Shown here piece by piece: positions 1 to 50,494 of a stretch of 50,494 bases of DNA (position 1 is its first letter; every line of letters starts with the position of its first letter). The DNA comes from a virus. Location of the stretch: IMG/VR virus record IMGVR_UViG_3300020020_000046, positions 1-50,494 of that record. One strand, 5' to 3'. Position numbers and translations under genes: made by a program. The notes under the pieces were generated by a model. It searched no databases. It was not told where the DNA came from and saw only the letters and a program-made list of their open reading frames with translations.

Positions 1-3000
1 CGAGCGGGCGTGATGGTGGCGCTGGCCAGCTCCGCCTTGTAGCCCTCCTGCTGACTGCGCCATTGGGCGGCGTACTCGGCGGCGCTGAACTTCGGCTCGG
101 CGACACCGGTGATCTCCGACAGGGTCCGCGCCCCGGGCTCGGCCGCCATGGCAACGGCCGGCCCGGGGGCGGGTGGGGCCTCGGCTGCGGGGGCAGCCGG
201 GCGGTCGATGAGCTGTCCGCGGAACACGCCCCAGCGCGATCCGACCTTGGTGACGCCGTAGATGCCGCCGTCCGCCCGCAGCTCCTTGGCTGCAGCGACG
301 GCTTCCTTGCGAGTGCGGTGCTTCGAGAGCGCCGGCTCCGGCCAGGCGACCTCGTCGGCGAGGATCGCGGCATCGCCGCGGGTGGTGATCCGCCGGTGCT
401 CGGCGTCGAGCGTCGCAAGGACGGTCTCCTGCCGGGCCAGCCGGCCCTCGGCCTGCCGGACGGCCGTGTCGACCGCGGCCTGATCGAGCGCCTGCGCCAC
501 GCCGGTCGCCTCGAGCGGCAGCGAGCGCCAGTTGTCGAGTGGCACCTTGCCCTTGCCGATGGTGCGCGTGCCGAGCACCTTGGCGCGCTCGAGGAAGTCG
601 GTCACCTCGCCGGTCAGCTGGCGGGTCGGGCTGCGGTCAATGATGCCGGCCAGGCTGCGGACCTGCTCGCGCAGGCCATCGAGCGTGTCCGCGGCCGTCT
701 CGGCGCGCGCGGTCAGCGCGTCGACTGTTTCACGTGAAACCACGGCATCATCGCCGAGCACGTCGCGGACCAGCGAGGCGTACGTCGTCTCGAGGTCGCC
801 GAGCTCCGTCAGGCGGCGCTCCTGCAGCGCGTTCGCGCCCTTCCACCCGGCGGCGATCGCCTCGCGCAGCGGCGGGACCCTCTCGAGCGGATGCGCCAGC
901 GGGTCCGACAGGATGGCGAGGCTCTCGGGCGTGATGTCGACGTCGACCGCGGGCGCCAGCGCCTCGATGATGGCGACGTCGGTCGCGCGGAACCCCTCGG
1001 CCTCGACGACGTTGGTGCCGATGGCCGACGTCACGATGCGCAGCTCGCGGGCTGGGTCGTCGAGCCACGCGGCGGCCTCGTCGACGAACGCCGACAGCGC
1101 AGCGTCGCGCTCCACGGCGATCGCGGCCGCCGTGGCGCCCGGCTTCTCGTCGGCCCGGTACGGGTGCGTGAGCGCATCGCGCAGGCTTCGGAAGGCCTCG
1201 GCGTCGAGCGCCCCCTCGAGCTCGCCGCCGTAGCGGTCGCCCATGATGTGCTCGAGCCTGTCGACGAGGTCGAGCGCCTCGCCGCGCTGGATCGCTGAGT
1301 CGTACATCCGGCCCCACCACTCGCTCACCCGCTGCCATGCGAGGTCGGGCTTCGTCTGCACGTCACGCTCGGTCATCCGATAGACGGCGTTGAGGACCTT
1401 GGTGAGATCGCCGGAGACGGGCCCGGTCAGCTCCTCGGGCGGGGTGTCGAGCAGCTTCGCCACCGTATCCTGGCGGAGCTTGAACGCCTTGGCAATGGCC
1501 AATCGGCTCTCCGCCTCGTGCGGCCGGATGGCCGGCACGGCCTCGGTCCGCGGGCGGGCAGCCGACAGGTCCGCCGACGCCTGCTTGGCCATCGCCGAGT
1601 CGAGGATGCCCTCGAGCTGGCGACGGGTGATGCGCGGGGCCCGTCCGCCGCGGCGACCGAGCGCCCCGGCCTTGTATTCGATGATCGAGGGCACGCCCTG
1701 GCGCAGCTGGTTGAGGTCCCGGGCGCTGACGACGTCGGTCGGCTTGTAGTCGGTCTCGAGCCGGGCCCGGAACTCGCTCACGAACGTCGTGTTGACGTCC
1801 GGCCGCAGCGCCACGACCGCGGCCTCGTGAACGTCGCCGGCCCGCTTGCTGGCCTTGATCCATGCCGTCAGGTTGACCAGCGACGTGTAGCCGTCGTACT
1901 CGCCGATGAAGCCCTCCGCGCCGAGCTCGCTGGCGTCGGTGATCTTGGCGCGCTCCCAAAACTCGGTCTTGATCGCGTCGGCGATGGCATCGGCATCCTT
2001 GCCCCGGCCGGTCAGCGCCGACTGCAGCAGCTTGATGCCCTGCTCGTGGTAGGCGGTCCAGAACGCCTCGTTGCGGGTCACGACGTCGGCCTCGGCCTCG
2101 AGGAACCGCAGGCGCGGCTCGTTGCGTTCGCGGACGACGTGCATGGCGACGTGCAGCAGACCGTTCTTGAGGTCGCGTGTCGAGAGCGGTCCGTCCTCGC
2201 CGTACAGCCGTTCGAGCGCGATCGGGTCCCAGCCGAGCTTGTCGCCGACACGCTCGCGCAGCACGTCGAGCGGCATGTCGGCGATCGAGCCGAGATTGCG
2301 CGCCGCGACCGGGCTGACGTCGAGCTCGGGGCCACCGAACAGCTTGACTGACGCGCGCTCCTTGGCGCCGGTGTAGATGGTCTTGGCCGTGCGCAGGGGG
2401 TGGACCGCGAAGCCATCGACGAGCATCAGCCCCGGGTTGTTGGACAGCGGCATTTCCCACAGCCAGCGGTCCATCATCACGACGCCCTCGTCGTAGCCGG
2501 CCATGTCGAACGCCTGCTTGAGCGCCCACTCGCCGGTCCGGATGCCGGAGCCCGCGATAAGTGACAGCCGGTTGGCCTTCTCGAGCCCGTAGCCGATCGA
2601 CTTGAAGCCGCGCCAGGCACGCGGCAGGGACCACGCTCCGACGAACTCCGCGGTCGGGATGGCCCGCCCGACGAGACCGGCACGCTCGAGGCTGACCCAC
2701 GTCTCGGCCACCCGCCCGACGGCGGCCGCGGTCCGCGTCGGCCCGGCGATCGCGGCGGCGGTGCCCGCGCCGATGTTGCCGAGCTGCCCGATGCCACGCG
2801 CCACGAAGCCCGTCCCCCGGACGAGTCCGCCGCCGACGAGCAGCGGGGCGATGTTCACCGACAGCTCCGCGAGGAGGTTCAGCCCCGGGTCGTAGCTGAA
2901 CGGCTCGCCCACGACGAGCTTGTTGATCTGCTCGTCGGTGATGTCCGGGTTGTCGAAGATCGCCTGCACGGCGTCGGGGCGCAGGTCCCACAGCTCCGCG

Positions 3001-3830
3001 ACCATGTCGAGCTCCGACAGCCCCGCCGCGGCTGCCTTGGCCCTGATCCCCTCGAGGTTGTATTTGCTCGAGTCGAACCGATTGATCGACCGCTCGATGA
3101 GGCTGCCGCCGGTCGAGCCCGTGCGGGCGATGTCGCGCACGAACTCCGCCCGCCGCTCGGCCTCGGTCGAACGCGCGAAGTCGTTGAGCGCGATAAACGG
3201 CGCGCTGATCGCGTCGCCGACGGCCCCGACGCCGTCGATGATGTTGTCCAGCACGTTGCCGAAGTCACCTTCGGACAGGTTCTCGAGGATCGCCTGGTCG
3301 TTGACCGGGCCCGCGGGCTTGGCGTACGGATCGGTGCTCACCGGCTGCTGGTAGTTGTGGCCGAGCGCGCTGGTGATGAGCGACAGCGGCGCCTCGCGAG
3401 CGTAGGTCGCGAAGTTTTGCGCGTTGATCGGCGTCGTCGCGAGCCCGATGGCGCCGACGCCCGTGTTGACCTGCATCGTCCCGCCGCGCTGGCCGGGTGG
3501 GGTGCCGAGGAGGAACTGCCCGGGGGCACTCTCGGCGAGGCCCGAGATCGACTCGCCGAGCAGGTTCACGTTGTAGCGCTGGGGCGGCCCGGCCGGGCTG
3601 TACGCCGCCTGGCTGACCCGCCCGACGGCCGGAGCGAACGCGCTGTATTGCTGCCCGCCGGTCCGCTCGGCCAGCCGGTTGTAATCGGGCAGCGGCTTCG
3701 CGTCGCGGTAACGCAGGTTGGTGAAAAAGGCGTCGAGCGACGCACCCGCATTGGCCATCGGCGGCTTGCTGGTCGTGCCGGCATAGCTCTGATAGGCGGC
3801 GTCGTAATCGTCGAAGTAATCGTCGGTCAC
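1..3830 (-). CDS. N-terminal part of giant polyvalent virion protein, open at left edge
   Basis: From a GTG at 3830 (VTDDYFDDYDAAYQSYAG) 1,276 codons run without a stop to base 1. The GTG overlaps the TGA of the gene before it as GTGA. The protein is mostly helical and charged. Residues about 315-360 form a Gly/Ala-rich hydrophobic stretch (LLAELSVNIAPLLVGGGLV) that could touch or cross a membrane, and a short domain near 1190-1205 (IYGVTKVGSRWGVFRG) precedes a Pro/Ala linker. Collapsing the shared end 7-mer joins it in frame to 44808-50494, giving about 3,169 aa. Portal lies upstream and scaffold downstream, the slot often used by MuF or protease genes in phages. A role as an internal protein ejected with DNA is inference. 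No catalytic domain is recognised in this half. The continuous frame is certain; function is not. Confidence 0.9.
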   Translation of the reverse strand, partial: MTDDYFDDYDAAYQSYAGTTSKPPMANAGASLDAFFTNLRYRDAKPLPDYNRLAERTGGQQYSAFAPAVGRVSQAAYSPAGPPQRYNVNLLGESISGLAESAPGQFLLGTPPGQRGGTMQVNTGVGAIGLATTPINAQNFATYAREAPLSLITSALGHNYQQPVSTDPYAKPAGPVNDQAILENLSEGDFGNVLDNIIDGVGAVGDAISAPFIALNDFARSTEAERRAEFVRDIARTGSTGGSLIERSINRFDSSKYNLEGIRAKAAAAGLSELDMVAELWDLRPDAVQAIFDNPDITDEQINKLVVGEPFSYDPGLNLLAELSVNIAPLLVGGGLVRGTGFVARGIGQLGNIGAGTAAAIAGPTRTAAAVGRVAETWVSLERAGLVGRAIPTAEFVGAWSLPRAWRGFKSIGYGLEKANRLSLIAGSGIRTGEWALKQAFDMAGYDEGVVMMDRWLWEMPLSNNPGLMLVDGFAVHPLRTAKTIYTGAKERASVKLFGGPELDVSPVAARNLGSIADMPLDVLRERVGDKLGWDPIALERLYGEDGPLSTRDLKNGLLHVAMHVVRERNEPRLRFLEAEADVVTRNEAFWTAYHEQGIKLLQSALTGRGKDADAIADAIKTEFWERAKITDASELGAEGFIGEYDGYTSLVNLTAWIKASKRAGDVHEAAVVALRPDVNTTFVSEFRARLETDYKPTDVVSARDLNQLRQGVPSIIEYKAGALGRRGGRAPRITRRQLEGILDSAMAKQASADLSAARPRTEAVPAIRPHEAESRLAIAKAFKLRQDTVAKLLDTPPEELTGPVSGDLTKVLNAVYRMTERDVQTKPDLAWQRVSEWWGRMYDSAIQRGEALDLVDRLEHIMGDRYGGELEGALDAEAFRSLRDALTHPYRADEKPGATAAAIAVERDAALSAFVDEAAAWLDDPARELRIVTSAIGTNVVEAEGFRATDVAIIEALAPAVDVDITPESLAILSDPLAHPLERVPPLREAIAAGWKGANALQERRLTELGDLETTYASLVRDVLGDDAVVSRETVDALTARAETAADTLDGLREQVRSLAGIIDRSPTRQLTGEVTDFLERAKVLGTRTIGKGKVPLDNWRSLPLEATGVAQALDQAAVDTAVRQAEGRLARQETVLATLDAEHRRITTRGDAAILADEVAWPEPALSKHRTRKEAVAAAKELRADGGIYGVTKVGSRWGVFRGQLIDRPAAPAAEAPPAPGPAVAMAAEPGARTLSEITGVAEPKFSAAEYAAQWRSQQEGYKAELASATITPA

Positions 3831-6800
3831 AGCGCTTCGCGCTCGGTCGCGACGCGGGCGTTCTTGGCCACGGGCGGCGGCTTGGTCGGCTTCTTGGCCG
3901 GGCCCTCACGTGACGCGGCCGACGGCTTGATGAGCGGCTTGTTGGCGGGCTTCTTGGGTGGCTTCTTCTTGCTCGGCTTCTTCTTGTTGACCTTCGGCAG
4001 CGGCGCCAGCGCCTTGAGCTGCGGGCCCTCCATCGCGCCACGCGACGGGACCTCGAGCAGCGACGGCGTCGGCGTCGGGCGCAGGACCGGCACCGGCGGT
4101 GGCTTGACCCCGACGTCGCGCCGCTCATCGAGCCGATCGAGCGCGACGCGCTTCGCCGTGCCCAGGAAGGCGGGCGTACGGAACCCCGTCGGCGCAAGCT
4201 CGCTGCCACCGGGCCCCCAGCTGGGTCCACGACGCGGCTCGATGACCGGGGTCGGCTTCGAGAGCTCGGCGCGGCGACGGCCGAGCGCGCCAGCATCGTC
4301 CGACGCCGAGACCTGCTCGCGCAGGCCACGAGCGCCCGGGTTCCACGCCCCCTCGCGAGCTTGGTCGAGGATGCTGTCGATGAACGGCGCGCTCTTGTAC
4401 GTGTCGGGGCTGACCAGCATCCAGTCCGGCCGGGCATCGAAACGGCCGTCGGGGCGAGCCGTGGCGGTCGTGTAGCTCGCGCCCGGGGCGCCGAAGCCCC
4501 ACGCATCACCGCCGGTCACACCGGCGCTCCTCGAGTCGAGCGGACCCCACCAATGGGCGACCCGCTCGGCGGTCGGATCGACCTCCTTGCCGCCCTTCAT
4601 CCACAGCTCTGTCTTGGGGTCGAAGGTGACGCCGGGTTCGATGATGAGCCGAGGCGCGGGGCCGGCGCCCGGGACGTAGCGCAGCCACGTTTGCCCGTCG
4701 ACCGTGACCCAGCGGACCTGCCGCCCCTGCTCGAACGTGGTGATGGACCGGATCGGCAGCGTCACCCGCTTGCCGTCGATGACGTACGGGTCGACCGAGG
4801 CCGGCGCCCCCTGCTGGACGAGGCGACCCTGATCGGCCTTGGCGATGCCCGTGGTGGCCGCCGTCGACACGAACACGGGCAACGTGTCGACTCCCGTGGC
4901 GATCTCTTGGCGGACCTCCACGTCCTCGCCGTCGTAGCGGATCATCACGCCGGCGGTCGCGTCGAGATACGCCGGTTTCTCGATGCCGGTCGCCTGGTCG
5001 ACCACGAACGAGCCCGGGGCGGCGGGGTCGATGACGTTGAGCGCGATGCGACCGTCAGCGCCCTGGCTGAGATAGCCGCGGTTCGGGTCGAGCTTCGCCT
5101 GCACGATGTTGCCGTCACCGTCAACGACCGTCTGGATGCCGCCGTCGCTCATCAAACCGAGGACCGGGTCGCCGGTCGGATTGAAGAACTCGCTCGTCTC
5201 GTCGAGCGCGCGCGGGGCGATCTCGGCGAGGTCGCGGGCGATGTGGTCGCGCTGCTCGGCCGTGAGCAGCGGATTGTTCGACAGCCGCGGGTCGAGCGGG
5301 TCGCCCGGGCCAAGGCCGAGGATGAAGCGGGCCAGCTGGGCCTGCTCGTTGACGAGGTTCGCGTACTCGGCGTAGCGACTGCCCGCGAGGGCGCGCTCCT
5401 TCGCCCGCTGGATGTCGCCCCACGTCTTTTGATAGACGTCCATCGTGTATTGCCCGCCGCGACGCTCGAGGGCCTTGGTCGCGGTGATGAGCAGCCCGGT
5501 CCAGCGCTGCGCCTCCTTGGCGTTGTCGGCGCGGCGAAGCCCGTCGCGGGCGTAGTTGACATTCATCATGTCCATCTGCTGCATCAGCGACGGCGTGAAC
5601 TCGAGGTCATAGCCGTTGCCGCGCGGGTCGTAGTAGGTCCACGTCCGGGCGCCAGTCTGGAAGGCCGCCGTGATCGAGCGCAGGTTGTTGTCCCACCACT
5701 TCTTGGACACCGGGCTCTCGATGTTCACGCTGAACAGCTCGCGGAAGCCGGGCGGCGGCTTGGCGGTGCCGAGGAAGTCCTGCAGGATCGACGGGCCGCC
5801 GAGGGCCTTGGGGCCGAGGTTGATCGCGCCACCGCCACCGCCGCCACCTGCGCCGCCGCCACCGCCGCCACCTGCGCCGCCGCCACCGCCGCCACCACCT
5901 GCGCCGCCGGAGCGCTTGAGCTGGTCGATGGCGAGGGTCAGCTGGCGATAGCGCTCGGAGCCTGTGTTCATGCCCGCCCGGGCGGCCGTGTAGAACCGGA
6001 TCAGCGCCGAGACCGGCTTGGTCCCCTTCTGCACTTGGAACCGCAGCCGATCTTCGGCCAGGCTGAACGTGAACTCGCGCAGCCGGTTGCCCGCCTGCTG
6101 CTTCTCGGCCGTGCCCTCGGGGGCGTTGAGGTAGTCATCCTTGAGATACTGCAGGAACTTCTTGTCGCTGACCTTGCCGGCCGAGCGCTGGCCCTGGATC
6201 GTGGCCTCGCGCTCGGTGCCCTCCTCGGTGCGGACGCGCTCGCGCAGGTCCTCGAGCTGGCGGGCGAGGTTCTTGTAGGTCGGACTGCCCTGATCGAGCC
6301 CGGCCATCCGGCCCTGCAGCTTCTTGATGAGCGCGCCGCCCGACATCCGATTGTGCGAGTACGCCTGATAGGCGTCGGACAGGTCCTCGTCGGCGATGCG
6401 CTCCTTGAGGCTCGTGACGGTCTCGAGCCAGTCGTCGGCGTCGGGCGCGTCCTGCGCGGCGTCGCGGAACCCCTCGGCCATCTTGAGCAGTTGCTCGGTC
6501 GACGCCTTGCCCTGATTGACCTTGGTCACGAGGTCCGAGTAGCGAGCCTGTCGGATATCGACAGCGGTCGCGGCGACGCGGTCGAGCTGCTCGCGATACG
6601 CCTCGTTGTTCTTGTCCATCCCCGCGAGGCGCGCCTTGTCGTAGGCCTGCAGCCGGCCGAGCGCCTCGGTCCGCTCGCCGAGCGTGTTGGCGTTGTTCAC
6701 GTCCCGGGCGATCTTGTTGCGCCCGATCGTGTAGACGGCGTCGTCGAGCTTGTTCTTGTTGGCGAGGTGCTCACGCGACCCAGGCACGCTGACCGCCACC

Positions 6801-6988
6801 ATCCGCTCGAGGCTCTTGATGTATTCCTCGTCGGTCGCCTGCCCGTTGGCCCACGCGACCGCGACGGCATACGCCTCGAACGCCTCGAGCGAGCTAATCG
6901 ACTCGCCGCTGATGTTGTAACGACCGAGGCCACCCGACCCGCCGCCGAAGGGGTCCAGCGTGCCGGTGAACGACCCGCCGCGGGCCAT
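3827..6988 (-). CDS. Large internal virion-type protein with poly-glycine linker
   Basis: A 1,053-aa protein starting ATG at 6988, three bases after the upstream stop. The first 360 residues are helical and rich in charged residues. A pure Gly/Ala linker follows at about 362-389. A mixed alpha/beta region spans about 390-900, and the last 150 residues are Pro/Lys-rich (KKKPSKKKPPKKP). No signal peptide or clear membrane segment is seen and no family is recognised. It sits between portal-proximal genes and the giant protein, to which it is coupled by GTGA, so a structural or ejected internal protein is the best guess. A basic tail of this kind would suit contact with packaged DNA. High confidence in the gene, low in the role. 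Confidence 0.9.
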   Translation of the reverse strand: MARGGSFTGTLDPFGGGSGGLGRYNISGESISSLEAFEAYAVAVAWANGQATDEEYIKSLERMVAVSVPGSREHLANKNKLDDAVYTIGRNKIARDVNNANTLGERTEALGRLQAYDKARLAGMDKNNEAYREQLDRVAATAVDIRQARYSDLVTKVNQGKASTEQLLKMAEGFRDAAQDAPDADDWLETVTSLKERIADEDLSDAYQAYSHNRMSGGALIKKLQGRMAGLDQGSPTYKNLARQLEDLRERVRTEEGTEREATIQGQRSAGKVSDKKFLQYLKDDYLNAPEGTAEKQQAGNRLREFTFSLAEDRLRFQVQKGTKPVSALIRFYTAARAGMNTGSERYRQLTLAIDQLKRSGGAGGGGGGGGAGGGGGGGAGGGGGGGAINLGPKALGGPSILQDFLGTAKPPPGFRELFSVNIESPVSKKWWDNNLRSITAAFQTGARTWTYYDPRGNGYDLEFTPSLMQQMDMMNVNYARDGLRRADNAKEAQRWTGLLITATKALERRGGQYTMDVYQKTWGDIQRAKERALAGSRYAEYANLVNEQAQLARFILGLGPGDPLDPRLSNNPLLTAEQRDHIARDLAEIAPRALDETSEFFNPTGDPVLGLMSDGGIQTVVDGDGNIVQAKLDPNRGYLSQGADGRIALNVIDPAAPGSFVVDQATGIEKPAYLDATAGVMIRYDGEDVEVRQEIATGVDTLPVFVSTAATTGIAKADQGRLVQQGAPASVDPYVIDGKRVTLPIRSITTFEQGRQVRWVTVDGQTWLRYVPGAGPAPRLIIEPGVTFDPKTELWMKGGKEVDPTAERVAHWWGPLDSRSAGVTGGDAWGFGAPGASYTTATARPDGRFDARPDWMLVSPDTYKSAPFIDSILDQAREGAWNPGARGLREQVSASDDAGALGRRRAELSKPTPVIEPRRGPSWGPGGSELAPTGFRTPAFLGTAKRVALDRLDERRDVGVKPPPVPVLRPTPTPSLLEVPSRGAMEGPQLKALAPLPKVNKKKPSKKKPPKKPANKPLIKPSAASREGPAKKPTKPPPVAKNARVATEREAL
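5827..5909 (-). repeat. Low-complexity GGN tract encoding a poly-glycine linker
   Basis: About 80 bp of alternating GGC/GGT/GCA codons encode three blocks of seven to eight glycines, each separated by one alanine. The regular G7A spacing suggests growth by slippage. It divides the helical N-terminal half of the host protein from its mixed C-terminal part. Such tracts are prone to length errors in assembly. Confidence 0.9.
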
Positions 6989-7168
6989 CTACTTCACCTT
7001 GGGCTTCGGGCGGCCTGCACGCATCTGGCTGAACTGCTTGATCGACGGCGTCGACTTGCTCGGTCGCCCCTGCTTGGGCTTGTTGAGGTGGCCGGTCGCC
7101 ATCGACCGGCGCTGGCGCAGCCGGAACGGGAACTTGAGCGTGAACGTCGGCGCGTGGTAGGACTTCAC
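6989..7168 (-). CDS. Small basic protein, 59 aa
   Basis: Starts GTG at 7168 (VKSYHAPTFTLKFPFRLRQR) in a GTGA overlap with the stop of the histone-like gene, and ends TAG directly against the ATG of the 1,053-aa gene, so it fills the gap exactly. It is strongly basic (Arg and Lys throughout, no acidic residues in the stretch read), with GRPSKS and AGRPKPKVK segments. No family is recognised. Its place among virion genes and its charge suggest a DNA-binding internal protein, by inference. Confidence 0.8.
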   Translation of the reverse strand: MKSYHAPTFTLKFPFRLRQRRSMATGHLNKPKQGRPSKSTPSIKQFSQMRAGRPKPKVK

Positions 7169-8214
7169 AGCACTCGCGTTCTCGCCGACTTCTTGGCTAC
7201 CGGCTTCTTCGCCGTCGACGGCTTCTTGGTGCGTGTCGTGCCTCGCTTCTTGCCCCCGGCCGATCCGGTATGGCCGCGGGTGGTCGACCGGGCTTTCTTC
7301 TTGGCGCCGTGGACAGGCTTCGGCTTGGCCTTGGGCGGCTTCTTGGCCGCGCCGGGCTTCGACGCTCCACCGGCCTTGACTGGCTTCTTGGCGACCGCCG
7401 GCTTGGCCGCGGGCTTGGCGCCCGGCTTGGTCGCCCCAGCGGCCCGTACAGGCTTCGTGGCGGGCGTCGGACTGCCTGCGGTGCCTGCGGTGCTACCGAA
7501 CCCCTGGCCGGCCTTGGTGGCCCCTCCACCGGCCCGTGCGGGGCGTGCAGCGGGTGTCGGCGACCCGGCCGAGCCAGCCGTGGAACCGAAACCCTGGCCG
7601 GACTTCGTCGGAGCGCCCCCGGCGCGCGCTGGTCGCGCTGCAGGTGTCGGCGATCCCGCCCGTCCGGCGGTACTGCCGAAACCGACGCCCGCCTTGGTCG
7701 CGGGGCCCCCGGCGCGTGCTGGCCGCTTCGCTGGCGAGGGCGCGCCACGCGACGGGCCGTACAGCCCTTGGAGCGCTGGCCCGGCCGTGGCGGCCGCGCG
7801 GCCCGCGCTGATCGCGGCGGCGGTACCCACGGCTCGAGCTCCGGCGGCGGTGCCGATGAGCAGCGGCGCAGACGGGCGCGGAGCAAGCGTGCCAGCGGCT
7901 CGTGGCGCCGGCGAGGTGCTTACGCCGGAGCCCGATGACGAGCCGCCCGAGGTCCCGCCCGGGCGAGCCGCCGGTCGTGGAGCAGGCTTCGCCCCGACAG
8001 ACGGGCGCGGCGCCGACGTGGGCGCGTTCGGATCATCGAGGAACCCGCCGATGGAATAGCGCGACAGGTCGCCCGCGCTGCGCAGACGGCGACCGGCGAA
8101 CGCCTGGCCGGCGCGGCCGACCTCGGTCGCGAGGCGCTGCTGGCCGACGGTGATCGCCTGCTTGTTGGCTTGCTTGGCATCTTCCTTGGCCTGCTTTTCC
8201 TCGGCGGTGGCCAT
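7165..8214 (-). CDS. Histone H1-like basic repeat protein, 349 aa
   Basis: Starts ATG at 8214 with AGGAG 6 bases before it. The first 60 residues are a short charged helix (MATAEEKQAKEDAKQANKQA). Then comes a disordered Ala/Gly/Pro/Ser region, three 30-residue tandem repeats (residues 164-253, RPARAGG..TK.G.GFGSTAG), and a lysine-rich tail with PAAKPAVAKKPVKAGG-type segments like the C-terminus of histone H1. Such tails condense DNA in H1 and bacterial histone-like proteins. Lying between portal and giant internal protein, it may be packed with or help compact the genome. That role is inferred from composition and position, not from homology. Confidence 0.85.
   Translation of the reverse strand: MATAEEKQAKEDAKQANKQAITVGQQRLATEVGRAGQAFAGRRLRSAGDLSRYSIGGFLDDPNAPTSAPRPSVGAKPAPRPAARPGGTSGGSSSGSGVSTSPAPRAAGTLAPRPSAPLLIGTAAGARAVGTAAAISAGRAAATAGPALQGLYGPSRGAPSPAKRPARAGGPATKAGVGFGSTAGRAGSPTPAARPARAGGAPTKSGQGFGSTAGSAGSPTPAARPARAGGGATKAGQGFGSTAGTAGSPTPATKPVRAAGATKPGAKPAAKPAVAKKPVKAGGASKPGAAKKPPKAKPKPVHGAKKKARSTTRGHTGSAGGKKRGTTRTKKPSTAKKPVAKKSARTRVL
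7456..7725 (-). repeat. Three tandem 90-bp coding repeats
   Basis: Three in-frame 30-codon units encode residues 164-193, 194-223 and 224-253 of the H1-like protein. Each begins RPARAGG and ends AGSPTPA, with the core GFGSTAG unchanged. A decayed fourth unit (KPVRAAGATKPG) follows. Differences are mainly in the linker positions, as expected of duplication followed by drift. Confidence 0.9.
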
Positions 8215-8246
8215 CGCGTTCTCCTAGAGCTCGTGCAGCATCGGGT

Positions 8247-8278
8247 GAGCCGCCCGGGGGCCGGGACCCGGGCGGCTC
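8247..8278 (-). terminator. Strong 12-bp hairpin between virion genes
   Basis: A perfect 12-bp inverted repeat (GAGCCGCCCGGG and its complement) with an 8-base loop fills the short gap between the stop at 8293 and the start at 8214. There is no T-run on either side, so it is a weak intrinsic-terminator candidate. Partial attenuation or an mRNA processing or stability element is equally likely. Confidence 0.6.
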
Positions 8279-8292
8279 GGCCAGTGTGGCAG

Positions 8293-8811
8293 CTAGGCGG
8301 TGGCCTTCGCCTTCGCCGGGGCCCGGCGCGAGCTCGTCGAGCCCCGCTTGACACCGCTGGGCGGCGTCGCGAGGTTCGGCTGGGCCTTGGTGACCTTGTT
8401 GGCCGGGATGTCGGCGATGCCCGCAGCGTCACGGGGCAGGTCCGCGGCCTGCGCCTCGTCGGACGGCACCGGGTTCGTCGGCTGCGGGCTGGTCGCGGAG
8501 CTGATGAGGACGGGTGGGCGATCCTCGGAGCGCGGGCTCGAGTCGGCCCGGTGGTCGCTCGGGTCGATCCTGGGTCGCAGCCCGTCGTCGACGACGCGGT
8601 TCTTGTGAGCCTTGTCGGCGTTGTCGAGAGCGGTCTCGATGTCCGCGCGGCTCACGCGAGCCTCGCTGAACAGGAGCCCGGTGCCGGTGTCGTAGCGCTC
8701 GGCGGCGCGGTTGACACCGAATGTGTACGAGCCGTCGTCGTTGCGCGTCGCGTTGACGCGGGTCGCCGCGGTCTCCGCCTCGAGCCCGACGATCTCGTCC
8801 TTCTTGGCCAT
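8293..8811 (-). CDS. Hypothetical virion-region protein, 172 aa
   Basis: ATG at 8811 is preceded by GGAGG, which lies within the last codons of the portal gene. The N-terminal 75 residues look folded (YTFGVNRAAERYDTGTGLLF, then an acidic helix). The rest is Pro/Ser/Ala-rich and ends with a basic ARG/LYS segment (SSRRAPAKAKATA). No family is recognised. The gene is followed by a strong hairpin, which could set the ratio between portal and downstream internal proteins. A head-completion or internal protein is possible from its place alone. Confidence 0.8.
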   Translation of the reverse strand: MAKKDEIVGLEAETAATRVNATRNDDGSYTFGVNRAAERYDTGTGLLFSEARVSRADIETALDNADKAHKNRVVDDGLRPRIDPSDHRADSSPRSEDRPPVLISSATSPQPTNPVPSDEAQAADLPRDAAGIADIPANKVTKAQPNLATPPSGVKRGSTSSRRAPAKAKATA

Positions 8812-8814
8812 TGC

Positions 8815-10800
8815 TCAGTACCTCCGTGTCTGTAGCTGCTGGTTGCTGACCTCGCCGTTGCGCACGAGCGTACCGGATGTCAGCGTCTCACCGGGTGCCG
8901 ATCCGCCCGAGCCGGCGGCTGCGTTGCCAGCCGCGCCCGGCTGGGTTGCTGGGGCCGGCCCGGCCGCCGCGGGTGGCGCGCTCTGCGCCGCAGACTGTGC
9001 CTGGCGGGCCATCCCGACCGCGCCGGCGACGGTGACCGGGTTGACCGCCGCACCTGTGCCGTTGCCGCCGACCATACCACCACCCGAGTCAAGCTCCACG
9101 CCGAGCTCGCTGGCATAGGCGATGTTGTCGAGCTCCGCCCGCTGGGCCAGCAGGAACGCCTGGACCTTGTCGGGATGGTCGAAGATGTTGAGCGCCTCGG
9201 CCTGCACCTCCTCGTACGTGTCCTCGGCGGCCTCGTCGCCCATCGCCCGGATCGCCTTGAGGGTCGTGGTCATGCCCGCGTCGCGCTTCGTGATCTCGTT
9301 CTGCGTCACCTCCATGAAGTCGCGCGGCTCCATGGGCGGGAACTCCCAGCGGAAGTCGCGGAAGCGCTCGCCGTCATCGTCGGTCAGCAGCGCCTTCGCG
9401 TCGCGCCAGTTGTAGACCTCGCTGTATTGCAGGTTCAGCTCGAGATAGTCGTCGAAGCTGCGCTGGTCGCGCATGAGCTTGGGCGCCAGCCTGGCCTCGG
9501 TGGCCTTCCACGACGCCGACAGGGCCCGCCCCGACGTCTGCGCGTTCTGGATCATGCCCCACACGATCGGCGGCAGCCCGGTCGTCCGGTGGAGCAGGTC
9601 CATCAGGACGTCGACGTGGGCCTGCGCGGGAAAGATGTCGATGCGCGTCATGATCTGCTCGATCCGCTCTTGGTCGTTGAGCGGGATGAGCTCGAACGGT
9701 CCGGGCATTTCGATATTGCGCCCGGGGAAGCTCTCGAGGAGCTGGTACCGCGGGGCCGAATACATGCCGATGATGTCGCCCTGCTGGCTCAGTCGACGGT
9801 TCAGCTCGTCGTTGATGTCGATGACCGGGGCGATGTCCGACCAGCCGTAGCTGTCGCGCTCGTCGGTGTTCTCGAAATACACCCACGGCAGCTTCTCCCA
9901 CTTCGGATAGAGCGCCGTCTCGACGATCTTGTCGGTCACCCGCTTGACGCAGGCCACGGCGCTGTCGGTCACGTTGCCGTAGCGGTCGTACCCGACCTCG
10001 CGCCACCAGAGCTCCTCGACCCACACCATCGTCCGCGTCGAGTCATACCAGCGATCGGCGACCTCGCGATAAACGCCGGAGTCCTGGCCGCGGGCGATCC
10101 GCCCGCCCGTCGTCGGGATGCCGAGCCCGAACAGGGCGTTGGCCTTGTTGACGTTCATCTGGTACGCCACGAGCACCATTTCGAGCTCGCCCGGCTCTCG
10201 CGACGACCAGATTGGGTAGACCGTCGTGGGGTTGTGCAGCGTGTGACTGACCGTTCGCTGCTCGGCGCGGTTCGGCCACACCTTCATCCACGAGAAGCCG
10301 TACAGGTTCTTCTTCCGGTGAGCGAGGTAGGACTTGTAGGGCAGCCCGTCGCGGCGCATCTGGCTGCGCACGATCTGAGCCCGACGGCTGGCCTTGAACG
10401 CATTGACCTGCTTGCGCGCCTCGCCGACAAGCCGCCGACGCAGGACCTCGTCCTGATCGAACGATGGCGGCGCCGGGGAGACGAGCTCCGGCTGGGCCCA
10501 TAGCGTCGGGCTCTTGGCCGCCTCGAGCGCCGTCCAAATGTCGACCACCGCCCGGGCGACCGGGAAGTTGGCGCGCGTCAGCCCGACGTCCTCGATGCCC
10601 CACGGCTCGGGCCAGGCGTCGTGTGTGCGCAGGCTCTCGTCGAACGGCGGGCTGTACCAGTTGAGATAGGTCTGAGCCTTGGTGCGGACGATCCGCATGT
10701 CGCTCTCCATCGCGAGGCGACAGTTGTCGATGCGGCCGTTGAGCCACGCGAGGTCGCGGCGCGACGAGGGCTGGACAGGCGGCGCCGCTGCGAGCGCCAT
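8815..10800 (-). CDS. Portal protein, 661 aa
   Basis: Starts ATG at 10800 in a TGATG overlap with the previous stop. The length, the position directly after the large terminase, and the layout fit a portal: a helical N-terminus with Trp-rich segments (YLNWYSPPFDESLRTHDAWP), a beta-rich middle (MKVWPNRAEQRTVSHTLHNP), a long DIAPVIDINDELNRRLSQQG stretch, and a C-terminal helical part with QNEITKRDAGM. These features are typical of portal proteins of short-tailed and SU10-like phages, which form the dodecameric DNA channel at the capsid vertex. The last 100 residues are Ala/Gly/Pro-rich and probably disordered. Recognition is by general pattern, without a search. Confidence 0.8.
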   Translation of the reverse strand: MALAAAPPVQPSSRRDLAWLNGRIDNCRLAMESDMRIVRTKAQTYLNWYSPPFDESLRTHDAWPEPWGIEDVGLTRANFPVARAVVDIWTALEAAKSPTLWAQPELVSPAPPSFDQDEVLRRRLVGEARKQVNAFKASRRAQIVRSQMRRDGLPYKSYLAHRKKNLYGFSWMKVWPNRAEQRTVSHTLHNPTTVYPIWSSREPGELEMVLVAYQMNVNKANALFGLGIPTTGGRIARGQDSGVYREVADRWYDSTRTMVWVEELWWREVGYDRYGNVTDSAVACVKRVTDKIVETALYPKWEKLPWVYFENTDERDSYGWSDIAPVIDINDELNRRLSQQGDIIGMYSAPRYQLLESFPGRNIEMPGPFELIPLNDQERIEQIMTRIDIFPAQAHVDVLMDLLHRTTGLPPIVWGMIQNAQTSGRALSASWKATEARLAPKLMRDQRSFDDYLELNLQYSEVYNWRDAKALLTDDDGERFRDFRWEFPPMEPRDFMEVTQNEITKRDAGMTTTLKAIRAMGDEAAEDTYEEVQAEALNIFDHPDKVQAFLLAQRAELDNIAYASELGVELDSGGGMVGGNGTGAAVNPVTVAGAVGMARQAQSAAQSAPPAAAGPAPATQPGAAGNAAAGSGGSAPGETLTSGTLVRNGEVSNQQLQTRRY

Positions 10801-11174
10801 CAGCTCTTGAGGACGACCGTGAACGCGCGGTCGGCCAGCTGGTTGACCTCGGCCGCGGTGTTGCCCGACACGAGCCGGATCATCGGCAGGCCGAGCAGCT
10901 TGGCGATGATGGCGCCGCCGACGATCGCGTCGCCGACGCGGGCCGCGATGGTGGCGGCCGCGATGAGCACCTCGGCGTTGGCGTCGTCCCACACTTCGCC
11001 CCATGTCGTGCCGCCGTCGAAGCTCGCCTCGAAGGTCAGGTCGGCCGCGGTCCACGCGGCCGGCAGGAGCAGCGACATGCTCGCCGTGTCGTACAGCGAG
11101 ATCGCGTTGCTCTTGGCCGCTCCGTTGGGGATGGTCGCGACGACCTTGTTGGTCACCCGCCGGCTCGTACCCAT
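10800..11174 (-). CDS. Small beta-sandwich virion-like protein, 124 aa
   Basis: ATG at 11174 follows GGAGG by 6 bases, just after the terminase stop. The pattern 'TFEASFDGGTTWGEVWDD', an alternating strand segment, then 'IRLVSGNTAAEVNQ', resembles small phage beta-sandwich proteins that carry an 'SGT....NQ' signature and are often found near head or neck genes. It sits between large terminase and portal and is coupled to portal by TGATG, so a head or neck accessory role is reasonable. No exact family name can be given. Confidence 0.75.
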   Translation of the reverse strand: MGTSRRVTNKVVATIPNGAAKSNAISLYDTASMSLLLPAAWTAADLTFEASFDGGTTWGEVWDDANAEVLIAAATIAARVGDAIVGGAIIAKLLGLPMIRLVSGNTAAEVNQLADRAFTVVLKS

Positions 11175-11177
11175 GCT

Positions 11178-12881
11178 CTACCTCCGTCCGCCGACGAGCC
11201 GGCGGCCTCGCTTGCTGTTGCTGGCGACGATGTTGAACGGCTTGGCCTTGGAGTTGCCAGCATGGCCGATGAGCCGCCACAGCCACCACGCGAACTGCGC
11301 GAGGGTCATGGCCGCGTCCTGCCGGAGCTTCTCGTCGTCACGCTTATAGACCGACAGCTGGCGGCGGAGCTTCTTCCACGGGCCCGTGGTCGGGAACCGG
11401 AACAGTCCGAAGTCGAGATCGTCGGGGATGTCGGGCCAGGCGTCGATGAAGCCATCGTCGGAGGTGTCGACCGGGAGACCCATCGCCAGCATCCGTTGGA
11501 GCCCCTGTAGTGCGGCCTCTTTGTTCGTGACGTACTTGACGGCACGAGCCTGCAGGTTGCAGTCCAGCACCGCGAGGCCATCCTGCCGGGCCTTGCGATA
11601 CACCGCGAGGCCACCCTCGCCCGTCGAGTCGATGATCCCGACGTGGCTGCGGTAACGTCGCATGTCGCGGGAAAGGTAGGCGTGCTGCTCGTCCGGTGTC
11701 AATGTCCGCGACGAGCGGAGCAGGGTCATCGACGCGCCGAGGATCGGGTTCTGCGGCGTGATGAGCTTGGGCGGCCACGGGATCAGCAGGTTGATGTAGA
11801 CGTTGTCGTCGGACGCGAGGGCGTGGTCGAACGACGTCGCGAATACCGCCCGGTTGTGCAGGCGCCGCCAGCCTTCCTCGTCGCCCGCCTTGGGCGGCTC
11901 GATCGTCTCGGGCAGCGAGCTGTCGAACGCCCGGTCGAGCAGGAAGTGCGGGAACATCGTGCGCGTCCCGGCGCCGAGCGTGCCCGACACCGAGCGGCTG
12001 GCGATATCCTTGTCGATCGACACGCGCATCTGGCGGTCCATCGACCGCTGGCTCTGCGAGAAGTTGGCGGAGCGGGCGGCCTCGGTGAAGTGCCAGTCGG
12101 CGATCCGGTCGGCGCCCGCCGCCGCGATGCTCTCGTCGGCGAGGTCCTCGAGCTCGGCGTAGATGTGCTCGCTCTCGATGGTCGCCGTGCCGGCCAGGAC
12201 GACCGGAGCGAGGAAGTCCGACGAGCGCGGCAGCATCGTCTGGTCGAAGATGGTCGTGATCTCGTCGGCCGGCTGCTGGCGCGGGAACTCGTCCCAGCCG
12301 ATGAGCCACCACGCATCGGACTCGAGCCGGGCCGCCTTGCCTTGCGTCGAGCGGAAGTCGATCTGCGCGTTGTTGGCGCACAGGACGACCGGGCGGTCGA
12401 CGTCGTTCACGTCGACGAGCTTGGTGGCGGTGAAGAACGGGGCGAGGAGCGCCTTACGCTGCAGCTTCGTGAACGGGTTGCGCTGCTGCATCGCCCGGCC
12501 GTCGATGAGCTCGTCGAACAGGCCCCACGCCTTGCCGGCCAGCTCCGACAACGGAGCGGCGTGCAGGACCTTGTAGTTGAACGGCAGCCAGCCGTGCTCG
12601 AAATCGGCGTGCTCGAAGCGCCACTTGTACCAGACGGCCCACGAATACAGGAGGTCGAGGCCAGTCGTCTTGCCGGTCCGGTTGGCCCACCGCCACACGT
12701 GGATCGTGCCAGGGGGCCACGTCAGGACGTCGTCGATGTGCTCGAGCTGCGCGTCGTTGAGGACCACGCCCCAGCCGTAGTAGCAGAACAGCTCGATATC
12801 GCCCGACTCGAGCCACGCCCGGTGGCGGCGCGGCAGGGCGGTGAGCGCCTCGAGGAAGTCGCGCTGCTGGGTCGGGTTCAC
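11178..12881 (-). CDS. terL: Terminase large subunit, 567 aa
   Basis: Packaging ATPase-nuclease that cuts concatemers and pumps DNA through the portal. The Walker A motif is ANRTGKTT at residues 66-73 and the Walker B/catalytic pair is DE in LIGWDEFP near 197. A C-terminal nuclease domain is suggested by acidic positions in ATSFDHA and IIDSTGEGG. I chose GTG at 12881 (VNPTQQRDFLEAL) because it overlaps the upstream stop as GTGA; longer versions in this frame read into Arg-rich antisense-like sequence. The order terminase, small beta-sandwich protein, portal matches many tailed phages. The nuclease residues are assigned by pattern only. Confidence 0.93.
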   Translation of the reverse strand: MNPTQQRDFLEALTALPRRHRAWLESGDIELFCYYGWGVVLNDAQLEHIDDVLTWPPGTIHVWRWANRTGKTTGLDLLYSWAVWYKWRFEHADFEHGWLPFNYKVLHAAPLSELAGKAWGLFDELIDGRAMQQRNPFTKLQRKALLAPFFTATKLVDVNDVDRPVVLCANNAQIDFRSTQGKAARLESDAWWLIGWDEFPRQQPADEITTIFDQTMLPRSSDFLAPVVLAGTATIESEHIYAELEDLADESIAAAGADRIADWHFTEAARSANFSQSQRSMDRQMRVSIDKDIASRSVSGTLGAGTRTMFPHFLLDRAFDSSLPETIEPPKAGDEEGWRRLHNRAVFATSFDHALASDDNVYINLLIPWPPKLITPQNPILGASMTLLRSSRTLTPDEQHAYLSRDMRRYRSHVGIIDSTGEGGLAVYRKARQDGLAVLDCNLQARAVKYVTNKEAALQGLQRMLAMGLPVDTSDDGFIDAWPDIPDDLDFGLFRFPTTGPWKKLRRQLSVYKRDDEKLRQDAAMTLAQFAWWLWRLIGHAGNSKAKPFNIVASNSKRGRRLVGGRR

Positions 12882-13120
12882 GCCCCGACACGGCGGAACA
12901 CCAGCACCGTGCCGCACAGGTTCGCGCAAGCCACCCAGGCAAGCCCGGGCGTGCCGGCGAGACCGCCGTCGGGGCCAGAAACGAACTCCCAGCCCGGCCC
13001 GACGTAGCGCGGATGAACGAGGTGCGGCGGGCAGCGCGGATCGGCTGGGTAGCGGCTGTCGGCCAGCCGCTTCCACAGCGCCTCGATCGTATCAAGCGTG
13101 ATCGGGTCAGCCACCGGCAT
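12878..13120 (-). CDS. Small protein between terminase subunits, 80 aa
   Basis: Starts ATG at 13120 (MPVADPITLDTIEALWKRLA) or the in-frame GTG two codons later, and overlaps the preceding stop by 14 or 8 bases. It ends in a GTGA overlap with the large terminase. It has a helical start, then a Pro/His/Gly-rich segment (DPRCPPHLVHPRYVGPGW) and a hydrophobic C-terminus with WVACANLCGTVLVFRR. Three cysteines could bind metal but are not in a standard spacing. No family is recognised. Tight coupling on both sides supports it as a real gene. Confidence 0.75.
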   Translation of the reverse strand: MPVADPITLDTIEALWKRLADSRYPADPRCPPHLVHPRYVGPGWEFVSGPDGGLAGTPGLAWVACANLCGTVLVFRRVGA

Positions 13121-13742
13121 TCGCGGCGAGCAGTCGCCGCTCCTCCGCGACCTCGGCGTGCATCGCCTCGAGGTCCTCGGCGGCCTCGGCGGGGTCCGCG
13201 GTCGGGCTGACGATGTGGCCGGAGCTGGCGCCGAAGATGGCCATGACGTCGATCGCCTGCTGGTTGCGCTTGAGGCGGCTGGCCTCCTTCGTGCCGGCGG
13301 CCACGGTGCCGAGCTTGGCCATCGCGATGACCTCCTTCGTCTTGAACGCGGCCATCGCCTCGGGACTCTTGTCGAGCAGCGCCTCGAGGGCGCCGAGGGC
13401 CTTCATCCCCAGGCGCGACCCGGCCTCCATGACCGAGCCGAAGTCGGTCGCGACCGGGACGTGGTCCTCGGGCAGCTCCTCGCCCGGCTCAAACTCCTTC
13501 CAGCTCGCCTCGATGTGGTCGGCGTGGCGAGTGAGCGTCTTGGGGTCGAGCTCGCTGTAGCGCTCGGCGCGCTTGTCCTTGATGAGCATGGCCGCCTGCG
13601 ACGCTGCACGGGCCCCAGCGCTGCGATAGTTCGCCTCGCGGACGATCCCGCCCTCGGGCCAGATGGCGCGGTTCACCGCGATCCTGATGAGCTCGGGGGC
13701 CTGACAGACGATGCAGTCGCCCTTGAGCGGCGCTGACTTCAC
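13107..13742 (-). CDS. Probable terminase small subunit, 211 aa
   Basis: Lies just upstream of the large subunit. GTG at 13742 overlaps the previous stop as GTGA. The first 80 residues fit a small-terminase-type DNA-binding domain: IRIAVNRAIWPEGGIVREAN, then YRSAGARAASQAAMLIK and SELDPKTLTRHADHIEASW, two helix-turn-helix-like segments. The rest is helical with a Lys/Glu core and acidic C-terminus, as in oligomerising small subunits. A CxxC pair (CIVC, residues 10-13) near the start is unusual. Small terminases select the packaging site. The assignment rests on position, size and helical pattern. Confidence 0.6.
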   Translation of the reverse strand: MKSAPLKGDCIVCQAPELIRIAVNRAIWPEGGIVREANYRSAGARAASQAAMLIKDKRAERYSELDPKTLTRHADHIEASWKEFEPGEELPEDHVPVATDFGSVMEAGSRLGMKALGALEALLDKSPEAMAAFKTKEVIAMAKLGTVAAGTKEASRLKRNQQAIDVMAIFGASSGHIVSPTADPAEAAEDLEAMHAEVAEERRLLAANAGG

Positions 13743-14137
13743 AGCGCGATCACCTGCTGGTCGAGGACGCCGACCTCGCTGGCGTCTCCGGGCTCGAGGC
13801 CACCATGAATGACCTCAGACGCACGGGTCTCGAGGCGGTAGAGCCGGCACGCTTCCTCGCCGCACGCCAGACGAGCAGGGCAATAGTCGCGGCAATACGC
13901 GGCGACGTCGCCGATGGCAGCCTGCGCGAGCTCGGCCGACTCGGGTGTCCACGTCTCGAGGTCCGCACGGCCAGCAAGCACTCCACCGAGCCGAGCCGAA
14001 GCGATAGCGTCCGCCAGCCCATCAGCGGTCGACGCCGTAGTTTCGGGCGACTCGCTCGAGGATGGAGGCGCCGTACTGGCCGCCGTTGCCGTTGGCTCGG
14101 CGGGGGACGCGGGCTCGTAGGGTGGCGTCATCGCCAT
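13739..14137 (-). CDS. Cysteine-motif protein, up to 132 aa, start uncertain
   Basis: The frame reads to a GTGA overlap with the terminase small subunit. The C-terminal 90 residues look real (LADAIASARLGGVLAGRADL, then a cysteine cluster C-R-D-Y-C, A-C, A-C-R with spacing C-x3-C-x6-C-x4-C). This spacing recalls small iron-sulphur or zinc folds such as WhiB-like proteins, but the match is only suggestive. The first 40 residues are a Pro/Ala/Ser/Thr run with the look of a shadow of the overlapping frame at 14022-14348. The start may be the ATG at 14137, which makes a TGATG overlap, or an alternative codon after 14022. Confidence 0.6.
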   Translation of the reverse strand: MAMTPPYEPASPAEPTATAASTAPPSSSESPETTASTADGLADAIASARLGGVLAGRADLETWTPESAELAQAAIGDVAAYCRDYCPARLACGEEACRLYRLETRASEVIHGGLEPGDASEVGVLDQQVIAL

Positions 14138-14348
14138 CAGATGAGTCCTGCGTCGGCGGCTGGATCGAGTGTCTCCCCCGGACCTCGGTCGGGGCCGGGG
14201 ACGGCGGCGAGCCGATGGGCTCGTCCAGCGTCGCCCGGACCGCCCTCATCCTCGCGAGGTTCGACGCGGTCCGCGACGAGTGTCGCTCGACGTGCGAGGT
14301 CAGGGCCGTCAGGGCGTCCCGAAATGCTGGCGAGGGCAAGGGCGGCAC
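14022..14348 (-). CDS. Hypothetical protein, 108 aa, competing-frame locus
   Basis: GTG at 14348 has AGGAAG about 6 bases upstream. The protein is polar and helical (FRDALTALTSHVERHSSRTA, end SILERVARNYGVDR). Hand counting over about 60 codons gives roughly 93 percent G+C at third positions in this frame, typical of this genome, against about 64 percent for the overlapping frame at 14137-14727. Against it, it overlaps the next gene by 116 bases. No family is recognised. This frame and the 14352-14666 frame are the same, separated by one TAA and one codon. Confidence 0.5.
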   Translation of the reverse strand: MPPLPSPAFRDALTALTSHVERHSSRTASNLARMRAVRATLDEPIGSPPSPAPTEVRGRHSIQPPTQDSSDGDDATLRARVPRRANGNGGQYGASILERVARNYGVDR

Positions 14349-14727
14349 GGATTACTTCCTGCCGTTCTGGTCCGAGCGAGGCGAGGGCTCGCTCGTAGAA
14401 CCGTCGAGCATCGTCGACTGGTACGTCAGGTCGTCCGCTGCCGCCGCGTCCGGCCAGGAAGCCACCGAGGGCCACGGCACCAATGGCGACGAGGAGCCCG
14501 GCGGGCGACAGGTCAAGAGATGCAACGATCGCGCCCGTCCCTCCAACGAGGAGTGCCAGCGCAAGCGGGGGTGCGGCGGCGGCAGCTGGGATGGCCGGGC
14601 GTCGTCGAGGGCCTCCCCCTGATCGGTCGCTTCGTCCGGCGTGGAGCGCTCGTCGCTGGCCATCACTCAGCATGTCCTCCGTGACTCGCATGGGCGCCAT
14701 CTTTGGCCCGGACCTCGCCGATGTCAA
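14137..14727 (-). CDS. Alternative frame: two-helix membrane protein, 196 aa
   Basis: This frame encodes two convincing membrane helices (PPLALALLVGGTGAIVASL and LLVAIGAVALGGFLAG) and then a helical cytosolic-type tail (DDARRFYERALASLGPERQE). Its stop overlaps the next ATG as TGATG. Its weak points are a non-genome-like N-terminus (Arg/Ser-rich with poor third-position G+C) and no coupled start. It could be the second half of a gene that begins at 14666 in the other frame and changes frame by -1 within the CCGCCGCCGCACCCCC tract near 14560. It could also be a chance shadow frame. Confidence 0.4.
   Translation of the reverse strand: MTSARSGPKMAPMRVTEDMLSDGQRRALHAGRSDRSGGGPRRRPAIPAAAAAPPLALALLVGGTGAIVASLDLSPAGLLVAIGAVALGGFLAGRGGSGRPDVPVDDARRFYERALASLGPERQEVIRAALALASISGRPDGPDLARRATLVADRVEPREDEGGPGDAGRAHRLAAVPGPDRGPGETLDPAADAGLI
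14352..14666 (-). CDS. Alternative frame: acidic N-terminus, 104 aa
   Basis: GTG at 14666, followed at once by ATG, overlaps the stop of the gene before it as GTGATG, the coupling used all over this genome. The first 27 residues (MASDERSTPDEATDQGEALD) are acidic with genome-like codon use. The second half (Trp, His, Ser and Pro-rich) does not look like a folded protein. This supports either a short separate gene or a start for the membrane protein in the neighbouring frame. The two choices are set out in the findings. Confidence 0.4.
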   Translation of the reverse strand: MMASDERSTPDEATDQGEALDDARPSQLPPPHPRLRWHSSLEGRARSLHLLTCRPPGSSSPLVPWPSVASWPDAAAADDLTYQSTMLDGSTSEPSPRSDQNGRK

Positions 14728-14890
14728 CCGCCTCCCAGCCCGCGGACTCGTGCAGCGCCGGGCCGCAGCGAGCGCACAGCGGCCAGACGGCGCCGCCGGG
14801 CGCTCGGTACGGCTTCACCCGGCTGCCGGTGCAGGGATCGCTGCCGCCGGCGACGTTGACGATCCTCGCCGAGCAGCCGGGCTTGGCCAT
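14663..14890 (-). CDS. Small cysteine-containing protein, 75 aa
   Basis: ATG at 14890 overlaps the upstream stop by one base (TGATG). Cysteines at about 6, 20, 39 and 42 include a CARC pair (PLCARCGPALHESAGW), a likely zinc-knuckle arrangement. The C-terminus is His/Ala-rich (AHASHGGHAE). No family is recognised. It is one of several small Cys-pair proteins in this part of the genome and lies in a coupled chain that leads to the terminase. Confidence 0.75.
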   Translation of the reverse strand: MAKPGCSARIVNVAGGSDPCTGSRVKPYRAPGGAVWPLCARCGPALHESAGWEAVDIGEVRAKDGAHASHGGHAE

Positions 14891-15294
14891 CAGAGCGGCC
14901 GGTCGCCGGTCGCGTCGGGCGAGGCGTCGACGTACGGCACGGGCTCACCGGCGACCTCGCCGAGCGCGTTGGCGCGCTCGACGTCGCCACGCTGGGTGAT
15001 GCGTCCTCGAGGCGAGTCATCGAGCGCGTACGTCGCCTGGAAGCGGGCGTCACTGATCGCCCACACATCGCTGCCCGGGTCGTCGTCGGGGTGGTTTGTG
15101 ACCAGCCAGTCGCCGGGGGCGCCCTCCATCGGTCCGCGGTCGGTCTCGACGACGAAGTCGTGCGGCACGCTGACCGCGAGGATGCGGGCCGTCTTGCGGG
15201 CGACCTCGCCGTGGCCGCGGTTGAGGACGCGGTCGACGAGCTCGTCGTGGTACGACTCCGGGTAGCGGGTCCGGGGCGTTCGTTCCTCGGTCAT
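14890..15294 (-). CDS. Phage protein with PGDWLV-type domain, 134 aa
   Basis: ATG at 15294 overlaps the previous stop as ATGA. The N-terminal helical part is charged (MTEERTPRTRYPESYHDELV). A small beta domain follows, with 'VETDRGPMEGAPGDWLVTN' and 'DVWAISDARFQATYAL'. The same pattern (a ligand-like strand, PGDWLV, then a conserved F-x-x-T-Y) occurs in small phage proteins of unknown role. The position between small genes and the packaging module gives no direct clue. The gene is confident; the domain likeness is from memory of the pattern. Confidence 0.8.
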   Translation of the reverse strand: MTEERTPRTRYPESYHDELVDRVLNRGHGEVARKTARILAVSVPHDFVVETDRGPMEGAPGDWLVTNHPDDDPGSDVWAISDARFQATYALDDSPRGRITQRGDVERANALGEVAGEPVPYVDASPDATGDRPL

Positions 15295-15485
15295 CGGTGA
15301 CCTCCCTTGATGTTGGTGCGCGATGAATGCGCGTGCTGCTCGGGATGGATGTGACGGTGCGCGTGACGCCGGCCGTCGTGGCTATGAAAGTGGACGTGCT
15401 CGGTCTCGTCGACCGGGCGCGGCTTGTCGCGCAGGTCGTCGGCCAGCGTCCGATTGCCGTACGACGGGAACCACGCGGCGGTCAC
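15291..15485 (-). CDS. Histidine-rich small protein, 64 aa
   Basis: GTG at 15485 overlaps the upstream TGA as GTGA, which fixes the start better than the GTG four codons earlier. The middle is very rich in histidine (EHVHFHSHDGRRHAHRHIHP), which could bind metal ions or simply be a low-complexity linker. It has no recognised family. It ends in an ATGA overlap with the next gene. Confidence 0.7.
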   Translation of the reverse strand: MTAAWFPSYGNRTLADDLRDKPRPVDETEHVHFHSHDGRRHAHRHIHPEQHAHSSRTNIKGGHR

Positions 15486-15787
15486 ATCTGGTCCCACCAG
15501 TCTGCCTCCTGAGCTTCATAGACCTTGGCCGCTCGAGCCTTGCGCTCGAGACTGTTCCACCACCGGAGCTGCTCGGGGTCGCAGCCGTTGAGGTCGGCGA
15601 TCCGCAGCAGCTCGCTGAGCTCCGTCGAGCAGAACCGGCAGTTGTCACGATGCCAGAAGCCGACCTGATCGGCGGTGTCGCGACCGACGGCGGCGCGTGT
15701 GCCCATGCCGTCGTTCCAGCGCCACAGCCAGCAGAGCGACGCAGCGATCGCCGTGGCGACGGGTGTGTAGCGCTCATCGGTCATCAT
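15482..15787 (-). CDS. Small protein with WHRDNCRFC motif, 101 aa
   Basis: Starts at the double ATG at 15787 (MMTDERYTPVATAIAASLCW); upstream sequence in frame is Arg/Ser/Pro-rich and looks like antisense. Residues about 48-56 contain HRDNCRFC, a His-x3-Cys-x2-Cys arrangement fit for zinc, followed by helices (ELSELLRIADLNGCDPEQLR) and a Trp-rich end. It overlaps the stop of the previous gene by 14 bases. No family is recognised. Confidence 0.75.
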   Translation of the reverse strand: MMTDERYTPVATAIAASLCWLWRWNDGMGTRAAVGRDTADQVGFWHRDNCRFCSTELSELLRIADLNGCDPEQLRWWNSLERKARAAKVYEAQEADWWDQM

Positions 15788-16067
15788 CGGCATGGGCCTT
15801 CTTCGCCTCGGCGATGTGGCGGGCGACCATCCGCTCGGTGTGGCCCTTGAAGATGGTGTCGAGGTCCCGGGTGAGCGGCGATATGCCGCCCGGGTTGGCG
15901 TAGCGGAACTTGCGCGGGTCGCCGGTGTAGGGCGGCGGGATCGGCAGCCGCTCCGACTCGGGCAAGACGCCGCGGCGACGCGTCTGGTCGTTGAGCCAGC
16001 CCATTTCGGGGCAATCGGGCTGGTGGGCGGTGACGCCGCCACAGCGCTCGCACGGGTCGCCCCTCAT
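15774..16067 (-). CDS. Small CxxC protein, 97 aa
   Basis: ATG at 16067 overlaps the previous stop as ATGA. It begins MRGDPCERCGGVTAHQPDCP, a CxxC pair with a further Cys 11 residues on, the look of a short zinc ribbon. A polar helical tail (LTRDLDTIFKGHTERMVARH) ends in Asp-rich sequence. It has no recognised function and belongs to the chain of coupled small genes next to the initiator-like gene. Confidence 0.75.
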   Translation of the reverse strand: MRGDPCERCGGVTAHQPDCPEMGWLNDQTRRRGVLPESERLPIPPPYTGDPRKFRYANPGGISPLTRDLDTIFKGHTERMVARHIAEAKKAHADDDR

Positions 16068-16192
16068 GCCACCATGCTCCGCTGCCAGGCGATGAGACAG
16101 CCGCGCAGCTCGGCAACCGACTGGCGGCGCTCGTAGTAGGCGTGGCCCATCCGGTTCGCGTAGCTGCAGGCCACGGCACGCGTCTCGGTCAT
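16064..16192 (-). CDS. Very small protein, 42 aa
   Basis: ATG at 16192 (MTETRAVACSYANRMGHAYY) and TGA at 16064 each form an ATGA overlap with their neighbours, and codon use matches the genome. The peptide is amphipathic with two Cys and a basic stretch. No function is visible. It lies directly downstream of the initiator-like gene, so a link with replication is possible but unproven. Confidence 0.75.
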   Translation of the reverse strand: MTETRAVACSYANRMGHAYYERRQSVAELRGCLIAWQRSMVA

Positions 16193-16707
16193 CGTGGGTC
16201 CCCGACCTTTGACATCGAGCTCTTGGCCCCCCGGCCCTCGCGCGCGCCCCCGGGAGGGGCCGAACGACCAATAGGAACGGTAGAACTCTCTGTTTGTGTT
16301 TGTGTTTTCGTTGGCATGGGGTCTAGCATCGGTTGAGCATCGCTTGGAGCATTGCCCGGAGGAATGCTCGGAGCATCGCTACCAGCATTGCTACGAGCAT
16401 CGTTGAGGTTGCCCCAGCGGGCGTCAGCGGCCCGGCTGGCCTTGTCCTTCGCGGCCTCCCTCGAGGCGTCGACGATGGCCAGCCGGTAGCGGTCGCCGGT
16501 GACGGTCAGCAGGCCGTTCATCAGCGCGAGCTGCTCGTCATCGACCCAGCGCGGGATCGACGGCGCGAGCGGCCACAGCGCGTCGGCCTCGAGGTACAGC
16601 AGCAGCCAGGCGCCGAGCGCCGCGCGATCGGCCCGGAGCGGGGCGTAGCGCTCCTCGGTGAGCACCTCGCGGGGCACGATGACAAAGCGGCGGTCATCCT
16701 TCGCCAC
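16189..16707 (-). CDS. Lambda-O-like replication initiator candidate, 172 aa
   Basis: GTG at 16707. The N-terminal 95 residues (FVIVPREVLTEERYAPLRAD, ALGAWLLLYLEADALWP, DEQLALMNGLLTVTGDRYRL) have the look of a winged-helix replisome organiser, followed by a helix rich in Ala/Arg (KDKASRAADARWGNLND). Then comes a four-residue repeat (SNAG, SDAP, GNAP, SDAQ) encoded by the iteron-like DNA, then an AT-rich coding stretch (PTKTQTQTESS) and a basic tail. Phage replisome organisers such as lambda O bind iterons inside their own gene; that is known of the family. Here the structure is visible in DNA but the protein family is inferred. No helicase loader is seen nearby. Confidence 0.65.
   Translation of the reverse strand: MAKDDRRFVIVPREVLTEERYAPLRADRAALGAWLLLYLEADALWPLAPSIPRWVDDEQLALMNGLLTVTGDRYRLAIVDASREAAKDKASRAADARWGNLNDARSNAGSDAPSIPPGNAPSDAQPMLDPMPTKTQTQTESSTVPIGRSAPPGGAREGRGAKSSMSKVGDPR
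16270..16314. other. AT-rich stretch beside the iterons, possible unwinding element
   Basis: About 60 percent A+T by hand count over 45 bases, far above the rest of the window, with T-rich runs TGTTTGTGTTTGTGTTTT on the plus strand. It adjoins the iteron cluster on the side toward the gene's 3' end, as the AT-rich unwinding region adjoins the iterons in the lambda origin. The role is inferred. Confidence 0.6.
16324..16406. repeat. Seven tandem 12-bp iteron-like repeats
   Basis: On the plus strand seven units run head to tail: an 11-bp first unit (TAGCATCGGTT), then GAGCATCGCTTG, GAGCATTGCCCG, a decayed GAGGAATGCTCG, GAGCATCGCTAC, CAGCATTGCTAC and GAGCATCGTTGA. The core AGCAT(C/T)G is kept in six. 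The period is about one helical turn. The codons used here (GAT, GCT, AAT, GGT, CGT) end in A or T, against a genome that otherwise prefers G or C, so selection seems to act on DNA as well as on protein. Confidence 0.8.
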
Positions 16708-16710
16708 AGG

Positions 16711-17121
16711 TCAGTTGCGGGAGTGACGACGGTGGTCGACGTCGGTCGAGGTCGACTGCCCGGCCATCGCGGCCTTGAGCTGCCCCAGCGGGATGAAGTG
16801 GGCATGGGGCACGTGCGTCCGGCAGATGGCCAGCTCGGCTATCGGGTGGGGTCGCACGACGATGATCTCGGTCTCGTCTTGGCCCGGCGCCAGCCGGTCG
16901 CGGATCGCCTCTACGTTGGCGAGGGTGCCGTCGACCCAGCAGGCGGTCAGGTAGCCCTGCGCCTCGCGGGTCGCGAACAGCGCGAGCTCCTCGATGGTCA
17001 GCGGCCGCCCGGCGATGCGCTGGGCCAGGCCCATGAAGTACGTCGCCGCCGCAGACTGCACGATGGCGGCGCGGCCCATCCGGCCGCCGACGCGCTCGGC
17101 GTGCTCCTCGTGGTCGGTCAT
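16711..17121 (-). CDS. Hypothetical protein, 136 aa
   Basis: ATG at 17121 (MTDHEEHAERVGGRMGRAAI) overlaps the previous stop as ATGA. Helical with few hydrophobic runs; central sequence 'LTIEELALFATREAQGYLTA' looks like a folded helical domain, then 'IIVVRPHPIAELAICRTHVP' as strand-like sequence, and a Ser/Thr/His-rich end. No membrane segment or motif is recognised. Just upstream of the initiator-like gene and separated from it by three bases. Confidence 0.75.
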   Translation of the reverse strand: MTDHEEHAERVGGRMGRAAIVQSAAATYFMGLAQRIAGRPLTIEELALFATREAQGYLTACWVDGTLANVEAIRDRLAPGQDETEIIVVRPHPIAELAICRTHVPHAHFIPLGQLKAAMAGQSTSTDVDHRRHSRN

Positions 17122-17363
17122 GCTGAGTGACCCCCGACGTAGAGGCTGACGTCCGCGAACGGCAGGAGCTCGTAGCCGCCCTCGGCCGAGTCGCTCCTGA
17201 CGTCGCTGACGATGTAGCGCAGCTGGGGCCGGACGTCGTCGTCGGGCTCGACGATGACCACGCCAAGCACGACGCCGACGATCGTTCGACGAGCATCGGG
17301 CGGCCCGACGCGCCACGACGCGGCCCGCGGGTCCTCGTAGAGCTGGAACGAGAGGACGATCAT
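17118..17363 (-). CDS. Small beta-rich protein, 81 aa
   Basis: ATG at 17363 overlaps the upstream stop as ATGA. Alternating strands (MIVLSFQLYEDPRAASW, TIVGVVLGVVIVEPDDD, RYIVSDVRSDSAEGGYELLP) suggest a compact beta fold. No family is recognised. The 16 bases around its start are the same as those around the start of the gene before it, and both proteins begin MIV. Confidence 0.75.
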   Translation of the reverse strand: MIVLSFQLYEDPRAASWRVGPPDARRTIVGVVLGVVIVEPDDDVRPQLRYIVSDVRSDSAEGGYELLPFADVSLYVGGHSA

Positions 17364-17563
17364 CGGAGCCTCACCAGCACGGTTCCCTCGTCGATGCGCC
17401 AGAACACCGTCTTGACCGTGTAGCTCCGGCCTTGCGACTCGAAGTTGACGAGATCGCCCACTCGCGGCGGGCACGGCAGCTGGGCGGATAGGCCGCGTTC
17501 GCACGCCTTGACGAGCTCGTCGTTGGTGCCGTCGGCGATGGCCTCGAAGTCGACGACGATCAT
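17360..17563 (-). CDS. Small protein, 67 aa
   Basis: ATG at 17563 (MIVVDFEAIADGTNDELVKA) overlaps the previous stop as ATGA; earlier starts in frame would add only Arg-rich sequence. A helical first half with one Cys is followed by strand-like 'VGDLVNFESQGRSYTVKTVF', typical of a small SH3- or OB-like barrel. Function is unknown. Confidence 0.75.
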   Translation of the reverse strand: MIVVDFEAIADGTNDELVKACERGLSAQLPCPPRVGDLVNFESQGRSYTVKTVFWRIDEGTVLVRLR

Positions 17564-17775
17564 CGGAGCCCTCCGCACGGCCCGCACAGGGCCACGCTAT
17601 CGCCGATCGAGGCGATGGTCGTGCCGTGGGCGATGAGCCGGTACAGGACCCGGACGCGCCGGCAGCGCGGGCAATGGCGGCGCTTAACCCGGGCGACCGA
17701 GACCTGCAGGGTCAGGCGCAGCCCGGGCCGCTCGACGACCTCGCGGACGTCGGGAGCATCGGACACGAGTGGCAA
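17560..17775 (-). CDS. Zinc-ribbon protein with TTG start, 71 aa
   Basis: First gene of the second late sub-operon. The TTG at 17775 (LPLVSDAPDVREVVERPGLR) is supported by AGGAGG eight bases upstream and by the promoter at 17812-17840. Two Cys pairs, CPRC near residue 35 and CGPC near the C-terminus, make a zinc ribbon likely. The basic segment VARVKRRHCPRCRRVRV could bind nucleic acid. A transcription or regulatory role is possible but not shown. Confidence 0.75.
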   Translation of the reverse strand: MPLVSDAPDVREVVERPGLRLTLQVSVARVKRRHCPRCRRVRVLYRLIAHGTTIASIGDSVALCGPCGGLR

Positions 17776-17811
17776 GGGCTTGTCCTCCTGATGGCGATGA
17801 CGGATTTCGAC

Positions 17812-17840
17812 ATCCTGCTCGCCGCCGCCGCCGATGTCAA
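17812..17840 (-). promoter_or_regulatory. Promoter, TTGACA-N17-CAGGAT
   Basis: On the minus strand a perfect -35 TTGACA (17840-17835) is followed by 17 bases and CAGGAT (17817-17812), close to TAGGAT-type -10 boxes of high-GC bacteria. The first gene starts at 17775 with a strong ribosome site, leaving a leader of about 30 bases. Two hairpins just upstream separate it from the 18.1-22.1 kb genes. Confidence 0.65.
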
Positions 17841-17850
17841 GGCATGGATC

Positions 17851-17884
17851 AGCCCCGCTGTCGTGCCCAAGCGGCAGCGGGGCT
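17851..17884 (-). terminator. 10-bp hairpin upstream of the 17.8 kb promoter
   Basis: Perfect inverted repeat AGCCCCGCTG/CAGCGGGGCT with a 14-base loop, ten bases upstream of the TTGACA box. No T-run follows on the minus strand. Together with the hairpin at 18009-18041 it would stop or reduce read-through from the upstream operon. Confidence 0.55.
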
Positions 17885-18008
17885 GATGAAGTCGCCGGCG
17901 CCAGGCCCGTCTAACCACCGCGGAGGAACCGACGGCCGCCCGGGCCGCCGGCGAGGCGGATCGGACGTGGCGAGCCGCACCGTAGCACATGCGCAGCGGG
18001 CATGGGAA

Positions 18009-18041
18009 GGGCCCGGCGTAACCCCCAAAGCCGCCGGACCC
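18009..18041 (-). terminator. Hairpin after the repeat-protein gene
   Basis: Nine of ten bases pair (GGGCCCGGCG against CGCCGGACCC) with a 13-base loop, about 90 bases past the stop at 18129. The minus strand continues TTCCC rather than a long T-run. The gap 17776-18128 contains this hairpin, the one at 17851 and a promoter, and no gene was seen in it. Confidence 0.55.
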
Positions 18042-18128
18042 TTCGCCGTGGCCCCGCGGGTAGATGCGCGCCTGCCCGGACCGTCCCAGTGTGCCCGGAT
18101 GCGCGCTCCCGCGATCGCCGCAGCCAGT

Positions 18129-19052
18129 CTACTCCTTCCGGCGACCCTCGTTGGCGGCCCTCGAGCGCGTCGGCGGCTTGGGCTTGCCGGGCTTCTGGCC
18201 GGCGCGGCGGGCCTTGGCGATGATCGGGTCCACGTCGTACTTCTTGTCCTCGCCGAATGGGCCCTTGTGGTCGTCGGCCATGCCGAGATACACGATCCGC
18301 GCCTCGGCCAGCCCGTAGCGGTCGACCAGGCTGTCCCACAGCGACCCTGCCCGGACGATCGGGTCGCAGTAGCACTCGCCGTTGCGACCGCGGCGCCGGA
18401 TGCACAGTCCCGGGGCGTGGAACGGGCAGGGCGGGCAGGCGTCGGTCTTGAGGCCCGGGACCTCGGCCATCCCGCCGCCACCGCCACCCGCAGGCGGCGT
18501 GACGGGCGGCGCCACGGGCCCGACGTCGGCGGTGACCGTCGGCGCTGGGACCGCCCACGTCATGGCCACAGGATCGGGCGTCACCGTGATCGTACCGCCG
18601 GCCGCGGTGACCGTCGGCGCGGGAACGGTCCAGACCAGCGCGACGGGATCGGGCGTGGCCGTGACGTCGCCGCCCGGGGCCGCGGTCACGACTGGCGCTG
18701 GCACCGCCCACACGATCGCGACCGAGCTCGGCGTCGCGATCGTGCCGACGCTCACGCTCGGCGCAGGCACCGTCCACGTCATCGCGACCGGCGACGGCGT
18801 GACCACCCGCCCGGCCGTGACGACCGGGGCCGGCACCTGCCAGACGATGGTAACCGGGCTGGGGGTGGCCCGGACGCCGACGCTGACGACCGGAGCGGGC
18901 ACGTTCCAGACGATCGCCACCGGGGCAGGCGTCACCAGCCGCCCGGCGCTCACCGCGGGCGCTGGGACCTGCCAGACGACCGCTACCGGGGCAGGGGTCG
19001 CGGTGACATCAGCCCCCCCACCGCCGCCCTGTAGGGCGAGGAGGACGCTCAT
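18129..19052 (-). CDS. Seven-fold VPAP repeat protein with Cys-rich C-terminus, 307 aa
   Basis: ATG at 19052. After a Gly-rich start (MSVLLALQGGGGG) seven tandem units of 20-26 residues occupy about 19-177, each reading TP.PVA..W.VPAP.V. They predict short beta strands with a conserved Trp and PAP turn, as in fibrous or surface-exposed stalks. A P/G linker leads to a compact Cys-rich region (CPPCPFHAPG, then GLCIRR and ECYCD) and a charged tail. The Cys arrangement could bind zinc. Such repeats suggest a virion spike or surface protein, but no homologue is recognised. It ends the first left-hand operon just before two hairpins. Confidence 0.85.
   Translation of the reverse strand: MSVLLALQGGGGGADVTATPAPVAVVWQVPAPAVSAGRLVTPAPVAIVWNVPAPVVSVGVRATPSPVTIVWQVPAPVVTAGRVVTPSPVAMTWTVPAPSVSVGTIATPSSVAIVWAVPAPVVTAAPGGDVTATPDPVALVWTVPAPTVTAAGGTITVTPDPVAMTWAVPAPTVTADVGPVAPPVTPPAGGGGGGMAEVPGLKTDACPPCPFHAPGLCIRRRGRNGECYCDPIVRAGSLWDSLVDRYGLAEARIVYLGMADDHKGPFGEDKKYDVDPIIAKARRAGQKPGKPKPPTRSRAANEGRRKE
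18522..18998 (-). repeat. Seven tandem coding repeats (TPxPVAxxWxVPAP)
   Basis: Four units of exactly 22 codons, then units of 26 and 25 codons and a final partial one. W and VPAP are invariant in all units, the residue after W varies (Q, N, Q, T, A, T, A). The last three units carry GG-containing loop insertions. The regular spacing indicates tandem duplication in frame. Confidence 0.9.
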
Positions 19053-19055
19053 GGC

Positions 19056-19727
19056 CTAGAAGGCGGTGACCTCACACCAAATGACCGTGAAGCCCGCGAC
19101 GTAGGTGAGCCCCGCCGGTCCGATGTGGGTCGTGCGGATGGCGAAGCCCTCTTGGTTGGCGAGGATGAGCGGTGACGAACCGCCACCGCTGGCGTCCAGC
19201 AACGGCTGCGGCGCCACGATCGAGGTCGGGCCGTAGATCGTCACGGCGCCGGTGCCGATGCCGCCGAGAGCTTGGCCGATCGCGTTGGCGTCGAGCGCCT
19301 TGGTGCCGACCGTAAGCGCGCCGGTCGTGGCGATGCCGAGGTCGTTGACCTGGCTGTTGGGCTCATCCGTCCGCATCTGTAGGTTGTCGCCCGACACCGC
19401 GATCCGGGTCCCGCCCGACCCGGCCGCCGACCACGCTCGGGCCGGGAACAGGTTGAACCCGAGCGGCCCCGCGGCGCTCGCGACGGCCACGATGCCGAGT
19501 CCATCGAACATGACCTTCTGGGCGATGGCGAAGCTCTTGGTGCCCGACAGGAAGCGGAACTGGAGGAGCTCCGAGTTGGCGGCCAGCGCGGCACCGATCG
19601 TGCCGGTGAACCCGGAGTACCGATACCAGTTGCCGCTGTACGGCAGAAGGTTCGCGTGAAGGGGCTTAGCAGCTTCCTCGCCCGCCCCGACGACGACGCC
19701 GCCGTTGCCGATCAGTTGGATGCCCAT
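19056..19727 (-). CDS. Virion-like beta-rich protein, 223 aa
   Basis: ATG at 19727 has GAGGAG seven bases upstream. The sequence is Gly/Ala/Thr-rich with alternating strands (IGAALAANSELLQFRFLSGT, FAIAQKVMFDGLGIVAVASA) and no charged core, the composition of tail fibre, spike or capsid surface proteins. Its C-terminus (GPAGLTYVAGFTVIWCEVTA) is beta-rich. It lies in the operon of the VPAP repeat protein, and the two may form one appendage. No family is recognised. Confidence 0.8.
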   Translation of the reverse strand: MGIQLIGNGGVVVGAGEEAAKPLHANLLPYSGNWYRYSGFTGTIGAALAANSELLQFRFLSGTKSFAIAQKVMFDGLGIVAVASAAGPLGFNLFPARAWSAAGSGGTRIAVSGDNLQMRTDEPNSQVNDLGIATTGALTVGTKALDANAIGQALGGIGTGAVTIYGPTSIVAPQPLLDASGGGSSPLILANQEGFAIRTTHIGPAGLTYVAGFTVIWCEVTAF

Positions 19728-19738
19728 GTCTTAGCTCC

Positions 19739-20020
19739 TCACACCCATGCCCAGGCGATCGTCCAGTTGCCGTAGATGCGCCCCTTGCCGCGTGCTCGGC
19801 CGTGGATCGTGAAGCCCGTTCCCGCGACGATGTCGGCCGCGAACACGGCGAGCTCCTCGAGCATGTGCTCGTCGGCGCTGTGCTCGGCGGTCGCGACGGG
19901 GCGCAGCCATGCCTCGACCAGCGTGCCCGCCACGATGGCGGCCTGCCCCGTGACCGCCAGCGAGGCGTCCGTCTTGCCCGGGAATGCCCCGAAATCGAGT
20001 GTGGCGGTGCCGGTCGCCAT
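19739..20020 (-). CDS. Small phage protein with TAEHSADEH motif, 93 aa
   Basis: ATG at 20020 overlaps the upstream TAA by one base. The pattern 'ATLDFGAFPGKTDASLAV', 'EAWLRPVATAEHSADEHM' and 'AGTGFTIHGRARGKGRIYGN' recurs in small proteins of many tailed phages, where it is unannotated. It is likely a small virion or neck-like beta protein. Codon use and length match the neighbours. The recurrence is from memory, not from a search. Confidence 0.8.
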   Translation of the reverse strand: MATGTATLDFGAFPGKTDASLAVTGQAAIVAGTLVEAWLRPVATAEHSADEHMLEELAVFAADIVAGTGFTIHGRARGKGRIYGNWTIAWAWV

Positions 20021-20460
20021 TACGTGACCTGCAGCTGCCCTTCGGCGTTGATGACCACGTTGAACGCACCCCCGCCGCCGGCCAGCGGGAACCCTCCCGA
20101 GTCGACCCACGCGAACGGCCAGTCGTTGCCGGGTGTGCCGTCGACCCGGACGTACACGATGTAGCCCGCCATCGAGCGCGTGCCCGCCGCGACGGCCGCG
20201 CCGAAGGTGAAGTCGGGGTAATCGATCTCGGACCGATTGTTCGGGTCGTCCTGGGTGATCGTCGACGCCCCGAGGTCGGGCCGCGAGTAGCCGGCGCCGT
20301 CGTACTCGTCGAGCGTGCCGATGGCGGTGATGTTGGCCGCGTCCTGATCGGTGTCGGCGGTCGTGTTGGTCATGCACCCGATGGCCCGGATGTCGAGCGT
20401 GTCGAAATCCGCGTCGGCCTTGGCCGACTTCTGCTTGGCCGGGGTGTAGACGAAGCTCAC
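20020..20460 (-). CDS. Hypothetical virion-like protein, 146 aa
   Basis: GTG at 20460 (VSFVYTPAKQKSAKADADFD) overlaps the upstream stop as GTGA. A central stretch is acidic with IRAIGCMTNTTADTDQDAAN, then aromatic-rich strands (SEIDYPDFTFGAAVAAGTRS, YIVYVRVDGTPGNDWPFAWV). The C-terminus is Gly-rich. Composition fits an exposed structural protein. Nothing in it points to an enzyme. Together with the two genes after it it may form a small structural module upstream of the terminase. Confidence 0.8.
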   Translation of the reverse strand: MSFVYTPAKQKSAKADADFDTLDIRAIGCMTNTTADTDQDAANITAIGTLDEYDGAGYSRPDLGASTITQDDPNNRSEIDYPDFTFGAAVAAGTRSMAGYIVYVRVDGTPGNDWPFAWVDSGGFPLAGGGGAFNVVINAEGQLQVT

Positions 20461-20711
20461 GTCTCGTCGGCCGCGGACTCGGCGAGCTGGTCGGCCATCC
20501 GGCGATCCTCGGCCAGCACCTTCTCGTCGATGCGGATGCCAAGCTGGGCCGGCTCGACGCTGTAGTCGTTGCCGTAGATGGCCCAGGTCGCCGGCGGCTT
20601 GCCCTCGTCGGTCCGGGCGGTCAGGTCGGCCACGATCTCGCGCAGGTCGGCGATGAACTCCTCGACCTCGGCCTGCGAGGCGTGGGTCGTGATGTGGATG
20701 GCGATGCTCAT
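20457..20711 (-). CDS. Small acidic helical protein, 84 aa
   Basis: ATG at 20711 has AAGGAGG five bases upstream, a strong ribosome site that suggests independent translation. The helical N-terminal half (MSIAIHITTHASQAEVEEFI) and the charged C-terminal helix (LAEDRRMADQLAESAADET) show no motif. It begins a coupled pair with the 146-aa gene. Function unknown. Confidence 0.8.
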   Translation of the reverse strand: MSIAIHITTHASQAEVEEFIADLREIVADLTARTDEGKPPATWAIYGNDYSVEPAQLGIRIDEKVLAEDRRMADQLAESAADET

Positions 20712-20735
20712 GCAACCTCCTTGCGGGCCATCGTA

Positions 20736-20975
20736 TCAGGGCTCGACGCGGCTCAGGATGCAGGCGACGACGTCCTGCACGAGCCGCTCGACCTCGGCGA
20801 TGCTGACGGTCCGGCCGTCGAAGCGCAGGTTGAACGTGAGTCGGATCGTGTCGCCCTCGACGCCCATCGTGACGACGACGCGGTCGCCCTCGAAGCTGGC
20901 CATCAGCGGCGGCACCTCGGGGATGACGTCGTAGCCCGCCTCGGCCGGAGCGACCCAGCGCAGCGGCTCGGTCAC
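20736..20975 (-). CDS. Small protein, 79 aa
   Basis: GTG at 20975 (VTEPLRWVAPAEAGYDVIPE) overlaps the previous stop as GTGA; the longer frame upstream is Arg/Gly-rich antisense-like sequence. It contains a beta segment 'DRVVVTMGVEGDTIRLTFNL' followed by a short helix with one Cys. Function unknown. The next gene starts after a 24-base gap with its own ribosome site. Confidence 0.75.
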   Translation of the reverse strand: MTEPLRWVAPAEAGYDVIPEVPPLMASFEGDRVVVTMGVEGDTIRLTFNLRFDGRTVSIAEVERLVQDVVACILSRVEP

Positions 20976-21232
20976 TTGATCCTGCGCCGGCTGATGATCT
21001 GGCTGGCCGGGATGACGAGCGTCCCGAACACGTTGCCGCCCTGGCTCAACGAGCCGGTCAGCATCACGCCGCGCTTGTCGTCGGCCAGCACGTAGCCCAT
21101 CGAGCGCTGGCGAATACGCTTGCGCTCCTTCATCGCCTCGCGGTGGGCCTCCCAGCCGCCGGTCAGCAGCAGGCTGTCCTCCCACACGACCTCGAGCATC
21201 GGCAACTTCGGCACCCGGCGCTTGGGCTTCAC
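20972..21232 (-). CDS. Small basic protein, 86 aa
   Basis: GTG at 21232 overlaps the upstream stop as GTGA. Lys/Arg-rich at both ends (VKPKRRVPKLPMLEVVWEDS and QIISRRRIK) with a helical basic middle (EAHREAMKERKRIRQRSMGY). A strand-like C-terminal part (NVFGTLVIPASQIISRRR) resembles a nucleic-acid-binding or structural protein. Its place next to a helix-turn-helix regulator gives a possible regulatory context. No family is recognised. Confidence 0.75.
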   Translation of the reverse strand: MKPKRRVPKLPMLEVVWEDSLLLTGGWEAHREAMKERKRIRQRSMGYVLADDKRGVMLTGSLSQGGNVFGTLVIPASQIISRRRIK

Positions 21233-21600
21233 AGCGCGATCCCGTCCTCTGGATGTCGAGCCGCTCGCCGCTGGGCCCGGACCGGGGTCCCGCCGTCGGC
21301 GAGGCGGCGGTGGTCGGGCCGGAACGGTACTAGCGCTCGCGATGCAGCCTGCAGGTCGCGGATGTGCTGGGCCATCAGCTCGTGGGCCTCCTCGAGCCCA
21401 GCGACCCGGGCCTCGAGCTGGTCGATGAGCCGGTTGCGCCCGATCCGGCCACGCATCCCGATGCGGGCGGTGTGCTGGTAGACCGCCGAGGTGCTCACGC
21501 CGTAGCGCTCGGCGATGGCAGTCACCGACGAGCCCGGCTGGGCCAGCATGGCCATGAGCTCGGCGTCGGGCGGCAGGCGGCGCGGGCCGCCACGGCCCAT
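21229..21600 (-). CDS. Helix-turn-helix DNA-binding protein, 123 aa
   Basis: ATG at 21600 overlaps the previous stop by one base (TGATG). Residues about 25-45 (SVTAIAERYGVSTSAVYQHT) are a clear helix-turn-helix of the type in which two helices are separated by a Tyr-Gly-Val turn. A coiled-coil-like helix follows (LIDQLEARVAGLEEAHELMA), suggesting a dimer. The C-terminal 40 residues are Arg/Pro-rich. It is the second gene of the left early operon, and is a candidate for the repressor or activator acting on the AGCGC dyads; that link is inference. Confidence 0.8.
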   Translation of the reverse strand: MGRGGPRRLPPDAELMAMLAQPGSSVTAIAERYGVSTSAVYQHTARIGMRGRIGRNRLIDQLEARVAGLEEAHELMAQHIRDLQAASRALVPFRPDHRRLADGGTPVRAQRRAARHPEDGIAL

Positions 21601-22109
21601 CAGCCGGCCTTGAGGTGGCGCTTGCGCAGGACCCGGGTGCCGCGGCGGCGGCGCTTGGCGAGCTTCTCCACCTCCTCGCGGTCACGGTTCTTGCGGCGTG
21701 CCTGGCCGGGCGGGTTCTCGCCGCGGTCGCTGCGCGACGGGTTGGTCAACGGCTGGGCGGCTTCGCGCTGCCGAGCCTCGTATTCCTGCCGCGATCCAGC
21801 GATGTCGGGGACGCGCCGCCGGCTCTTGGCGTCGGGCGGCCGCCGGTTGTTGGCACCACGCCGGTCCTCGATCGCGGCCATCCCGCGCCGGACCTTGTCC
21901 GGGGCCGCCTCGGCAGCGCTCCTGAGCCCGCCCGGCTTGGGCCGCGGCTTGCCATCCTGGCGGACCGGCGTCGCCCGGCGGCGCCCGCCCTTGGGCTTGA
22001 GCGCCTCGCCGATCGAGGGCACGCTGTGGTACTTCCTCGCCTCGTCGCTGAACGAGCGGTCGGGCGTCTCGATCGAGCGCTTCTTGCGGGCTCCGGGCGG
22101 TCCGGGCAT
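21600..22109 (-). CDS. Arg/Lys-rich leader-operon protein, 169 aa
   Basis: ATG at 22109 has AAGGAGG seven bases upstream and is the first gene of the left-hand early operon. Nearly one residue in three is Arg or Lys (DKVRRGMAAIEDRRGANNRR, VEKLAKRRRRGTRVLRKRHL), with much Pro and Gly and little hydrophobic core, so it is probably disordered and nucleic-acid-binding. Its position directly after the control region suggests an early function. No family is recognised. Confidence 0.8.
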   Translation of the reverse strand: MPGPPGARKKRSIETPDRSFSDEARKYHSVPSIGEALKPKGGRRRATPVRQDGKPRPKPGGLRSAAEAAPDKVRRGMAAIEDRRGANNRRPPDAKSRRRVPDIAGSRQEYEARQREAAQPLTNPSRSDRGENPPGQARRKNRDREEVEKLAKRRRRGTRVLRKRHLKAG

Positions 22110-22136
22110 GGCGTGAACCTCCTTGTCGGGGTCGTT

Positions 22137-22166
22137 CGGCCGCCGGTGGTCGACGTCCGGCGGCCG
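22137..22166 (-). promoter_or_regulatory. Leader hairpin, perfect 10-bp dyad
   Basis: Perfect inverted repeat CGGCCGCCGG/CCGGCGGCCG with a 10-base loop that contains GTCGAC. It lies about 8 bases downstream of the -10 box and so would form the extreme 5' end of the leader of the 22.1 kb operon. It may stabilise mRNA or be an operator for a dimeric protein. Confidence 0.65.
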
Positions 22167-22173
22167 CGGGGCC

Positions 22174-22203
22174 ACCCTACGCCGCCCGATGGGCGATTGT
22201 CCA
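22174..22203 (-). promoter_or_regulatory. Promoter, TGGACA-N18-TAGGGT
   Basis: Minus-strand -35 TGGACA (22203-22198), 18 bases, then TAGGGT (22179-22174). The likely start is near 22167, leaving about 58 bases of leader that contain the 22137-22166 hairpin and the ribosome site of the gene at 22109. Five of six bases match the -35 consensus. Confidence 0.6.
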
Positions 22204-22798
22204 GCCCGCCACAGATGCCCCAGGACGCCCCCGGGCGGCCACCCTGCGTCCAAGTGCCACTCCACCCGGTCGCGGCCCGCCACGGACCGAATCTGGCGGG
22301 CTCCGGGCCGATCCTGTCGCCCCCGGCCCTTCCCCGGAGCTGAGGTCCGCCCATCCGGCGCTCCGCAGGCACCGGCAGCGAGCCCAGCGGACACGGGAGG
22401 ACGGGATCAGGAGCAGCGGGTCTGCCCTTGCGAGAGTCGACCTGCGACCAAGGGGCACGTTACCGTCGTCACGACCCGCGTGCTGGTGCAGCGTAGCAGG
22501 GATGACCGGATGGGACCCGACGGAAACGGTGATCCCGGGGTGGGGACGACCCACCCACCCGGCGCCGCGCGCCGTCTGGTCTTGCCCCCGGCAGGGGGGG
22601 CTGCGAGCACCCGGAAAGCGCCGGTATGTTCTGATCGAGCGCGGCGGAGCACGCCCCCCGCCCCCCGGCACCACGCGCCACGAGCTCTAGGTATGGCGAC
22701 CTGGGCCCACGCACCAACGGACGTAACCAATGTTATCGGCTGCAGCGTGAGCGCTCGACACGTGGCCCGAGCTCTCTCCCGCGTCGGGGCAGGAGTGT

Positions 22799-22900
22799 CG
22801 GCCCCTCGCCCTCCCGCTCGCTTCGCTCGCCTCCGGTTCCGTCGCTCGTTCCTCGCTCCCTCCTCTCCCTCCGTAGGTTCCCTCCCCTCGGCCGGCCTTC
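22799..22900. other. Pyrimidine-rich tract
   Basis: About 100 bases on the plus strand are mainly C and T with few purines, including CTCGCTTCGCTCGCC and CCCTCCTCTCCCTCCG. Such strand-asymmetric tracts occur beside origins and unwind or form triplexes in some replicons, but can also be plain low complexity. It precedes the dyads and iterons. Confidence 0.6.
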
Positions 22901-22901
22901 G

Positions 22902-22913
22902 AGCGCTTGCGCT
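22902..22913. promoter_or_regulatory. Dyad AGCGC-TT-GCGCT
   Basis: A five-base perfect dyad with two-base spacer, the same arms as at 22975 and 35705 but with spacer TT. It lies just upstream of the iteron pair at 22924. A candidate operator for a dimeric regulator of the right-hand operon. Confidence 0.55.
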
Positions 22914-22923
22914 ACGATGCCCC

Positions 22924-22947
22924 CAGCATTGCCCCGAGCATCCGAAG
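22924..22947. repeat. Two 12-bp iteron-like copies in the control region
   Basis: CAGCATTGCCCC (22924-22935) and GAGCATCCGAAG (22936-22947) are head-to-tail and match the 12-bp units of the 16.3 kb cluster; the first differs from GAGCATTGCCCG at two positions. A weaker third copy CTACGATGCCCC may precede them. They lie outside any gene, which argues that the motif is a DNA site. Confidence 0.65.
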
Positions 22948-22974
22948 GGCGGCCGAGGATGGCCCAAAGGTACT

Positions 22975-22991
22975 AGCGCGAGCGCTTGACG
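22975..22991 (+). promoter_or_regulatory. Dyad AGCGC-GA-GCGCT overlapping a TTGACG box
   Basis: The dyad (22975-22986) runs into TTGACG (22986-22991), a candidate -35 for the gene at 23069, with no convincing -10 at 17 bases (TTCACT). A second TTGACA at 23013 has no good -10 either. The 14-mer CTAGCGCGAGCGCT occurs again at 35703. A repressor binding here would block -35 access. Confidence 0.5.
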
Positions 22992-23068
22992 TGGCCGCCT
23001 GGCGGGTGTTCACTTGACACCGACCCCGGCACCGTCTGACCGGGCCCGTCCGCTTAGGAGGACACACC

Positions 23069-24049
23069 GTGACCACGACCCACACCGGCAAGGGCCGCGC
23101 CCGATGCGACGAGTGCGGCCGCTCGTTCGACCTGCTCGACCCGACCGACGCCGAGGAATACGCCTACGGCCACGACTGCAAGCCCGCCGGCGACGACGAC
23201 ACCGACAACCATCCCGAGCATGACGGCCTGCGGGCGCAGCACCTCGACGGCTGGACCTGCGGCAAGTGCGACGTCGCGGCCGAGATCGAAGCGGGCGACA
23301 CTGACGACGACGAGCCCGACGACGGCGCGGTGCTCATCGCTGGCGTCCTGTACGACGTCGAGACGCTCGACGAGCTGCCGGACGGATCAGACCCGGACGG
23401 CCCGCGCACCTGCGACGGCCAGAGCTGCATCAACACGGCCGAGGACGGTGGCGTCCTGTGCCTGTCCTGCATCGCGGCCGCCGTCGCGCTCGACCCGGGC
23501 GATGCGGCCGCGGTCGACGAGCTGGCGGCCGGCCTGACGCCCGAGCCGATGCGCGGCCCCGGCTTCATCCCGGCCATTGATGCCTGGGCGCTGACCGCCA
23601 GCGACCAGCGCGCCCGGCACGGCGCCGCGTGGTCATCCCTGCTCGCCCGGTCCAACCAGCACCGGCGCGCGCTGGTCGCCCGCTCATCGCCCGACGACAC
23701 CGGCCACCTACGCGCCAACCTGCGCCGTGCCGCGGCGCTGTCCGGCCTCGTGCCAGACTGGTTCGACCACGACGTAGCCCAGCGCCAGTACGAGCTTGTC
23801 GCCGTGTTTGGCGGCTGGCGGGCCGCGGCCATCGGCGCCACGTGGCGCTACCGGGCGACCGACGTGACCGACGCGGGGCCGATCTCGTTTCGCGCATGGC
23901 CGGGCGACCGGGCCGCCGACTACGACGCCGGCGCGGAGCGTTTCGAGCTCTCGCCCTCCGGCCGCTGGTACCGCGACATGCCGCCCATCTACGCGGCTGG
24001 TCGGGCGCAGTCCATCACGGCCCGCCCTGACGCCAACCGCCCCGCCTGA
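23069..24049 (+). CDS. Multi-zinc-finger protein, 326 aa
   Basis: First gene of the plus-strand operon. GTG at 23069 has GGAGGA six bases before it. Three Cys groups are visible: CDECGRSFD with a later HDC (residues about 13-37), TCGKCDVAA (about 65), and CDGQSC..CLSC (about 115-135), each likely to bind zinc. The first half is strongly acidic. The C-terminal half is folded (RRAAALSGLVPDWFDHDVAQ, WRYRATDVTDAGPISFRAWP) with no recognised domain. Zinc-ribbon proteins of this sort often act in transcription or DNA metabolism, but its role is unknown. Confidence 0.85.
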   Translation: MTTTHTGKGRARCDECGRSFDLLDPTDAEEYAYGHDCKPAGDDDTDNHPEHDGLRAQHLDGWTCGKCDVAAEIEAGDTDDDEPDDGAVLIAGVLYDVETLDELPDGSDPDGPRTCDGQSCINTAEDGGVLCLSCIAAAVALDPGDAAAVDELAAGLTPEPMRGPGFIPAIDAWALTASDQRARHGAAWSSLLARSNQHRRALVARSSPDDTGHLRANLRRAAALSGLVPDWFDHDVAQRQYELVAVFGGWRAAAIGATWRYRATDVTDAGPISFRAWPGDRAADYDAGAERFELSPSGRWYRDMPPIYAAGRAQSITARPDANRPA

Positions 24050-24062
24050 CGCCCTGACCGTC

Positions 24063-24083
24063 GGGCGCGAGCCGTTCGCGCCC
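24063..24083 (+). terminator. Short hairpin in the 24.05-24.14 kb gap
   Basis: Stem GGGCGCGA/TCGCGCCC with a five-base loop, about 13 bases past the stop at 24049. The 3' side is followed by CTCGGCC, no T-run. It may partially reduce transcription or shield the mRNA end; the next gene has its own ribosome site. Confidence 0.4.
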
Positions 24084-24135
24084 CTCGGCCAGCGCGGCAC
24101 CGTCTAGCCCAGCGTTGGATAGCACCGGAGGAACC

Positions 24136-24240
24136 ATGAGCGCACCGAAGCGCCCGCACTATCGCCGACCGCGCCCGGCCGATCAACGCCGCGAACGCAT
24201 CGCGGCCCGAGCCGTCAAGCGATGGAGCGCCGAGCCATGA
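24136..24240 (+). CDS. Tiny basic protein, 34 aa
   Basis: ATG at 24136 has GGAGG two bases further than usual (CCGGAGGAACC) and the reading frame of 35 codons ends in an ATGA overlap with the next gene. The product is Arg-rich (MSAPKRPHYRRPRPADQRRE). Its size and charge suggest a nucleic-acid-binding or translational-leader peptide. No homologue is known. Confidence 0.7.
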   Translation: MSAPKRPHYRRPRPADQRRERIAARAVKRWSAEP

Positions 24241-24584
24241 CCCCGTGCCGTAACTACTTCCCCGACCCCGACGGCCGTTGTTCATCGTGCCGCGAGCCGG
24301 TCGAGGACCACGCCACGAACGGCACACCCGGCGACCTGGCCACGGTCGCCCAGCGAGTCTACGAGCTCCTGACGCACTACGGCCACCATTGCACCGTCCA
24401 GAACCTCCTGCCCGATCTCCGCGCGGCCCTGCTGCCGGTCCTGCTCGCCGAGCGCGAGACCCTGCTACGGGACCACTTCGAGGACGGCGGCCGGACCGTC
24501 AGCGGAGCGGCGCCGGCCTGCAAGGACTGTGTGCGCGCCGTCGCCCTGCGCCGTGATCTAGAACGGATGGGCTGGACTCCATGA
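24237..24584 (+). CDS. Cys-rich small protein, 115 aa
   Basis: ATG at 24237 (MTPCRNYFPDPDGRCSSCRE) overlaps the stop of the tiny gene. Two Cys pairs at the N-terminus (CRNYFPDPDGRCSSC) fit a zinc-binding knuckle, then helical sequence (LATVAQRVYELLTHYGHHC) with His and Cys, and a C-terminal C-K-D-C pair. It is one of several probable zinc proteins in this operon. No family is recognised. Confidence 0.8.
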   Translation: MTPCRNYFPDPDGRCSSCREPVEDHATNGTPGDLATVAQRVYELLTHYGHHCTVQNLLPDLRAALLPVLLAERETLLRDHFEDGGRTVSGAAPACKDCVRAVALRRDLERMGWTP

Positions 24585-24847
24585 GCGCCACCCGCTACGC
24601 GGTCGCGCTCCGCCCCGGCCGCGTGCAATGCTGGTACACGGTCCGCCTGCCCGACGGCGCGACCATCGCCCGCTATCCCCAGCCGGAGCACGCCCAGCGG
24701 GACGCCGGGCTGCTAAACGCGCTGGCCGACGAGCTCGACGCGATCCGCTCGCGCGACGTCGACGACCGGCCCGGCGCCGACTTCGTCCAATGCCACGAGC
24801 ACGGCATCGGCTGCCCCTGCCGCCTGGGCGGCGAGGTCATCGCATGA
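24581..24847 (+). CDS. Small protein, 88 aa
   Basis: ATGA overlap at both ends. An N-terminal strand part (RYAVALRPGRVQCWYTVRLP), an acidic helix, and a C-terminal Cys/His cluster (QCHEHGIGCPC) that could bind zinc. Function unknown. Confidence 0.8.
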   Translation: MSATRYAVALRPGRVQCWYTVRLPDGATIARYPQPEHAQRDAGLLNALADELDAIRSRDVDDRPGADFVQCHEHGIGCPCRLGGEVIA

Positions 24848-25095
24848 GCACGACCGCCTCGGCCCTCGCGGCCGGCTGGTCGCTGACCGACGACACCGGC
24901 GCGGAGCTCCCGCCCGCGCCGTGCGTCGGGTCCGGTCAGGTACTCGCCTGGTCGCCGATGCTGCGCGAGACCTGCCCGGATTGCGGGCGGACGGTCCGCA
25001 CCGTTGACCGGGCGCTGGTCGCCCACTACCCCGAACGCGTCGCCCCGGCCAACGCCGGACCGACTGCGGCGCCCACGATCTCGCTCGACCTGTAA
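24844..25095 (+). CDS. Small CxxC protein, 83 aa
   Basis: ATG at 24844 overlaps the previous stop. Contains CPDCGR (residues about 44-49) after a Pro/Gly-rich start and a C-terminal Pro/Thr-rich tail. The single CxxC, with Cys residues nearby (CVGSGQ), suggests a zinc ribbon. Function unknown. Confidence 0.8.
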   Translation: MSTTASALAAGWSLTDDTGAELPPAPCVGSGQVLAWSPMLRETCPDCGRTVRTVDRALVAHYPERVAPANAGPTAAPTISLDL

Positions 25096-25108
25096 GGAGG
25101 ACAACGCC

Positions 25109-26020
25109 ATGACCACGAGAACCATGCCCCATCCGAACGCCCCGCAGCCGCTATACGACCCGCTCGACGCGGTAGCGATCGAGCATCAAGCCGCCGCGAG
25201 CACCTACGCCGCGGCCCGCCATCGCGCGGCCGAGCTCCGCGAGGAAGCGCGCAACGCCGAGCGCGACGAGGAAGCCGCCGGGACGCGCATCAAGGCCGCC
25301 ACGGCTCGCGCCCTGCTGATCCTGCGAGCGCTAGTCAACCGTGACGAGACCGAGCCGACCGCCGTTGTCGGCAAGGACTACGAGGGATTGACCGTCGAGT
25401 ACCGCGCGGCCCTCGGCCGCGTCAACGTCCACATCCGACGCGGCACCCGCACCGCGGCCCCGCGCTGGGTCGCGTTCGGCTGGCGCTATGGCACCGACAA
25501 CAACGCGGGCGAGACCGTGTACGAGCCTCCGATGGGCTCGAACGACCCCGACAAGCTCGCCGCGCAAGGCGTAGCGGCCGAGGCCGCCGCGCGTGCCTGG
25601 CTGCAACCGCTGACCGGCGCGGCATGGCTGGCCGCCGAAGGTCTCGCCGCGGTCGAGCCCGTCGACCTGCTGACCGTCGAGGGCTACGCCACGCAAGGCC
25701 ACGAGCGCGGCGCGTACAGCCCGTCGGCGACCATCAGCATCGGCCGCACGATGGACAACGGCGTACAGCTGGCCAAGATCGACGGCTACGACCTCGGCTA
25801 TGGTCTCGGCAACGAACGCCGCCCGGCGCTGTCGCAGCGGCAGGCGGCCGAGCTCGTCGCGCTGACGCGGGGCAACGTGCCCATCGTCGACCTTCGGCCG
25901 GACCTGCCCGCCGAGCGTGAGCGACGTATCGAGGCTATCCGCGCCCTGATCCGGCGCAACGGCCGGCACATCGCCGCGACGTGGCTCGAAGGCTTCCGCA
26001 TCGACGGGACGCCGCGATGA
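25109..26020 (+). CDS. Hypothetical protein with coiled-coil N-terminus, 303 aa
   Basis: ATG at 25109 follows AAGGAGG by 8 bases and a 13-base gap, so it is independently translated. Residues 20-75 are a long Ala/Arg/Glu helix (YAAARHRAAELREEARNAER) likely to form a coiled coil. The remainder is an alpha/beta domain with 'VNVHIRRGTRTAAPRWVAFG' and 'SPSATISIGRTMDNGVQLAK'. The last third is helical and basic. The longest gene of the right operon after the zinc protein. No family is recognised. Confidence 0.85.
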   Translation: MTTRTMPHPNAPQPLYDPLDAVAIEHQAAASTYAAARHRAAELREEARNAERDEEAAGTRIKAATARALLILRALVNRDETEPTAVVGKDYEGLTVEYRAALGRVNVHIRRGTRTAAPRWVAFGWRYGTDNNAGETVYEPPMGSNDPDKLAAQGVAAEAAARAWLQPLTGAAWLAAEGLAAVEPVDLLTVEGYATQGHERGAYSPSATISIGRTMDNGVQLAKIDGYDLGYGLGNERRPALSQRQAAELVALTRGNVPIVDLRPDLPAERERRIEAIRALIRRNGRHIAATWLEGFRIDGTPR

Positions 26021-26379
26021 CCGCCGAGCCCGCGCCCGATAGCCTCATCGGCCAACCGATCTCGCCCCAGCTCGCGCAGCTCGTCCGCAATGTCGAGCTC
26101 TTGGCTCAGGCGTGGGCGGACCCCGGCGAAGTCGCCGGGGCATGGGGCGGTGACGGCGCCGACCCGGCCGACATCGCCACCGATCTCGTGCAAGCGTGGG
26201 CGTCATTCTCCGCCTGGCCGCCGGGCGACTTCGAGGCGTCTGGCCCGCTGCAGCTCGAAAACTGCACGGACGAGACGCCCCAATGCCCGCACTACGCCTG
26301 CCCTGACGGCTGGCACCGCGGCGACGCGCCCAACTGCTCATGTACCCCCGACTGCGCCGACCTCGATGGCGACGACTGA
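26017..26379 (+). CDS. Acidic protein with terminal cysteine cluster, 120 aa
   Basis: ATGA overlap with the previous gene. Helical acidic N-terminal part (SPQLAQLVRNVELLAQAWAD), then a Cys/His-rich C-terminus (CTDETPQCPHYACPDGWHRG and NCSCTPDCADLDGDD). With about six cysteines it is a likely metal-binding fold. Function unknown. Confidence 0.8.
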   Translation: MTAEPAPDSLIGQPISPQLAQLVRNVELLAQAWADPGEVAGAWGGDGADPADIATDLVQAWASFSAWPPGDFEASGPLQLENCTDETPQCPHYACPDGWHRGDAPNCSCTPDCADLDGDD

Positions 26380-26572
26380 CCGGAGCCCGAGCCCGACGAC
26401 GCACCCGTACCGCGTCATCGGGCCGGAGCCGGCCCCCCGCTACTACCGCACGGAGCGCGGCGCGCGGACCGCCGCCGCGCTCACCCGCGGATCGAGCCGC
26501 GAGGCTCCGCCCATCGTCGAGGTCTACGACCCGACGCACCCGGCCGCGTTCGGCGGCTGGCGCCTGGCATGA
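26366..26572 (+). CDS. Small protein, 68 aa
   Basis: ATG at 26366 lies 14 bases before the stop of the previous gene, and the TGA at 26570-26572 makes an ATGA overlap with the next. It has one likely strand pair (YRVIGPEPAPRYYRTERGAR) and an 'VEVYDPTHPAAFGGWRLA' end. Function unknown. Confidence 0.7.
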   Translation: MATTDRSPSPTTHPYRVIGPEPAPRYYRTERGARTAAALTRGSSREAPPIVEVYDPTHPAAFGGWRLA

Positions 26573-26742
26573 AGGCGCACCGCGTCTACGACGGCAACGT
26601 CCGAGAGAGCCGACCGGGCGACGTCGACCACTCGCAGCCGCCGCTCACGCCCCGGCGTGTCTGCGACCGATGCGGCCGCCGGGTCTACCACCGCGGCCGG
26701 ATCGTCAACGGCACGCCCTGGGCACACGGTGACCCGCCATGA
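26569..26742 (+). CDS. Small CxxC protein, 57 aa
   Basis: ATG at 26569 (MKAHRVYDGNVRESRPGDVD) is coupled on both sides by ATGA. A CDRCGRRVYHRGR motif places a CxxC pair with a His eleven residues on, typical of a minimal zinc binder. Arg-rich. Function unknown. Confidence 0.75.
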   Translation: MKAHRVYDGNVRESRPGDVDHSQPPLTPRRVCDRCGRRVYHRGRIVNGTPWAHGDPP

Positions 26743-26867
26743 CCCGCCGCCCGTGGGCCTGCCGGGTCTGCCGCCTCGTCAACTGGCCGACCACGATGGC
26801 CGGCCGATCCCGGCGACGCTGCCACAAGTGCAACGCGCCACGACCACGAAAGGAGCTCACCCGATGA
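26739..26867 (+). CDS. Minimal zinc-ribbon protein, 42 aa
   Basis: ATG at 26739 (MTRRPWACRVCRLVNWPTTM) is coupled by ATGA both ways. Two perfect CxxC pairs (CRVC and CHKC) 19 residues apart in a 42-aa basic protein make a zinc ribbon almost certain. Such small zinc ribbons commonly bind nucleic acids; the partner is unknown. Confidence 0.8.
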   Translation: MTRRPWACRVCRLVNWPTTMAGRSRRRCHKCNAPRPRKELTR

Positions 26868-27109
26868 CCGACCACGATCTCGCCGAGTTTGATCGCGGCG
26901 TACAGCTCGCGCAGCGCGGACGCGGACGCGACCCGCGCCGTATCCGCGTCTCAGAAGCCCGCCAGCGGCCGCCGGCCGCCGGCCGGGCCCCGGAGCCCGT
27001 CCCCGGCTGGTATGACCGCCTGGGGGTGTTCCTGCTCGCCCTGCTGGCCATCCTGGCGGGGCTCGCCGCCGCTGCCCAGCTTGGCGCCTTCGGCCCGGGG
27101 GCGGCATGA
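26864..27109 (+). CDS. Small membrane protein, 81 aa
   Basis: ATGA coupled at both ends. An acidic and basic N-terminal half (DLAEFDRGVQLAQRGRGRDP) is followed by one strong membrane helix (LGVFLLALLAILAGLAAAA). Topology with the charged part in the cytoplasm is likely. It might be involved in superinfection or host membrane remodelling, by place and shape only. Confidence 0.8.
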   Translation: MTDHDLAEFDRGVQLAQRGRGRDPRRIRVSEARQRPPAAGRAPEPVPGWYDRLGVFLLALLAILAGLAAAAQLGAFGPGAA

Positions 27110-27429
27110 CGACGATCCGCGAGGGTGACCGCGTCGAGGTCGTCGCCCCGCATCCCGAAGCCGGCGCGCGCGGCATCGTCGAGCGCCTGTTCCGGGCGAA
27201 CGTCGACTACGAGCGCCGCGCCCGCGTCCGGTTCGCCCCGCCCTACGGGCAGGGGAGCGAGATCATCGGGCTACGGATGCTCGAAGCGCTGCCGCCGCCG
27301 ACTCCGACGCGGGCGCACGAGCTGCGCGCGTTCGATGACCGGCGCCGATCGACGTGGCGACGTTCGGCCGGTCCGCATAGCGCCGGCGTCGACGAGCGGC
27401 GCAGCGGCGAGGAACGGCGGACGCGATGA
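27106..27429 (+). CDS. KOW-like small protein, 107 aa
   Basis: ATGA coupled. The start 'GDRVEVVAPHPEAGARGIVE' then 'RARVRFAPPYGQGSEIIGLR' resembles a small KOW or SH3-like barrel, such as found in RNA-binding or RNAP-associated proteins. The C-terminal 40 residues are Arg-rich and disordered. Role unknown; nucleic-acid binding is plausible. Confidence 0.75.
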   Translation: MTTIREGDRVEVVAPHPEAGARGIVERLFRANVDYERRARVRFAPPYGQGSEIIGLRMLEALPPPTPTRAHELRAFDDRRRSTWRRSAGPHSAGVDERRSGEERRTR

Positions 27430-27692
27430 CCGACCTGGCCGACCTTCTCAGCATGGAGGACGCCGCCGAGATCAGCGGTCGGGCTCCGGTCACGATGCGC
27501 ATGGCCGCGGCTCGTGGCGCCCTCGAAGCCAAGCGCATCGGCGATGGCCAGCGCGCCGTATGGGTCACGACCCGGGGGGCGGTCTCCGCCTACATCGCCC
27601 GGGTGGCGACCTACGCGGCGAGTCATCAGCCGCAGTCCCAGCGGCGGCCGGGCGGTCATGTCCGGCGACGAGCACGCGACCGGCCGGACTGA
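27426..27692 (+). CDS. Excisionase-like helix-turn-helix protein, 88 aa
   Basis: ATGA coupled, last gene of the plus-strand operon. Residues about 10-40 (MEDAAEISGRAPVTMRMAAA) match the helix-turn-helix of MerR/excisionase-type DNA-binding proteins, followed by a wing (VWVTTRGAVSAYIARV) and a basic tail. In temperate phages such proteins regulate recombination or transcription. No integrase is seen, so regulation is more likely. Its last 128 bases lie opposite the 3' end of the VRR-NUC gene. Confidence 0.75.
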   Translation: MTDLADLLSMEDAAEISGRAPVTMRMAAARGALEAKRIGDGQRAVWVTTRGAVSAYIARVATYAASHQPQSQRRPGGHVRRRARDRPD

Positions 27693-28083
27693 TATCCCCC
27701 AGCACCCCGACCACCTTGACGGCCGCCGGATTGACCCGGCGGCCGTTCTGCATGCCCTCGATGAGCTGGACCAGCCTCATCGCGCCCGTCATCCCGCCGA
27801 CCAGCAATGACAGCCGATCCTGGCCACGCAACGCGAGCAGCCACCACGCCTGTTCTGCCGTGGGCGACCCGCCCGCCGCTTTCAGCTCCGCGAATATGAG
27901 CCAGCGGCCGACCGGGAGCACGTAATCGGGGAACCCGGACGGGCTGCGCGTCGAGCGATAGGTGTGATACCAGCGCTGGCGGATGCGGCGGAGGTCGCCC
28001 TCGAGGACGTTGGCGACCGCGGCCTCGAGGGCCGTGTCGACGATGCCTAGTTTCGCGGATCGCTTCGGCCCTCGGCGAGTCAC
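27565..28083 (-). CDS. VRR-NUC domain nuclease, 172 aa
   Basis: GTG at 28083 (VTRRGPKRSAKLGIVDTALE) overlaps the upstream stop as GTGA. The catalytic pattern of the VRR-NUC family is visible: FPD at residues 51-53, ELK at 66-68 and a later TAEQAWWL with the conserved Gln. These proteins are metal-dependent structure-specific endonucleases. The last 40 residues are Pro/Arg-rich and lie antisense to the plus-strand operon. It follows the recombination-like genes of this operon and fits DNA processing. Confidence 0.88.
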   Translation of the reverse strand: MTRRGPKRSAKLGIVDTALEAAVANVLEGDLRRIRQRWYHTYRSTRSPSGFPDYVLPVGRWLIFAELKAAGGSPTAEQAWWLLALRGQDRLSLLVGGMTGAMRLVQLIEGMQNGRRVNPAAVKVVGVLGDISPAGRVLVAGHDRPAAAGTAADDSPRRSPPGRCRRRPPPGS

Positions 28084-28283
28084 ACGAGCGTCCAGCCGTC
28101 TCGCAGATAGCGCTTTCCGTGTGCGTGGCAACGGCGGACCGTGACGTCCGGGTTGAGAGGCGACCGGAGCAGCATGTAGCCGCGGTACGTGCATGGCGCT
28201 CCGACTCGCCATTTGGCGACCGTCGACTCGAACGACCCTTCGCAGACCGGGATGTCGCGCGGATCGCTGGCCCGAACGCTCAC
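28080..28283 (-). CDS. Small Cys-containing protein, 67 aa
   Basis: GTG at 28283 overlaps the HNH stop as GTGA. Cysteines at about 14, 30 and 54 with a His near the end (CHAHGKRYLRDGW). Its basic C-terminus may bind DNA. It lies between two nuclease genes and may be an accessory of them. Function unknown. Confidence 0.75.
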   Translation of the reverse strand: MSVRASDPRDIPVCEGSFESTVAKWRVGAPCTYRGYMLLRSPLNPDVTVRRCHAHGKRYLRDGWTLV

Positions 28284-28768
28284 TGAGCGACCTCCATGCC
28301 GAATATCGGCATCCGCCGTTCCCAGCCGAGCTGTCCGTGCTTGTCGAGCTCGTTCTCCGACTGCGTCCCTTCGTACAGGTGCGACGGGCGACAGCAATGG
28401 CGGACGTTGCGACACTTGTGATTGGCGAACATGCCCGCCGCGATCGGGCGGCCGAGCGCCGCGGCCAGGGCGACGCGGTGCGTCAGGACCAGCGGCTGCC
28501 GGCGCTTACCGTGCTCGTCGACGACGATGTCGCCGCGGATCGTCCCGTAGCCGTCGCTGTTGAGCGCGCCGATGAACACCCAGCACTCGCCGAGCGCCTC
28601 GTTCTCGGGGTATTGCTCGATCCGCAGCTTGGCCATAAGGCGGATCAGGACTGACCGACGACCCTTCGTCCGGCGCTTGCCTTGGCGGTATTCCCGGTCG
28701 TAGACCCGCTTGTATTCGCGTATGTTCTCGCAGGAGCGGACGACGCCGAACTCCGGGTTCGCGGTCAC
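28280..28768 (-). CDS. HNH endonuclease, 162 aa
   Basis: GTG at 28768 overlaps the previous stop as GTGA. The DNase core is clear: CWVFIGALNSDGYGTI, then LTHRVALAAALGRPIAAG and ANHKCRNVRHCCRPSHLYEG, the ordinary order of an HNH_3-type nuclease with an HxxxxxxxxxN...C...C zinc site. The first 45 residues are basic. Free-standing HNH genes in phages are homing endonucleases or packaging helpers. It is not next to the terminase here, so homing or DNA metabolism is more likely. Confidence 0.88.
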   Translation of the reverse strand: MTANPEFGVVRSCENIREYKRVYDREYRQGKRRTKGRRSVLIRLMAKLRIEQYPENEALGECWVFIGALNSDGYGTIRGDIVVDEHGKRRQPLVLTHRVALAAALGRPIAAGMFANHKCRNVRHCCRPSHLYEGTQSENELDKHGQLGWERRMPIFGMEVAQ

Positions 28769-29310
28769 GGGTCGACAGAGCCGCCAGAGAGGGCCGAGCA
28801 AACGTCATCGATCGCTGCTTGGAGATCGTCCCGCTGAATGTCGATGTCCCCGGCAGAGAAGCGTCCCGCGAAATGAACGAGCGTCTGTGCCGCCGCCCGT
28901 AGCCGTTCCTCTGCTCCGCTATCGGGGGCTGCAAGGCCCGGACAGGGAAGGTCCACGGGACGCCCGTTCTGCCCGACGACGTACTCGTGCGGCTCGTGCG
29001 GCTCGTTGAACCCGCACTCTCCGAGTCCGCTATCGGGGGCTGGGGTGGCGGCCCCCCTCGGGATTGACCGCATGCGATGCCATTGCTCTTCCGGCGTTTC
29101 GGGCGACTCTCGCGGCTCCTCGGGGCCTGCTGGGGAGAGAACAGAGGCGGCGGCTAGGCGCGCCGGAACGTCCTTGGTTCGCTCCAAGGTGTCGAGCGCC
29201 GCCACCGAGGCACGCCGTCCTCCGAGCCGATATGCCGCGAGCAGTTGCTCCAGCGCCTCTAGGCGGTCGGCGGTGTCCCGTCGCAGCGCCTCTCGGGCTT
29301 GGTCAACCAC
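28765..29310 (-). CDS. Hypothetical protein, 181 aa
   Basis: GTG at 29310 (VVDQAREALRRDTADRLEAL) has GAGGAG seven bases upstream. The N-terminal part is a long charged helix, then disordered Pro/Glu-rich sequence with a short 'CGFNEPHEPHEYVV' motif containing one Cys and two His, and a helical C-terminus. No family is recognised. It lies between nuclease genes and the secreted protein gene. Confidence 0.75.
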   Translation of the reverse strand: MVDQAREALRRDTADRLEALEQLLAAYRLGGRRASVAALDTLERTKDVPARLAAASVLSPAGPEEPRESPETPEEQWHRMRSIPRGAATPAPDSGLGECGFNEPHEPHEYVVGQNGRPVDLPCPGLAAPDSGAEERLRAAAQTLVHFAGRFSAGDIDIQRDDLQAAIDDVCSALSGGSVDP

Positions 29311-29608
29311 GATCAGACTCCTCGATGAGACGGCGCGTTGACCGTTCCGCGTCCAGTTCGTCCGCACGATCAGCGACATTCGCCATGAGTCGCCGCTGCA
29401 CTTCCCCGATGGCGTCGTTCCAGCCCTGCCCGTAGTCACCTTTCGGCCGCTTGGCTTTTAGCGACGCGAACTCCACCTTCGCCAGCAGTTCCCGGCGTGC
29501 CTCGGTGGCGGCCTGTTCCTCGATGGCGAGGGCGAGTTTCCGGTGCCACTCGTCGCGGCCAGCGAGCGTCCTCCCGGCTTCGGTCCGGGGTTCCAGGCTG
29601 GCGGTCAC
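29303..29608 (-). CDS. Helical protein, 101 aa
   Basis: GTG at 29608 (VTASLEPRTEAGRTLAGRDE) lies five bases after the stop of the CAP-protein gene. It is all-helical, with a KLALAIEEQAATEARRELLA stretch typical of a coiled coil. Function unknown. The stop overlaps the start of the next gene by 8 bases. Confidence 0.7.
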   Translation of the reverse strand: MTASLEPRTEAGRTLAGRDEWHRKLALAIEEQAATEARRELLAKVEFASLKAKRPKGDYGQGWNDAIGEVQRRLMANVADRADELDAERSTRRLIEESDRG

Positions 29609-29612
29609 GGGG

Positions 29613-30107
29613 TCAGCAGCGATCGCCGAAGTAGGCCACATAGAACCGCCCGAGATCGGCGTTGCCGACGACCCCGACGCCCATCCGCTCGGCCCAACTG
29701 GCGTGCAGGATGGCCTCATGGCTGGGCGAGGCGTGCCATTGCCCCACGATCCACGCGCCCGCGGCGGTGTACGTCACGGGCGGGTCGGGCTCGACGACGC
29801 CGATAATCTCGCCGACGAGGTCCCAGCAGCCGTCGACGCGGCCATGCGAGAAGCCAGCGTGACTGATCCCACCCGTCCGGCGGTACTCGTAGTAGAGCTC
29901 GAGGGCCCGCTCGTGGGCGATGTGGTTGAGCGACGGCGTCGTCGACAGCCAGCCGCGGTGGGCCCGGATGTTGTCGCGCAGCAGCGCCTCGTTGGTGTTG
30001 AGCGCCGTGGCGGTCGTGTGCGTGGCGCTCGCCGGTGGCGCGGTCACGACGAGCAGGGCGGCGAGGATGGCGAGGGCCGCAAGGTACAGGGCCAGGCGCC
30101 GCGTCAT
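29613..30107 (-). CDS. Secreted CAP-domain protein, 164 aa
   Basis: ATG at 30107 has GGGAGG eight bases before it and overlaps the upstream stop as ATGA. Residues 1-28 are a signal peptide with a basic start and an A-S-A cleavage site (LVVTAPPASATHTTA). The mature part is a CAP/SCP fold: HIAHERALELYYEYRRTGG, SHAGFSH and the signature WHASPSHEAILHASW ahead of MGVGVV, with the active-site-like His residues. CAP proteins of bacteria are extracellular, some act on cell wall or lipids or help in host contact. A phage-encoded secreted CAP protein suggests host-surface change. Confidence 0.88.
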   Translation of the reverse strand: MTRRLALYLAALAILAALLVVTAPPASATHTTATALNTNEALLRDNIRAHRGWLSTTPSLNHIAHERALELYYEYRRTGGISHAGFSHGRVDGCWDLVGEIIGVVEPDPPVTYTAAGAWIVGQWHASPSHEAILHASWAERMGVGVVGNADLGRFYVAYFGDRC

Positions 30108-30316
30108 CGTCGATGCCTCCCGGCCTTGAGGTGCCGCCGAGCGCGCTGGGACGCGATGAACCACAGAACCGCGATCGCCGCGAGGATGGCCCACACCGCG
30201 ACGATCGTCGGAGCGTCGCGCAGAACCCAGCTGACGGCGCCAGCCAGGACGAGCAGCGCGGTGATGACCACGAGCGCGCCGGCGAAGGCGTCGATCGGGT
30301 CGGGGCGGCGAGTCAT
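30104..30316 (-). CDS. Two-helix membrane protein, 70 aa
   Basis: ATG at 30316 overlaps the upstream stop as ATGA. Two membrane helices (AFAGALVVITALLVLAGAV and VAVWAILAAIAVLWFIASQ) are joined by a short loop, with a basic C-terminal tail. The shape matches a small holin or an accessory membrane protein. A second holin-like gene sits in the lysis cassette, so this one may serve the secreted proteins encoded with it. Confidence 0.75.
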   Translation of the reverse strand: MTRRPDPIDAFAGALVVITALLVLAGAVSWVLRDAPTIVAVWAILAAIAVLWFIASQRARRHLKAGRHRR

Positions 30317-30507
30317 CGTGCCCGACCCTTCCCCGGCGCCGGGACCAGCTTGGCCCGCCAGACCGCCTCGGCGAGTCCGCAGTCGCACTTCTCCGGCGCG
30401 GCAGGGATCGAGCCGTGCGACGGGCCCCAGGCAGCGCACGTCGGCAGGTGGGCCCCGTAGGTGCGCAGGTCGGCGGCGAGGACCTTGGTGACCATCGCGT
30501 GGCCCAT
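30313..30507 (-). CDS. Small Cys-containing protein, 64 aa
   Basis: ATG at 30507 overlaps the upstream TGA by one base. Sequence 'LRTYGAHLPTCAAWGPSHG' is followed by a KCDCGL motif, so a metal site is possible. Basic C-terminus. Function unknown. Confidence 0.7.
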   Translation of the reverse strand: MGHAMVTKVLAADLRTYGAHLPTCAAWGPSHGSIPAAPEKCDCGLAEAVWRAKLVPAPGKGRAR

Positions 30508-30650
30508 CAGCGGCGCCTCTTGGGCTGGGGCTTCGGCTTCGCCCGGTCAGGCAGCTTCTTGCCCTTGGGCGTCTCCGCCTCGAAGCGCTTGGCGACCTCG
30601 GGGAGCTGCGAGTGCAGGTAGCCGCGCTGCTTCTTCGATCGCATCGGCAT
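30507..30650 (-). CDS. Small phage protein of MPMRSKKQRGYL type, 47 aa
   Basis: ATG at 30650 has GGAGG six bases upstream; the frame is 48 codons. The sequence MPMRSKKQRGYLHSQLPEVA belongs to a type of very small phage protein starting 'M..KS..QR..L....PE.A..' that occurs in many tailed phages without known function. The C-terminus is Lys/Arg/Pro-rich. The recurrence is from memory. Confidence 0.8.
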   Translation of the reverse strand: MPMRSKKQRGYLHSQLPEVAKRFEAETPKGKKLPDRAKPKPQPKRRR

Positions 30651-30720
30651 GGCGTTCCTCCTGTGTGTGCGTCGGGCGACCCGGCCGGGAACCGTGGCCG
30701 CCCGAGCATAACGTGGTTGG
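30651..30720 (-). promoter_or_regulatory. Short intergenic gap, weak promoter-like sequence
   Basis: On the minus strand TTATGCTC gives a -10 candidate TATGCT about 60 bases before the start at 30650, but no convincing -35 lies 16-18 bases before it. A CCCGGCCGGG palindrome also occurs. I treat it as an uncertain internal promoter. Confidence 0.3.
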
Positions 30721-31749
30721 CTAGCGGTTGTTGAGCGTTTCGAGGACGACCTTGCCGACGCGGCTGTCGGGGTTGCCGCCGCTGCTGGTGCTCGCCGAGC
30801 ACGACCCTGACGGCATGTTGTTGATGTCGCAGGTCGGTGTCGTGAACTTCGGGTTGACCCATCCGTTGGCCGCCGCGAGCGGTGGCACCGTCCAGTCCTT
30901 CACCTGAACGGAGAAGAAGCTGGACTGCAGCGTGGCGGCCTCGTTGCCGCCGCATTGGTCGCCCCGATCGAGGACCTCGCACGCGAACGTGGCCTTGGTG
31001 GCCTCGTTGGCGATCCACGGGATGCGGGCCGCCTCGTTGAGCTCGAGCCATCCGTGCCACGGGCTGCCCGTCGGCGAGCCGGCGAGGACGGTGAGGGGGT
31101 CGGTGCCGTCGATCGCCCACACGATGCGCCAGGTCTGGAAGGCTGCGCCCTGCAGGCAGTCGGTCTGGTTGCAACTACGCAGCAGCATGAGTCGCGGCGT
31201 CGAATAGCCACCCACACCCTGCACGAAGTGGCCGCCCGCGGTCCCCACCGGGATACGGACAGCCTCGGGCCCGGAGCCGTTCGGGCCATCCTTGACGATG
31301 TCGCCGCCCCACGAGTAGAACAGGTAGATTTGATTGTCGTTGGGGATGCCGAGGATCAGGTTGCCGTTGCTGTCATTCCCGGCGGGACTGTAGATGCCGC
31401 CGTCGTCCTGCAGGTCCGTGTCGCACCCGCTCGCGCAGCGAACCATGCCGACCTGCAGAATCTCGGTCGGGCCACTGCCCGTGACCGCGATCCATTGCGA
31501 CGACGCGCTGAGGACGTCGGTGCCGCTCGCGTCGACGCAGGTCGTCAGAAGGGGATCGTTGACGGTCTGGCCGCCCCAAAAAGCGATGGCGCCGTTGACC
31601 ATCGTCGCGGTGCGATGGCTGTGCTCCGCCTCGAAAACGAGGGGAGCGGTGATGTCCTGGCAGTTGGTGACGGTGGCCGCCGCCGCCGGGGCAGCGAGGA
31701 CCGGGAACAGCAGGGCCGAACAGAGCAATGCCGCGATGAGTCTGCGCAA
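30721..31749 (-). CDS. Secreted Cys-pair protein, 342 aa
   Basis: TTG at 31749 has GAGGAGG eight bases upstream and no better start lies near. It begins with a signal peptide (RRLIAALLCSALLFPVLAAP, cleavage near APAAA). The mature part is beta-rich with about a dozen cysteines, such as VTNCQD, RCASGCDTDLQD and FACEVLDRGDQCGG, consistent with disulphides outside the cell. Trp-rich repeat-like strands (WRIVWAIDGTDPLTV, WHGWLELNE) suggest a lectin-like or surface-binding fold, but no family is recognised. With the CAP protein it forms a small secreted-protein module. Confidence 0.85.
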   Translation of the reverse strand: MRRLIAALLCSALLFPVLAAPAAAATVTNCQDITAPLVFEAEHSHRTATMVNGAIAFWGGQTVNDPLLTTCVDASGTDVLSASSQWIAVTGSGPTEILQVGMVRCASGCDTDLQDDGGIYSPAGNDSNGNLILGIPNDNQIYLFYSWGGDIVKDGPNGSGPEAVRIPVGTAGGHFVQGVGGYSTPRLMLLRSCNQTDCLQGAAFQTWRIVWAIDGTDPLTVLAGSPTGSPWHGWLELNEAARIPWIANEATKATFACEVLDRGDQCGGNEAATLQSSFFSVQVKDWTVPPLAAANGWVNPKFTTPTCDINNMPSGSCSASTSSGGNPDSRVGKVVLETLNNR

Positions 31750-31763
31750 GGCGAAAACCTCCT

Positions 31764-33593
31764 CTACTTCGTTGGCTTGCCGACGGTGTCGGCGATCATC
31801 CAACCGTTGTTTGGCGACCAGCGCCCGTAGACGCTGATCTCATCCCCGCGTTGCAGCCAGGGCTCCTCGAGGGAACCGATCTGACTGTCGATGTCGTCGG
31901 ACAGCCCGATCATCACGAGCTCCCCGGTCGTCTTGTGGAGGACGCGCAGCACGGCCACGGGCGTCTTGCCGCGAACGACGCGCTGGATATCGTCGTACAG
32001 GGTGCCAAGCACGAGCTCGTACTCGCCCGGCTCGCCCGTCCGCTGGGGCGGCTTGTCAGAGTCCGCAGGTTGGTCCGTAGATGTCGGCGCAGGCTTCGAT
32101 GGCTCGGCGGAGGTCGGCGGCGCTGAGGCTGCCGCCTCCGGCGAGGTGCTCGGGGGGGATGCCGGCGAGGAGGGCTCGGCCGACGGCTGCGAGGTAGAGC
32201 CAGCGATAGGATCGGCAGGCGTCGACAAAGACTGGTCGAAGGGCAGCTCCGGCGCCGCCGTCTTGACGCTGACCCAGGCGCCGTCGCGACCGACCTGCAC
32301 GTCCTCCATCATGTACGTCGGTGGCGGGCCCCACACTTCCTTGCGGGTCGGGACCTTCGGGTCCTCGCTCCATACGATCTCCTCCACCACGATCCCGACG
32401 AGCCTGACGGCATCGCCGATTTTGATGCCGAACATCGCCGCGGCTTCGGCCAGCGGGCCGAAGATCATGGCCGTGTGCTTGCGATTTCCGACCTTGCCGA
32501 TGATCTCGAGCTTCGAGCGCGGGCCCTCCCAGCGCTTCTCGGTGTGGCCGTCGCGGACGGTGCGTGCGCCCGAGTCGGGCTGCTCCGCCACGACGATCGT
32601 GATGTCCGGTGGACCGCCCTCAAACGGCCCCTGCGGCTCGCTACTACCCGATCGGCCCGATTGTGCCGCTCCACCCCCGTTCTGCCCGCCACGGCCCGCG
32701 TTCGGGCGCTGGCGCGATCCTGACGCATCCCCGCCGGACCGGCCGGAGCCCGGCTGGCCGTCACCTTCGTCGTCGTCCATGTCCTGCGTGAACAGGCCGG
32801 AGCTCGCGGTCCCGCGCAGGACGGCGTCGACGTTGGCCCGCTTCTCCGCCATCTTGAGCAGGGTGTTGAGCAGCTCGTGGGGGTCGACGTTCTCGAGCTT
32901 GCCCGGGTCCTCTTGGTCCTCGATCTCGCCCGTGCCGGCCGGGAAGTTCGCGCCGCAGCCACCGTCACGCGGACCGCACCACCAGCTCTTTTGGCCGGGC
33001 GGCAGCTCCCGATCGCGTGGAGACGTGATGACGGTGTCGGCGCCGCACCGAGGGCAGGTTCGACCCTTCGCGCCGCGGTAGCGGTAGCGCTTCTCCCACG
33101 AGCTCGAGGCGCCCATGCCCTGCGCGATGACCGGGCCGTCGGTCGAGCCCAGGTGCAGGAAGCAGTCGACGACGACGAGGATCGGCGGAGCGGTCTCGTT
33201 GTCGCCGTAGCGGATGTGGTGCTCGAACGAGCTCACGAGGCCGTAGGCCAGCGCGAGCTTCTCGGCGCCGGGCTTGAGCAGGGTCGGGGTCTTGGTGCCC
33301 GGGATGAGGCCGTAGTCCTCGTCCTCGTCCATGATCTCGAGCTTGACCCGCTTCGCCCGCTCGACGCCCTTCTTGAGCATCGTGAGGTTGCGCTCGAACT
33401 CGATGTCGGACATCGCCGCCAGCGCCCCGACGCCGACGGCCACGTGGCCGCGGGTCGGGGTCGTCGGCTCGACGGTCGCCAGCGCGCGGGGCGGGTCCTC
33501 GGGGCCCGAGTCGTCCGCGGGCGGGGTGACGTCCTTGGCCTCGCCCGGGACGATGACGGTGCCCTCGGTGGGCTTGGCGGTCTTGCGTGGCAT
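31764..33593 (-). CDS. DYGLIPGT-motif DNA-metabolism protein, 609 aa
   Basis: ATG at 33593 overlaps the previous TGA by one base. An N-terminal disordered part precedes a conserved block at residues 93-111 (DYGLIPGTKTPTLLKPGAE) and a zinc ribbon (CPRCGAD with a later WWCGPRDGGCG). This combination occurs in phage proteins of uncertain function that often sit near nucleases and recombination genes, and may be single-strand-annealing-like. A Pro/Ser/Thr-rich linker (about 455-515) leads to a small beta domain (VRGKTPVAVLRVLHKTTGEL) of possible OB type. The next genes upstream and downstream support DNA processing. The functional label is a guess. Confidence 0.75.
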   Translation of the reverse strand: MPRKTAKPTEGTVIVPGEAKDVTPPADDSGPEDPPRALATVEPTTPTRGHVAVGVGALAAMSDIEFERNLTMLKKGVERAKRVKLEIMDEDEDYGLIPGTKTPTLLKPGAEKLALAYGLVSSFEHHIRYGDNETAPPILVVVDCFLHLGSTDGPVIAQGMGASSSWEKRYRYRGAKGRTCPRCGADTVITSPRDRELPPGQKSWWCGPRDGGCGANFPAGTGEIEDQEDPGKLENVDPHELLNTLLKMAEKRANVDAVLRGTASSGLFTQDMDDDEGDGQPGSGRSGGDASGSRQRPNAGRGGQNGGGAAQSGRSGSSEPQGPFEGGPPDITIVVAEQPDSGARTVRDGHTEKRWEGPRSKLEIIGKVGNRKHTAMIFGPLAEAAAMFGIKIGDAVRLVGIVVEEIVWSEDPKVPTRKEVWGPPPTYMMEDVQVGRDGAWVSVKTAAPELPFDQSLSTPADPIAGSTSQPSAEPSSPASPPSTSPEAAASAPPTSAEPSKPAPTSTDQPADSDKPPQRTGEPGEYELVLGTLYDDIQRVVRGKTPVAVLRVLHKTTGELVMIGLSDDIDSQIGSLEEPWLQRGDEISVYGRWSPNNGWMIADTVGKPTK

Positions 33594-34570
33594 CAGTCGG
33601 GGTCCTCGGCATCAGGGTCGGCGAGCTCGATCTCGGGCAGCAGGTTCTCGACCTCGAGGAAGTCGTGGATGCGATCGTAGTGCTCGCTGAACGCGGACAG
33701 TGTCGCCTGGCCGTCGGCCTCGAACTTGGCGCGCTCCTCCCACTTGTCCGTGTCGATGTGCGGCCGGAGTCGCTCGGTGATGAGCGCCCGCAGGACCCTC
33801 GGCGGCAGGGCGTCGAGCTCCCAGCTCTCGGTGCCGTACTGGCTGATGTAGCCCGCCGCGCGGCTGTCGGTGATCTTCGCCGGATTGGGCGGCGGGTTGT
33901 ATTGCTCGACCTGCGGCATGTTGAGCGCGATCCGCTCGACGGTCAGGTCGGACGAGTTGTAGCTGTCGCCGTCGAGGAACAGCTCGAGACGGGCGGTGAT
34001 GTCGCGCGTCATGTCGATGCCCGACGGGTCATGGTCGCCGAGGTGCAGGATCGTGACCTGCTCGACATCGTCCTCGTCGAGATAGCCCTCGATGCGCTGC
34101 GCGGCCGCCCACACCTCGCTCGCCGACGTGTAGCCGCGGCAGGAAAAGAACGGGGTCCGCAACGGATTGGCGGCCCGCGCGACGACGTCGACCAGCGCGT
34201 CCTTCTCGACCCACACCTCGACGCGCTCCGGCTGGCCCTCCCACAGCGCGGCGTAGAACGCGAGGTCCTGCACGACGACCTTCGGGTCGCTGTCGGCGCC
34301 GTCGCCCCCGCGCACGTTGCGGGTCCGGTCGGTGATGCTCGTCCAGTCGACGAGCCCGGCGTAGCGGGCATTGTTGATGATCCCGCCGAGGCGCTTGTAT
34401 TCCTTGTCGTCGTTCGGCAACCATGCCTTCGAGACGAACTGGTAGTAAAGCTGGCGGAGGCTCAGGGTGTCGCCACCGGCCTCGATCTCCTCGATGATCT
34501 CGTTGGCCTGGTCGACGATGGCCAGATGGGCCGCGGGGAGCCGGATGTCACGGTAGGCGATCTTCGGCAT
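33593..34570 (-). CDS. Spo11/TopoVI-A-like TOPRIM protein, 325 aa
   Basis: ATG at 34570 has AGGAGG six bases upstream. Residues 36-43 (LSLRQLYY) match the 5Y-CAP winged-helix motif whose Tyr attacks DNA in TopoVI-A and Spo11. The TOPRIM part has the acidic positions VEKDA (121-125) and LGDHDPSGID (177-186), the D-x-D metal site. The length is near the 300-400 aa of single-gene 'mini-A' relatives described in mobile elements, with no TopoVI-B ATPase gene here. It would make or religate double-strand breaks, or act in replication. The catalytic residues are present in sequence; activity is unproven. Confidence 0.85.
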   Translation of the reverse strand: MPKIAYRDIRLPAAHLAIVDQANEIIEEIEAGGDTLSLRQLYYQFVSKAWLPNDDKEYKRLGGIINNARYAGLVDWTSITDRTRNVRGGDGADSDPKVVVQDLAFYAALWEGQPERVEVWVEKDALVDVVARAANPLRTPFFSCRGYTSASEVWAAAQRIEGYLDEDDVEQVTILHLGDHDPSGIDMTRDITARLELFLDGDSYNSSDLTVERIALNMPQVEQYNPPPNPAKITDSRAAGYISQYGTESWELDALPPRVLRALITERLRPHIDTDKWEERAKFEADGQATLSAFSEHYDRIHDFLEVENLLPEIELADPDAEDPD

Positions 34571-34898
34571 CGGTGTCCTCCTGTGCTACGGGGGCCGGCC
34601 GACGGAGCCGGGCCGTGATCCACGCGATGAGCCGCTGCCACGGCGTCGGGCGGGCCGCGATGGGGAGCCCGGCGGTCTCGAGGTGAATGACGAACCCGCC
34701 GCCGGGCAGGCCCTTGACGCCGATCTGTCGGCGGAGCTGGCCGATGGTGTATTCGCGGGCCACCGCGAGGCGCCGGTCGGGGCCCTCGCCGTAGGCCAGC
34801 AGGACTGCGTTGAGGATGTCGAGCAGGTCGTCGTTCTTCGAGGCCAGCAGGATCGCCGCCTGGCGCGCGTCGACGTGCCGGCGCACCGAGCGGTTCAC
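34548..34898 (-). CDS. Hypothetical protein, 116 aa
   Basis: GTG at 34898 overlaps the upstream stop as GTGA, and its end overlaps the TOPRIM gene start by 23 bases. It is helical, with 'RQAAILLASKNDDLLDILNA' and a segment 'EYTIGQLRRQIGVKGLPGGG' that may be a small beta turn, then an amphipathic Trp-rich helix and an acidic end. Function unknown; co-expression suggests a partner of the TOPRIM protein. Confidence 0.75.
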   Translation of the reverse strand: MNRSVRRHVDARQAAILLASKNDDLLDILNAVLLAYGEGPDRRLAVAREYTIGQLRRQIGVKGLPGGGFVIHLETAGLPIAARPTPWQRLIAWITARLRRPAPVAQEDTDAEDRLP

Positions 34899-35638
34899 GA
34901 CTCACGCTCGAAGCGCAGCCTGGCCGACGTCGGGTTGCCCGCCTTCCACGTGCGCGACCGGGCGATCGCCTCGGCGACCTCCTTGCCACGGCTCTTGCCC
35001 AGCTGGTTGAGCACGGCGTTGTTCGCCTTGACCGTGACCTCGGTCGTGACGATCGCGTCGATGTCCGCCTGGCTGATGAGCCCGTGCGCCATGAGCTCCT
35101 TGAGCTCACGCTGCAGGGCGGGCACGGTGACCACCCACTCGCCCCGTGGCGGTTCGATGGTCACCCTCCCGTCAGCCAGCAGGAACTCCTTGGCCTGCGC
35201 GTCGACCGCGGCCTGCCGGATGCTGATGTCGATGGCGTCGACCCACGTCGAGAGATCGGCGCGCGGCCGATCGAGCTGCTGACGCAGGTTGACCAGCGCG
35301 GTGCGCTGCTCGGGCGTGGCAGAGGCGAAGGGCATGAGCGCGATGTCCGCCACGGTGGCGCGCAGCTGATCGACCAGCGGGATGAGCGCGCGGCTCAGGT
35401 CCTCGAGCGTCGCGGGGTGCGGCTCGGAGTCGTCGTCGGGACCAGCCGAGACGACCGAGGTCGTGACGACGGGCTCGGAGCCATCCGCCGGGTGGAACGT
35501 CGTTGTGATCTCGCGTGTCGCACCCTCCTCGTCGGGCGCCGGCGACGCCGGATCAGTCCGCTCGACGAGCTCGTCGAGCAGCGCCTCGGGGATGTCGAAC
35601 GGCGCCGGGGTCACGTTCTTGCGCTTGCGGGAAGGCAA
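34895..35638 (-). CDS. First gene of the recombination-like operon, 247 aa
   Basis: TTG at 35638 is supported by GGAGGA eight bases upstream and by the promoter at 35671-35699. The N-terminal 80 residues are Pro/Asp/Glu-rich and disordered; the rest is helical, ending in 'LNQLGKSRGKEVAEAIARSR' and a basic tail. The C-terminal helix-rich part recalls phage recombination-region proteins, but no exact family can be stated. It leads an operon with the TOPRIM, DYGLIPGT and nuclease genes. Confidence 0.8.
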   Translation of the reverse strand: MPSRKRKNVTPAPFDIPEALLDELVERTDPASPAPDEEGATREITTTFHPADGSEPVVTTSVVSAGPDDDSEPHPATLEDLSRALIPLVDQLRATVADIALMPFASATPEQRTALVNLRQQLDRPRADLSTWVDAIDISIRQAAVDAQAKEFLLADGRVTIEPPRGEWVVTVPALQRELKELMAHGLISQADIDAIVTTEVTVKANNAVLNQLGKSRGKEVAEAIARSRTWKAGNPTSARLRFERES

Positions 35639-35670
35639 GGGCCGGGTCCTCCAAATGACGGGTGAACGTC

Positions 35671-35699
35671 AGAGTAGCGACCCGGCCCTCCGGTGTCTA
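35671..35699 (-). promoter_or_regulatory. Promoter, TAGACA-N17-TACTCT
   Basis: Minus-strand -35 TAGACA (35699-35694) with five of six consensus bases, 17 bases, then TACTCT (35676-35671), of the TANNNT type. It lies just after the stop of the lysis gene and before the TTG at 35638, with a leader of about 27 bases. A dyad (35705-35716) abuts the -35 box. Confidence 0.65.
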
Positions 35700-35704
35700 G
35701 TCCT

Positions 35705-35716
35705 AGCGCGAGCGCT
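35705..35716. promoter_or_regulatory. Dyad AGCGC-GA-GCGCT upstream of the 35.6 kb promoter
   Basis: Same 12-base dyad, with the same GA spacer, as at 22975; the shared run is 14 bases (CTAGCGCGAGCGCT at 35703-35716). Here it sits 5 bases before the -35 TAGACA, directly after the TAG stop of the holin-like gene. A dimeric regulator could control this operon and the right-hand operon together. Confidence 0.6.
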
Positions 35717-35992
35717 CTAAACGACCGTTGTGTAGTTGGGGCGGTCGCCGGGGGTGATGACCTTGACCTCGGTGTCCTCGGCGAGCGTCGGCGTCGAGCT
35801 CGAGGTCGTGTTCAGCAGCAGGACGATCGCCAGGAACAGGGCGATGACCGACTCGCCGAGCGTGATGATGGCCACCCGCAACTCGACGGTCAGGTCAGGG
35901 ATGAGGACGCCGGCCAGGCCGACGGCGGCCGACAGCACGGCGGCGACCGCCGTGGCGACGATGACGAACGGGTTGTTGGGCGGGATGGTCAT
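35717..35992 (-). CDS. Holin-like membrane protein, 91 aa
   Basis: ATG at 35992 has AAAGGAG eight bases upstream. Two membrane helices (FVIVATAVAAVLSAAVGLAG and VAIITLGESVIALFLAIVLL) with a short loop, then a Ser/Thr/acidic tail, typical of small class II holins. It directly follows the endolysin gene. Holins open the membrane at the end of infection. The N-terminus is very short, so both ends may face the cytoplasm. Confidence 0.7.
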   Translation of the reverse strand: MTIPPNNPFVIVATAVAAVLSAAVGLAGVLIPDLTVELRVAIITLGESVIALFLAIVLLLNTTSSSTPTLAEDTEVKVITPGDRPNYTTVV

Positions 35993-36035
35993 GCGATGTG
36001 CTCCTTTCGAGTCGGGCCCGGGCTGGCGCCCGGCG

Positions 36036-36848
36036 TCAGTCCCACGATACGTGCGCCTTCCCCCGGTCGATGGCGACCGCGGTCTTGATCGCGTCGGTGC
36101 AGTCGACCGGCGGCGGGTCGACGGTGAACGTGCCGATGTCCTCGCTCACCCAGGCAGGCGCGTCCGGCTCGGTGATGACGTAGCCCACTGCCCCGTCCCA
36201 ATCCCGGGTGTAGGGACCGATGGCGCGACGGATGGCGCCGGCGGGGATCGGGTCGCGGCTCCGGTCGTGGAGCGCGATCGCTTCCCCGTTGACGGTGATG
36301 CGCAGGATGCCCGTCAGGATGCGCCCTCCGACAACCGCGGTGACCTTCATACCAGGCACGTCGGACCCTCCTGTGATGGCCCGGAACACGGCGATCTTGT
36401 CGCGCTGCTCCGAGTCGCGGTACCAGCTGATGTGGGTGTGCCAGAGGTGGCTGCTGTCGGCCTCGCCCTCGCGCGGCAGCGACGTGTAGCCCCGCTCGCG
36501 GTCCCAGCGCAGGACGCGCTTCCCGTCGGGGCTGTAGATGATCTCGCGGATGTCGCGCGTGCCGGGCTCGTTGGTCATGCCCGCCCGGACGAGGTCTATC
36601 GACAGCTGGCGCAGGCCCGGGTAGTTGCCGATGTCCATTGCCGATGCGGCGTTGGTCAGACCGGCTGCGTCGCGCAAGGTCCGGCGGCTGTAGGCCGTCG
36701 AGTCGAGCTGGTCCCGGCCGAGGTGATAGCTGACGGCGACCAGCTGGTGGTCGGCGTCGCCGACGATACCGAGATTGGCAGGCGACAGCCCGGTGATCGG
36801 CTGCAGGTAGGCGCGCAGGTCGAGCAGCGACTCGGGTGCGTACGTCAT
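36036..36848 (-). CDS. Endolysin, M15-type peptidase, 270 aa
   Basis: ATG at 36848. Zinc-binding positions of the M15 D-Ala-D-Ala carboxypeptidase/L-Ala-D-Glu peptidase fold are visible: SYHLG (His42), SAMDIG (Asp72) and HLWHTHISWYRDS (His137/His139), with REIIYSP and RWDRERG between. A C-terminal domain from about 170 (RILTGILRITVNGEAIALHD) may bind the wall. There is no signal peptide, so a holin is needed for release. The lysis genes are next to each other and follow the tail genes. Confidence 0.82.
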   Translation of the reverse strand: MTYAPESLLDLRAYLQPITGLSPANLGIVGDADHQLVAVSYHLGRDQLDSTAYSRRTLRDAAGLTNAASAMDIGNYPGLRQLSIDLVRAGMTNEPGTRDIREIIYSPDGKRVLRWDRERGYTSLPREGEADSSHLWHTHISWYRDSEQRDKIAVFRAITGGSDVPGMKVTAVVGGRILTGILRITVNGEAIALHDRSRDPIPAGAIRRAIGPYTRDWDGAVGYVITEPDAPAWVSEDIGTFTVDPPPVDCTDAIKTAVAIDRGKAHVSWD

Positions 36849-36889
36849 CGGGCGACCGGGACTCTCACCGCGTCACCGTAGCAGGGTCG

Positions 36890-37282
36890 TCAACCGGGCG
36901 GGTCCTGCCGGCGGCGTCCGCCATTCGCGGCCTGATCGACCCGGCCCTCGGCCTCCGCCTTCTCGTCGGCCCGACCCTCGGCATGGCCCGCGAGCTTCGC
37001 CGCGTCGACCCTGATGTTGGCGTTCTCCTCGAGCGAGGCGATGAGAGCCGTCAGGCGGCCGTCGACGGCTTTGCCGAGGTTGAAGATTTTGCCGTCGATC
37101 TCGACGAGCTTGGCGTCACTCGCCTCGGCCGCGGCCCGGGCTGCCGTGGCGTTGGCTGCAGCCAAGGAGGCCGCAGCCAAGGCCTTCTCCGAGGCGCGAT
37201 CCTTGAGGAAGTTCAGCACGAATGCACCGACGGCTACGAGGAGCGCGGTGAACGCAGCGATCGTCGCGGGAAGATCGAGCAC
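36890..37282 (-). CDS. Membrane-anchored coiled-coil protein, 130 aa
   Basis: GTG at 37282. Residues 1-25 are a membrane helix (DLPATIAAFTALLVAVGAFVL), followed by an Ala/Glu-rich coiled coil (LAAANATAARAAAEASDAKL) and a hydrophilic, Gly/Arg-rich end. First gene after the lysis-region promoter. A spanin-like or holin-associated role is possible from the place and topology, although no lipoprotein partner was seen. Not a recognised family. Confidence 0.65.
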   Translation of the reverse strand: MLDLPATIAAFTALLVAVGAFVLNFLKDRASEKALAAASLAAANATAARAAAEASDAKLVEIDGKIFNLGKAVDGRLTALIASLEENANIRVDAAKLAGHAEGRADEKAEAEGRVDQAANGGRRRQDPPG

Positions 37283-37339
37283 ATTCAGTCCGGCTCTGGC
37301 GAGGCGACGAGGGCGCTCGCTCTGCTACGCATGTCGAGC

Positions 37340-37368
37340 ATCATCCGCCTGCTGGTCGGCGAAGTCAA
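37340..37368 (-). promoter_or_regulatory. Promoter for the lysis cassette, TTGACT-N17-GATGAT
   Basis: Minus strand -35 TTGACT (37368-37363) directly after the tail-fibre stop, 17 bases, then GATGAT (37345-37340). Five of six and four of six consensus bases. It would drive the coiled-coil, endolysin and holin genes separately from the tail genes. The GTG of the first gene lies about 60 bases downstream. Confidence 0.6.
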
Positions 37369-39048
37369 CTACTGGCTGGCCGTCCAGCTGACGATCAGAC
37401 CGAGCAGGCGGACGGCGCCGACGTAGGTGTCCGCACCGTCCGCGCCGATGCGCTGCAGCTCGATGCGCATGCGGGCGCCGGCACCCGATGGCGTGACGCC
37501 GGTCGATTGCAGGTTCTCGGTCACGAGGATGTTCACCGTCCGCGCCGCGCTGATCCCGGTGAACGCGGTCGTGGTTCCAGCCGCCGTCACGTCCGAGCCC
37601 GTGGCGAGCTCCTTGGCCGAGACCGACCAGCGGACCGTGTGCGCCACGCCGTCGGTCGCGGCCGGACTCCACAGCGGGCGGACGCTGATGACGCCCGAGA
37701 GATAGTCGTCCGGCACCTGCCACGACCAGAACGCGCCCGACGTTGCGGCGTCGGGATAGTTGACCGCGTTGGAGAAGTTGACGGGCCCGCCGCCGACGAG
37801 GATGAGGGTCGCGGTCCCATCCATCCCGGCCCCCTGCGGCAGAAGGAACGCCTGGCGGGTCACGTCGGCGTGGTCGGCCGCGCCGTGGCCGATGACCGAC
37901 ACGCCCGTGCCGCCGAGCTGCAGCGCGCCGAGCACGTTGAGCGTGTCGCCGGCGGCGACCTCGGCCACGTCGGCCGCGGTCCGCGACAGCTGCCAGTCGA
38001 GCGCCGCCGTGCCGCCGCCGAACAGCAGGCGCGGCACTCCTGAGCCGCTGAGGCCGAGCTCGAGGCTGTCGAACTCCTCGTTGCTATGACGCGCCTCGAG
38101 CGATACGGGGACCCAGCTGCCGACGAACGGCGCGAACGGCAGCGGGTCGGGGCTGTAGGCGTAGTGGAGCTGGGGCTCGCCAAAGAAGATGTAGGCAGAC
38201 TCGGCGGCGGCGGTCGTCTTGACCGCGTTGATGCGCAGTCGCCATGTGTACGAGTCGGCGGGCGTACCGCCCAGCGCCACGACGAGCTGGCGCACCGGGA
38301 ACACCTCGCCGGTGGTGCCTGCGAGATCGGCGAAGGTGACCCATTCGCTCGCCGCCACGACCGACGCGCCGTCGAACAGTTCGAGTCGGGCCCGGGCTGT
38401 GGCGTACGACGAGCCGACGGCGTCGCCCAGGCGCGTAACGCGGCAGGCGCCGACAAGCCACGGCAACGGGCTGATGCCGTCGCAGGAGAAATCGACGGTC
38501 GGATAGATGTAGAAATCGGCGTCGTAGGTATTCGTCGAGGTCCCGGTGCCGAGCTCGACGATCGCCGAGTTCAGCGGGTTGTTGTCGGGGTCGCCACGCT
38601 GGTACAGGTCGTCGACGACCGGGTTGGCGGGGGCCGTGCCCGAGTTGAGCACGTAGTGCGCCGACCAATGCGGCAGGACTCGGACCGGCGCCGCGCCGAA
38701 TGCCACGCCCGGCGCGCTCTCGAGGAGCGCGTTGCGCAGCAGGTTGGTCTGACCGATGACGGGCTCGGCGTTGCCGAGCGTGCCCGATACCTGCTCACCC
38801 TTACGCAGCCGGTCGAGCAACGAGTCGTCGATCGCCGGGCGGGCGGGCTCGCCGGGGCGCGGCGTCCAGTCGAGCAACGACGTCGGCGGGCGCAGCCGCT
38901 CGACCGAGCTGCGCACCTCGGCGGTCACGAGCTGCTGACGCGTCTTGCGGATCGCGACGGCGACCGTGCCGAAGTTCGCCCTGTTCTCAGCTTCCTGCTC
39001 GTCGACTCGGCGCTTGAGCGCCGCGAGCTCGGCGCGAAGGTCAGCCAT
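37369..39048 (-). CDS. Tail fibre or appendage protein, 559 aa
   Basis: ATG at 39048 overlaps the previous stop by one base (TGATG). Residues 1-50 are a charged coiled coil (MADLRAELAALKRRVDEQEA), then Pro-rich linkers, then a long Gly/Ser/Thr-rich beta domain with repeated strand patterns (RINAVKTTAAAESAYIFFGE, VSVIGHGAADHADVTRQAFL). This plan fits a trimeric receptor-binding appendage. The last gene of the tail region, just before the lysis promoter, fits the usual place of tail fibres. Confidence 0.8.
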   Translation of the reverse strand: MADLRAELAALKRRVDEQEAENRANFGTVAVAIRKTRQQLVTAEVRSSVERLRPPTSLLDWTPRPGEPARPAIDDSLLDRLRKGEQVSGTLGNAEPVIGQTNLLRNALLESAPGVAFGAAPVRVLPHWSAHYVLNSGTAPANPVVDDLYQRGDPDNNPLNSAIVELGTGTSTNTYDADFYIYPTVDFSCDGISPLPWLVGACRVTRLGDAVGSSYATARARLELFDGASVVAASEWVTFADLAGTTGEVFPVRQLVVALGGTPADSYTWRLRINAVKTTAAAESAYIFFGEPQLHYAYSPDPLPFAPFVGSWVPVSLEARHSNEEFDSLELGLSGSGVPRLLFGGGTAALDWQLSRTAADVAEVAAGDTLNVLGALQLGGTGVSVIGHGAADHADVTRQAFLLPQGAGMDGTATLILVGGGPVNFSNAVNYPDAATSGAFWSWQVPDDYLSGVISVRPLWSPAATDGVAHTVRWSVSAKELATGSDVTAAGTTTAFTGISAARTVNILVTENLQSTGVTPSGAGARMRIELQRIGADGADTYVGAVRLLGLIVSWTASQ

Positions 39049-40178
39049 CAGGCGGCCGTCGGGAGCTGCAGCACGAGCGAGGGATGATAGCCCTCGTCGT
39101 CCATGATCCCGCGCACGCCGACGATGCGGTACGGCGCATCGATGACCGTGCGACCGCGGGTGATCTCGACGCCGATCGTGTCCTCGATATCCCAGCCATC
39201 GAACGGCTCGAACAGGTCCGCGCGCAAGTCGACGCTGATGTTGCGAGCGAGCTGGGTGGCCTCCTTGACCGCCCGGGCGGTGATCGCCTGCTGGGCATCG
39301 GCCTCGGTCGCCGCGCCGACCACGCCGGCCAGCGTCTTGATGGCAAACACGTCCTGGCGCAGCCCGTAGATGGCGGCGTTGGGCGCGTCGGTCTTGACGA
39401 TCTCGGTCGCGCCACCGCCGGCCGACGTGCCGATCGTGGCGAGGTCGTTGCGCAGCGCCGAGAAGCCCGGGACGTGCCGGAAGTCGAGCACGTTGCCCGG
39501 GTAGACGAGCACCTTGCCGGTGATGGCGCTGCCCGCGTTCTTGAGGAACGTGAAGGTGAACGGGCTGGTCCGGCTGATGCCGAAGGTCACGTTGTTGACG
39601 GTGTTCGCCCGGCCGATCTCGGACAGGTCGAACATGAGCAGCAGGCGCGGCACGTCGATGACCCCGAACCGCGCGTCGGTCTTGATCGGCGTGACGCCGT
39701 CGAGCGCGAGCGGGTTCTCGATCGTGCCGGTCACCACGTGGCCGAACAGGCTCGAGGTCGCGCCCTTGGCCAGCAGCCACTCGGGCTGCGCGATCTCGGT
39801 GCCGAGCATCTTGTTCTGGTAGAGCGTCCGATAGCCGGTCCGCGACAGCGACAGCTCGGCGAGGTAGTTCCACGCCGTCCAGACGACGTCCTCGCCGGCC
39901 TCGTCGGGCTCGTTGAGCCGTCCGGTGAACACGATCGCGCTATAGCCCGTGGCGTCGTTGACGTAGGTGACCTGGATGTGGGTCCGCAACGGCAGCAACC
40001 GCAGGTTGTGAGCCGAGTTCTGGCGCAGGGTGAAATAGCAGTTGGCCGGATAGCGGCTGTAGCACGACCAGCCGACGGCCAGCGCGTCGCCGATGACCCC
40101 GTCGAGCGTCGAGCGACCGAAGTGGGCCGCGCTGTTGGTCCAGTATTCGATGATGAGGCGCGGGTTCGGGACGCCCAC
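39048..40178 (-). CDS. Baseplate hub or tail-tip protein, 376 aa
   Basis: GTG at 40178 (VGVPNPRLIIEYWTNSAAHF), preferred because sequence upstream in frame belongs to the previous gene's end. Pattern of strands and a segment 'RTHIQVTYVNDATGYSAIVF' with 'WTAWNYLAELSLS' resembles hub/Tal-type proteins that follow the distal tail protein. Then 'DAPYRIVGVRGIMDDEGYHP' at the end. Position after the distal-tail-like gene supports a baseplate role. Confidence in family is moderate. Confidence 0.65.
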   Translation of the reverse strand: MGVPNPRLIIEYWTNSAAHFGRSTLDGVIGDALAVGWSCYSRYPANCYFTLRQNSAHNLRLLPLRTHIQVTYVNDATGYSAIVFTGRLNEPDEAGEDVVWTAWNYLAELSLSRTGYRTLYQNKMLGTEIAQPEWLLAKGATSSLFGHVVTGTIENPLALDGVTPIKTDARFGVIDVPRLLLMFDLSEIGRANTVNNVTFGISRTSPFTFTFLKNAGSAITGKVLVYPGNVLDFRHVPGFSALRNDLATIGTSAGGGATEIVKTDAPNAAIYGLRQDVFAIKTLAGVVGAATEADAQQAITARAVKEATQLARNISVDLRADLFEPFDGWDIEDTIGVEITRGRTVIDAPYRIVGVRGIMDDEGYHPSLVLQLPTAA

Positions 40179-40179
40179 C

Positions 40180-41103
40180 TCAGCGCCGTGCCTGCCGGTA
40201 GGCGATCGTGATGCTGGTGACGTTGGTCGTGTTGCCCGCAGCCGCCGCGTTGCCACCAGCGCTGATGTAGCCGAACAACGTCGACGCGGCCGTGTTGCGC
40301 AGGTCCGCCCGGTGCGTGGCGCCCTTCTTGATGATGCCGGTCGCGGTGTCCCAGGTGAAGGTCCCCGCCGTCTCGCCGGCCATGTTCAGCGACAGCGACG
40401 CGACATCGCCAAGGTCGATCGTGAGGCCCGCACTCCCGGCGCCCGACATGACGATGGTCACGAGCGGGAACACGGCCACGCCCTGTGCGGCGGTCCAGTT
40501 CGGGCAGTTCGCCGCGAAGCCGTTGGCGCCGTTGAGCACGACCGACTCGGCCGTGTCGATATAGCGCCGCGGGTCCGGGCAGACGAGCTCGCAGGCGAAC
40601 GTCACGCTGTCGCCCCCCGAGCGACGCCCGGGCAGGATCGGGAAGCCCGCCGGGCGGGCCATGAACCGCTCCTTGACGTACTGGCCGTCACCGAGCCCGG
40701 TCACCGGGTCGGTCCACGCCACGCCGCGCCCGGTGACGACCTCGGTCGTGTCGGTGAAGGTGAACGGCAGGACGCCCTCGGTCGCGGGGCTGGCGCGCTG
40801 CGCCTCCTCGACGTCGAACGCCGCCTCCATCGCGGCGATCTGGTCGGACAGCTTCGCGCCGGTCGACGCCTTGAGGATGCCCGACAGGCTGATGTAGCGG
40901 AACACGAGCGTCGCATCACCGAGGTCGCCGCCGGTGAGCAGGTGCAGCGCCTCGCGCTGGTCGCGCTGCTGCAGGCGGGTCGGGTCGAAGCTCTGGACCC
41001 GGGCCGTGTCGGCGATGAAGGCCGGGACCTCGACGCCCGCCGCCGAGCGGTGCGCGTTGAACACGAAGCCCCGGTATTCCATCGGGAAGTAGTAGGGGTT
41101 CAC
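40180..41103 (-). CDS. Distal tail (Dit)-like protein, 307 aa
   Basis: GTG at 41103, three bases after the previous stop. A beta-rich N-terminus (MNPYYFPMEYRGFVFNAHRS), a central 'YVKERFMARPAGFPILPGRR' then 'FACELVCPDPRRYIDTAESV', and a C-terminal galectin-like strand pattern ('VTIVMSGAGSAGLTIDLGDV'). A DPRRY-type motif followed by a beta sandwich is common in distal tail proteins. A hub-like protein directly follows. No tape-measure gene precedes it, which is odd for a siphovirus. Confidence 0.65.
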   Translation of the reverse strand: MNPYYFPMEYRGFVFNAHRSAAGVEVPAFIADTARVQSFDPTRLQQRDQREALHLLTGGDLGDATLVFRYISLSGILKASTGAKLSDQIAAMEAAFDVEEAQRASPATEGVLPFTFTDTTEVVTGRGVAWTDPVTGLGDGQYVKERFMARPAGFPILPGRRSGGDSVTFACELVCPDPRRYIDTAESVVLNGANGFAANCPNWTAAQGVAVFPLVTIVMSGAGSAGLTIDLGDVASLSLNMAGETAGTFTWDTATGIIKKGATHRADLRNTAASTLFGYISAGGNAAAAGNTTNVTSITIAYRQARR

Positions 41104-41106
41104 GGG

Positions 41107-41763
41107 TCAGCCCAGGGTCAGGATCGCGCGCTTGGCCCCGGTCAGGTTGCGGCTGTTGTCGCGGACCCCGGACTCGAAATCGGTCCGCGCCTGGCGGAGC
41201 AGCTCGACGAGGTCGGCCGGGGTGAGGCTGTTCTGCCGGTTCTCGTTCTGGAAGCGCTCGAAGTTGGCCATCTTCGAGATCATCCGGCGGTAGGCCTCGA
41301 CGCGGGCCCCGGCGTAGACGATCCACTCGAGCCCGTTGGGGATGTCGCACGACGAGCCGCCGGCGGCCGGGATGATGTACGGCTTGTAGCCGATGACGCG
41401 GAGCGTCTGGCCGGCCTGCGGGTTGGGGATGGTCAGCCGCAGCGTCACCGGGCTGGCCGCCTCGTCAACGTACATCTGGAACGTCTTGATATGCCCGGCG
41501 ATGACCGTCGGGGCGGCGATCGACATGATCTCGATGCGCTCGACGTCCTGCAGCCCCGTGAGCGTGTAGTCCTGCGTGTCGAGCACCGTCAGGACCGTCT
41601 CCCGGGTGAGGCGCGCCATGCGCGGCCAGAGCCGCGCGATGGCGCGCTGGATGAACGTGTTGCGCTGGGTCGTCGTGCCCCACGTGTTGTCGCCGTCAAC
41701 GTCGAGACCGAGCTCGTCGTTGAGCCCCGTGGTGCGCAGCTGGTCCAGCGTCAGGAAGGCCAT
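41107..41763 (-). CDS. Head-tail connector or adaptor, 218 aa
   Basis: ATG at 41763. Helical N-terminus (MAFLTLDQLRTTGLNDELGL) with a QRNTFIQRAIARLWPRMARL helix and beta strands in the middle (DVERIEIMSIAAPTVIAGHI). The all-helical ends and beta centre, and its place directly after capsid and decoration genes, fit a connector ring protein. The family cannot be named. Confidence 0.65.
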   Translation of the reverse strand: MAFLTLDQLRTTGLNDELGLDVDGDNTWGTTTQRNTFIQRAIARLWPRMARLTRETVLTVLDTQDYTLTGLQDVERIEIMSIAAPTVIAGHIKTFQMYVDEAASPVTLRLTIPNPQAGQTLRVIGYKPYIIPAAGGSSCDIPNGLEWIVYAGARVEAYRRMISKMANFERFQNENRQNSLTPADLVELLRQARTDFESGVRDNSRNLTGAKRAILTLG

Positions 41764-41779
41764 GTCTCAGCCGATCGCC

Positions 41780-42346
41780 TCAGACGCCCCCAGGAGGCAC
41801 CACACCGGCCGGAGGGATCGGAGCCGGGCTCGCGACCGTCTGGCCGACCTGCGTGGCGTGACGGGCCGCTCCGCGGGCGGCGGCGCGACTCTTGCCGCGT
41901 CGCGTCGGGCGACGCTTGGGCGGGGCCTTCTTGACGGGTGGCTCGTCGACCTCGCTCGGCTCCGGGTCACCGAAGGCTGCGCGAACGAGGCTCTCCTCGT
42001 CATCGTCGTCGTCGGGCTCGTCGTCGACGTCGCCGTTGCGGGCCAGCCAGGCGACAGCGATCGCGTCGCCGGTCGCGGCCTCGCGGCGGATGCTGGCCAG
42101 CAGGGCCGCGCGGCTCGGGAACTCGAGCGCCGGATCGATCGGGCTGACGTAGACCTTGGCGACGCCCTCGCCGACGACCTCGAGGTTGGCGCCCTCGAGC
42201 TCCCACAGCTTCGCGTAGAGCGAGTGCTGATCGTCGACGACCGTCTCGCCGGGCGGGAACCCGCCGCGGATGCCGAAGATGATCTCGTTGTCGGGGCCGA
42301 AATACAGGCCCTCGAGCTCCTTGTGTCGCAAACGGATAGCGGTCAT
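41780..42346 (-). CDS. Hypothetical head-region protein, 188 aa
   Basis: ATG at 42346 has AAGGAG six bases upstream. N-terminal folded part with strands (RLRHKELEGLYFGPDNEIIF), then an Asp-rich linker (DDEPDDDDDEES) and a Lys/Arg/Pro-rich tail (KKAPPKRRPTRRGKSRAAAR). The acidic-then-basic C-terminus is similar to that of assembly or DNA-contact proteins. Between decoration and connector genes. No family is recognised. Confidence 0.75.
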   Translation of the reverse strand: MTAIRLRHKELEGLYFGPDNEIIFGIRGGFPPGETVVDDQHSLYAKLWELEGANLEVVGEGVAKVYVSPIDPALEFPSRAALLASIRREAATGDAIAVAWLARNGDVDDEPDDDDDEESLVRAAFGDPEPSEVDEPPVKKAPPKRRPTRRGKSRAAARGAARHATQVGQTVASPAPIPPAGVVPPGGV

Positions 42347-42373
42347 GTCGGACTCCTTCGATTGCGGGTGGGT

Positions 42374-42406
42374 CCCGCCGGCGGTCCCGGTCAAGGCGCC
42401 GGCGGG
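42374..42406 (-). terminator. 10-bp hairpin between decoration and next gene
   Basis: Perfect inverted repeat CCCGCCGGCG/CGCCGGCGGG, loop 13 bases, 28 bases before the gene start at 42346. It has no T-run. A possible attenuator that would lower connector and tail gene expression relative to capsid and decoration protein. Confidence 0.55.
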
Positions 42407-42437
42407 AACCCGTCAATGATGACCGGGACAGTCCGGC

Positions 42438-42857
42438 CTAGTTGCGTTGCTGCACCCGCTTCCGGGTGTAGATGATGAACGTCAGCTCGCCCGCGGTGAA
42501 GGCCACGGCGCCCGCCGTCGGCCATTCGATCGTGAGCGTGTCGCCGTCAAGGAAGTCGGCGTCACCGGCCGACATCGGGATGACCTTGAACGATCCGACG
42601 GTGGCGCCGTCGGCAAGCACGTAGGTCGTCGTGGCGATGACCGTGCCGCTGGCGGAGCCGCGGCGGAAGTTGAGCACTCGCGACGCACCGGCGCCGGTCG
42701 CGGCCACTTTCACGACGGCCCTGATGCCCACGATCGCCTCGCGGAACCCCATCGGGAGCGAGAGGACCGACGACACCTGGGCGGTGCCGGGCGGGATGCT
42801 GACGGTGATCGGCTTGTGGTCGTGTATCCAGCCGGCGCCGGATGCTTCGTTCGGCAT
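42438..42857 (-). CDS. Head decoration-like protein, 139 aa
   Basis: ATG at 42857 has AAAGGAG seven bases upstream. All-beta pattern with Gly-rich turns ('TVSIPPGTAQVSSVLSLPMG', 'KVAATGAGASRVLNFRRGSA') and a basic tip at the C-terminus. Its place directly after the capsid gene and its size fit a decoration or minor head protein that stabilises the shell. Not recognised at family level. Confidence 0.7.
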   Translation of the reverse strand: MPNEASGAGWIHDHKPITVSIPPGTAQVSSVLSLPMGFREAIVGIRAVVKVAATGAGASRVLNFRRGSASGTVIATTTYVLADGATVGSFKVIPMSAGDADFLDGDTLTIEWPTAGAVAFTAGELTFIIYTRKRVQQRN

Positions 42858-42887
42858 GAGCGGGCTCCTTTCGAGCGGGAACGGTCT

Positions 42888-42917
42888 GCCCGGGCCGGGA
42901 GAAGTGTCGACCCGGGC
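42888..42917 (-). terminator. Hairpin after the capsid gene
   Basis: GCCCGGG/CCCGGGC with a 16-base loop, about 23 bases past the capsid stop. No T-run. With the hairpins at 42374 and 8247 it suggests that late genes are separated by GC-rich hairpins that could tune transcript levels. Confidence 0.45.
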
Positions 42918-42939
42918 GAAACCGTACGGGATCAGCCGG

Positions 42940-44079
42940 TTAGAACAGGCCGGTCGTGGCGAGGGTGTGGATACGGGCGTGAGCGGCTTCGAGCCGGACC
43001 TCGCTCGTGTATTCGCCGCTGATCTGCCACACGTCGTACTCCTTCGACAGCGGCGGCAGCTTCATCGTCGAGAGGGACCGGCCCGTGAGGGGCCCGAACC
43101 CGATCTTGTCCTCGTCCAGAATCCACACCTCGTCGATCGGCATGTGCCGGTCGAGCAGGATGTCGAGCTGGCCGAAGTTGGTCTTGTAGCGCCGGACCAT
43201 CGTGCCCAGCATCTCGTCCTCGTAGTCCGCCTCGCGGTAACCGTCGAGGAACGAGTTGATGCGTCGGGCCTGGGTGGCGTTGGTGACGAGCAGCGACGGC
43301 TCGGCGCCGGCATCCCAAATGGCCTGCATCGCGTCCTCGAGCATGGGCTGCGTCAGCGCCGCCAAGGCCTTGTTGTAGACGTTGGTGATGATGCGCGGCT
43401 GGATGCCGTCCATCGAGCCCGGCAGGACCGCCGTGGCCTGGCTCTTGCGACCGAACAGGAGCGTCCGCTCCATGTTCACGCCGATGATCTCGAGCTGGGC
43501 CCCGATCTGGTACTCCGGGTCGTTCTGACGGGTGTATTTGTCGGTCACCTGCATGGTGGCCGAGACCTTCACCTCCTCCTCGAAAATCTGCGTGTAGTTG
43601 AACAGGCCCGACTTGGTCGTGGTGCGAGCACCGGCGAGGTCGGAGCCCTGCAGCATCGCAGGGGCGAGAAGGGTGATGAGAACGGCCGAGGGGTGAGCCG
43701 CGTTGACCGAGCCGCCCCAGGCGCGCGACACGGTGATCGTGTTGGCGGCCGTGGCCGTGACCCGGACGAGCTCCTGCTCGACCTTGAGGATGTCGTTGAT
43801 GCGGAACTTCGTGTTGCCGTCGCCCGCGGTGATGGTCACGACGACCGGGTCGGTCACGTTGTTGAACGTGGCGCCGACGTCGTTGGACGTGGTCCCGCGG
43901 ACCGTGTCCTCGAGCCACTCGTGCTTGACCGCCGTCACCGCATCGCGGGTGGAGTCGCGACCGATGCGCAGCAGGAGCGGCGTGTCGACAGGCTTGAGCT
44001 TGTCGAGCGCGCTCGAAATGTCGATGGCCTCGTTCACCGTGTCCGAGTAGGTGAACCTCTGGCCTGCGATGACAGCCAT
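42940..44079 (-). CDS. Major capsid protein, SU10/DUF5309 type, 379 aa
   Basis: ATG at 44079 has GGAGG about nine bases upstream. The sequence SGLFNYTQIFEEEVKVSATM, with an early TPLLLRIGRD and a central 'EIIGVNMERTLLFGRKSQA', follows the pattern of the SU10 capsid family (HK97 fold), in which capsid proteins assemble around a scaffold. Positioned after scaffold and before decoration. The capsid shell gene of the phage. The family assignment is made from memory of motifs. Confidence 0.85.
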   Translation of the reverse strand: MAVIAGQRFTYSDTVNEAIDISSALDKLKPVDTPLLLRIGRDSTRDAVTAVKHEWLEDTVRGTTSNDVGATFNNVTDPVVVTITAGDGNTKFRINDILKVEQELVRVTATAANTITVSRAWGGSVNAAHPSAVLITLLAPAMLQGSDLAGARTTTKSGLFNYTQIFEEEVKVSATMQVTDKYTRQNDPEYQIGAQLEIIGVNMERTLLFGRKSQATAVLPGSMDGIQPRIITNVYNKALAALTQPMLEDAMQAIWDAGAEPSLLVTNATQARRINSFLDGYREADYEDEMLGTMVRRYKTNFGQLDILLDRHMPIDEVWILDEDKIGFGPLTGRSLSTMKLPPLSKEYDVWQISGEYTSEVRLEAAHARIHTLATTGLF

Positions 44080-44109
44080 TGGCGGGAGCCTCCATTGGGC
44101 GCCGCCGGG

Positions 44110-44805
44110 TTACTTGCGGTCGGACCTCGCAGCGTTCGCGTCGCGGAACAAACCGCGCAGCGCTCCTACGACCTTCGACTCGCGACCCCGGGGCGCGGAC
44201 TCAGTCGATCGTGGAGCCGCATCGCCCTCGCTCGTGTCGAGTCCGCCGGGTTCCTCGTCACCCTCGCCGCTCGCGTCGGGCTCGTCGTCCGTGTCGGTTG
44301 CCGCCGGGCTGGTCTCGCCACCGTGCTTGTCGCGGAACGCGGCAATGGCGGTGAACATTTCCTCGATGTCGTCGCTGGTCCGTGCGAGGTTCAGCACCTC
44401 GATCGCGTCGGCGGTGAAGTCGTCACCGTAGACGGCTGACTGGACCCTGATCTCGAGCTGGCGCGCCTTCGCTATGGCGTCGCGCTCACGCTCGCTGACC
44501 TCCTCCACGTCCTCGTCCGCTTCGTCACTCGGGGCGCCGTTGCGGATGGCTTGGAGGGCTGCGATGACTTCGGCCTGGCCGGCACCCTTCTCGAGACCGA
44601 GCTCCTTGCGGATCGCGGCGTTGGTTTGGGTTGCCCTGGTGTATTCGGCCTGAGCGATCTGAGCGGTGCGGGCCGGTGACTGGTCCGGGCTTTCCTCGGG
44701 CTCCTCCGCCTCGGCTGGTTCCCCCTCGTCGGGTGGAGTGCCGGCGGCAGGCTCCTCGAGCTCGGCCTCGGGTGTCTCGGGCTCGTCATCCATCGCCGCG
44801 GACAC
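44110..44805 (-). CDS. Probable scaffolding protein, 231 aa
   Basis: GTG at 44805 (or ATG at 44793) just after the giant gene stop. Very acidic, with Glu/Pro-rich ends (ETPEAELEEPAAGTPPDEGE) and a helical middle (TNAAIRKELGLEKGAGQAEV and FTADAIEVLNLARTSDDIEE). A basic C-terminal tip (KVVGALRGLFRDANAARSDR) may bind the capsid. The composition and place next to the capsid gene fit a scaffold. No protease domain is visible. Confidence 0.75.
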   Translation of the reverse strand: MSAAMDDEPETPEAELEEPAAGTPPDEGEPAEAEEPEESPDQSPARTAQIAQAEYTRATQTNAAIRKELGLEKGAGQAEVIAALQAIRNGAPSDEADEDVEEVSERERDAIAKARQLEIRVQSAVYGDDFTADAIEVLNLARTSDDIEEMFTAIAAFRDKHGGETSPAATDTDDEPDASGEGDEEPGGLDTSEGDAAPRSTESAPRGRESKVVGALRGLFRDANAARSDRK

Positions 44806-44807
44806 TA

Positions 44808-47800
44808 TCAGCCGCCGGGGATCGTCGTCAAGGTCTCCGTCGGCAGCTCGTACTCGGCCTCACCCATGACGCGCTGGTTCTCGGCGTCGATCTCCGACGT
44901 GACCGGCGCCTCGGGCTTCTTGCGACCGATGGTGATGGACTGCGGGAAGAACGACTGCAGCTGCTCCTTGGCCCCCTCGGGCAGCCCCTCGAGCAGCCCG
45001 CCGGCCTTGGTCTGCTCGGCGATGAGCCGCGGCACGAGCGACAGGTTCGTGTAGATGGGCCCCACGCCGAAGATGCCCTGGCTGCGCTCGTAGTCGGGGT
45101 ACAGCATCATCCGGGTCCACGGCGACATGCTCACGCCGAGCTCGGTCGGAATGATCGGCAGCAGCATCCCGGCGATGAAATAGAGCGTCTTGTTCGCGGC
45201 GAACCCCGCCCGGTAGCGCTCGTCGGCCACCCAGCGGCGGCGATGCTCGTCGTAGACGTGCTGGAACGCGCCAGCGACCGACGCGCCGGTGTCGACGCCC
45301 GCGGCCTCCTCGAACATGAACCGGGCCAACCACTTCGTGGCCTTGATCTGGTAGCTGATCGGCCAGAACAGCAGGGGGTGGTTCGCGAGGCGCTGGATGT
45401 TGCTCCGGTTCTCCTGCCCGAAGAAGGTCGCCGTGAGGTTGTGGAACAGGTCGGCGTTGACCGCCGCCAGCCGGTCCAGCAACCCGGCCATCGCCGGATC
45501 GGCCGTCCGAGCGAGCTCCGCGTCGATCGCCGGGTGCGCGCTGTAGCGGCGAGCCTTGACGAACTCGCCGAACGTCGTCTCGTCGATGACCCCGTCGCGC
45601 AGCCAGCGCCCGAAGAACGCCTCGGCCTCGCCCACCGTGGCGAACTCCTTGGTCCCGCGCTCGAGCAGCTGCCAGTCGCGGTCGAGCCGGTCGAGGAACG
45701 CCCCGACGTCGCCGCCATCGCTCTCATCGACCATCCGGCGCAGGCCAGGCTCCTCGCGCATCATCGTCTTGACGATCTCGCGGAACGGGCGGCGCTGCTC
45801 GCGCGACAGCTCGGCGGTCATGTAGCGGTGGCGGACCGCGGTGCCTTGCTCGAGGTCGGTCACGTTGGCCCAATGGGCGTACTCGCGGAAGGCGAGCTGC
45901 TGGGCATCGATCCCAAACGCGAGCGGCTGCGAGGTCGACTCGGTCAGCTCGGCCCGGTCGGCGGAGCGCAGCAGCTTGCCCGACTTGCGCGCGACCGACG
46001 CCTCGAGGACCGGGCCCACGCCGCCCCGCGGCAGGGTCAGCATCAGCGGCTCGATCGCCTCGAGGGCCAGCCAGCGGATGTCGGCCAGGAACCGGACGGC
46101 GTGATAGAGCACGGTCATGTAGCGCCCGGTGCCCTCGCCGAGATCGGCGGCCTTGCCGTACAGCACCTCGAGCTTGCGCGAGATCGGCAGGTCGCTCTTG
46201 AGGACGAACTGGCGAACGCGGTTGTCGGCGCGCCGCCACAGCTTCGCCGGGCTGGTGCCGTTGGCGGCGATCTCCGTCCGCCATTGCGGGACGTTCTCGC
46301 CGTAGACCTCCTTCATCGCGTTGTCGAACATCCGGTTGAGGTTCTCGGGCCCCATGAGCGCGATCCGGCGGTACAGCATCTTGCCCGCGACCTGCACCGC
46401 CTCCTGATGCTCGCGCCACAGCTCGAACGAGCGATCGACGACCTTGCCGACCCGGTCGAGCTCACCGATGTCGACGCCCGCCTCGTCGACGTACTTCGCG
46501 ATCTCATCGCCGAAGCGAGCGACCGCCTGGGCCCTGATCTGCTGCTCCGGTCGCGGCCCGGCGATCGTGTCGAGAATCCTCGCGATGCGGCTGTTGCCGA
46601 CGCGCCGCGGGATGTCCTCCATGCGCCCGACCTGCAGCTCCTCGGTCAGCCCCGGGACGAGGTCGCCGGCGAAGCGATCGCGCCACAGGATGCGCGGCGC
46701 CAGCGACGTGCCCGCCGGGCCCTTGGGCGGCTTGGCCAGCACGTACTGCGCACCGAGGAAGCCCTCGATGACCGGCAGGTCCGGGTCGACCTTCACGACC
46801 TCGGCGAGATCGTCCATGACGACCTTGATCCGGTCCTGCAGACCCTCCGCGTCAAAGTCGTTGACCGGCGTGCCGAGCTTGGCCGCGAAGCGGCTCTGCG
46901 CCCGGACGCCCTTGCGCGTGATGGCCTCCTCGAGCGTTCCGTTGGCCAGGCGCATGAGGTGGGTCCGCAGCTGCATCGCCTCGGGCGGCGTGAGCCCGAT
47001 GCCGGTGGTCGGGTCGGCGTACACGCCCCGGTCGATGCTCTCGATGGCATCCATGACCGACGCGAGCCCGGTCGGCTCAACGCTGCCGATGGCCCCGGCC
47101 AGCTGGTCGACGTCGGAGCCGCGCATCAACCGATCCCACATGCCCCGCGTCTCGTCGTCGGGGAACACGCTGGCGCGCTCCTCGATGGCCGGCTGGGCGG
47201 TACGCGCCTCCTCGACGGCGGCGCGGGCAGCCTCGACGTCGGCGAGCGCCTGCAGACGATTCTGCTCGATGCGCTCGGCCATGACGCGAGCGTCGGGGGC
47301 GTGGACCTCGTACACGCGGCGCTGTCCATCCTCGACCGCAGGCGCCCCGACGGCCCGCCTGACGGCTCGGTTCACCGTCGGGTTGTCTCCGACGATGACG
47401 GTGTGCTCGGCCGCAGCCATCGCCTCGGTCACGGCCGGCACGTCGACGTCGAACGCCACGTCCGGCCCGACGTCCTCGGCGAGCTGCTCGCGAGTCAACG
47501 GCTTCTGCGGCTTGGGCTTGATGACCTTGGCCTTGCGCTTCGCCAGCCAGGCGTCCGTCTCGGCGCGCGTCGCCTGATCAGCCTCGACCCGGGCCCGGAG
47601 CACCGCGAGCTCGGCGGTGTCCTTGGCCGTCGGCGCGAACCGCTTGCGCAGCCCCTCGAGCTGGGTCTCCCACCCGCTCGGGTGGTCGTTGGTGAGACGC
47701 ATGTTGAGCTTGCCCGCCGCGTTCCGCCGGAACCCGCCGCCGAGGGCATCGAGGAACAGCAGCTCGGCGGGCGTCGCCGATCCGTCGTTGGCCGACTCAA

Positions 47801-50494
47801 GCAGCGCCCGGAAGAAGTCATGCTGCTCGGGCGTGAACGGCGTCCAGTTCTCGTAGGGCGGCTCGGCGTAGGTGTTCTTGAACGTACCCCACGTGTCGGC
47901 GATGTCGCGGACCTCGGCCTCGAACGCCGGGTAGTCGACCCTGGCGCCCTCGTCGATCGCGTCGAACGCCGGGTCGCCCTGCTGCACGAGCGGGTCGTTG
48001 TCTGCGGTGCGCCGCACGACCTCCGCGTCGACCTCGTCTGCCGCGAGCGGCTGCGACATCCGTGCAGGGCCCTCCGTGGTGCCGATGACCGACTCGCTGA
48101 TGGCCGTGCCGAGCGGCACGTCGTAGGGCGCCTCGGTGCTGGGGAAGTAGTCGATCTCGGCCTTGCCGGTCGCGACGCGCTGGATGTTCCACGCCCGGAC
48201 GCCCTCGTTGAGCATCCCCGTGTAGTCGCGCTCGGGGATATCGGCGAACATGAGCTCCTGCCCACGCGCCGGCGCCTCGAGCGCGGCGTCGGCCGTGGCC
48301 CGCATGAACTCGCGGACCTCACGCTGCGTGGCGCTCTGCGCGAGCAGCTTGGCCAGGTGGGTCTGGACCGGGGTCAGGGTCATGCTGTCGAACGCCGTCA
48401 CGTTGTCGAGCGCCTGCAGAACGCCCTCCATGCTCAGGCCGGTCCCGCGCAGCTCGACGATGCGGGCCAGCGCCGGGGCGAGATCGTCGCCGAAGGTCAG
48501 GATGTCGGGCCCGATCGCGCCCTCCTCGGCACGCTCGTATGCCTTGATGACCTGCGCGGTCCCCTCGGCCAGTCCGTTGCTGATGCGCTTGATCTCCTCG
48601 CCCGCCTGCTCGGCCACCTGAAACACGACGATCCGCGCCGACTCGAACCCGGGCGAGGTGCGGTCGTCGGCGCGCAGCAGCTTCGAGATCAGGACCGCCT
48701 CGAGCAGATTGGCACCCTGCTCGTTGAGCCCGGTCTGCGGGTCGAAGTAGCGGCTGTGCATGTCGAGCGGCAGGCGACCGATCATGCGCGCCACGGCGCC
48801 CGTGTTGCCGGGGGCCCGGATGGCCGCCGCGAGGCTCTGCTCGGCGCCGACGTCGAACTCGCGGATGTCCGCCCGGGTCAACGCCGCGGCCACCGACGGG
48901 GCGAGGTCGGCGATCGGCATTTCGTTGAGCTGCCAGGCAAGCCGCTCCATCAGCGGCCCGTCGGCGTCGACGAGCTCGCGAACCAGCATCGGGCGGCCCA
49001 TCGCGTTGACGTCCTCCACGGCGATGCCATACTTGCCCGCCTCGGCCTGGATGCGGACCTTGTAGCGGCCGAACTGCTCGCCCGACGCGAGCCGCAGGGC
49101 CATCGTCCGGCCGTTGCCGGCGATGACCGCCCCGTCGGCGTTGACGATCGGCATACCCGACCCGCCCTCGGTCACGCCCACGAGCTTGTCGGGCTGGATG
49201 TCGGCCGCGTAGCGCTGGACCTGCTCGGCGCTCGACGCCCGCACGCCGCGGGCCCGGGGCTGCAGCTCGCGCGGGAACCCGGGCTCGTCGCTGGTCAGCA
49301 GGTCGGCCGCGTCGACGAGCACCACCCGCGACCGGATCGGCGTCCGGTTGTCGGCCGGATCAAGGAACGTGACATCCGTCGTCTGCGGGCCGACGTCGAC
49401 ACCCTCCTCGAACCCGTGCGAGGCTGGGTCGACCTTGCGCTCAGCGTACTGCGCTCGGCGCTCGAGCAGCGCGGCGTTGTCCGCCTCGAACTGGCGGCCC
49501 TGCGCCTCGACCTGGGCCTCGCGGACGCGCTGGGCCTCGGTGATCTGCTCGACGATGGGGAGCGGTGGCGGCTCGGCGCCGCGGCTGACCAGCTCCGCCT
49601 GCAGGACGCGCTGGGCCGCGATGGCGCCGTACTCCTGCCTCGCGATGGCGTCGGCGATCTCGTCGTCGGACCAGCCGCGAGCGAAATAGGCGAGCTGCTT
49701 GTAGCCCGCCTCGGCGTCCTGCACGGACCCGGGGTACTTGATGAGCTGGCCCTCGGCGTCGCGCGGGATGCCGCGCCGCTCGAGCTCGGCGTCGAGGAAC
49801 GGCTTGTCGTGCTTGGCCCGGGCGACGCGGTCGCGGAGGTCCTCGGTCTGCTTCTGCGTGAAGTCCCGCGCCGCGGCCTTGGCGCCCTCGATCGTCGAGT
49901 AGCGCCCCTTGCCGGGCGTGTCGAGCGGCGCCTGGCCACTCTGGTCCGCCTTGTTGAGCGCATCGGTCGTGTAGGTGTAGTACGCCGGCACGGCCGGGAT
50001 GACGCTCTCGCCCTCCGGCCGCATCGCGAGCTCCGGCTGGGCCTTGACCTTGACCACCTTGGGCTTGTAGTCGGGGACCGCGTCATCGTCGTAGCGCGCC
50101 AGCCCGTCGGCCCGGACAACGAGGTCGTGCAGGTTCGAGTCGGGCACCTGGTCGAGCCGATCGACGGGCAGGTGCTCCCAACTGTAGCCGCCCTGCAGCC
50201 GTTGCGCGTCGAGTGATGCGCTCTCCGCGAGCGCCTCGAACTCGCGGGGCGTCCATTGGCGCGCGAACCCGCGACTCGCACGCACCGGGCCGGGCTCGCC
50301 CACCGGGCCGCCGGGACGCTCAGGGCGCGACAGCGGCGCCGGGGCGGCCTCGGGCACCGCTGCAGGGGCTTCCGGGGCAACAGGGGCCATTTCTGACGGG
50401 CGTGGGGCCTCCTCACTGGCCGCCAACGCTTCGAGCTCGGCGACGGGCGGCTCCTGCTCCGCTACGTGCTGCTCGAGGAACTTGCGTCGAGCGG
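44808..50494 (-). CDS. C-terminal part of giant polyvalent protein, open at right edge
   Basis: The frame is open at the right edge; the TTG at 50426 is not a start, since the frame continues upstream and no ribosome site is present. Joined with 1-3830 it makes about 3,169 aa. Near joined residue 1,734 a motif GNGRTMALRLASGEQ follows 'IVNADGAVIAG', the ddrB-like ParB domain seen in polyvalent proteins of phages and conjugative elements. Long helical stretches follow. Near the C-terminus an aromatic 'LFWPISYQIKATKWLARFMF' and a hydrophobic segment FAANKTLYFIAGMLLPIIPT lie close together. Such proteins are thought to be injected and counter host defences. Function beyond the ParB-like domain is inferred. 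Confidence 0.9.
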   Translation of the reverse strand, partial: ARRKFLEQHVAEQEPPVAELEALAASEEAPRPSEMAPVAPEAPAAVPEAAPAPLSRPERPGGPVGEPGPVRASRGFARQWTPREFEALAESASLDAQRLQGGYSWEHLPVDRLDQVPDSNLHDLVVRADGLARYDDDAVPDYKPKVVKVKAQPELAMRPEGESVIPAVPAYYTYTTDALNKADQSGQAPLDTPGKGRYSTIEGAKAAARDFTQKQTEDLRDRVARAKHDKPFLDAELERRGIPRDAEGQLIKYPGSVQDAEAGYKQLAYFARGWSDDEIADAIARQEYGAIAAQRVLQAELVSRGAEPPPLPIVEQITEAQRVREAQVEAQGRQFEADNAALLERRAQYAERKVDPASHGFEEGVDVGPQTTDVTFLDPADNRTPIRSRVVLVDAADLLTSDEPGFPRELQPRARGVRASSAEQVQRYAADIQPDKLVGVTEGGSGMPIVNADGAVIAGNGRTMALRLASGEQFGRYKVRIQAEAGKYGIAVEDVNAMGRPMLVRELVDADGPLMERLAWQLNEMPIADLAPSVAAALTRADIREFDVGAEQSLAAAIRAPGNTGAVARMIGRLPLDMHSRYFDPQTGLNEQGANLLEAVLISKLLRADDRTSPGFESARIVVFQVAEQAGEEIKRISNGLAEGTAQVIKAYERAEEGAIGPDILTFGDDLAPALARIVELRGTGLSMEGVLQALDNVTAFDSMTLTPVQTHLAKLLAQSATQREVREFMRATADAALEAPARGQELMFADIPERDYTGMLNEGVRAWNIQRVATGKAEIDYFPSTEAPYDVPLGTAISESVIGTTEGPARMSQPLAADEVDAEVVRRTADNDPLVQQGDPAFDAIDEGARVDYPAFEAEVRDIADTWGTFKNTYAEPPYENWTPFTPEQHDFFRALLESANDGSATPAELLFLDALGGGFRRNAAGKLNMRLTNDHPSGWETQLEGLRKRFAPTAKDTAELAVLRARVEADQATRAETDAWLAKRKAKVIKPKPQKPLTREQLAEDVGPDVAFDVDVPAVTEAMAAAEHTVIVGDNPTVNRAVRRAVGAPAVEDGQRRVYEVHAPDARVMAERIEQNRLQALADVEAARAAVEEARTAQPAIEERASVFPDDETRGMWDRLMRGSDVDQLAGAIGSVEPTGLASVMDAIESIDRGVYADPTTGIGLTPPEAMQLRTHLMRLANGTLEEAITRKGVRAQSRFAAKLGTPVNDFDAEGLQDRIKVVMDDLAEVVKVDPDLPVIEGFLGAQYVLAKPPKGPAGTSLAPRILWRDRFAGDLVPGLTEELQVGRMEDIPRRVGNSRIARILDTIAGPRPEQQIRAQAVARFGDEIAKYVDEAGVDIGELDRVGKVVDRSFELWREHQEAVQVAGKMLYRRIALMGPENLNRMFDNAMKEVYGENVPQWRTEIAANGTSPAKLWRRADNRVRQFVLKSDLPISRKLEVLYGKAADLGEGTGRYMTVLYHAVRFLADIRWLALEAIEPLMLTLPRGGVGPVLEASVARKSGKLLRSADRAELTESTSQPLAFGIDAQQLAFREYAHWANVTDLEQGTAVRHRYMTAELSREQRRPFREIVKTMMREEPGLRRMVDESDGGDVGAFLDRLDRDWQLLERGTKEFATVGEAEAFFGRWLRDGVIDETTFGEFVKARRYSAHPAIDAELARTADPAMAGLLDRLAAVNADLFHNLTATFFGQENRSNIQRLANHPLLFWPISYQIKATKWLARFMFEEAAGVDTGASVAGAFQHVYDEHRRRWVADERYRAGFAANKTLYFIAGMLLPIIPTELGVSMSPWTRMMLYPDYERSQGIFGVGPIYTNLSLVPRLIAEQTKAGGLLEGLPEGAKEQLQSFFPQSITIGRKKPEAPVTSEIDAENQRVMGEAEYELPTETLTTIPGG

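Follow-up and report, generated by a model that had tools for sequence, protein, structure and literature searches.

The orphan gene at positions 16189-16707 (minus strand) of the virus record analysed here (50,494 bases, 70% G+C; hereafter the window) probably encodes a phage replication initiator and carries the replication origin within the stretch of its own sequence coding for a flexible linker, a reading to which we assign a probability of about 0.78. The block concerned, an iteron array and an adjoining A+T-rich stretch, most likely works as an initiator-embedded origin of the lambda O type. This reading is well supported by constraint at the level of DNA, a genome-wide stability minimum, an order and polarity of elements resembling those of lambda, and a layout common to the related phage G032 and to annotated initiators. 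The first-pass annotation had described the gene as initiator-like, a description with which its layout and probable position relative to the terminase gene agree and which homology does not support; since the protein has no detectable homologue, we infer the initiator identity of the gene only from that layout and position.

The open frame starts with GTG and encodes 172 amino acids; it is taken to be open and coding because GC3 is 0.95 across the first 100 codons, compared with 0.38 in the array, 0.30 in the A+T-rich stretch and 0.80 in the tail. Along the coding (minus) strand, an orphan N-terminal domain is followed by the iteron array, a run of ACACAA and the A+T-rich stretch. The N-terminal domain (residues 1-100; 16408-16707, minus strand), presumed to bind DNA, has a charged helix at its end and matches initiator N-terminal domains in order and position, and the protein stops at residue 172, about 30 residues past the hexanucleotide tract. 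The gene probably lies upstream of the terminase gene.

Several other features of the window were recorded. The sequence CGAGCGG occurs at both ends (1-7 and 50488-50494). If the ends overlap by these 7 bases, the ORF truncated on the left (3-3830, minus strand) runs in frame into 44808-50492 (minus strand), and the window may be a whole genome in circularly permuted form that contains a single ORF of more than 3000 codons. Next to the capsid genes, an ORF of very large size (44808-50426, minus strand) contains a ddrB-like ParB domain (PF18763, E=4e-23), and a topoisomerase-like protein (33593-34570, minus strand; phrog_6247, E=1e-96) has 111 relatives in IMG/VR, in contrast to most genes of this phage.

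The array (16325-16402, plus strand) comprises six exact copies and one degenerate copy of AGCATYG in 78 bp, placing multiple iterons, as in lambda-type origins, within the gene of the candidate initiator. Exact copies start at 16325, 16336, 16348, 16372, 16384 and 16396 (plus strand), with the degenerate copy, AGGAATG, at 16360; the steps are, in order, 11, 12, 12, 12, 12, 12 nt. The initial count of seven 12-bp repeats was thus nearly right, the 12-bp unit standing and the first step being one base short, and the coordinates confirm that the repeats and the A+T-rich stretch all lie within the gene. Across the seven copies, unit positions 1, 2, 4 and 7 are invariant, positions 3 and 5 each differ in a single copy, and positions 10-12 are more variable. 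Elsewhere AGCATYG occurs 19 times, unclustered (101 kb, both strands).

The repetition exceeds chance expectation. The self-match of the gene at lags 8-25 was reached in none of 5000 dinucleotide shuffles; because a repetitive peptide could itself impose repetitive DNA, codons were also redrawn from the phage's own usage with the protein held fixed. Under this synonymous resampling, p was 0.006 for the whole gene at its best lag and 0.005 at lag 12 when only the array was considered. The core, a motif picked post hoc from the sequence, was counted six times, whereas 100,000 resamplings averaged 0.68 and never exceeded 3. A plain count of exact 7-mers gave a weak result (p = 0.08). When 8-mers were counted over the whole gene, one mismatch being allowed, it ranked first among the window genes tested (p=0.01), this being a weak statistic that leaves several known initiators unflagged (p=0.085 for lambda O).

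Codon choice and reading frame place the constraint on the DNA and not on the peptide. All five alanine codons in the array are GCT, a codon accounting for 4.7% of alanine codons phage-wide, and the copy at 16325-16331 (plus strand), lying 11 and not 12 nt from its neighbour, preserves the same DNA word in another frame, so that it encodes a different peptide (PMLD vs. APSD). The preference of the repeats for codons ending in A or T, noted earlier, agrees with the fall of GC3 in the array, and the proposal that the DNA itself is constrained is borne out by the GCT codons and the shifted frame.

The array adjoins the least stable DNA of the genome. Scanned for nearest-neighbour stability along its full length (sizes of 30, 45, 60, 80, 100, 130 and 150 nt), the window has its minimum at 16189-16707 for all seven sizes, with starts at 16261-16279. 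The whole low-stability block (array plus A+T-rich stretch, 16261-16420) is the least stable 80-150 nt, and the A+T-rich stretch itself (16267-16314), the probable DNA unwinding element, the least stable 30-60 nt, so that an easily melted element of the kind found in lambda-type origins lies directly beside the array. The 45-base stretch of about 60 percent A+T noted at first pass was recovered at 16270-16314, where the value of 60% is the maximum for 45 nt anywhere in the window. Beside the iterons lies a hexanucleotide tract, (ACACAA)n (16291-16307, minus strand), which encodes TQTQT and is the only perfect period-6 run of at least 17 nt in the window.

A C-run/C-run/G-run, CCCCTCCCGGGGG (16247-16259, minus strand), lies 3' of the A+T-rich stretch and may be a third element; it is similarly placed in five other initiators (nd4, SspJY42, ScYong805, Hali and G021). 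C-runs a few bases apart, usually followed by a G-run, were also noted at L120:1461-1475 and in the linkers of nd4, SspJY42, ScYong805, Hali and Lagaffe; those of initiator linkers sit just past the AT-rich stretch, in differing reading frames. A palindrome is not supported as the third element, the GC-rich segment 16215-16275 folding no better than shuffles. No DnaA box (TTATNCACA or TTGTNCACA, within one mismatch) was found between 15.5 and 17.5 kb, where an iteron plasmid origin would have such boxes near its iterons, and Rfam yielded no match. GC skew, a check named beforehand, follows the direction of transcription and is uninformative on the origin.

The same plan, in other sequence, occurs in a related phage. 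G032, an IMG/VR record of 46,675 bp, has structural genes colinear with those of the window (identities of 63% for the portal, 59% for the terminase and 71% for the capsid), and its contig terminates in an ORF (L099:8270-8674) that weakly matches phrog_2447, ‘replication initiation protein’ (E=0.004). The terminase gene lies at the opposite contig end; if the G032 genome is circular, the initiator-like ORF would therefore lie upstream of the terminase gene, as in the window. Its linker carries GGAGTCC at 10-nt steps (frames 0, 1, 2, 0), followed by (GAGGTA)n up to the contig end; iteron sequence, spacing and frame differ from those of the window, and the plan is the same. The contig breaks off within the (GAGGTA)n tract (L099:8645-8675), and hexanucleotide tracts may break assemblies precisely at phage origins. 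The G021 initiator, which matches phrog_2447 at E=1.5e-7 and adjoins a DnaC-like gene, has a repeat at 11-nt steps through all frames.

The order of domain, repeats, and tract or AT-rich stretch recurs in MaeJY24, phi297, Ostro, Hali, D14L, CF418P1, QDWS and Harrison, and in lambda O. In the annotated or homologous initiators from INPHARED (MaeJY24, phi297, Ostro, D14L, Hali, CF418P1 and QDWS), linker repeats, as judged from words picked by eye gene by gene, are out of codon phase, and a perfect hexanucleotide tract often follows them. Over 17 phage genomes (0.84 Mb), which are non-independent, several being interrelated and chosen by initiator similarity, there are 17 distinct perfect period-6 runs of at least 17 nt, nine of which fall within the initiator gene, about 2% of the sequence. 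A linker that is also the stability minimum of its genome is particular to the window; in the other initiators it usually is not.

Constraint on DNA by itself would fit an operator as well as an origin, and the array might instead be an operator or a centromere-like (parS-like) site for a regulator or partition protein that lies within the gene by chance; 8 bp direct repeats do serve as parS in extrachromosomal actinophages (PMC7157519). We consider this unlikely, however, as the scans found no ParA/ParB partition pair, the ddrB-ParB domain belongs to a very large ORF in the structural-gene region, and both the coupling of the array to the least stable stretch and hexanucleotide tract and the layout common to annotated initiators favour an origin. 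The odds are also poor that the repeats are a feature of the protein, a low-complexity A-x-S-D/N linker that arose by tandem duplication and whose DNA has no function. Of the six steps, five measure 12 nt, a whole number of codons, the peptide is repetitive, and dipeptide repeats are encoded by the hexanucleotide repeats as well; yet the array retains rare synonymous codons and has one repeat in a different frame, and the repeats of G032, G021 and MaeJY24, spaced 10 or 11 nt apart, pass through every frame, which means that the peptide cannot be the repeated unit there. Least probable is a patch richer in A+T that was acquired recently or derived from the host, with no selected site: GC3 does fall sharply inside a gene where it is otherwise 0.95, but the fall is limited to the linker, and the repeats, hexanucleotide tract and AT-rich stretch match other initiators in order and polarity.

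Searches with the protein returned no relative in Pfam, PHROG, PDB, INPHARED, PLSDB, IMG/VR or GTDB contigs, and neither a separate search of these databases with the N-terminal domain nor a degenerate DNA pattern for the most distinctive motif of the protein gave anything usable. Profile comparison of the N-terminal domain with those of initiators was not significant, the phrog_2447 profile did not match the gene, and AlphaFold models built without an alignment were of low confidence (pLDDT 49 and 44), too poor for searching. Homology to the lambda O family was likewise not found (no Pfam or PHROG match, and no tblastn match to an INPHARED initiator), and the C-terminal domain through which lambda O recruits the helicase loader is absent, the protein having ended. 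No close relative carrying the gene was found; the terminase, portal and capsid have few relatives, and three of those of the terminase end before reaching it. The gene is thus, by sequence, an orphan and an unusually short candidate initiator.

PHROG and Pfam scans of the large ORFs, together with a Walker-A scan whose strict pattern divergent ATPases would escape, yielded neither a polymerase or primase nor a helicase or its loader, in agreement with the initial statement that no DNA polymerase, helicase or primase was seen. By the tests run, the gene product appears lambda-like as a working principle and belongs to neither the O nor the phrog_2447 family; the label of a lambda-O-like origin given at first pass therefore holds for the principle and fails for family membership, there being no C-terminal domain and no recognisable helicase-loading gene of the O/P type.

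In the mechanism that we propose, copies of the protein would bind the AGCATYG iterons, which are spaced by approximately one helical turn, and the array so occupied would help to melt the neighbouring ACACAA/A+T-rich stretch. Replication would start here, with host helicase and primase loaded onto the opened strand, the use of host enzymes being proposed because no phage-encoded ones are recognisable. Recruitment of the host helicase is the least certain step, given that neither a helicase or loader nor a primase or polymerase is recognisable in the phage and that the protein has no C-terminal domain.

The origins of most metagenomic phages are not known, and the window offers a precise candidate in a genome whose other replication genes are unrecognisable. 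This suggests that, even where the initiator protein has no known relative, an origin may be recognised from features of the DNA, namely iterons that depart from the codon phase, a hexanucleotide tract and a stability minimum.

Origins embedded in phage replication genes are already known, and the origin proposed here adds one in an orphan, short candidate initiator. In lambda, the positive control, in which iterons are annotated inside gene O, the origin consists of iterons followed by 40 bp of A+T-rich DNA (PMC5043065). As in the window, the iterons lie mid-gene with some 40 bp of A+T-rich DNA on their 3' side; by contrast, the O protein is unrelated by sequence, possesses a C-terminal domain and has P as its partner gene, and the lambda iterons are 18-19 bp long, with inner symmetry, at steps of 20-24 nt. 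The phrog_2447 initiators (for example Roseburia phage Shimadzu orf46, Paenibacillus phage Harrison gp65 and G021) share an N-terminal domain followed by a linker in which the members seen here, by no formal definition of the family, have DNA repeats together with either a simple tract or an AT-rich stretch, but they have C-terminal domains and DnaC-like neighbours, and the window protein falls outside the family profile. Initiators of the phi297/Ostro/Hali type, from Pseudomonas phages, resemble it in their GC-rich genomes and in linker repeats that lead into a perfect hexanucleotide tract of GGGACA or GGGAGA, and differ in their length (330-370 aa), their C-terminal domain and the adjoining helicase, loader or primase/helicase genes. 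In Paracoccus phage Pben1 (L137:1570-1800), the 206-aa putative replication protein has no linker repeats and the intergenic stretch after it is rich in CTGTAAT/ATTTCAG-like repeats, so that its origin perhaps lies beside, and not inside, a short initiator gene.

An origin within a replication gene has also been suggested for mycobacteriophage repA (PMC7157519), and Francisella phage KIRK has a predicted iteron origin inside its replication gene fhv_0043 that has been likened to lambda (PMC7924643); the latter, likewise a prediction only, differs from the window in its AT-rich host and its Phg_2220_C-type protein. It is conceivable, though somewhat short of probable, that many unrelated phages share a modular plan in which the origin is written into the linker, as genome-specific iterons, a hexanucleotide repeat, AT-rich DNA and often C-runs with a G-run, the hexanucleotide tracts surfacing in the proteins as dipeptide repeats (such as TQTQ, GQGQ, TGTG, PEPE and VEVE); the window would then represent its minimal form, with the helicase-recruiting domain lost or never present.
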